A DNA stretch of 29,943 bases from a virus, in IMG/VR virus record IMGVR_UViG_3300007363_000071, positions 1 to 29,943 of that record; one strand, 5' to 3'. The stretch's first letter is position 1, and the number at the start of each line of letters is the position of its first letter. Positions 1 through 29,943 of the stretch are shown one piece after another. Made by a program: the position numbers and the translations under genes. The notes beneath the pieces are model-generated. The model saw only the letters and a program-made list of their open reading frames with translations. It did not search any database and was not told the origin of the DNA.

Positions 1-1275
1 GATGTATGGGGCAAGATGCTCTGGCATCCACCGCCGTATACACACAAGATGAAGCGTGGCGACATCGAGATTGAAGTCATCTTCCTTGCCCTTGATCGGG
101 CAGAGGATGTGAAGAAACTTCTGTCTCTTGAGTTGACAGGCATCTGGGTCAACGAAGCCAGAGAGATTCCCAAGACAATTATCGATGCTTGTACCATGCG
201 TGTTGGTCGTTATCCTTCGATGAAGGACGGTGGCCCTACTTGGTATGGCGTTATTGCAGATACGAACGCTCCAGATGAGGACCATTGGTGGCCCATTATG
301 GCTGGTGAAAGTCCGATTCCAGACCATATCAGCCGCGAAGAAGCCCTGATGCTGGTCAAACCAGACACTTGGAAGTTCTTCAATCAGCCTGCTGGCATGG
401 TAGAACAGCGTGATTCAGATGGAAATCTGTCTGGATATGAGTTGAATAGTAAGGCAGAGAACCGTGCAAACCTGACTCCAGACTATTATCCACGAATCAT
501 TGAGGGCAAAACCAAGTCTTGGATCGATGTCTATGTGATGAACAAGGTTGGAACGCTGTCCGATGGCAAGCCAGTATATTCAATGTTCGTCGAAGATGTG
601 CATGTGTCGAAAGACCCAATTCTTCCAGTGCCTCATGTCCCAATCATTGTTGGCATGGACTTTGGTCTTACTCCTGCTGCTGTGTTTGCTCAACATGTAA
701 GAGGTAAGTGGGTTATCCTGCATGAATTGGTAGCTGAGGATATGGGCATTGTCCGATTTGCCGAGTTGTTCCGTATCGAGGCAGCACAGAAGTTCCCTCA
801 AGCACAGTTCTTGGTATATGGAGATCCTGCTGGTGATTATCGAGCGCAAACAGATGAACGAACTCCGTTTCAGATCCTTCGTTCAGCGGGTATCAAGGCG
901 TTTCCTGCTGGCAATAATGATCCTGCATTACGCATTGAAGCGGTCGCCTCGTCTCTAAACCGTATGATCGATGGTCAGCCAGCCTTCTTGGTCGATAGTA
1001 GATGTGTAAATCTACTTAGAGGTTTCAAAGGTGGCTATCACTATAGGCGTATGCAAGTCAGTGGTGCAGTTCGCCATGACTCCAAGCCTGAGAAAAACAA
1101 GTTCTCTCATATCCATGACGCATTGCAATATTGTTTAATTGGAGGTGGAGAAGGGAGAAGCCTTACAATGGCAGGGCAAGCACGCAAACCTGTCATGGCA
1201 AAGGGCGAGTTTGATGTATTCAATCGGAAGCCTTTGCAAAGAAAGCAGAACAGGATTATATCTAGTCCATTGTAA
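1..1275 (+). CDS. terL: Terminase large subunit, C-terminal part (5' end outside window)
   Basis: This is the DNA-packaging motor and headful/site nuclease that works at the portal. The frame is open to the window edge, so the N-terminus with Walker A is missing and the first visible ATG at 16 is internal. Visible residues (numbered from base 1) include a Walker B-like GIWVNEAREI with the probable catalytic Glu at about 52. The RuvC/RNase H-like nuclease domain follows, with Asp in GMDFGLTPA (about D220), Asp in VYGDPAG (about D275) and Asp in HDALQY (about D373). This order of three acidic residues is characteristic of the terminase nuclease. It heads the + strand structural cluster, with the portal two genes downstream as in T7-like and BPP-1-like phages. 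The small subunit would be expected upstream, outside the window. Confidence 0.95.
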   Translation, partial: DVWGKMLWHPPPYTHKMKRGDIEIEVIFLALDRAEDVKKLLSLELTGIWVNEAREIPKTIIDACTMRVGRYPSMKDGGPTWYGVIADTNAPDEDHWWPIMAGESPIPDHISREEALMLVKPDTWKFFNQPAGMVEQRDSDGNLSGYELNSKAENRANLTPDYYPRIIEGKTKSWIDVYVMNKVGTLSDGKPVYSMFVEDVHVSKDPILPVPHVPIIVGMDFGLTPAAVFAQHVRGKWVILHELVAEDMGIVRFAELFRIEAAQKFPQAQFLVYGDPAGDYRAQTDERTPFQILRSAGIKAFPAGNNDPALRIEAVASSLNRMIDGQPAFLVDSRCVNLLRGFKGGYHYRRMQVSGAVRHDSKPEKNKFSHIHDALQYCLIGGGEGRSLTMAGQARKPVMAKGEFDVFNRKPLQRKQNRIISSPL

Positions 1276-1321
1276 ACTTGCGTTTAAGCGTGTATGGCTC
1301 GGAAAGAAAATGGAGTATCAT

Positions 1322-1543
1322 ATGTGTTTTTCAGCCCCTAAACCCCCTCCTATTCCACCACCTGATCCCGCTATTGCCGAGCAACAGGCCGCTGCAAAAG
1401 CTGATGCTGCTGCCCAGAAGGCCAAAGACAAGGAGCAGCGTCTGCAAGATGCCGTCTCTAAAGGCTCTGGCACTTATGGTATGCGATCACTTATTAGTGG
1501 TTCCCGTGGAGGCGGCGGATTTGGTCGCGGAATGTTGGGTTAA
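1322..1543 (+). CDS. Small Pro/Ala/Gly-rich phage protein between terminase and portal
   Basis: This is a 73-residue protein starting MCFSAPKPPPIPPPDP. It has a proline run, then an Ala/Lys/Gln-rich helical middle (about residues 18-48) and a glycine-rich tail (GSRGGGGFGRG). ATG 1322 is chosen because GGAG sits six bases upstream at 1312-1315; an in-frame ATG at 1310 is the alternative. Similar short proteins with a Cys plus polyproline start often sit next to the portal in podophages. Their function is not established; a structural or connector accessory role is an inference from position. It ends four bases before the portal start. Confidence 0.7.
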   Translation: MCFSAPKPPPIPPPDPAIAEQQAAAKADAAAQKAKDKEQRLQDAVSKGSGTYGMRSLISGSRGGGGFGRGMLG

Positions 1544-1546
1544 TAA

Positions 1547-3133
1547 ATGATCGAAGTTGAACAACTTCCTCAAATTACACCCAATGAGGGTGCAAATCTT
1601 GTTGCAAGGTTTAATCGCGCCAAGCGTATTAAAGATGCATGGGCTTCTAAGTTTGAGGAATGTTATGAATATGCTCTGCCGCAACGTGAAAGTTTTTATG
1701 CTGAATCTCAAGGACAGGTTCGAACTGATAAAATTTTTGATGAGACTGCGGTGGTTGGTGTTCAAGAGTTCGCTTCCCGTCTACAAGCAGGACTTGTTCC
1801 GAATTTTGCACGTTGGGCAGAATTGGTTTCTGGATCTGAAATCCCTGCTGATCAACGGTCGGAAGTAGACAAGGCTCTGGAGACCGTCACAAACTATGTG
1901 TTTGAGATCATCCAGAACTCTAACTTCTCGCAAGAAATTCATGAGAACTTCCTTGATCTAGCTGTAGGCACGGCATGTCTGTGTGTAACAGAAGGTGATG
2001 CACTAAATCCTGTGATGTTCACTGCATTGCCTCTGTCCCAACTTTATCTGGATACTGGTCCAGATGACATGATCGACCATGTTTTCCGTGAACGTCCGCT
2101 TCGTGCGTCTAATATTAAAATTGCCTATCCTAAAGCAGTGCTGCCAACCGAAGTCGCTCGTGGTCTTGCCAATGGCAAGGATGAGATGATCAAATTGATA
2201 GACTGCACATACCGTATCTTCGGTAGCATGGATGAAGAAACACGCCGTGTTGTGTTCGATCCAAAGACTCAAGAGATCTATTTCAAGGAATCGTATAAGG
2301 GAACTGGCTCTAATCCCTATATTCCATTCCGTTGGTCGAAGGCTGCTGGTGAAGTCTGGGGTCGTGGCCCTTTGATGAACGCTATGCCAGCGATCAAGAC
2401 CTGTAATCTGACCATGCAACTGATCCTTGAGAACGCACAGATGGCAATCTCTGGGATCTATACGCTTGAAGATGATGGAATTATTAATCCAGATACAATT
2501 CAGCTTTTGCCCGGGACTTTGATTCCTGTGGCAGCAGGATCTAATGGATTGAAGTCTATTGCTCCTGCTGGTAACTTTGATGTCGCGCAACTTGTTCTGA
2601 ACGATATGCGGATGAATATCCGTAAGGCTCTTTACAATGATATGCTCGGCAATCCTGATAAGACTCCAATGTCTGCTACTGAAGTCAGCCAGCGAATGGC
2701 TGATCTGTCTCGTCAAATTGGTGCTGCATTTGGTCGATTACAGTCTGAGATGGTTAATCCTGTTCTTCGCCGTGTTGTATATATTCTGAAGAAACAGGGC
2801 CGCATCCAGATTCCGAGCGTCAATGGTCGTGAGGTCAAGGTTCGTTCGACAAGTCCTCTTGCTCAAGGTCAGGCGCAGCAGGATATTGTTGCCTTTGATC
2901 ATTTTGTCAGTCTGGTTCAACAACGATTTGGCCCACAGATTGTGAATCTGCTGGTCAAGAGTGAGGATGCTGCCAAGTATCTGGCTGATAAGTTCAGTGT
3001 TCCTGAGCGTCTGTTGCGCTCTGATAGCGAACGCGCTAAATTGGTGGCCCAACTTACTCAACAAATGGGTGCCATGAATGGACAACAGCAGCCAGAACAG
3101 CCCACGCAAAGTGCGGCTGGTGGTGGGATGTGA
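1547..3133 (+). CDS. Portal (head-to-tail connector) protein
   Basis: The protein forms the dodecameric ring through which DNA enters and leaves the head and is the docking site for terminase and tail. At 528 residues it matches the T7 gp8 class of about 530. The start has the usual helical region (ARFNRAKRIKDAW, then a Tyr/Glu-rich segment and LPQRESFY). A segment near residues 370-385 (TPMSATEVSQRMAD) is typical of this connector family, and the C-terminus is Gln-rich (GAMNGQQQPEQPTQ). The ribosome-binding site is weak, so translation may be coupled to the gene ending at 1543. The 3' end overlaps the next gene. Confidence 0.92.
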   Translation: MIEVEQLPQITPNEGANLVARFNRAKRIKDAWASKFEECYEYALPQRESFYAESQGQVRTDKIFDETAVVGVQEFASRLQAGLVPNFARWAELVSGSEIPADQRSEVDKALETVTNYVFEIIQNSNFSQEIHENFLDLAVGTACLCVTEGDALNPVMFTALPLSQLYLDTGPDDMIDHVFRERPLRASNIKIAYPKAVLPTEVARGLANGKDEMIKLIDCTYRIFGSMDEETRRVVFDPKTQEIYFKESYKGTGSNPYIPFRWSKAAGEVWGRGPLMNAMPAIKTCNLTMQLILENAQMAISGIYTLEDDGIINPDTIQLLPGTLIPVAAGSNGLKSIAPAGNFDVAQLVLNDMRMNIRKALYNDMLGNPDKTPMSATEVSQRMADLSRQIGAAFGRLQSEMVNPVLRRVVYILKKQGRIQIPSVNGREVKVRSTSPLAQGQAQQDIVAFDHFVSLVQQRFGPQIVNLLVKSEDAAKYLADKFSVPERLLRSDSERAKLVAQLTQQMGAMNGQQQPEQPTQSAAGGGM

Positions 3134-3356
3134 CGGCATAGAGCGGTCAGAAACCAAAGAATACGAACTTAATCGTCTATTTAACGGGGTATTCTCTAGC
3201 GAAGGCGCAAAAGAATGTCTTGCATATTTGCGATCAATTACAGTAAATCATGTTGGCGGTCCCAATATTACGCCAAATGAACTGATGCATCGAGAAGGAT
3301 CGCGCTTCCTTGTCGGCATTATCGAGCAGCGCATTGAAAAAGGAAAACTTAAATGA
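3078..3356 (+). CDS. Bbp19-like small phage protein
   Basis: This small protein lies between portal and scaffold, the position of Bbp19 in Bordetella phage BPP-1. The conserved part runs from about residue 24 (ELNRLFNGVFSSEGAKECLAYL) to the end. It shows the family pattern of a helix with F-x-x-V/L-F-x-x-x-x-G followed later by a Gly-Ser-Arg-Phe-Leu segment and a terminal helix. The biochemical role is unknown to me; presumably it is a morphogenesis accessory. The start is uncertain: ATG 3078 gives 92 residues with a 56-base overlap into the portal gene, while GTG 3123 gives about 77 residues and begins right at the conserved region. Its stop overlaps the scaffold start in an ATGA arrangement. 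Confidence 0.75.
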   Translation: MDNSSQNSPRKVRLVVGCDGIERSETKEYELNRLFNGVFSSEGAKECLAYLRSITVNHVGGPNITPNELMHREGSRFLVGIIEQRIEKGKLK

Positions 3357-4099
3357 GTTTGATTACCGCAACAGAAGGTCAAGATACTTCTAATGCTAAT
3401 GGTCAACAGACCGAGACTACAAATGTGGAAGGTCGCCCCGAATGGCTACCTGAGAAATTTTGGATTGAGGACAAGCCAAACTATGAACAGCTTGCCAAAT
3501 CCTATGGCGAACTTGAAACTCGCTTTCGGTCCAAAGAGGATGAACTGAAAGCAAAGTTGATTGATGAATTGGCAGCAGAAGCCTACAATAATCGACCGGA
3601 GTCCGCTGATCTCTATGCAATTCCTGACATTGAAGGCATCCAACCCGAGGAAGTTGCCAATCATCCTCTGACAAAATGGTGGTCAGAGTTTTCATTTGAA
3701 AATGGATTTGATCAGGAAACATTCCAGACTGGTATCCAGACCTATATTGAGTCAAAGATGGCAGAGATGCCAGACTATAATAAGGAAATGGAGAAACTTG
3801 GTGATAATGCTAAGGCTCGGACAGAAGCCATTGGTCTTTGGGTCGGTAAAAACTTTACTCCTGATGAGCAACGTTCTATCGAACGTATCTGTACGACTGC
3901 CGAAGGTGTTGCAACCATAGAGAAAATGATGAGTATGATTCGTGGGGAAGCTGGCACTGTCATCGATGCTGCTCCTGCTGATACATCTGAAGCCGATATA
4001 AAGAAGATGATGCAGGATCGACGCTATTGGCATCCTGCTGATCGTGATCCTACCTATATTTCCAAGGTCGAATCCTTCTTTAAGAAGAAATATGGCTAA
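3353..4099 (+). CDS. Capsid assembly scaffolding protein
   Basis: The 248-residue protein has the composition and position of a T7 gp9-type scaffold, which shapes the procapsid and leaves before maturation. The N-terminal quarter is disordered and polar (TATEGQDTSNANGQQTE). It is followed by the PEWLPEKFW segment (about residues 29-37) and YEQLAKSYGELE, a signature common in podophage scaffolds. A charged helical body follows, and the C-terminal end is basic (YISKVESFFKKKYG), as expected for a capsid-contacting helix. It overlaps the Bbp19-like gene by four bases and the acetyltransferase gene by three, implying coupled translation. Confidence 0.88.
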   Translation: MSLITATEGQDTSNANGQQTETTNVEGRPEWLPEKFWIEDKPNYEQLAKSYGELETRFRSKEDELKAKLIDELAAEAYNNRPESADLYAIPDIEGIQPEEVANHPLTKWWSEFSFENGFDQETFQTGIQTYIESKMAEMPDYNKEMEKLGDNAKARTEAIGLWVGKNFTPDEQRSIERICTTAEGVATIEKMMSMIRGEAGTVIDAAPADTSEADIKKMMQDRRYWHPADRDPTYISKVESFFKKKYG

Positions 4100-4569
4100 T
4101 GATTATCCGACAGATGGAGCCAGAAGATGTAATTGATTGCATCAATGCTGGTCGTGAGATGCATGGAGAGAGTTCCTATGCATCCACTCCATTTAGTGAA
4201 CGTAGTCTGTTGAGTCTCGCGCAGCAATGCCTTGATAATCCAGACTATGTTTGCTTTGTTGGGTATGAAGGCAGTGAGTTAATCGGGATGATGGTTGGTG
4301 TCAAAACACGATATTGGTTTTCTGATTCTGCTTCTTATGCTGCTGACCTTGCTTTCTATGTTCGCAAGGATTTCAGAGGGTCAACTTGTGCTATACGACT
4401 ATTACAAGCATTTCTGCGATGGGCCAAAGCCTCTGGATGTTTGGATATTCGCTGTGGTGTAACAACAGGAATTAATCCAGAAGTTGCTAGACGGCTCTAT
4501 GTTGAAGGATTTGGGTTCAAAGATAGTGGATCATTGTATACAATGAGAATAAGTCCATTGACTAGCTAA
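4099..4569 (+). CDS. GNAT-family N-acetyltransferase
   Basis: The 156-residue protein reads as a complete GNAT domain, transferring acetyl from acetyl-CoA to an unknown amine. It starts with the beta1 strand (MIIRQMEPEDV). The acetyl-CoA pyrophosphate loop is at about residues 88-102 (VRKDFRGSTCAIRLL, a form of the R-x-x-G-x-G/A motif). It ends with the usual Y-x-x-x-G-F segment (LYVEGFGFKDS). The start codon overlaps the scaffold stop. GNAT genes between scaffold and capsid recur in podophages. Modification of capsid, scaffold or a host protein is possible, but no substrate can be read from the sequence. Confidence 0.88.
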   Translation: MIIRQMEPEDVIDCINAGREMHGESSYASTPFSERSLLSLAQQCLDNPDYVCFVGYEGSELIGMMVGVKTRYWFSDSASYAADLAFYVRKDFRGSTCAIRLLQAFLRWAKASGCLDIRCGVTTGINPEVARRLYVEGFGFKDSGSLYTMRISPLTS

Positions 4570-4584
4570 CTATCTTAATAGAAA

Positions 4585-4675
4585 GATCCGGTTCGAGGCC
4601 CGTATTAAGTTGAGTAAGCCCCGTAAGGGATAACTTATTACCTCAATGCAATCGGATAACCTTCTAACCCAAGGT
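4585..4675 (+). ncRNA. Putative structured 5' leader of the capsid gene
   Basis: The 133-base gap before the capsid gene holds nested complementary segments. Stem A is ATCCG 4586-4590 with CGGAT 4653-4657. Stem B is GAGG 4595-4598 with CCTC 4641-4644. Stem C is TAAGTT 4606-4611 with AACTTA 4632-4637. The tip is CCC 4620-4622 and GGG 4627-4629 closed by a GTAA (GNRA-type) tetraloop. A separate hairpin follows, ACCTT 4659-4663 with AAGGT 4671-4675. The capsid Shine-Dalgarno AAGGA (4691-4695) lies just downstream. I match it to no known RNA family. It could stabilise capsid mRNA, act as a processing site, or control translation; all three are inferences. Confidence 0.45.
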
Positions 4676-4702
4676 GTAATTGAACAGTGAAAGGAACGCA
4701 TT

Positions 4703-5524
4703 ATGGCTTTGACCATTGATCAGGCGTTTATTAAACAGTTCGAGTCCGAAGTGCATATGGCTTATCAGCGTGCTGGCTCGAAACTTCGTAATACCACCCG
4801 CTTCAAGGGTAATGTGAATGGCATATCGACTACCTTCCAGAAAGTCGGCACTGGCACGGCTTCGCAGAAGGGTCGTCATGGCAATGTTCCTGTAATGAGC
4901 ATTGATCACACAAACGTCGAATGCACCCTGTCTGACTACTATGCTGCTGACTATGTTGATAAACTTGATGAGTTGAAGATCAACATTGATGAGCGTCAAG
5001 TTGTTGCTCAGTCGGCTGCTAATGCATTGGGCCGTAAGTCGGATGATCTGATCATCACGCAGCTTGATGCCACGACAAATACGATCACCGAAGCTGGCAC
5101 TGACGGTCTGACTCAGGCAAAGATTAACACGGTCTTTGAAACCTTTGGCACGAATGATGTTCCCGATGACGGCGAGCGTTACTTCATCATCTCTCCTGCT
5201 GCTTGGGTTGATCTGCTCGGTATCAGCGCATTCAGCGATGCTGACTTTGTTGGTCCCGATGATCTTCCCTACAAGGGCGGGATGGTTGCAAAGCGTTGGC
5301 TTGGCTTCATGTGGATGACCCACTCTGGTCTGCCGATTGCTTCGACTATCCGTAAGTGCTTTGCCTATCATCGCACTGCTGTCGGCCTTGCTTCTGGTCA
5401 GGACGTATCCACCGAAGTGAACTATGTGCCTGAAAAGGCGGCTCACCTCATTACTTCGAGCATGTCGCAGGGTTCTATCCTGATCGATACTCGCGGTGTC
5501 TATGAAGTCCAGATTAAGGAGTAA
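4703..5524 (+). CDS. Major capsid protein
   Basis: The 273-residue protein follows scaffold and acetyltransferase and is the main shell subunit. The N-terminus (MALTIDQAFIKQFESEVHMAYQ) and the following segments (KVGTGTASQKGRHG, then YYAADYVDKLDELKINIDER) match the phage capsid family that assembles with a separate scaffold (HK97-like fold, sometimes called Phage_capsid_2). Codon use looks more GC-ending and more regular than in neighbouring genes, as expected for a highly expressed gene. The Shine-Dalgarno AAGGA (4691-4695) sets the start. An unusually long leader with RNA-fold potential precedes it, and two strong hairpins follow the next gene. Confidence 0.9.
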   Translation: MALTIDQAFIKQFESEVHMAYQRAGSKLRNTTRFKGNVNGISTTFQKVGTGTASQKGRHGNVPVMSIDHTNVECTLSDYYAADYVDKLDELKINIDERQVVAQSAANALGRKSDDLIITQLDATTNTITEAGTDGLTQAKINTVFETFGTNDVPDDGERYFIISPAAWVDLLGISAFSDADFVGPDDLPYKGGMVAKRWLGFMWMTHSGLPIASTIRKCFAYHRTAVGLASGQDVSTEVNYVPEKAAHLITSSMSQGSILIDTRGVYEVQIKE

Positions 5525-5530
5525 TTGATC

Positions 5531-5776
5531 ATGGCGTTCGCTCGTTCTGGGTTTACTAAACTTGCTGGTGGTGCGCGTCAGTTGCATTACTACTCGTCTG
5601 CCGATGCTATTCTGACGATTGCTGGTTCTGGTTACTTCAATACCGCAACCGATGATCTGAAGCAGAATGACATTATTCTTGTTGTCGGCTCTGTTGGTGG
5701 TACACAGACTGTTGACATGCTGGTTGTGACTTCTGCAACTGGTGCTTCTACTGTCACGACCACCAATGGCACCTAA
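5531..5776 (+). CDS. Small capsid-associated protein (possible head decoration or head fibre base)
   Basis: The 81-residue protein starts MAFARSGFTKLAGG at ATG 5531. AAGGAG at 5516-5521 supports this start, with a TTG at 5525 being less likely. The centre (YYSSADAILTIAGSGYFN, then a segment with LKQNDIILVVG) matches a small beta-rich domain found in many phages beside the capsid gene and in head fibres. The C-terminus is Thr/Ser/Val-rich. It is probably expressed at a high level with the capsid, since the two terminator-like hairpins come right after it. A virion decoration role is an inference from position and composition. Confidence 0.7.
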   Translation: MAFARSGFTKLAGGARQLHYYSSADAILTIAGSGYFNTATDDLKQNDIILVVGSVGGTQTVDMLVVTSATGASTVTTTNGT

Positions 5777-5780
5777 TAGT

Positions 5781-5808
5781 TAGGGGCGTTTCCTCCTTTT
5801 CGCCCCTA
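5781..5808 (+). terminator. Hairpin 1 after the capsid cassette
   Basis: A perfect 8-bp stem, TAGGGGCG (5781-5788) with CGCCCCTA (5801-5808), closes a 12-base pyrimidine-rich loop. It lies five bases after the stop of the small capsid-associated gene. Only TTG follows, so alone it is a weak intrinsic terminator. Together with the next hairpin it may attenuate transcription or protect the capsid mRNA 3' end. Confidence 0.6.
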
Positions 5809-5811
5809 TTG

Positions 5812-5845
5812 TGGGAGGGATTACATGTCCCTCCCATTTCTTTAT
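5812..5845 (+). terminator. Hairpin 2 after the capsid cassette, with T-rich tail
   Basis: A perfect 9-bp stem, TGGGAGGGA (5812-5820) with TCCCTCCCA (5828-5836), closes a 7-base loop and is followed by TTTCTTTAT. This is a good rho-independent terminator shape, three bases downstream of hairpin 1. The next gene starts at 5859, so its expression would depend on read-through unless another promoter exists. Confidence 0.7.
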
Positions 5846-5858
5846 GTGGAGATAAATA

Positions 5859-6443
5859 GTGGCTATTACCGACATTGATATTTGCGCTCGTGCTTTGATT
5901 CTGATTGGTGCTGCACCTATCACATCCTTTGATGATGGCACGACGGAAGCAACGGTAGCCTCAAACCTTTACGACGATACTGTTAAAGATCTTCTATCCC
6001 GTCATCGCTGGCGTTTTTCAACTGGTCAAGTCCAGATGTCTCGTTTAACTGCCACTCCTGATGCTCGTTGGGATGCGGCTTATCAGCTTCCGTCTGATCA
6101 GATTCTTGTTCATGCTGTCATGGTTAATGATAATGTGATCCCCTATGATCGCTATCAAGATATGATCTATTGCAATGCAACGGTTGAGGATACTGTCTAT
6201 ATTGACTACTCATTCCGTTCCGATGAAAGCACTTGGCCTCCGTATTTTGTGACCCTTGTCCAATACCAACTGGCTTCTATCTTTGCCTACTCTGTTGCAG
6301 CGCAGGAAATGCTGGCAGAGATGTGGGAGAAAAAGGCTGTTCGTCAGCTTGCTGCCGCTCGTTCCCTTGATAGTCAGAGCCAGACGACTCGTCGGCTTAA
6401 TGTTCAACGGTATCATCAACTTCGCACTACAATTCGGGGGTAA
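5859..6443 (+). CDS. Tail tubular protein A-like (T7 gp11 class)
   Basis: At 194 residues the protein is close to T7 gp11 (196), the adaptor ring between portal and nozzle. The start MAITDIDICARALILIGAAPITSF is characteristic of the family (an N-terminal helix followed by LxxIGAxPI). A segment LLSRHRWRFSTGQ (about residues 44-56) follows, with a Leu/Ala-rich helical end. The start is GTG at 5859, preceded by TGGAGA at 5847-5852. It lies immediately downstream of the double hairpin and two bases before the nozzle gene. Confidence 0.88.
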   Translation: MAITDIDICARALILIGAAPITSFDDGTTEATVASNLYDDTVKDLLSRHRWRFSTGQVQMSRLTATPDARWDAAYQLPSDQILVHAVMVNDNVIPYDRYQDMIYCNATVEDTVYIDYSFRSDESTWPPYFVTLVQYQLASIFAYSVAAQEMLAEMWEKKAVRQLAAARSLDSQSQTTRRLNVQRYHQLRTTIRG

Positions 6444-6445
6444 GT

Positions 6446-8629
6446 ATGGGCGTTAAACTTGTCCAAACAAACTTCTCGTCTGGCGAAGTAGACCCGATGA
6501 TGGACATGCGTCATGATACTGGCGCATATCAGAATGGTGCTCGTAAACTTCGCAATGTTGCCCTTCTGAATCAGGGTGGTGTTGCTCGTCGTGCTGGCAC
6601 TACATATCTCAATACACTAACAGCACGAACCCGCCTTATCCCATTTGAATTTTCTTCAAGTGAACGGTATCTGTTTGCGTTTTCAAATACTCGTTTAGAT
6701 ATTTATGACACGGCAGGGGCTTTGATTACATCCTTGACTAGTTGTCCTTGGACCACATCAATCTTATTTAGTATGACTTATACTCAGGCTGCTGACGTAA
6801 TGATTCTTTGTCATCAGACTATGCCTACACAAAAGATTATTCGTACAAGTTTGACAACTTTTACAAGATCAAATCTTACTTTTACTGAAGGTGTTAATGG
6901 TGAACAAGTTTTTCAGCCTTACTATAAGTTTGCTGAAGAAACCATAACGCTCAAATCAAGTGCATCATCCGGTACTGGTGCAACTATCACAGCAAGTGCG
7001 CCATACTTTACATCTGATTATGTTGGGTTGCGGTTGCGCTGGTATGGAATTGAGATTCTTATTACTGGGTATACAAGTTCAACTGTTTTGACTGGGACAA
7101 TCAAAGGCACACTTGAAGCCTCATATGATATTGATCCATTCAAAACTACAGAAGGAACAAATACGGTTGAGATAACCCATGCTCAACATGGTCTTGCTAC
7201 TGGTACAACAATTACATTGTCTGGTGCAAATGGCACTGGAGGCTTGACTCATGCACAATTATCTGGCGCATATGCGATTACTGTAATTGACGATAATACA
7301 TACAAGATAACAGTTTCTGGATCTGCTGCAACAAGTAGTGTTGATGGTGGCGGTCCAAATGTAAAGTTTTCTGGAACAAATATTCCAACCCGTAACTGGG
7401 ATGAACAGTCATTCTCATCTATTAATGGCTATGCTGGTGCTTGCACCTTCCATGAGTCGCGTCTATGGCTTGGTGGATCTGCTGCACAACCTGATGCATT
7501 GTGGGCATCCAAGATTAATCAGTTCTTTAACTTTGATGTTGGAGAAGGTTTGGATAATGATTCGATCCAAGTAACTGTTGGATCTGATGACATCTCCAAT
7601 GTAAAGCATCTTGTGTCCAATCGGCACTTACAAATCTTTACATCAACATCCGAGTTCTATGTTCCACGCAATCAAAACACTACAGTTACGGCTGGTAACA
7701 TTACAATCAACAGGCAGACTCCATATGGTTGTGCTGATATTCCTCCACATCCTTTTGATGGTGCAACAGTTTATGTCCAAGCTACGCTGAAGTCCGTGCG
7801 TGAGTTTATCTATACCGATACAGAACAGGCGTATAATTCTGCTGCTCTGACTATTCTTTCTGACCATCTTGTTCAAAGTCCATTTGATATGGCTGTAAGT
7901 TATGGCACATCTAAACGTGCTGAACAGTATCTTTTGCTAGTCAATACAGATGGGACTCTTGCTGTATTTCATTCTGCTCGTTCAGAAAAACTGGCTGGAT
8001 GGACTCTTTGGAGTACAGAGCATCCATCTGGAATAGCAAAGTTTGATAGTATTGTGACTATTGGTGATAAGATCTACGTCTCTGTCCTGCGTGGCACATC
8101 ATACTATCTTGAGGAATTTGCTGCTGATCATCTTGATCTGTCACTTGACTGTGCTCATTCATATACAAGTGGATCAGCACAAACAACGTGGACTGTTAAT
8201 TCAATTTATAGTGGAAAGGTTATATCGGTTGTATCGAACAACTATTACCTTGGAGACTATACGGTTAACGGATCAAATCAGATTACTCTTAATGATGCAG
8301 TGACAAGCATTATTGTAGGGTTTAATTATGATGTTGAAGTCGAAACGCTTCCTGTTCATATACAACTTCCACAAGGAATTTATACAGGTAGACCTAAACG
8401 AATTGCCCGTGTTATCCTTGGCCTTAATAGTACTCTTGCTGTCAGTGTTAGGGATAATAGGTTAATTATCCGTCAAGTTACAGATGACTTTTCTATTCCT
8501 CCTACTGCTGTAACTGGCAAGAGGGAGTTCTTCTTGCTTGGCTTTAATAGGGATGCGACTGTGGTTGTAACTCAAACTGAACCATTGCCTATGCGATTGC
8601 TTGGGTTAGCAATGGAGGTGTCGATCTAA
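6446..8629 (+). CDS. Tail tubular protein B-like (T7 gp12 class nozzle)
   Basis: The 727-residue protein matches the large nozzle protein of podovirus tails in size (T7 gp12 is about 794) and in its start. That start is GVKLVQTNFSSGEVDP, then a segment with ARKLRNVALLNQGGVARRAGTTYL (about residues 33-56), which is diagnostic for this family. The middle (about residues 165-310) is Thr/Ser/Gly-rich with repeated beta-type patterns, including a YDIDPF...VEITHAQHGLATGTTITL insertion that resembles a tail immunoglobulin-like or small beta domain. The stop overlaps the start of the next gene by one base (TAATG). Confidence 0.9.
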   Translation: MGVKLVQTNFSSGEVDPMMDMRHDTGAYQNGARKLRNVALLNQGGVARRAGTTYLNTLTARTRLIPFEFSSSERYLFAFSNTRLDIYDTAGALITSLTSCPWTTSILFSMTYTQAADVMILCHQTMPTQKIIRTSLTTFTRSNLTFTEGVNGEQVFQPYYKFAEETITLKSSASSGTGATITASAPYFTSDYVGLRLRWYGIEILITGYTSSTVLTGTIKGTLEASYDIDPFKTTEGTNTVEITHAQHGLATGTTITLSGANGTGGLTHAQLSGAYAITVIDDNTYKITVSGSAATSSVDGGGPNVKFSGTNIPTRNWDEQSFSSINGYAGACTFHESRLWLGGSAAQPDALWASKINQFFNFDVGEGLDNDSIQVTVGSDDISNVKHLVSNRHLQIFTSTSEFYVPRNQNTTVTAGNITINRQTPYGCADIPPHPFDGATVYVQATLKSVREFIYTDTEQAYNSAALTILSDHLVQSPFDMAVSYGTSKRAEQYLLLVNTDGTLAVFHSARSEKLAGWTLWSTEHPSGIAKFDSIVTIGDKIYVSVLRGTSYYLEEFAADHLDLSLDCAHSYTSGSAQTTWTVNSIYSGKVISVVSNNYYLGDYTVNGSNQITLNDAVTSIIVGFNYDVEVETLPVHIQLPQGIYTGRPKRIARVILGLNSTLAVSVRDNRLIIRQVTDDFSIPPTAVTGKREFFLLGFNRDATVVVTQTEPLPMRLLGLAMEVSI

Positions 8630-9144
8630 TGTGTGATCCATTTACATTATTGGCAGCTTCTACCGCTGTTTCTGCTGTTGGTGGTATTGCTCAAGCTGGT
8701 ATGGCTTCTGCTGCTGCTGAATCAGAGGCAGCGTTTCGCAACTATCAGATTGAAATCCAAAACCGTCAGCTTGAGGAAGATAAGAGGCAAGCCGAGATTC
8801 AGGCTCTCCAGCAAGAGAATGCTCGTCAAGAAGCTGCTCGTCGTGCTCGTGCAACAAATGAAGCATTCATTGCATCATCTGGTGTAGGTGAGAATATTTC
8901 GTTCTTGCAGGGTGCAGAGGTCGTTGCGGATCAGAACCTTCGTCGTGATGTTGCAAGTATGCGTCTTAATGCTGCGATTGGTCAGAGCCGTATTGCTGAT
9001 CAAATTATGGTTAACAAGGCAGAAGGTCAGTTTGCCACTGTTAAGGCTGGCATGGCATCTCAGGCAGCATGGACTAGTGCTGTTACAGGTACTATTGGTT
9101 CTGCTCTTTCTAATGCCTATCGTTATAAAACTGGTCGCTACTAA
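8629..9144 (+). CDS. Small internal virion protein (T7 gp14 class)
   Basis: The 171-residue protein begins MCDPFTLLAASTAVSAVG, a hydrophobic start with small residues. A long Glu/Gln/Arg/Ala-rich helix follows (about residues 30-80: RQLEEDKRQAEIQ, QQENARQEAARRARA), then NEAFIASSGV and a second helical half. This is the typical layout of the small ejected core protein that inserts into the outer membrane during infection of Gram-negative cells. It lies directly between the nozzle gene and the larger internal virion protein genes, overlapping the nozzle stop by one base. Confidence 0.85.
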   Translation: MCDPFTLLAASTAVSAVGGIAQAGMASAAAESEAAFRNYQIEIQNRQLEEDKRQAEIQALQQENARQEAARRARATNEAFIASSGVGENISFLQGAEVVADQNLRRDVASMRLNAAIGQSRIADQIMVNKAEGQFATVKAGMASQAAWTSAVTGTIGSALSNAYRYKTGRY

Positions 9145-9154
9145 GGATTAACAA

Positions 9155-12100
9155 ATGCCAATTCAGATTGATCCACAGCAGATTTCTGTTCAGCCTAGCG
9201 GTCGGTATATCCGTGAATTTAAGACGGATCTTCCTCGTCCTAACTTGAATGTTGGACAGATTGCAGAAGGAATTGGTCAGATTGCTGGCGAACAGTTGAC
9301 ACAAGAAGCAAAGATTGCTGGTCGTGAGGCTGGTCTAAATGTTCCTGTAATGAAGAATGCAGATGGCAAGTATGAGGCTCCTCCTCCACCGGAGACGTTT
9401 GGTGATACTGCTCGGCTTGCCTATAACACTGCGATTGAGCAGACCTATACAAACTCTGTGTATCGTGACGTTGAGCGTGGTCTCAATGAGATTGCAAATA
9501 AACCGAATACGCCGCCAGAGCAGCGTATTCAGCTGATGAACTCATTTATTGATACATCAATTAATAATGTTGATCCTAAATATAAGGGCCAACTTACTAT
9601 TATCCTTGGTCGTGAATTTAATCAGCGTCAGGCTTCTATTCTTAATCAGGCTCGTAGTGATGATGCGACTTATCGTACACATGCTCTTGCTGGTGACACA
9701 AAGAACTTTGTGAACAGTGCCATTGATGCATGGAGTGCTGGTGACTTTGAGGCTGGAAGCGCACATCTTGCTGAAGGTCGCCGTTCTTATGAGGCATCAA
9801 TTCGTCTCAAAACAACTGATGAGAATCTTATTGCTGACCAGATGCGTAAGTTTGATGAGCAAGCAAATGGGTTCCGTTGGTTCAATGAAGTTTATCAGAA
9901 GGTACGCGACGCTGCTCGTGACAAAACTGCCAATCCAGATGACATCAGCCGTCTTGCCAAGATGCTTCAAGAAGGAGCGCAGCCAACAGGTGCTACTGCC
10001 TTTGGCGTAGTAGACACAGACATCGTTAAGAATATGTCTCGTGAAGCCCGTATTCATATGCGGCAGATTGTCAGCACTCTTGATCAAGAATACTCCTCAC
10101 AGTTTGCTCAGAGCAATGAGGACCGCAAGGCTCAGGATCTTCATGATTTTCTGACTGCTGGCGGCACATTCAAGCCTGATACTTTTGGAGACAAGGATCT
10201 TGCCAATGCAAGTCGTAAGGCACTGGCTTCATCCAATCTCAGTCCATATAGTGCTGAAGGTGCAAAGGCTCTGGCATTTCAATTTAATGGTGTATTGCCG
10301 CATGAGATGTATAAGACATACTTCTCTGGCATCCATGAGAATGATGCTGGAACACCAGAAGGTGCGGCTCGTATCCGTGAGCGTCTTGATCTCTATCGCA
10401 CACTCAATGCGCTTCCTACTCGCTCTGGTATTCAAGACCGCACTGAGGTTATTGGTCAGACTGAGCGCAACTATCTGCGCGTTCTTGAGGATAAACTGCA
10501 AGCTGGATATGGTATTCAAGAAGCTGATCGTGCTGTAAAGGCTATCTTCAAACAGGCTGGCTCTTTGGATCAGGGTGCTATTACAAAGATGGTTCACTCT
10601 GCTTTTTCTGAAGCAAGTGGCAAGACTGGCCCTATCAGCCAGAAGGATGTTGTTGAGGGTGCTATAAATACTGTTACAACATTTCCTCTGTTTGGATCTC
10701 CAAGCTATGGAGAACTTCCAAAGACTGCCCGTGATCAGATTGAATCATCGATTGCTACTAGTGTGGCTCAAGGCATTAAATATGATCAGGCAGCAAAAGA
10801 TGCTGGTCGTGACTTTGCAAACAACTGGACCAAAAGCACTGATGTGATTGCTGGTCTTGTTGGTGGATCTACATGGATTCAAAAGAAAGATGATCTTCCT
10901 GCTGCCTATGATGCTTTGACTGGCAAAGGCACAAAGGATTATATCAAGCCATATGTTGACAAGATTCTTACTGAACGTCTTAACGATGCTCAGAAGTCCA
11001 TGCTTGGTGAACTGAAGTATGGTGATAACGTAAAACTGGAGCCTACCAATATTGGTGGTCCTAATCGTAGTTATTATCTTACCTATCACAAACCTGATGC
11101 TCTTGGTTTTCAGCGTCTTGTTGGTAAAGATGGTCAGCCATTGATGGTTATTCCTCAAGGCGCAAAAGATGCTTATGAGAAATATACTGCTGCTGAAAAT
11201 CAATACCGCACTATTACTGGAAACATTACCGGATCTGGCAATGTTATCCAATCAGATATTGGAGCCGTTACTCAAAAGCCTGTACAGAAAACTGCAATCA
11301 TTGCCACTGGCACAAATGATTGGGGCCTTCCTACTGGTCAGGTGATGGATAATGCTGTTGGTAACAACGTCAAACAGATGGTTGATCTTGCTCGTTCTCG
11401 TGGTCAGCAGCCAGTTATTGTGCTTCCAAATGGCAATGATCCTAAGTTTGCCAATGTCCGTGATTCTATTAAACGCGCCATTGATGACATTGGAGCCGAT
11501 AAAGTTACTGTCATTGAAGGCAAGTATGATCCAAAAGATCCTGCTCATCTAAGTGCTGCGTCTGTCAAAGAAATTACAGATCAGTATAAGGGTGCTATTG
11601 CATATGGCGATAGCAATGCTGTGCGCCTTGGAACAAAACTTGGTTATACAACCAAGATGGCTGAACATCGTGATGCTAATGGTAACGTGCAGAATCTCCA
11701 AAACCTTGTCGATGCAACGGGCAATGTAACTGCTCGTGTCTCAATGGGAACATCTGCTGTATATGATTTGATGAAGAATCATCCTGTTTCTATTGGCACA
11801 CTTGTTAATCCAGATCCAGTTAACAAGCCTCAACTGAACATTGATCTCAAGCATGTAGATCCATTGCCATCAACTAATGTAATGCTTGGTCGTATGAGGT
11901 CTCAGCCAAACATGACTGAGGACAAAAAAAAATTGCTTGATGCAATCGGTGCAAAAGTCAGTGAGTATAATCTTGATGATCATACTGCTTATATTCTAAA
12001 AACGATTGGCATTGAGTCCCAGATGAATCCCAATGCCAAAAATCCCAATAGCAGTGCCTATGGGCTTGGTCAGTTTACTGATTCGACTTGGAATCAGTAT

Positions 12101-12427
12101 GGGCGTGGTGATCGTAAAGATCCTATTGCCCAGATTGATGCCTTCATGCGCTTTACTCAGGACAATATCCAGTCCTTTGAACGTGCGTATAGTCGAAAGC
12201 CTAACTCTGGTGAACTCTATTTGATGCATCAACAGGGTGCTGCTGGCGCGATTGCTCTGCTGAATAACCCTAATGATAATGCTATGAGTGTTCTTCAGCG
12301 TGTTGTTAAGAGCAGAGAGATGGCAGTTAACTCAATCTATCTTAATGTGCCGACAGATGCTCGCGCTTATGCTGGTAGTCTTACTGCAAAGCAATTCACT
12401 GACATTTGGATGAATAGGTTCAACTAA
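9155..12427 (+). CDS. Internal virion (ejection) protein with permuted SGNH-like and SLT transglycosylase domains
   Basis: The 1090-residue protein belongs with the ejected core proteins (T7 gp15/gp16 group). Residues 1-690 are long, helical and polar. Residues about 712-880 contain the four landmark blocks of SGNH/GDSL hydrolases in an unusual order: GTND (block III, N721), DPAHL (block V, D795 and H798), YGDSNAVRLG (block I, Ser820) and VSMGTSAVYDLM (block II, G865). Residues about 935-1065 are an SLT lytic transglycosylase: IGIESQMNPNAKN with probable catalytic E954, then AYGLGQF and YLMHQQGAAGA. The likely role is local peptidoglycan opening during DNA entry. In T7 the transglycosylase sits in gp16 instead. 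The next gene overlaps the stop by one base. Confidence 0.88.
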   Translation: MPIQIDPQQISVQPSGRYIREFKTDLPRPNLNVGQIAEGIGQIAGEQLTQEAKIAGREAGLNVPVMKNADGKYEAPPPPETFGDTARLAYNTAIEQTYTNSVYRDVERGLNEIANKPNTPPEQRIQLMNSFIDTSINNVDPKYKGQLTIILGREFNQRQASILNQARSDDATYRTHALAGDTKNFVNSAIDAWSAGDFEAGSAHLAEGRRSYEASIRLKTTDENLIADQMRKFDEQANGFRWFNEVYQKVRDAARDKTANPDDISRLAKMLQEGAQPTGATAFGVVDTDIVKNMSREARIHMRQIVSTLDQEYSSQFAQSNEDRKAQDLHDFLTAGGTFKPDTFGDKDLANASRKALASSNLSPYSAEGAKALAFQFNGVLPHEMYKTYFSGIHENDAGTPEGAARIRERLDLYRTLNALPTRSGIQDRTEVIGQTERNYLRVLEDKLQAGYGIQEADRAVKAIFKQAGSLDQGAITKMVHSAFSEASGKTGPISQKDVVEGAINTVTTFPLFGSPSYGELPKTARDQIESSIATSVAQGIKYDQAAKDAGRDFANNWTKSTDVIAGLVGGSTWIQKKDDLPAAYDALTGKGTKDYIKPYVDKILTERLNDAQKSMLGELKYGDNVKLEPTNIGGPNRSYYLTYHKPDALGFQRLVGKDGQPLMVIPQGAKDAYEKYTAAENQYRTITGNITGSGNVIQSDIGAVTQKPVQKTAIIATGTNDWGLPTGQVMDNAVGNNVKQMVDLARSRGQQPVIVLPNGNDPKFANVRDSIKRAIDDIGADKVTVIEGKYDPKDPAHLSAASVKEITDQYKGAIAYGDSNAVRLGTKLGYTTKMAEHRDANGNVQNLQNLVDATGNVTARVSMGTSAVYDLMKNHPVSIGTLVNPDPVNKPQLNIDLKHVDPLPSTNVMLGRMRSQPNMTEDKKKLLDAIGAKVSEYNLDDHTAYILKTIGIESQMNPNAKNPNSSAYGLGQFTDSTWNQYGRGDRKDPIAQIDAFMRFTQDNIQSFERAYSRKPNSGELYLMHQQGAAGAIALLNNPNDNAMSVLQRVVKSREMAVNSIYLNVPTDARAYAGSLTAKQFTDIWMNRFN

Positions 12428-15400
12428 TGGAAATAACTCCGGAACTTACTGCTGAACTTCAGAAGCCAGCCAATGAACAGTTTGGTGGTCAATTAACTAC
12501 GCCAGCACCTACGCCACTTCCATATCTTCCTCCTGAAAAGCAGGGCATTGCTGGTAACTTTGTAGACATTATGACTCGCAGCTCGACTGCAAGTTTTCTG
12601 CAATGGCAGCATGACCAGATTTACAATCAAGCAGATCCAAGTTTTAACCTTGGTCAATATCTTGATGAGAATCCTGACCGCAAACCATATGCTCATATTT
12701 TTGCTGATGCAGAGAACGCTACCTATGCCGATAGTCGGTGGGAACGGTTTAAGGCAAACGAAGCAGCAGACAAACGCATCAATGATAGCGAGGCGTTCTG
12801 GTCTCGCATGGCTACCGAAGCACTGACTGATCCAATTAATCTTGTTCCCGGACTTTCTATGCGTCGAGGCGTTGGAATCATTGAAGGTGTGATTCGTGGC
12901 GGTGGATCTGCATTGCCATCTATTGCTGTTGATCAACTTATCAAAGTTAAATACGATCCTAACTTTACGCTTGATGATGCCAAACATGAAATGATCTATG
13001 GCACACTATTGTTTGGGGCTCTTGGTGGAGCAATCGGTATGCTTCGTCCTAATCGTGGAGTAGAGGTTCTTGCAAAAAACATGGCTACTGAGGCCCGTCG
13101 ATTGACTGGAGATACGATTGACCCTGCAAAACCAGTAGATCCCCTTAAACCCGATTCTTCTGTTACCATTCTGCACAGCACTCCGCATGATGCAAATGGT
13201 AGCTATCGTCCATTTGAGGTCAAAGAAACTGGAGATACTCCAACTGGATATGCTTCTGCTTACGGTCTTGAAAAGATTGCAGCACAGCAAAGTCCATTTG
13301 CCCGTCTTGTAAACAGCGGTTATCGTGTTATGGAAGATTTGGCTAATCGTCTTGCTGGCGACTATGGCACTATGTTCAAGCGCAACCAGATTGGAGAAGC
13401 AACAGAACCATCTGCCTATCTTGCGTCTGAAGGCTGGCGCGTTATGGCTGGTGATGTGATTGCAGAACTACGCCGCATCCATGCTGCCTATCTGACTGAA
13501 GGCTTACAGAGCGCAGAAGTGGCTGGAATTAATATCCGAAGCACAATGGCTGGCATTGCAGATACTGGTCGCAAAGCCTTTGGTATGGCTCGTCCTGATG
13601 GCAAGATGCGCTTTGATCAATTTCTTGATGAAGTGTTTAAGGCTCATAAGGCAGATAGTCTTTCTCATAATAACAAGTATGTGCTTGAGGCTGCAAAGGC
13701 AGTGCGTCCATTCTTTGATGACATTCTTGGCGCACAGCTTCGCTCTGGCTATATTCGTAATGCTGAATGGGCAAGCCGCAGCAAAGCCACATTGATTGCA
13801 GAACGAGTACGTGTGCTTGAGGAAGTGCGGATTCTTGAAAAAAATCAATCTCCGACTGCAAACGAAAGCGCATTAATTCAGCATCAACGTGACCACATTA
13901 AGAAGCTGGATGAAGAACTCAATCGCCTTGATGAACTACTTGGCAAAACAGAAAACGCTCCGTTGACTGTCGGTGAAAAAATGGATGTTGGCGTAACAGG
14001 TGTTGCTGGAATTGAACGTCCAAAGATGCCAGTGCCAAGCAATGAAAACTTTTCTAAATTTACAGGGCCAGAAAAGTTTTATCTTCCTCGTATATTTATC
14101 CCTGAGCAGGTCGCTGCAAAGGAAGCTGAACTTCGCAAGATGATGACGGATTGGTATCTGAATCCAGAGAACAATCCTAATGGCGTTCCTATGCCAGAGA
14201 AGATCAAAGAACGTGTTGATGCAGAAATCAATGCAATGATGCAACAGACTGTGACTGGTGAACGCGCACCAGAAGGTGGTCTTGGTCGTGCGTTTTTTAC
14301 TCGTCAACGCACCAATGAAATCCCCAATGAAATGTATGCTGCTCTTGGTGTAATTGATACTGACATTGCTCATGTCATCCAGATGTATGCTCATCGTGCT
14401 GGTATCGGCATTGAGTATACCCGTGCCTTTGGTAGCCCTGATGGTGAACTGGCATTGTCTCGTGCTCTTGCTCAGGTTGCCCGTGAAAGCAAAGGCAAAA
14501 CAGCAGAGCAGATCTTGAATGAAATGCAGAACCTCCGTGATGAGTTTGCCAACCTTCGTGATGGTATGCTTGGCACTGCGTTCAACAATCCTGATGCTAT
14601 TGGAAAACGTGAAGCTAGCATCATGAAGGCTTGGTTTGCATTGACATCAATGGGTCGTGCAATCTTTTCGTCTCTTGGCGAGACCGTGCGTCCAATGTGG
14701 GTGCTTGGTGTAAAGGAAAACTTCTCTTTTGCGCTTAATGCTCTTGGCAACACAGACGTAATTAAGAAGGGCATTGCTGAACAGCGCACAATGGCTGCTG
14801 ACTTTTTTGAACTTGCAATGGGCCTTACGCATCGTCGTCAAATGGAAGGCGGTGTTGACGCAGGGTTTAGTCTGAACAAATACAATCAGGCTCTTGATCA
14901 GATTGAACGTCCCCTTAGTTTCCTTTCCCGTGCGCCACTCTATGTAATGAACGGTGTCGGTATCCTGACGCATATCCAAAAGGCATATACTGGATTGGTT
15001 GCCTCACATATCTTGATTCGTAACATCAAGAATGTGGCTGAAGGAATCCATACGCCAAAGGAACTGGAGTTTCTTGCTAGCTACGGTATTTCTGCTGATG
15101 ATGCAAAGCTGATGGCAAAGATGCCAATTGAGACTGATCGAGGTATCAATTTTGCTAACACGGCAAATTGGTCTGATCGTGATCTTGCCCGTAAATTCTA
15201 TGACTCTGTAACTGGTATTCAGCGTCGAGTAATTAATACTGCTGGTCCTGCTGACAAGCCAGCAATCATGATGGGTATTCTTGGCAAAGGTGCTGATCGT
15301 AAAGATGCTGCGCTTTTGTCCGTTCCATTCCAACTTCGCACTTGGAGCATGGCTGCAACAAACAAGATCTTGCTGTCTGGGTTGCAAGGCCGTGATGCCA

Positions 15401-15840
15401 GCTTTATGTCTGGCGCATTAATGATGATTGGCGCATCCTATCTTATGATGGATCTCAAGACTCCAGATAAGGTTTGGAAAGATATGGGCATGGATGAGCG
15501 TATCTTGTCGGCACTGGAACATTCTGGTGTGTTTGGTTGGTATGGTGATATGAACCATACGCTTGAACAACTGACTCAAGACAAATTTGGTATTCGTCCT
15601 GCTATGGGTATGAAGCCCAAGTTTGGTCAGATGTCAGATGAATACACAACTGCTGGTGAATTGCTTGGTCCCGCACCCACCAAGATGATGGATCTTTATA
15701 AGGCATTTACTAGTCCAAGTTCAACAAGCCGAGATCGATCTCGTGCTATTGTTAATTCTATCCCGTTTAACAATATGTTTTGGATACCGCAGACATGGCG
15801 TAAGATGGCAATGCAGGGCGTTGAGCAAATAGTCCATTGA
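12427..15840 (+). CDS. Large internal virion protein (T7 gp16-like position, no transglycosylase seen)
   Basis: The 1137-residue protein is almost entirely helical and polar with few recognisable motifs, as expected for the large ejected core protein that spans the periplasm. A hydrophobic glycine-rich stretch around residues 193-210 (YGTLLFGALGGAIGML) and another near the C-terminus (GALMMIGASYLMMDL) could contact membrane. A charged coiled-coil-like segment lies around residues 455-520 (LIAERVRVLEEVRILEKN, then DHIKKLDEELNRLDELL). I see no SLT motif here; that activity is in the preceding gene. Start ATG 12427 overlaps the upstream stop by one base. Confidence 0.82.
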   Translation: MEITPELTAELQKPANEQFGGQLTTPAPTPLPYLPPEKQGIAGNFVDIMTRSSTASFLQWQHDQIYNQADPSFNLGQYLDENPDRKPYAHIFADAENATYADSRWERFKANEAADKRINDSEAFWSRMATEALTDPINLVPGLSMRRGVGIIEGVIRGGGSALPSIAVDQLIKVKYDPNFTLDDAKHEMIYGTLLFGALGGAIGMLRPNRGVEVLAKNMATEARRLTGDTIDPAKPVDPLKPDSSVTILHSTPHDANGSYRPFEVKETGDTPTGYASAYGLEKIAAQQSPFARLVNSGYRVMEDLANRLAGDYGTMFKRNQIGEATEPSAYLASEGWRVMAGDVIAELRRIHAAYLTEGLQSAEVAGINIRSTMAGIADTGRKAFGMARPDGKMRFDQFLDEVFKAHKADSLSHNNKYVLEAAKAVRPFFDDILGAQLRSGYIRNAEWASRSKATLIAERVRVLEEVRILEKNQSPTANESALIQHQRDHIKKLDEELNRLDELLGKTENAPLTVGEKMDVGVTGVAGIERPKMPVPSNENFSKFTGPEKFYLPRIFIPEQVAAKEAELRKMMTDWYLNPENNPNGVPMPEKIKERVDAEINAMMQQTVTGERAPEGGLGRAFFTRQRTNEIPNEMYAALGVIDTDIAHVIQMYAHRAGIGIEYTRAFGSPDGELALSRALAQVARESKGKTAEQILNEMQNLRDEFANLRDGMLGTAFNNPDAIGKREASIMKAWFALTSMGRAIFSSLGETVRPMWVLGVKENFSFALNALGNTDVIKKGIAEQRTMAADFFELAMGLTHRRQMEGGVDAGFSLNKYNQALDQIERPLSFLSRAPLYVMNGVGILTHIQKAYTGLVASHILIRNIKNVAEGIHTPKELEFLASYGISADDAKLMAKMPIETDRGINFANTANWSDRDLARKFYDSVTGIQRRVINTAGPADKPAIMMGILGKGADRKDAALLSVPFQLRTWSMAATNKILLSGLQGRDASFMSGALMMIGASYLMMDLKTPDKVWKDMGMDERILSALEHSGVFGWYGDMNHTLEQLTQDKFGIRPAMGMKPKFGQMSDEYTTAGELLGPAPTKMMDLYKAFTSPSSTSRDRSRAIVNSIPFNNMFWIPQTWRKMAMQGVEQIVH

Positions 15841-15882
15841 CAGCAAATGCTTATGATTGCAAACAGGCAATAGGAGACTCAC

Positions 15883-17850
15883 ATGGCTATTTTGATTAAC
15901 GACACAACCCCTCGCGCTCAATATACGGCGACTTCTGGTCAGACCGTATTTAGTGTTCCGTTTGAGTTTTTTTCAAACTCGGATCTTGTTGTCTATCAGA
16001 ATACAACTCTCAAAACTTTGACCACTCACTATACGGTGACTGGTGCTGGCGTGACTGGCGGCGGTTCTATTACTCTTGTAACAGGTGCAACTGCTGGCGA
16101 TGTGATTACAATCATTCGCGATATTCCGGTTAAGCGCATTACGGATTTTCCTAGTTCTGGTCCGTTTAATATCGAAGCGTTAAACTCAGATCTTGATCGA
16201 TTGACTGCAATGATCCGTGAACGTGAAGATCAAGCGTCTCGCGTCATATCTCTTGCTGCGACTGATGCAGCTGTAAATTTATATTTGCCAACTGCGGTTA
16301 ATCGTGCCTCAAAAGTTATGGGATTTGATAGCACTGGCAATGTCATTGTTGCTCAGGAGCTTGGTCAATATCGAGGAAACTGGGCATCTGGCACAGCATA
16401 TGTTCTTCGTGACATTATTAAAGATACAAGCAATGCAAATATCTACATTTGCGTAGCTGCTCATACATCAACTGGCTCTCAGCCAATTAGTTCAAATGCC
16501 AATAGTGCAAGTTGGGCATTGCTGGTAGACGCTGCTACTGCATCATCTGCATCTTCATCTGCAAGTGCTAGTGCATCTGCTGCTGCATCTAGTGCCTCGG
16601 CAGCCTCTTCTTCTGCATCAAGCGCATCATCATCTGCTTCTAGCGCATCGACATCTGCATCAACGGCTACGACTCAGGCTTCTAATGCCTCAACGTCTGC
16701 TACCAATGCGGCATCATCTGCGTCTGCGGCTGCAACAAGTGAAACTAATGCTGGAAACAGTGCAACATCTGCATCTAACTCTGCGGCTCTTGCTGCGGCT
16801 ACGGTTGCTGGTGGCCTCTACTCTGCTGTCATTGACAAGAGCGCAAACTACACGGTTGTATTGGCTGACGCTGGTGACTTGATCCGTGTAACGACAACAT
16901 CCGGCGCGGTAACAATTACGCTTCCGCAAATCAGCACTGTGACTGACGGATTTAAGGTGGCGATTGTTAAATGGACGGGTGATGCAAATGCCGTAAACAT
17001 TGCTCGCTCTGGCTCCGATACGATCAATGGCGCAACCAGCACAAGCATTGGTTCTCAATATACGCAAATTACATTTGTCGCTGACTTTGAAACAAATCAA
17101 TGGTTTGCCGCTACATCCGGCCTTGGCTCAACCAATGTTGTCGCTGATGTATTTAGCGGAACTGGCTCTCAAACTGCATTTACGCTGTCAGGCGATCCCG
17201 GCGCAAAGAACAATACTTATGTTTATGTTTCTGGTGTCTATCAGCAGAAATCTACATATTCTCTTTCTACAACAACTTTGACATTTTCGACTGCTCCTCC
17301 GTCTGGATCAAGCAATGTTGAAGTTATTTGGACGCAGCCGCTTCCTGTCGGCACACCTAGCGATGGAACAGTTACTACTGCAAAGATTGTTGATGCCAAT
17401 GTGACGGCAGCAAAACTTGCAGCCAATGCTGTCACAACTGCCAAAATCTTGGATGCCAATGTTACCCTTGCAAAATTGAGCGCATCAGGTACGCCAAGTG
17501 CAAGCAACTTCTTGCGCGGGGATAATACTTGGGCTGCTGCTGGGGCTGGTACCGTAACATCCATCACCGCTGGCACAGGCTTGTCTGGCGGCACAATCAC
17601 AACCAGTGGAACCATTGCACTTGTAACGACACTAGGTGCTGTAGGAACTTATGCAACTTTAACAGGGGCTATAAATGTTGGGTTTACTGCTGGAACAACA
17701 TATGCAGGAAGTGGATTAAAATATTCTGGTCAAACTGGATCATTAGGAGGAACATCTGGTGCTGTACCATCTGGAACATGGCAAGCAATGGGAACTATTG
17801 CGGCATCAGGATGTAGTAATTCTGTTACTACTTTTATAAGGGTTGCATAA
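15883..17850 (+). CDS. Tail fibre protein with T7 gp17-type N-terminal domain
   Basis: The 655-residue fibre is set by an AGGAGA Shine-Dalgarno about eleven bases before ATG 15883. Residues 1-125 match the T7 tail-fibre attachment domain (ARAQYTATSGQTVF-type start, then IIRDIPVKRITDF and LNSDLDRLTAMIRE). Residues about 165-205 (YRGNWASGTAYVLRDI, then NIYICVAAHTSTG) resemble a small carbohydrate-binding module. Residues about 217-307 are Ser/Ala-rich. A second beta-type module follows (FSGTGSQTAFTLSG, then NTYVYVSGVYQQ), then repeated AKI-x-DANVT units, FLRGDNTWAA, and a glycine-rich receptor-binding tip ending FIRVA. The last 210 bases use more GGA, ACA and TTA codons than the rest, suggesting an exchanged tip. 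The fibre binds the host surface. Confidence 0.93.
   Translation: MAILINDTTPRAQYTATSGQTVFSVPFEFFSNSDLVVYQNTTLKTLTTHYTVTGAGVTGGGSITLVTGATAGDVITIIRDIPVKRITDFPSSGPFNIEALNSDLDRLTAMIREREDQASRVISLAATDAAVNLYLPTAVNRASKVMGFDSTGNVIVAQELGQYRGNWASGTAYVLRDIIKDTSNANIYICVAAHTSTGSQPISSNANSASWALLVDAATASSASSSASASASAAASSASAASSSASSASSSASSASTSASTATTQASNASTSATNAASSASAAATSETNAGNSATSASNSAALAAATVAGGLYSAVIDKSANYTVVLADAGDLIRVTTTSGAVTITLPQISTVTDGFKVAIVKWTGDANAVNIARSGSDTINGATSTSIGSQYTQITFVADFETNQWFAATSGLGSTNVVADVFSGTGSQTAFTLSGDPGAKNNTYVYVSGVYQQKSTYSLSTTTLTFSTAPPSGSSNVEVIWTQPLPVGTPSDGTVTTAKIVDANVTAAKLAANAVTTAKILDANVTLAKLSASGTPSASNFLRGDNTWAAAGAGTVTSITAGTGLSGGTITTSGTIALVTTLGAVGTYATLTGAINVGFTAGTTYAGSGLKYSGQTGSLGGTSGAVPSGTWQAMGTIAASGCSNSVTTFIRVA
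16531..16803 (+). repeat. Ser/Ala-rich low-complexity repeat inside the tail fibre gene
   Basis: About 90 codons encode almost only Ser, Ala and Thr, written mainly as repeated gca/tct/tca triplets. In-frame repeats of this kind are common in phage fibre shafts and can change length by slippage or recombination. Confidence 0.75.
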
Positions 17851-17851
17851 T

Positions 17852-18094
17852 ATGAGCATTGTTGAAACGGTTCGCTCTCCTATCTTTGTTGATGAAACAG
17901 GAACTCGCATTGATTGCATGGTAAAGTTTGACACTGTGCCAATTGAAGTGCCGTTTACCGCTGACGCAAACGATGTGGAGGAACACGGACGCGCCATCTA
18001 TTCCGCACTTGTTGCTGGGGAGTATGGCCCTATTGCCGCATATGTGCCACCTCCTCCACCGCCAGAACAGGTAGGCCCAAATGTCATTGCTTGA
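17852..18094 (+). CDS. Small fibre-associated protein, unknown function
   Basis: This is an 80-residue protein, MSIVETVRSPIFVDETG to the C-terminal proline run AYVPPPPPPEQ. ATG 17852 is chosen because AAGGG lies at 17838-17842; a TTG at 17843 would overlap the fibre stop. It starts one base after the fibre stop. The pattern FTADANDVEEHGRAIYSALVAGEYGPIA followed by prolines recurs in short phage proteins downstream of fibres. An assembly-chaperone role is possible by position but is not shown by any motif. Confidence 0.65.
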   Translation: MSIVETVRSPIFVDETGTRIDCMVKFDTVPIEVPFTADANDVEEHGRAIYSALVAGEYGPIAAYVPPPPPPEQVGPNVIA

Positions 18095-18356
18095 TCGCCC
18101 TCTTGCCCTTGGTAAGTTGACCGGAACCATTTACGACTTCGAGCATGAGGGCGACGAACTGCCTTTGCATGTTCATGGAGAACAAGACATCCATATCAGC
18201 ATTGTTGCCCGTGGCAAACTAAAAGCATTTGGCCCAGATGGAACATGGGAAACCGTTGCCGAGTCTGGTTCTGTCCTTGATTGGGAAGTTGGTCAATATC
18301 ACGGGTTCATTGCGCTTGAGTCAAATACCCGTCTTGTAAATATTGTGAAGGAATAA
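18081..18356 (+). CDS. Small cupin-like protein
   Basis: This is a single 91-residue domain with a cupin-type pattern. G24, H30 and H32 (PLHVHGEQD) with D36 form motif 1, G45 follows, and GSVLDWEVGQYHGF with H74 forms motif 2. Three histidines are therefore placed as metal ligands. The role is not known. As it lies between two fibre genes, a structural or sugar-related role is a position-based guess. It overlaps the preceding gene by 14 bases. Confidence 0.6.
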   Translation: MSLLDRPLALGKLTGTIYDFEHEGDELPLHVHGEQDIHISIVARGKLKAFGPDGTWETVAESGSVLDWEVGQYHGFIALESNTRLVNIVKE

Positions 18357-18360
18357 GACG

Positions 18361-18960
18361 ATGGCATTAACACAAATCCAATCTGAGATGATTGCAGATG
18401 CGGCTGTAACAACGGCTAAAATTGCTGATGCAAATATTACAACAGCTAAAGTTGCTGATGCTAATATCACTCCTGCAAAGCTATCTCAGCCATTAACACA
18501 AGGGACAGCACAGGCATCCACCAGCGGGACAAGCATTACATTCACGGGCATCCCATCATGGGTGAAGCGTATCACTGTGATGTTTAGTGGTGTAAGCACA
18601 AATGGAGCTTCTCAAGTTTTAGTGCAAATAGGGTCAGGAAGCGTTACGACAAGTGGTTATACAAGTCTTGGCGGACTTGGTGCTATTGCTGGAGGTGTTG
18701 GAGGTACAACAAGTACAGCTGGTTTTGTAATGGGAGACAACAGTGCAAGTGCTGTTAGATACGGCACCATGATTATTGTAAATATTACTGGAACAACTTG
18801 GGTTTCATCACATTCTATTGGTTCAACCGGAATAAATTATTTTGGTGCAGGAGGTGGAGTATCTCCCTCTCTCTCCGGCGTTTTAGATCGTGTTCGTATC
18901 ACAACGGTCAACGGCACAGACACATTTGATGCTGGTTCTATTAACATTCTGTATGAATAA
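18361..18960 (+). CDS. Short fibre-like or tail accessory protein with AKI-x-DAN repeats
   Basis: In this 199-residue protein the first 40 residues are three near-copies of the unit TTAKIADANI, the same type of repeat found near residues 495-530 of the tail fibre. From about residue 60 there is a beta-rich domain (ITFTGIPSWVKRITVMFSGVS, then many Gly/Ser/Thr strands), ending with GTDTFDAGSINILYE. Such a C-terminal domain occurs in phage fibre tips. AAGGAA nine bases before ATG 18361 supports the start. It may be a second adhesin or an accessory of the main fibre. Confidence 0.72.
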   Translation: MALTQIQSEMIADAAVTTAKIADANITTAKVADANITPAKLSQPLTQGTAQASTSGTSITFTGIPSWVKRITVMFSGVSTNGASQVLVQIGSGSVTTSGYTSLGGLGAIAGGVGGTTSTAGFVMGDNSASAVRYGTMIIVNITGTTWVSSHSIGSTGINYFGAGGGVSPSLSGVLDRVRITTVNGTDTFDAGSINILYE

Positions 18961-18969
18961 GAGGGTGAT

Positions 18970-19161
18970 ATGGCAAACGATCTGCATCCAGTTAGCGAAA
19001 CAAAATTGATTGTTGATTCTGCCATCGCTTCTGGTGCGATTGCCACTCCTATTTGGCTGATCTACCTTAACGAATATGCTCAAGCGTTCATGTTGATAGG
19101 TGGTGTCATTCTTGTAGCCATCCGCATTATCCTTGCTTTTAGAGAGTTAATGGGCAAATGA
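18970..19161 (+). CDS. Small membrane protein (possible lysis accessory)
   Basis: The 63-residue protein has a polar start (MANDLHPVSETK) and two hydrophobic stretches, about residues 14-31 and 36-55 (AFMLIGGVILVAIRIILAF), with a basic C-terminus. GAGGG precedes the start. It begins the lysis block, so a holin or pinholin-like or antiholin function is possible; the clearer holin is two genes downstream. No family is recognised. Confidence 0.6.
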   Translation: MANDLHPVSETKLIVDSAIASGAIATPIWLIYLNEYAQAFMLIGGVILVAIRIILAFRELMGK

Positions 19162-19626
19162 ATGGATCCGTTAACCATACTCGCAAGTATTAAAGCTGCT
19201 CATACAACGATCAAGACTGCCATACAGGTCGGCAAAGAACTTCATCATATAGCTAAAGACCTAAGCGATCTGATGAACGGTGTCGCTAAATTGACCCAAG
19301 AGTCTGTTCAGCCTACAGGGTGGAGGACAAAAGGATCAGCAGAAGCCAGAGCCATCGAAGCCTATACTGCCAAGATGGAAGCACAATCTATGCAGGCTGA
19401 TGTTCGTAATGCCATTGTCGGACAATACGGACTCAAGGCATGGGATCAAATCCAGCGCGATGTTATCCAAATACGCAAAGAGATGAAGCGTCAGGCCGCT
19501 ATTGATTATGCCAATAGGATGCGAATGATTGAGGCAGGGTTGACTATTGGGGTTATTTTCATATTAGTGTCAATGGTGATATGGATATTTTATTTTGCTT
19601 TAACCTATAGGCATCAAGGATGGTGA
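19162..19626 (+). CDS. Membrane-anchored phage protein of unknown function
   Basis: The 154-residue protein has an N-terminal helical part (MDPLTILASIKAAHTTIK), a linker, a charged helical middle and a strong C-terminal membrane segment (about residues 126-148, LTIGVIFILVSMVIWIFYF). The middle phrase NAIVGQYGLKAWDQIQRDVIQIRKEMK is a conserved pattern in proteins placed near holins in T7-like marine phages (GxxxWxxIxxxRxxxRKE). Its function there is not known to me. A spanin-like role cannot be excluded, but no lipobox is seen. It begins directly after the upstream stop. Confidence 0.6.
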   Translation: MDPLTILASIKAAHTTIKTAIQVGKELHHIAKDLSDLMNGVAKLTQESVQPTGWRTKGSAEARAIEAYTAKMEAQSMQADVRNAIVGQYGLKAWDQIQRDVIQIRKEMKRQAAIDYANRMRMIEAGLTIGVIFILVSMVIWIFYFALTYRHQGW

Positions 19627-19629
19627 CAC

Positions 19630-20169
19630 ATGGACTTAGCAAAGATCGGTGGCCTTTTGGCCCAAGTCGCTCCGACAATAGCGACAGCCATTGGTGGTCC
19701 ACTCGCAGGAATGGCAGTAAAGACTCTCTCCTCTGCTCTGCTTGGGCATCAAGATGGGACGGGAACAGAGGTGGAAGCAGCCATACTCAATGCAACGCCA
19801 GATCAGTTAGCCAAGATCAAGGAACTGGATGCCAGCTTCAAACTCAAGATGAAAGAACTTGAGATTGACCTTGAAAAAATCTCGGCACTGGATCGTGACT
19901 CAGCCCGAAAGATGCAGATTGAGACCAAGGATTGGCTCCCTCGTGCGCTGGCTGTCCTTGTTACCGTAGGATTCTTTGGCATCCTTGTTTGGCTACTCGT
20001 CCGTGGTGCGCCTCCGTCTGGATCAGAAACCCTGATATACATGCTAGGATCATTAGGAACGGCGTGGACAGGCATTATCCAGTTTTATTACGGATCATCC
20101 GCCGGATCAAAACAAAAGACTGACGCGCTTTCTATGAAGGAAGGATCACAAGATGCAGTTCGTAGGTGA
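19630..20169 (+). CDS. Three-TM holin
   Basis: The 179-residue protein matches the 3-TM holin family first named in gene transfer agents. It has a hydrophobic N-terminal part (IGGLLAQVAPTIATAIGGPLAG), a charged central region (about residues 55-98, with ELDASFKLKMKELEIDLEK) and two close membrane spans (about 104-125, ALAVLVTVGFFGILVWLLV, and 136-155, LIYMLGSLGTAWTGIIQF). It would form lesions in the inner membrane and time lysis. It overlaps the endolysin by 17 bases and directly follows another membrane protein. Confidence 0.8.
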   Translation: MDLAKIGGLLAQVAPTIATAIGGPLAGMAVKTLSSALLGHQDGTGTEVEAAILNATPDQLAKIKELDASFKLKMKELEIDLEKISALDRDSARKMQIETKDWLPRALAVLVTVGFFGILVWLLVRGAPPSGSETLIYMLGSLGTAWTGIIQFYYGSSAGSKQKTDALSMKEGSQDAVRR

Positions 20170-20746
20170 TGCAGAGAAGTTAACAACTGACGAGCTCGAG
20201 CAGATTGCTCATGATTTTTGTATTGAGCCAGCAGCACTACGGGCAGTCATCCGTGTCGAGTCATCCGGAAGCGGGTTCGATGCAATGGGTCGTCCCAAGA
20301 TTCTGTTCGAGCGTCATTTCTTTTACCGCCATCTGATTGATACGCCGAACTTGCTTGCTCAGGCTGAGCAACTTGGCATTGCCTATCGTCGGTGGGGCGA
20401 GAAGCCATATCCAAAGTCATCGTCAGGCGTGTATCAGGAGCTTGAGGCAGCTATAAACATTGACGAGGAAGCCGCGCTGCTCTCTACATCTTGGGGTATG
20501 GGGCAGATTATGGGCGAGAACTTCCGCCTTGTTGACTGCAAGAGCGTTTATGAAATGGTTGACGAGGCCAAGGTTAGCGAGCGCAACCAGATCATTCAAA
20601 TGTGCCACTACATTCATAACACAGGATTGATGGACGAGTTACAGAACCATGACTGGGCTGGCTTTGCTCGGCATTATAATGGCCCTCAATACACCAAGAA
20701 CAATTATGATACGAAACTGGCTGACGCATACAAGGAATACGCATAA
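20153..20746 (+). CDS. Endolysin, N-acetylmuramidase (DUF3380) family
   Basis: At 197 residues this is a single catalytic domain of the family that hydrolyses the MurNAc-GlcNAc bond. The diagnostic segment is RVESSGSGFDAMGRPKILFE (about residues 34-53), with probable catalytic E36, followed by RHFFYRHL. The middle has STSWGMGQIMG, and the end has ARHYNGPQYTKNNYDTKLADAY, all typical. AAGGAT upstream of ATG 20153 gives the start. No signal peptide is evident, so export would rely on the holin. It overlaps the holin gene and the phosphoesterase gene. Confidence 0.92.
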   Translation: MQFVGDAEKLTTDELEQIAHDFCIEPAALRAVIRVESSGSGFDAMGRPKILFERHFFYRHLIDTPNLLAQAEQLGIAYRRWGEKPYPKSSSGVYQELEAAINIDEEAALLSTSWGMGQIMGENFRLVDCKSVYEMVDEAKVSERNQIIQMCHYIHNTGLMDELQNHDWAGFARHYNGPQYTKNNYDTKLADAYKEYA

Positions 20747-21678
20747 TGGCACAGGCTCCATGCTCTGAGGAGCTTCTTAAGGAAACAGTTCAGGCATGGG
20801 TAAACTGCAATAGAAATGTAGCTGCATCTGCTAGAGCCACAACAACGCCTGAAACGACATTTAAGCACCGCCTTCATCGTGCGCTTAGTCTGAAAACAGA
20901 GGCCCAATGGGGAGTCAAAGAGCCACTCCCTGAGTGGTCATATCCTAAAGCGTTACATGAAACGGGTGGCAATCTTAAAGTTCTAGTAGGTGGAGACGCT
21001 CATCTTTGGAGCAAAGACCTGCCAGTCATGTGCCAGATGTTCATCAATGTGGCAAAGAAGGTCAAGCCTGATATTATTGTATTGAATGGAGACATCATTG
21101 ACGGTGCCAGAGTATCAAGCCACAAGCGGTATCTCGGAGTATCTCATCCCTCTGTTGCAGAGGAAATAGATGCAGCCAGATTTTTCCTCAGCAAACTGCC
21201 AATGTCGAGCAAGATATACTGGACGATTGGCAACCATGACCAGCGCGTCGATTTCTATCTGGCTAATGCTGCGCCTGAGTTGGAAGATTATGCTGGACGA
21301 TTATCTGACAGGTTTCCTCAAGCGGAATTTTGTTATGCTCTATTTGTGAATGCAGTAGAAATTCGCCATAGGTTCCGTGGAGGCATTCATGCTGGGTGGA
21401 ATAATGCGCTTCATTCGGGAACATCGACCGTGACCAATCATACTCATCAGTTACAAGTGACCGCAGTTCGGAACAGAAATGGCACTCACTGGGGTATAGA
21501 AACGGGAATGCTTGGCGATCCTGAGTCTCCAGCCTTTGAGTATACAGAGGGAACCCAATCGAGAGCGCATCAAGGGTTTGCTCTATTGAGTTTCGATGAA
21601 GAAGGTTTCCTTCTGCCACCGGAATTTTGTGAGATGCTTCGCGGTCGTCCCGTTTTCCGCACTCAATATCTGAAATAA
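20746..21678 (+). CDS. Calcineurin-like metallophosphoesterase with N-terminal HTH-like segment
   Basis: The 310-residue protein carries a complete two-metal phosphoesterase site: GGDAH (D84, H86), NGDIIDG (D116), GNHD (N163, H164, D165), GIHAGW (H215) and NHTHQ (H232, H234). The first 50 residues (LLKETVQAWVNCNRNVAASARATTTPETTFKHRLH-type helices) look like a short HTH that could bind nucleic acid. Such HTH plus phosphoesterase proteins occur in several phages; the substrate is unknown, and DNA ends or nucleotides are plausible. It is the last + strand gene and overlaps the endolysin stop by one base. Confidence 0.88.
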   Translation: MAQAPCSEELLKETVQAWVNCNRNVAASARATTTPETTFKHRLHRALSLKTEAQWGVKEPLPEWSYPKALHETGGNLKVLVGGDAHLWSKDLPVMCQMFINVAKKVKPDIIVLNGDIIDGARVSSHKRYLGVSHPSVAEEIDAARFFLSKLPMSSKIYWTIGNHDQRVDFYLANAAPELEDYAGRLSDRFPQAEFCYALFVNAVEIRHRFRGGIHAGWNNALHSGTSTVTNHTHQLQVTAVRNRNGTHWGIETGMLGDPESPAFEYTEGTQSRAHQGFALLSFDEEGFLLPPEFCEMLRGRPVFRTQYLK

Positions 21679-21760
21679 CATCGTAACAGACCAGCGCCAA
21701 CCATTTAATGACAAGGCCACATAGGAAGCCGCTGATCCAGTGTGATAGCTCTATGGACAT
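21263..21760 (-). CDS. Possible small membrane protein, frame running antisense into the phosphoesterase gene
   Basis: ATG 21760 shares a TGATG overlap with the stop of the tiny upstream frame. The first 27 codons fill the convergent gap and encode a membrane-type segment (WISGFLCGLVIKWLALVCY). The frame then stays open to 21263 antisense to the phosphoesterase gene. The N-terminal part looks real by position and hydrophobicity. The long antisense extension may be real or merely open by chance, so confidence is low. Confidence 0.28.
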   Translation of the reverse strand: MSIELSHWISGFLCGLVIKWLALVCYDVISDIECGKRDDREASHKIPVAEGNLLHRNSIEQTLDALSIGFPLYTQRLETQDRQAFPFLYPSECHFCSELRSLVTDEYDWSRSMFPNEAHYSTQHECLHGTYGEFLLHSQIEHNKIPLEETCQIIVQHNLPTQAQH

Positions 21761-21855
21761 CACAGTAACCACAGAGCAAATGCTGTTACCAAGATTGCAT
21801 AGGTGGCAGCGATTTGAACTATAGAAATTAAATCTTCTCTATACATTTCATTCAT
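21760..21855 (-). CDS. Tiny predicted membrane protein, 31 residues
   Basis: MNEMYREDLISIVQIAATY leads into a hydrophobic helix ending FALWLL and a TGA stop. The start overlaps the end of the upstream DUF6378-like gene by eight bases, and an internal ATG at codon 4 has AAGG nine bases upstream. The stop overlaps a further ATG. One membrane span and the coupling style seen across this operon support a real gene. The function is unknown; it could be a toxin, an inhibitor or a membrane regulator. Confidence 0.45.
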   Translation of the reverse strand: MNEMYREDLISIVQIAATYAILVTAFALWLL

Positions 21856-22111
21856 CCTTAAACATGCTTGCGAACAGAACATAGGCAATGCAGTCATCCC
21901 AAGAATCCTGCTTCGTCTTATCGTTTGCTATCCGGGCCAATTTGATTGATGCCATGATAACAGCGATTTCATAATTGCTAATATCTTTTTCCAAGATAGT
22001 CGATGCTATAGTTTTAACACGGTTAAAATTTTCTTTAAGGTCTCCGTATTCCTGACCACGCTGACCGATGATAGAACTGATACGATTGAAATGGATATTT
22101 ATATCAACCAT
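21848..22111 (-). CDS. DUF6378-like small helical protein (copy 2)
   Basis: In the 87-residue protein, segments QRGQEYGDLKENFNRV (about residues 16-31), YEIAVIMASIKLARI and KQDSWDDCIAYVLF reproduce the DUF6378 pattern of YGD-x-x-E-N-F, an M-x-x-x-K-x-A-R-L helix and DSW-x-D-x-x-x-Y. The same pattern is in the gene at 24694-25014, so the phage has two divergent copies. A MazG-like all-helical nucleotide pyrophosphatase role is suspected for the family but is not shown. ATG 22111 is chosen over longer frames because it overlaps the upstream stop by eight bases and lies after GAG. Confidence 0.65.
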   Translation of the reverse strand: MVDINIHFNRISSIIGQRGQEYGDLKENFNRVKTIASTILEKDISNYEIAVIMASIKLARIANDKTKQDSWDDCIAYVLFASMFKDE

Positions 22112-22286
22112 TTTTTTTCTCGTTAAGTTTGCGTTCAATTCTATTGATGATACATCCGACATTTGTTTCATGACACCCCATGATCTTTGCTATTCGGTAT
22201 TTTGATTTGCCAGCAATATACATATTCCACATTTTCTCTCGCTGTTCCAATCGCTCTTTCAAGGTTTTAGTTTTCGGTGCTGCCAT
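22104..22286 (-). CDS. Small helix-turn-helix protein
   Basis: This is a basic 60-residue protein: MAAPKTKTLKERLEQREK, then an HTH-type segment WNMYIAGKSKYRIAKIMG with the following CHETNVGCIINRIERKL as recognition helix. It resembles the homeodomain-like HTH of resolvase or transposase N-termini and probably binds DNA. ATG 22286 is two bases after the dCMP deaminase stop; a TTG two codons earlier is possible. A regulatory role within the early operon is an inference. Confidence 0.65.
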   Translation of the reverse strand: MAAPKTKTLKERLEQREKMWNMYIAGKSKYRIAKIMGCHETNVGCIINRIERKLNEKKNG

Positions 22287-22288
22287 TT

Positions 22289-22729
22289 TCAATACTCTAT
22301 TTTTCCAAACACATTGAGTTTGACATTTGCTTCTCTAAACATCTCAGCCGTTGCTGCAAAGGATGATCCCCATCGCTCAGGCAATACAGGCATGTATGCT
22401 ATAACATGAACAATCCCTGATTGCACAATAGCTGCCGCACAATTAGAGCATGGTATCAATGGAGAGACATAGATTGTATATCCGTCCACTGGCTCATTGG
22501 CTGACAGGATGGCATTCATCTCTGCATGTAAGGTAAATTGATACTTCTCCTCTCTATTGTTTAGCCTGTCCTCTGTATCATTGACACCGCGAGGAAAGCC
22601 GTTGAACCCGACAGATGATATAGTTCTGTTTGGCCTGACAATAACAGCACCTACTTTCGTTGATGGATCTTTTGACCAGTCACCAATTTGAAATGCAAGA
22701 TGCAGAAACCTAGCATCCCATTTATCCAT
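22289..22729 (-). CDS. dCMP deaminase
   Basis: It converts dCMP to dUMP, feeding the dTMP pool. The zinc site is clear in the 146-residue protein: HAEMN (H68 ligand, E70 proton shuttle) and PCSNC (C94, C97 ligands). The start WDARFLHLAFQIGDWSKDPST matches the family (W-D-x-x-F-x-x-x-A, then W-S-K-D-P-S-T-K-V-G). ATG 22729 is chosen because AGGAG lies nine bases upstream; ATG 22750, coupled to the previous stop by TGATG, would add seven residues. No thymidylate synthase or dUTPase is in the window. Confidence 0.9.
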   Translation of the reverse strand: MDKWDARFLHLAFQIGDWSKDPSTKVGAVIVRPNRTISSVGFNGFPRGVNDTEDRLNNREEKYQFTLHAEMNAILSANEPVDGYTIYVSPLIPCSNCAAAIVQSGIVHVIAYMPVLPERWGSSFAATAEMFREANVKLNVFGKIEY

Positions 22730-22749
22730 AAAGGTAGCTTCTCCTATCA

Positions 22750-23001
22750 TCACTCATCCCCCTGTTGCTTTAGCACGACATCTAATTTATTTAACTCTTT
22801 TATTGCTTCACTGAGTTTATGATTAAGAAACTCATTTACTTTTATTGTCTGTGCGTTTTGTTTTTCTAATTCTGCAACTTGCTGGCGCAAGCGTTTGATC
22901 TCATTAGCGGCTTCTCTGGCAACAGAATAATCTTCTTCAAAACAATCATCTGCTTTGACAACAACACCAAATACTTTTTGCAGTCGTTCAACAATATCCA
23001 T
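22750..23001 (-). CDS. MDIVER-family small coiled-coil protein, copy A
   Basis: The 83-residue protein has MDIVERLQKVFGVVV, then AREAANEIKRLRQQVAELEKQ and a further heptad-like helix. The N-terminal MDIVER(L/M)Q and middle EIKRLR elements are shared with the genes at 23001-23258 and 23665-23871. Many phage early regions carry this type of short protein; the function is unknown. A full AGGAGGTGA Shine-Dalgarno precedes ATG 23001, and the ATG overlaps the upstream stop (TGATG). Confidence 0.7.
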   Translation of the reverse strand: MDIVERLQKVFGVVVKADDCFEEDYSVAREAANEIKRLRQQVAELEKQNAQTIKVNEFLNHKLSEAIKELNKLDVVLKQQGDE

Positions 23002-23016
23002 CACTCACCTCCTGTT
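22985..23016. repeat. Start-cassette repeat, copy B
   Basis: This 32-base segment covers the strong Shine-Dalgarno, start codon and first codons of the gene starting at 23001. It matches 23855-23886 at 31 of 32 positions and 23242-23263 over its first 22 bases. Confidence 0.8.
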
Positions 23017-23258
23017 GCTTTTGCGATGGCGCGGTTTGCACTTGCGCCACAATAATTTACGCCACAATCACACTCGTAAGTCTCGCAATCATCCCAACAA
23101 TTAGGGTGGCAGTTGCATTTATATTTTTGCAATACCTCCACCAACTCTTCAACCTGTTGGCGCAGGCGTTTAATCTCGTCAGCGGATAACACTAACAATT
23201 CTCTAACTCCACCAGCGTTGCCTTTTGCATGACCCTGCAACCGTTCAACAATATCCAT
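23001..23258 (-). CDS. MDIVER-family small protein, copy B, with cysteine cluster
   Basis: In the 85-residue protein, MDIVERLQGHAKG and DEIKRLRQQVEEL are shared with its neighbours. They are followed by a cluster of seven cysteines between about residues 48 and 70 (KCNCHPNCWDDC, then ECDCGVNYC). The cluster could bind metal or form disulphides and is absent from the other copies. ATG 23258 overlaps the upstream stop (TGATG), with GGAG upstream. The function is unknown. Confidence 0.68.
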   Translation of the reverse strand: MDIVERLQGHAKGNAGGVRELLVLSADEIKRLRQQVEELVEVLQKYKCNCHPNCWDDCETYECDCGVNYCGASANRAIAKATGGE

Positions 23259-23263
23259 CACTC
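23242..23263. repeat. Start-cassette repeat, copy C (partial)
   Basis: These 22 bases are identical to 22985-23006 and encode the MDIVER start of the gene at 23258. The Shine-Dalgarno side differs, being GGAGAAAG rather than AGGAGGTG. Confidence 0.75.
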
Positions 23264-23665
23264 TTTCTCCTTTAGTGTAATGTAAGCCCAATGAGTCCAA
23301 TACGATGGTCTGGTAACAGGTATTCCGCCGCAGATAATTATAGTGTCTCCCAGCTCGTCTACTTCGGCTAGACCGTATTTAATGATTTTGTCTATGGCAT
23401 CGCAGATCAAAACAAATTCTCCGTGCGGAATGGTGTCAATAGTTTTCCATTTAAGTATGCTGGAGAAGTCTTCGTACGGAGACATGTCGTGTTTGTCACC
23501 GTTCAACGACACGCGACCCGACATAGCCCCACACGCCGGACACTCAAGCCCAACATCCTCTGCCCCTACAGGGTAAACCGCTTGCCAACCATGCCCACAT
23601 GCGCCACAGACAACGGCACCTGTTTTCCAAACTCTACGGTGGTCATCCAAGTTAGTAATGTCCAT
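23258..23665 (-). CDS. Zinc-ribbon protein with DUF551-like C-terminal part
   Basis: In the 135-residue protein, residues 20-45 hold C20-x-x-C23 and C42-x-x-C45, a zinc ribbon (VVCGACGHGW and LECPACGAMSG). The second half (WKTIDTIPHGEFVLICD, then PSYWTHWAYI) resembles DUF551 proteins, small phage and bacterial domains with a W-x-x-I-x-x-x-P start and a TH-W end. It is read as a fusion of two small modules. The function is unknown, and nucleic-acid binding by the ribbon is possible. ATG 23665 is in a TGATG overlap with the upstream stop. Confidence 0.65.
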   Translation of the reverse strand: MDITNLDDHRRVWKTGAVVCGACGHGWQAVYPVGAEDVGLECPACGAMSGRVSLNGDKHDMSPYEDFSSILKWKTIDTIPHGEFVLICDAIDKIIKYGLAEVDELGDTIIICGGIPVTRPSYWTHWAYITLKEKE

Positions 23666-23871
23666 CACTCTTTCCCCTTCAGCATGTCCGCTTGTTTTAA
23701 TTCTTTATAGTTCTCATGCCACATGGATGCTTGCGCTTCCCAATACTGCGCTGGTGTTAGTTCTGGTTTTTCCCGCAACCGCTTAATCTCTGCAATGGCC
23801 TTCTTTGTATCACCAATGCTGGCAGAACAACCAATGTCAAGATCACGTTGCATCCGTTCAACAATGTCCAT
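23665..23871 (-). CDS. MDIVER-family small protein, copy C
   Basis: In the 68-residue protein, MDIVERMQRDLDIG and AIAEIKRLREKPEL are shared with copies A and B. The C-terminal half (TPAQYWEAQASMWHENYKEL) is its own. ATG 23871 follows a perfect AGGAGGTGA. Unlike the other copies it is 14 bases after the upstream stop rather than overlapping it. The function is unknown. Confidence 0.68.
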   Translation of the reverse strand: MDIVERMQRDLDIGCSASIGDTKKAIAEIKRLREKPELTPAQYWEAQASMWHENYKELKQADMLKGKE

Positions 23872-23886
23872 CACTCACCTCCTGTT
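23855..23886. repeat. Start-cassette repeat, copy E
   Basis: This 32-base segment differs from 22985-23016 at one position. It includes the identical 20 bases spanning Shine-Dalgarno and ATG and encodes the start of the gene at 23871. Confidence 0.8.
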
Positions 23887-24206
23887 TACTCATCTTCATT
23901 GTAGATTTTGACCAACCGTTCGACCTTGCACTGCCTACCATCGACCATGACATACCAGAACCCTTTGATCTTACAGCCAGCAATACGGTCAGCGCGTTCT
24001 TTATGGTGTGGTTTCTTTCTTACAAGCATGTTGCCGTTCAACGTGAACAGTTCATGCAGCCGTTCTTTTGTTGGATATGGATTAACCTTTCTTTTTTTGA
24101 TTGCCGACTTTAGTTTTGGCTCTTCTGGTTTTGACTTGTAGTGATGGATGTCATTGTTAATCCATCTATCAGAAGCCATTGATCTCTTGCTATTAAAGCC
24201 TGTCAT
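23886..24206 (-). CDS. Protein with HNH-endonuclease-associated N-terminal domain, HNH core absent
   Basis: In the 106-residue protein, residues about 45-103 (TKERLHELFTLNGNMLVRKK, then RIAGCKIKGFWYVMVDG and CKVERLVKIY) match the region that precedes the HNH core in many phage homing endonucleases: L-x-x-x-F, an L-x-R/W-R-K strand, G-x-x-x-x-G-Y/F-x-x-V-x-x-D-G-x, then H/E-R-L-V. The nuclease core with its histidines is not there and the protein stops at about that point. It may be a decayed homing endonuclease or a free-standing DNA-binding module. ATG 24206 overlaps the upstream stop (ATGA). Confidence 0.6.
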   Translation of the reverse strand: MTGFNSKRSMASDRWINNDIHHYKSKPEEPKLKSAIKKRKVNPYPTKERLHELFTLNGNMLVRKKPHHKERADRIAGCKIKGFWYVMVDGRQCKVERLVKIYNEDE

Positions 24207-24628
24207 TTCTCAAGCCCATTCCTTTTAATGTGTGATAGATACCCATGCAGGATTGTCGTGTGATCTTTTCCTCCAAACTTTTTGCCAATCTGTGGAAAAG
24301 ACATATTGGTATGTTTGCGAAGAAGATAATATGCTTCGTGTCTTGCATAAACCAGATTGTGTTGTCTTGATTTGCTGTTCAAGAACTCACTCACTGGCAT
24401 ATCTATACGCATTGCAATCTTCTCTACGATCAATCTCCAGTTTGATTTAAGATTATTGATGATCTCTTTCTCAATATTAATAACAGCAGCCATATTCTCT
24501 GCTGTCTGTTTTACCTTGAGCCGTTTGTTAATCTCTTTGTTTTTGGCAAAGCGATAACCAGCTTGATTTAGTCTCTGTCTTACTTCTTTGTAGTGATTAA
24601 CCAAATCTATGTTCTGATGCACAGTCAT
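24203..24628 (-). CDS. DnaA domain IV-like DNA-binding protein
   Basis: The 141-residue protein has an N-terminal helical part and, from about residue 83, the DnaA C-terminal fold: SKSRQHNLVYARHEAYYLLR, then MSFPQIGKKFGGKDHTTILHGYLSHI. The GGKDHTTILH phrase is the DnaA-box recognition signature. The AAA+ ATPase domain of DnaA is absent. It may bind DnaA boxes of the phage origin or compete with host DnaA. A similar domain appears again at 25016-25438. Confidence 0.85.
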   Translation of the reverse strand: MTVHQNIDLVNHYKEVRQRLNQAGYRFAKNKEINKRLKVKQTAENMAAVINIEKEIINNLKSNWRLIVEKIAMRIDMPVSEFLNSKSRQHNLVYARHEAYYLLRKHTNMSFPQIGKKFGGKDHTTILHGYLSHIKRNGLEK

Positions 24629-24758
24629 GATTCATTTCCATTTTCTCTTTATTCTTCTGACGCTTTGGTTTTGCCTTTCGGTTTGGCAAAACTTTAGGGT
24701 GATGTATTTTCCATTCTAAACTCTTTGCATATAAATTCTTCGACCGTTTGATCTTCAT
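24597..24758 (-). CDS. Possible small basic protein
   Basis: This 53-residue frame starts MKIKRSKNLYAKSLEWK and is very Lys/Arg-rich (NRKAKPKRQKNKEK). GAGGT lies about six bases before ATG 24758. It overlaps the DUF6378 gene by 65 bases and the DnaA-like gene by 32, and it would bridge what is otherwise a 65-base gap in a packed operon. No family is recognised. It may be a chance frame. Confidence 0.35.
   Translation of the reverse strand: MKIKRSKNLYAKSLEWKIHHPKVLPNRKAKPKRQKNKEKMEMNHDCASEHRFG
24668..24692. repeat. Inverted repeat between early genes
   Basis: GTTTTGCC (24668-24675) and GGCAAAAC (24685-24692) form an 8-bp stem with a 9-base loop. It falls just after the stop of the DUF6378 gene in the direction of transcription. 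The - strand transcript has no U-run after the stem, so it is not a standard intrinsic terminator. It may be a processing or attenuation hairpin, or an operator. Confidence 0.5.
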
Positions 24759-25014
24759 GTGCAACCTCTGATCCAATGCCAGCATAGCCAGCAATATCTA
24801 CCCATGAGTCATCATGAAGGCCATTGTTTTTCTTAAGGCGGCAGATCTTCTGGATGATCTCGATAACACAGACATCATGTGGACTGATCATCCTATCAAG
24901 ATATACAGATAACATCTGAGCCATCATAGAAATGCCATCGAACGGAGAACCATACATCTCCTGACGCTGCTCAAGTGTTCTGATTGCTGTCTTTAGAATA
25001 TCTTCTTTCCTCAT
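24694..25014 (-). CDS. DUF6378 small helical protein (copy 1)
   Basis: In the 106-residue protein, TLEQRQEMYGSPFDGISMMA, the central helix VCVIEIIQKICRLKKNNG and DDSWVDIAGYAGIGSE are a clear DUF6378 pattern. It is common in phages with nucleotide-metabolism genes. A relation to all-helical NTP pyrophosphatases is suspected but not proven. AAGGAG seven bases before ATG 25014 gives the start. A second, divergent copy is at 21848-22111. Confidence 0.8.
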   Translation of the reverse strand: MRKEDILKTAIRTLEQRQEMYGSPFDGISMMAQMLSVYLDRMISPHDVCVIEIIQKICRLKKNNGLHDDSWVDIAGYAGIGSEVAHEDQTVEEFICKEFRMENTSP

Positions 25015-25015
25015 G

Positions 25016-25438
25016 TTAACTCCTTATAAAACTAATTGACTCAAGTTCTTCCATGATGCGCTTCAATGCAAACTGAACAATCTCCAATTCTTCCATTAGT
25101 TCCTTGCACTTTAGTTTGTCGATCCTCAAAATAATATCCTTTGAGTATCTGTCCATGATTAACTTGTATGCCTTGTCAAAGTGTTCTGCGTGTAAACAAT
25201 TTGGATCTTTCTCAATTAGTGCCTTGCTCTTTCTCAACGCAACAAACACAGTCGAGTGGTCTATTCCTAATGATCTTGCAATCCTTGATTTGTTAATCGA
25301 CACAATCTCATACGAAAGATGTATTACAAGAGCACGAGCATATGATGTTGCTCGATCTCTTTTGGAAGAGAATATATCTTTTATATCGGCGGATGTAACT
25401 TCATGCACAATTTCTGCAATATTCTTAACGGTTATCAT
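25016..25438 (-). CDS. Second DnaA domain IV-like DNA-binding protein
   Basis: In the 140-residue protein, residues about 17-77 (TSADIKDIFSSKRDRATSYA, then ALVIHLSYEIVSINKSRIAR and SLGIDHSTVFVALRKSKAL) follow DnaA domain IV. IDHSTV stands in the place of the recognition phrase GGRDHTTV. The C-terminal 60 residues form a charged helix (KELMEELEIVQFALKRIMEEL). No ATPase domain is present. ATG 25438 overlaps the upstream stop (ATGA). It probably binds DnaA-box-like DNA; whether it acts on the phage origin or the host oriC cannot be told. Confidence 0.75.
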   Translation of the reverse strand: MITVKNIAEIVHEVTSADIKDIFSSKRDRATSYARALVIHLSYEIVSINKSRIARSLGIDHSTVFVALRKSKALIEKDPNCLHAEHFDKAYKLIMDRYSKDIILRIDKLKCKELMEELEIVQFALKRIMEELESISFIRS

Positions 25439-26298
25439 GCGGCATTCCTTTTTCTATCACTGAAGGCAGAGATATATTCTGCTGCCTTACTTGCTTTGGA
25501 TGCAGCACTGACAACTGCGCTACTATTTTCTTTTAAGATCTTCAGCCAAGAACTGAGGTATTTGGCATGGTCGTCACGCACATGGTTGCTGATGCCAAGA
25601 TCTGCCGATAGGAACGCAGCACCCAACTCTGCAACCAGTTCCTCATATGCGTATGCATCACTGCCAAACTTTGTATTCAACTCACGGTCGAGTCTGCTCT
25701 TTGCACCAGTCCAATGGACCAACTCATGGAATGTGGTCGAATAGAAATGCTCTGCCGTATAGAACGTATTGATGTCTGGCATGAGAATCTTATCATTCGA
25801 TGGAATGTAACAGGCTCGCTCACCACCATATGTAATCTCTGCATTTGTTGCCTTGATGAAATCTTCGATCTCAATACTGCGTTCATTCTCGCCTTCGCTA
25901 CTTGACGGCTTCGGCTCCAATGCCCGCTCACCATCCACTTGGTTTGCATTGAACACATATGATGTTGAGGCAAAGACAATATCGCGTGTTGTTCCATCCT
26001 CTTGCTCTTTGTTGGTCACGTTGTAACGAATGATCGGCGTTCCCTTTTCTCCCTTGCGAACCTTGCAATCCATCTGCTGCCATTGTTTGAACGTTGCCCA
26101 TCGTGTTGATGCATAGCCATTGTTGATGCTGCTGGCCCAACACATGAGGATGTTCGAGCCATTGTATCTTTGCAATGTCAGTGCATTTGTCGGTGTCTTG
26201 AACCCTGTCTTGCGCCAAGGTGGAGTCCATTGCCCTGCATCGTCGATCATATTGATAAGTGTGTTTGTAATCTGCTGGTATGGATTCATCTTTTCCAT
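25435..26298 (-). CDS. ArdC-like protein: ssDNA-binding domain plus zincin metallopeptidase
   Basis: The 287-residue protein has the two-domain layout of ArdC antirestriction proteins. Residues about 1-130 are the N-terminal DNA-binding domain (PWRKTGFKTPTNALT, YNGSNILMCWAS, ASTRWATFKQWQQM, VRKGEKGTPIIRY). Residues about 150-280 are the zincin-like domain with FHELVHWTG (H191, E192, H195) and a following acidic ligand region YEELVAELGAAFL. ArdC of plasmid pSa protects incoming ssDNA from restriction. Here it sits beside SSB and ERF, consistent with protection of early DNA. AGGAGA before ATG 26298 gives the start. Confidence 0.88.
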   Translation of the reverse strand: MEKMNPYQQITNTLINMIDDAGQWTPPWRKTGFKTPTNALTLQRYNGSNILMCWASSINNGYASTRWATFKQWQQMDCKVRKGEKGTPIIRYNVTNKEQEDGTTRDIVFASTSYVFNANQVDGERALEPKPSSSEGENERSIEIEDFIKATNAEITYGGERACYIPSNDKILMPDINTFYTAEHFYSTTFHELVHWTGAKSRLDRELNTKFGSDAYAYEELVAELGAAFLSADLGISNHVRDDHAKYLSSWLKILKENSSAVVSAASKASKAAEYISAFSDRKRNAA

Positions 26299-26319
26299 TG
26301 GTCTCTCCTTTGTGTGGGT

Positions 26320-26337
26320 GGGGGGATTGCTCCCCCC
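26320..26337. terminator. G6/C6 hairpin between ssb and the ArdC-like gene
   Basis: GGGGGG (26320-26325) and CCCCCC (26332-26337) pair around a 6-base loop in the 43-base gap. On the + strand it is followed by TTATTT, a terminator-like tail; on the - strand, where the operon reads, there is no U-run. It could stop + strand (antisense) transcription or moderate - strand expression between ssb and ardC. Confidence 0.45.
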
Positions 26338-26341
26338 TTAT

Positions 26342-26734
26342 TTAGAATGGCATATCATCAACCGTTACAACATCGCGTGGCTGCTCTTGCTTCTCTTCTG
26401 CTGATCCTGAATTCCCGATCAGATGAATATCGCCAGCAAAAGCGTTGACAATAATATCAACCGCCATTTTTTCTTGTCCGTTCTTATCAATATAGGTGCG
26501 CTTGCCAAGAACACCTTCGACATAGATGCGACTACCCTTCTCGGCATACTTGTCCAAGAACTGTGCCTTCTTGTCGTTGAAGCAAGTTACATCCCACCAT
26601 GTGGTTGACTTACCTTCTGTCTTGGACCAGCCTGTTGTTGCAACCGAAAACTTTGCAAACGACTTGCCATCTCCACTCTGCTTGATCTCTGGCTTTTTAC
26701 CAAGATTGCCCAACAAAATAACCTTAGCTAACAT
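26342..26734 (-). CDS. ssb: Single-stranded DNA-binding protein
   Basis: The 130-residue OB-fold protein begins MLAKVILLGNLGKKPEIKQ, has KFSVATTGW, STTWWDVTCFND and SRIYVEGVLGKRTY, and ends with the acidic tip VDDMPF, the partner-docking peptide of bacterial SSBs. It coats ssDNA in replication and recombination. It is coupled to the ERF gene (11-base overlap), and the two form an annealing pair. Confidence 0.95.
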   Translation of the reverse strand: MLAKVILLGNLGKKPEIKQSGDGKSFAKFSVATTGWSKTEGKSTTWWDVTCFNDKKAQFLDKYAEKGSRIYVEGVLGKRTYIDKNGQEKMAVDIIVNAFAGDIHLIGNSGSAEEKQEQPRDVVTVDDMPF

Positions 26735-27302
26735 TTTTCAATTCCTCTTGTTTGGCTGCATACTTCTGACGCAGCATTGCCATCTCTGCCTTGCCCAAGT
26801 GCTCGGCATTAGATTTAATTTGTCCTGCAACATCGCTGAGATCTGCTGCTGTAGCACACAGACTGATTGCAACTTCGAGTGTGGCAGTCAGGGTTTTGTT
26901 ATTAAACTGAACATCTTGATCTTCATCGGGATCGTCACCAGTCTCGAGGCCAAGTGTCTTGAGCAGTGCATATTTCACAGCATATGACATTGCCTTGCCA
27001 GCACCCTTGTCTTGATCGTCAATGCCATAGCCGAACGACATGACATCGATGCAATCGTCAGGTTGATCGATGTTAACAAAGCGCATTGTCATCAGGCAGT
27101 GAGTACGATTACCGATCTGCTCGTAGTTAATGTGTATAATGTGATAGATAATACCTTCTGCCAAGAGAGCAGGACGAACCTTGGCTGTCACCGAGTCATG
27201 CGACACAATCGAGTAGCGCATACCCTGCTTCTTTTCTTTCTGGATATAATCGACCTTGCTCATTGCTGCGGCAAGACGTTGGTGCAGATTCTTAGTAGTC
27301 AT
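26724..27302 (-). CDS. erf: ERF-family single-strand annealing protein
   Basis: The 192-residue protein shows the ERF signature at about residues 100-135: FGYGIDDQDKGAGKAMSYA, VKYALLKTLGLETGDDPDED. The N-terminal part has LHQRLAAAMSKVDYIQKEKK and YSIVSHDSVTAKVRPAL, also typical. It anneals complementary ssDNA, as in phage P22 circularisation. GGAGA seven bases before ATG 27302 gives the start. Its partners are SSB directly downstream and the YqaJ exonuclease upstream. Confidence 0.93.
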   Translation of the reverse strand: MTTKNLHQRLAAAMSKVDYIQKEKKQGMRYSIVSHDSVTAKVRPALLAEGIIYHIIHINYEQIGNRTHCLMTMRFVNIDQPDDCIDVMSFGYGIDDQDKGAGKAMSYAVKYALLKTLGLETGDDPDEDQDVQFNNKTLTATLEVAISLCATAADLSDVAGQIKSNAEHLGKAEMAMLRQKYAAKQEELKNVS

Positions 27303-27531
27303 GATCGTCTCCATATGCGTGTGATCCATAATCTTCGTCAGTTCCAAAGCCAGCAGATGCCAATGCAAATGCATCATCTTCATTGTCTACGTCTGGCTCA
27401 TCGTAACTGTCTCGATGTTCCTCGAGCTTCTTCAGTATATCATTGCCAAGTTTGACAAGATTCTCAACGTCAGAGAACAGCAATTCAGTTGCCATGTCCT
27501 CAAGATATGCTTCGATTTCATTCATTGTCAT
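27292..27531 (-). CDS. Small acidic protein, unknown function
   Basis: The 79-residue protein begins MTMNEIEAYLEDMATELLF. A helix (VENLVKLGNDILKKLEEH) is followed by a strongly acidic tail (DEPDVDNEDDAFALASAGFG to DDHDY). ATG 27531 has AAGG nine bases upstream; ATG 27525 is the alternative. It overlaps the ERF start by 11 bases. The acidic tail could mimic DNA or bind a basic partner; that is a guess from composition. Confidence 0.6.
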   Translation of the reverse strand: MTMNEIEAYLEDMATELLFSDVENLVKLGNDILKKLEEHRDSYDEPDVDNEDDAFALASAGFGTDEDYGSHAYGDDHDY

Positions 27532-27826
27532 GTGCATAATCCTTATGAATCCAGACAATATGCATTGTCCCATCATGTTCTTGTTTACGCCCAGAGTTTT
27601 TGATGATTCCAAGGCGGGTAACTTCTGATCGACGCGCACGATATGTAGATTTGTGTGTGTCAAAGTGTTGATTCATTTCAATATCTGTAAATCCTTTTGA
27701 TCCAACGCTTTTTGCATAATCGATTACGCTATTCTGACATACAGAAAGAATAGGATATATCATTTCTGCTGCAAGGATGCTTGTTGGTTGAGCATGTCGT
27801 CGATATAGTTTGAATGATTCATCCAT
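27518..27826 (-). CDS. Winged-helix-like DNA-binding protein
   Basis: In the 102-residue protein, residues about 30-95 (SVIDYAKSVGSKGFTDIEMN, QHFDTHKSTYRARRSEVTR, LGIIKNSG then HIVWI) follow a winged HTH: helix, recognition helix with S-T-Y-R-A-R-R, then wing strands. This pattern, ending in V-W, is common in small phage proteins near recombination genes. AAGGAG seven bases before ATG 27826 supports the start; a longer frame would overlap the YqaJ gene. The target is unknown. Confidence 0.68.
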   Translation of the reverse strand: MDESFKLYRRHAQPTSILAAEMIYPILSVCQNSVIDYAKSVGSKGFTDIEMNQHFDTHKSTYRARRSEVTRLGIIKNSGRKQEHDGTMHIVWIHKDYAHDNE

Positions 27827-27827
27827 A

Positions 27828-28631
27828 TCACTTCTCCTTTGCTGCTCTGATAGATACACGACCGCGCTTGTCACGTTTGGCAATGATGCCTACGCCGTAT
27901 GCTTCACCAACATTGTCAGCAATCATACCTCGCAATGTATCCTTTGCTTCTTCATGCTTCTTGGCTGCGCCAATAGTCTCGGCATAGTCGATTGCTGCGC
28001 TTGTCCATTCGTTATTGTTTTCCATATCGACAACGATAAGGTTGTCTACTGGGATAGACTCAACGGACTTTTCGATGCGTTCGAGTTCTGCGTTTGGGAT
28101 GATCTCAGGCTCTATTTTATTCTGGACATGCCACCAGAACGCCTTCTCCATCTTGAACAACTGCAACTGATAGTCAGCGTCATAGTCAACACGGATCATG
28201 TTAGGTTCTGTGTTGCCGCAAATAACACTGAACATGCAGTGTCTTTTCTTAGTGACCATCATATAGTGTTGAAGTTGTGGCATATAGTATCGCGCTTTCT
28301 CATGGCTGTTCGCATGACTGCCTGAGTGCTTGACCTCAAGGAATGTATCCTCGCTCTTAATCCATGCGTCGAGATGAGCAAATAGCCACGGCTCATCAGC
28401 ATGTTCAATGCGACCGATAGATACATCGATGTCAAGATTGTTCTGGCGTGCAAGCCATTGGATATGAAATGATTCTGTCCATATACCAAGCTGCACTTTG
28501 AATACATTTGACAGATCTTCTGGCTGATCGATGCCTAACTTCTCACGATAGAGTGAGTTCCAGTCACCGTTCATAATACGCATTGCATCAGAGCCACCGA
28601 TGCCATTGGCGCGGTTCATTACGTTAGCCAT
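27828..28631 (-). CDS. YqaJ-family exonuclease
   Basis: The 267-residue PD-(D/E)xK nuclease is of the lambda-exonuclease/YqaJ type. Motifs are IGGSDA (about residues 11-16), WTE (E53), AHLDAW (D88), FLEVKHSG (E99, K101) and MPQLQHYM (Q121). It resects dsDNA 5' ends to give the ssDNA used by ERF and SSB, which lie downstream in the same operon. AAGGAG ten bases before ATG 28631 gives the start. A 55-base gap with a short hairpin precedes it. Confidence 0.9.
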   Translation of the reverse strand: MANVMNRANGIGGSDAMRIMNGDWNSLYREKLGIDQPEDLSNVFKVQLGIWTESFHIQWLARQNNLDIDVSIGRIEHADEPWLFAHLDAWIKSEDTFLEVKHSGSHANSHEKARYYMPQLQHYMMVTKKRHCMFSVICGNTEPNMIRVDYDADYQLQLFKMEKAFWWHVQNKIEPEIIPNAELERIEKSVESIPVDNLIVVDMENNNEWTSAAIDYAETIGAAKKHEEAKDTLRGMIADNVGEAYGVGIIAKRDKRGRVSIRAAKEK

Positions 28632-28666
28632 AGTTTGTAGTCTCCTTTGTGTAACGTGTGTATTTT

Positions 28667-28682
28667 GTAGCATTATTGCTAC
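28667..28682. repeat. Short inverted repeat before the YqaJ gene
   Basis: GTAGCA (28667-28672) and TGCTAC (28677-28682) form a 6-bp stem with a 4-base loop in the 55-base gap upstream of the exonuclease. It may be an operator or an RNA hairpin; nothing more can be said. Confidence 0.35.
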
Positions 28683-28686
28683 TATG

Positions 28687-29181
28687 TCAATCAAGTTTTT
28701 TCAGTCGTTTGATATTTGTTTCTGCTGTTGTAAATCTCTTTACCCATATATCGAGTCTATCTGTTATGGGTGCAGCAGCCGTCATGAACTCAGCAATCAA
28801 TGGCATGTTAGGCCACTTGTGTTCACGACAGATCTTACGACATGCTTCCTTGAATGAGATGGATGGGACTGTTTGCAATGATTGCAAATAGATTTGATAA
28901 CCCATGCCATCAGGAACATTTGCTCTGAACACACGGGCTATTGCTTGCAATGATTGATCAATCTCATCAGTCGAGGCTGGATCTTGCAGCCGCCTCATCG
29001 AAAGGAGGGCGGCGGCAAGAGACTGCTCGACCTGTTTAATGTCTGCTTCTTCTGGCAGACTGTGTTTCATATTGAGGTATGTGATTGTGTAGTTTAGTTC
29101 GTCACTGATTGATGTTTTTAACCAATCAGGAACAGGAACCACATAGTTAAGTGGATCCCTGTTAACATATAAGTCTGTCAT
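28687..29181 (-). CDS. Unknown early protein, possible replication accessory
   Basis: The 164-residue helical protein starts MTDLYVNRDPLNYVVPVPDW. The segment from about residue 95 (YQIYLQSLQTVPSISFKEAC, RKICREHKWPNMPLIAEFM) resembles the helix-W-P-x-x-x-x-I/L-x-x-x element seen in phage helicase-loader or replisome-organiser proteins. The match is weak and I would not name it from this. AGGAGA before ATG 29181 gives the start. Its position between DUF1064 and YqaJ genes fits a replication or recombination role. Confidence 0.55.
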   Translation of the reverse strand: MTDLYVNRDPLNYVVPVPDWLKTSISDELNYTITYLNMKHSLPEEADIKQVEQSLAAALLSMRRLQDPASTDEIDQSLQAIARVFRANVPDGMGYQIYLQSLQTVPSISFKEACRKICREHKWPNMPLIAEFMTAAAPITDRLDIWVKRFTTAETNIKRLKKLD

Positions 29182-29189
29182 ACATTCTC

Positions 29190-29606
29190 CTATGGTAGTT
29201 TGTTAACCCAGTGTTCCACCTTTCCTGCTGGAATTTCATTGATCTCCAATTCATAGATAGCCTCTACAAGTTTCTTCTTCATTGTGTATACGTCTGTGAT
29301 CATACCTTTTACATCTTCCACAATGAGTCGGTCGATGCTTCCTTGTTCTGTAAGCACCACATATCTAAAGTCAGCACGATAGTTTGCAATGTGTTTTCCT
29401 TTCACCATGATCTGATATGTTGGCTGCAATTCAAGGCGTGCTATTGTGCCAGCCTTTTCCATATCAACAAGCTGAATATATCGCTTGCCTTCTGCTGCCG
29501 ATGCAAACCAGAAGCCATCAATGTGTTCACCATTGGCATTATACTTTCCCTTGCGGGTCGGCACTGCTGCCACTTTCTTATTGGTAGATCCTTTAGGGCG
29601 CGCCAT
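29190..29606 (-). CDS. DUF1064 family protein, putative PD-(D/E)xK nuclease
   Basis: The 138-residue protein follows DUF1064: FASAAEGKRYIQLVDMEKAG, LELQPTYQIM, ANYRADFRYV and LIVEDVKGMITDVYTMKKKL. The D in ADF with E-x-V-K in VEDVKG is the PD-(D/E)xK pattern, so a DNA endonuclease or Holliday-junction-type resolvase activity is suggested. Its start abuts the repressor-like gene stop (TAA then ATG). The basic N-terminus (MARPKGSTNKK) is typical. Confidence 0.8.
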   Translation of the reverse strand: MARPKGSTNKKVAAVPTRKGKYNANGEHIDGFWFASAAEGKRYIQLVDMEKAGTIARLELQPTYQIMVKGKHIANYRADFRYVVLTEQGSIDRLIVEDVKGMITDVYTMKKKLVEAIYELEINEIPAGKVEHWVNKLP

Positions 29607-29837
29607 TTAATTAGCCTTTGCTATTACAAGTTTCAAACCAAGAGCCGAGCACCAGCACATGATATAGAAAGAGGATGGCAATCGAACACCGCTCTCCCAT
29701 TTGCTGACTAGCCCACTTGAAACACCAATGTCATTGTTCAGTTCTTCCTGACTTAATCCCTGTCTCTCTCGTTCACGAATGAGATCAGTGATCAACTCTT
29801 TATAGAATACTTCTTCAACTGGCGTTGGTGTTCTCAT
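29607..29837 (-). CDS. XRE-family HTH regulator
   Basis: The 76-residue protein is an XRE (lambda-repressor-like) DNA-binding domain, residues about 18-60: LIRERERQGLSQEELNNDIG, VSSGLVSKWESGVRLPSSF. It then has a short hydrophobic C-terminus with no cleavage or dimer domain. ATG 29837 is chosen because a partial upstream gene overlaps the longer frame that starts at 29921. Only a weak AAAG lies upstream. It may regulate the early operon or a host gene. Confidence 0.8.
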   Translation of the reverse strand: MRTPTPVEEVFYKELITDLIRERERQGLSQEELNNDIGVSSGLVSKWESGVRLPSSFYIMCWCSALGLKLVIAKAN

Positions 29838-29943
29838 TGAAACTTTCTTTGGCCTTTTGATGCAGTTCTTCCAGAGCGCGAGAGACTTTGAGTGCTGATG
29901 AGAGTCGCATATCTTGTCCATTTTTCACCCTGTAGAACGTGCT
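29815..29943 (-). CDS. C-terminal end of an unknown early gene (5' end outside window)
   Basis: A frame open to the right window edge encodes 42 residues ending TGA at 29815-29817: polar and helical (DMRLSSALKVSRALEELHQK, then AKESFNENTNAS). The 23-base overlap with the regulator start is usual for this operon. Too little is visible for identification. Confidence 0.5.
   Translation of the reverse strand, partial: STFYRVKNGQDMRLSSALKVSRALEELHQKAKESFNENTNAS

Follow-up and report, generated by a model that had tools for sequence, protein, structure and literature searches.

The 1,090-residue ejection protein encoded in the window (the whole 29,943-nucleotide stretch of DNA that we analyzed, an IMG/VR virus fragment) contains a domain that very probably adopts the SGNH hydrolase fold in circularly permuted form. 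The domain spans residues 709-878 (positions 11279..11788; all features lie on the plus strand unless otherwise indicated) and is recognized through Pfam similarity, a predicted structure, a rotated profile and residue conservation. Its motif blocks run III-V-I-II (N-H-S-G by their key residues), and the linear order I-II-III-V does not occur in the protein. Our best overall explanation, to which we assign a probability of about 0.68, is that a permuted SGNH esterase eases the action of an SLT transglycosylase on the cell wall.

The source virus is a marine-type phage with a structural block ordered as in T7: head-tail connector, scaffold, tail tubular protein B, a gp14-like gene, the ejection protein, a protein at the gp16 position and a tail fibre. 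For tail tubular protein B, Pelagibacter phage EXVC031P Hodr is the closest isolate (43%). The ejection protein (9155..12427) occupies the position of T7 gp15, and the genes upstream of it match the T7_gp14 and tail tubular protein families. Its core (residues 1-685, 9155..11209) shares 72-81% identity across four homologues and is followed by a variable linker (residues 686-708, 11210..11278), with 33-41% identity among the homologues and a pLDDT of about 39 at the start of our model. After the permuted domain comes an SLT lytic transglycosylase (residues 923-1090, 11921..12424; Pfam SLT E-value 1.7e-5, 24.8 bits against a cut-off of 21.3). The next ejection protein, at the gp16 position (12427..15840), matches the virion structural protein family phrog_684 and phrog_16310, and a Pfam search returned no SLT match in it. 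Three other genes of the window deserve mention. A GNAT acetyltransferase (4099-4569; PF00583, E-value 1.9e-9) lies directly 3' of the capsid assembly (scaffold) gene, within the structural block, which is an unusual location for an enzyme. An N-acetylmuramidase (20153-20746; PF11860, E-value 2.8e-56), distinct from the virion SLT, is probably the lysis enzyme. Finally, an ArdC-like protein composed of ArdcN and an MPTase-PolyVal metallopeptidase (25435-26298, minus strand) is a candidate anti-restriction factor.

A sequence-only reading of this DNA had proposed four SGNH motifs in the order III-V-I-II, and all of them are present at the positions it gave within the 9155-12427 open reading frame. 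Block III is GTND (residues 719-722, with N721; 11309..11320), coming immediately after strand beta3 in the model and invariant in all five podovirus members. Block V is DPAHL (residues 795-799, with D795 and H798; 11537..11551), whose D and H are also invariant in 5/5 and align with the canonical DGxH in the rotated profile. Block I is GDSN (residues 818-821; 11606..11617), with S820 as the proposed nucleophile, and the canonical GDS aligns with it only after rotation. A strand pair is inserted between blocks I and II (residues ~832-852, 11648..11710; modelled as strands 832-839 and 845-852), and nine residues of this insert are absent in three homologues (L001, L019 and L087). The putative block II, SMGTS (residues 863-867; 11741..11755), follows beta2 and precedes alpha2 in the model and is the weakest of the motifs. 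Here the earlier proposal holds for the position, since SMGTSAVY does start at residue 863, and G865 is softer than it implied, being replaced by Asn in one of the five aligned podovirus members (L002) and missed by every profile.

The close homologues of the window protein are four independent viral contigs (L001, L002, L019 and L087) with 66-80% identity over the domain. N721, D722, D795, H798, G818, D819, S820 and N821 are invariant in the window protein and in all four, as is E954 of the SLT domain (5/5). Loss of the catalytic residues in homologues, which had been named as evidence against an SGNH assignment, was therefore looked for in N721, D795, H798 and S820 and was not found. The segment comprising the insert and block II is 50-64% identical within the same clade. 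The III-V-I-II order exceeds chance, because the N, D, H and S motif residues are invariant in the four homologues and the N/H/S order recurs in distant proteins (L026/L047 and L023, described below).

Similarity to the SGNH family is detectable with standard profiles. Lipase_GDSL_2 (PF13472) matches residues 679-781 with a library-wide E-value of 8.5e-5 and a score of 23.6 bits, below the curated gathering cut-off of 32.9. Such a low score is expected if the domain is permuted, because only half of the profile can then align in order. The same similarity is found in three podovirus members, the window protein and two homologues (E-values from 8.5e-5 to 1.3e-4 against the whole library). When the two halves were compared separately with the Pfam profile, the III-V half aligned to positions about 64-143, and the I-II half gave no match, block II remaining unseen. 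We then compared by hhalign a canonical SGNH profile, built from eight proteins of bacterial genomes, with a profile of seven intact members of the phage family (podoviruses, L026 and L023). In native order the score was 34.7 over 101 columns (probability 68), and it rose to 42.2 over 110 columns (probability 89) when the canonical profile was rotated to begin at strand 3. The rotated alignment brings GTND, DxxH (canonical DGxH) and GDS into register. None of 100 controls with shuffled block I/II columns reached 42.2. With a podovirus-only profile, rotation increased the score from 30.1 to 34.8, a value reached by one of 100 shuffled controls. Any cut placed from block I to beta3 gives the gain. 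Cutting between blocks III and V, as in AlgX, yields a score lower than that of the native order.

The predicted structure agrees with this arrangement. An AlphaFold2 model built from 13 sequences of the window and viral contigs (model residue i corresponds to protein residue i+700) has a mean pLDDT of 81.3 and a pTM of 0.78, with residues 711-870 mostly between 83 and 95. Its first half consists of a strand (713-717), GTND, a helix (729-748), a strand (752-756), a helix (763-779), a strand (785-787) and DPAHL; the second half of a helix (801-810), a strand (815-818), a helix (820-828), the strand pair (832-852), a strand (858-861), SMGT and a helix (866-875). S820 is thus the first residue of helix 820-828, after beta1. 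The order of elements, beta3-a-beta4-a-beta5-a-beta1-a-hairpin-beta2-a, indicates that the alternation of strands and helices between the blocks is kept, as the sequence-only reading had claimed. In the model, this is the SGNH series beta3, beta4, beta5, beta1, beta2, with the motifs at the expected strand ends. In a sequential, order-dependent Foldseek search of the PDB nothing scored better than 0.001, and the 50 best matches included no SGNH entry; we therefore do not base the SGNH identity on a structural match. The sole significant viral match was a protein of phage ACG-2014d (an independent BFVD model; E-value 1e-5), and phage GDSL or SGNH proteins appeared as weak partial matches at ranks 16 and 11. 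Taken together, the Pfam similarity, the rotated profile, the predicted order of secondary structure and the conservation of N, D, H and S support the circular permutation that had been proposed.

More distant members of the family were located by pattern and profile. Some Kyanoviridae proteins annotated as 'endolysins' carry the same permuted order, and two of them (L026 and L047) retain N, H and S in GTND, YTHIL and GDSN. L023, an unrelated phage protein, has MGSND, GGYHL and FGDSLG in the same order. Neither L026 nor L023 has an Asp three residues ahead of the His. L026 matches the podoviruses with a tblastn E-value of 1e-10 (among candidates), and L023 matches phage S-SSM4 with an E-value of 2e-4 (whole phage collection). 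A second model, made for L023 and of moderate confidence (pLDDT 69.6), served only as support. Since MAFFT misplaces block II between groups, we make no claim based on the cross-group alignment there. In S-SSM4, ACG-2014d and their relatives, the Ser (changed to K or Q), the His and often the Asn are lost. Such kyanophage copies (L004, L008, L017, L029, L031 and L034) keep the permuted fold order; they are SGNH domains that have decayed or been repurposed, and the domain can therefore survive the loss of catalysis. The L023 protein (L023:5386-8319, 978 residues) combines a lysozyme-like part (phrog_90), the permuted SGNH with its GDSL and, further along the chain, the sequence HxSHxxGxEFDI, which may recall M15 peptidases; it possibly holds several wall enzymes in a single chain. 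No podovirus-type relative was found in named phage isolates by tblastn with the domain alone, and no bacterial relative in an alignment-based scan of bacterial genomes. Several candidates were discarded. A scan of bacterial genomes with the pattern YKGAxVxGDS returned unrelated proteins only; profile A3, run over 385 genomes of one class, gave a single 19-bit match, a cysteine synthase, rejected as chance; and weak tblastn matches in Gordonia and Mycobacterium phages (H1, H5 and H9) lay on the strand opposite to the annotated gene or in an unrelated primase.

The permuted domain behaves as an add-on. In the protein that Pelagibacter phage Hodr carries at the same position (783 residues), no significant match to the domain profile is detectable. 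L026 was matched by 327 phage records, 51 of which extend over at least 80% of its length; many others among the matches listed align solely with the sequence flanking the domain. A murein hydrolase adjoins the domain in all three groups: the SLT lies C-terminal of it in the podoviruses, and a lysozyme-like region follows it in the kyanophages and precedes it in L023. The ejection protein gp46 of phage RHEph01 also bears an SLT, which shares 53% identity with that of the window across 104 residues. In RHEph01 gp46, as in T7 gp16, the SLT opens the gp16-type protein, whereas in the window it ends the upstream gp15-type protein and is preceded by the SGNH domain. The SLT has switched sides of the gene boundary between the start of the gp16-type protein of RHEph01 (L113:3941-7714) and the end of the gp15-type protein of the window (9155-12427).

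In the rearrangement that we propose, a short turn would join the usual last helix, after DxxH, to the usual first strand, that of GDS, and the new chain ends would lie between blocks II and III, with N-H-S-G as the resulting order. We infer that S820, H798, D795 and N721 converge in one active site, where S820 would attack the ester, H798 and D795 would activate S820, and N721 together with the backbone of blocks I and II would hold the oxyanion. With these residues conserved, the domain is probably an active esterase. The module would have been added, together with the SLT transglycosylase, to the C-terminal end of the ejection protein. O-acetylation of MurNAc blocks lytic transglycosylases, which need a free C6 hydroxyl to form 1,6-anhydroMurNAc, and an esterase would therefore aid the SLT. 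This block is established for Ape1-type esterases. Because the domain is fused to a lytic transglycosylase, removal of O-acetyl groups from MurNAc is the activity that suggests itself; it would open a path for the SLT next to it while the protein passes through the periplasm. The sequence-only reading had likewise proposed a deacetylase acting in concert with the SLT, a function with which the surrounding domains agree. With the substrate deduced in this way, we put the chance that the domain is a peptidoglycan O-acetyl esterase just short of even.

The decayed kyanophage copies are the reason why we keep a binding or structural role as the main rival. On this view, the permuted SGNH would bind carbohydrate or act as a spacer, having lost hydrolysis completely or nearly so, and would position the transglycosylase on the wall. 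Those relatives do keep the fold order without Ser, His and often Asn, and an SGNH protein without activity is known in Oskar (PMC2848206). However, N721, D795, H798 and S820 are invariant in a podovirus clade in which the insert and block II are only 50-64% identical, and L026 and L023 likewise keep N, H and S; we consider this role unlikely for the window protein. We judge similarly improbable an active esterase directed at another polymer, such as an O-acetylated surface polysaccharide, LPS or lipid. Tailspike esterases of phages deacetylate surface polymers, and SGNH enzymes hydrolyze many carbohydrate and lipid esters (PMC9487903), yet an ejected internal protein with an SLT next to the domain, and with lysozyme-like neighbours elsewhere, points to the wall rather than to the receptor surface.

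The remaining alternatives question the fold itself. A generic Rossmann-like alpha/beta domain with coincidental GTND, DxxH and GDS finds support in the scattered alpha/beta folds without significance among the PDB matches and in the 19-bit false match of profile A3 to a cysteine synthase. Against it, the rotated profile puts all motifs in register, the GDSL match of 8.5e-5 holds over the whole library, and N, H and S recur in three distant groups, which leaves this explanation with a small probability. Smaller still, to the point of being very improbable, is that of two half-domains completing each other between chains in a domain-swapped oligomer in place of a closed single-chain permutant. 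Ejection proteins are multimeric, for example in T7, and tandem duplication with loss of the outer halves, which yields permutants, may pass through such a state, but the single chain already gives a confident, compact model (pTM 0.78).

Ape1-type O-acetylpeptidoglycan esterases are separate bacterial enzymes with the canonical order and the SGNH mechanism, proposed to act before lytic transglycosylases. We liken the phage domain to them by mechanism and proposed role. With the canonical SGNH proteins (PF13472; TesA, SpOatA-C), it shares GxND, DxxH and GDS, the similarity of the III-V half and the predicted alternation of strands and helices; it differs in being N-H-S-G instead of S-G-N-H, in scoring below the curated cut-off and in its weak block II. 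Circularly permuted SGNH domains are known in the O-acetyltransferases AlgX, AlgJ, WssI and DHHW/PatB1 (PMC4148444, PMC9487903, PMC10302187). Like the phage domain, these have block V before block I. They are, however, opened between III and V, show H-S-G-N(Y/D) or close variants and carry DxH together with GTSYS or KDS motifs, whereas the phage domain is opened between II and III, starts with GTND and retains the canonical GxND, DxxH and GDS. In addition, the AlgX-type proteins are cell-envelope acetyltransferases, while the domain of the window sits in a phage virion protein. The literature searched, from which most subscription papers are absent, yielded no description of an SGNH domain ordered N-H-S-G, nor of any phage with a permuted one.

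In its widest and most tentative form, which we hold to be possible though somewhat less than an even prospect, the interpretation would be that of a phage-specific SGNH family, not recognized before, with a new N-H-S-G permutation. As a cassette, it would travel among virion proteins that are unrelated to one another, in podoviruses as well as in T4-like cyanophages, with a murein hydrolase beside it every time. Carried in the virion, it would act as an O-acetyl-peptidoglycan esterase and overcome O-acetylation of the wall while the genome enters. Since order-dependent profile and structure searches miss permuted domains, more of them may sit unannotated in phage structural proteins. If our reading is true, this would be the second natural circular permutation of the SGNH fold, with an opening point unlike that of the AlgX type, and would make the tolerance of the fold to rewiring testable. 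A virion esterase wired to a wall-cutting enzyme would also offer a direct test of wall O-acetylation as a barrier to phage entry.
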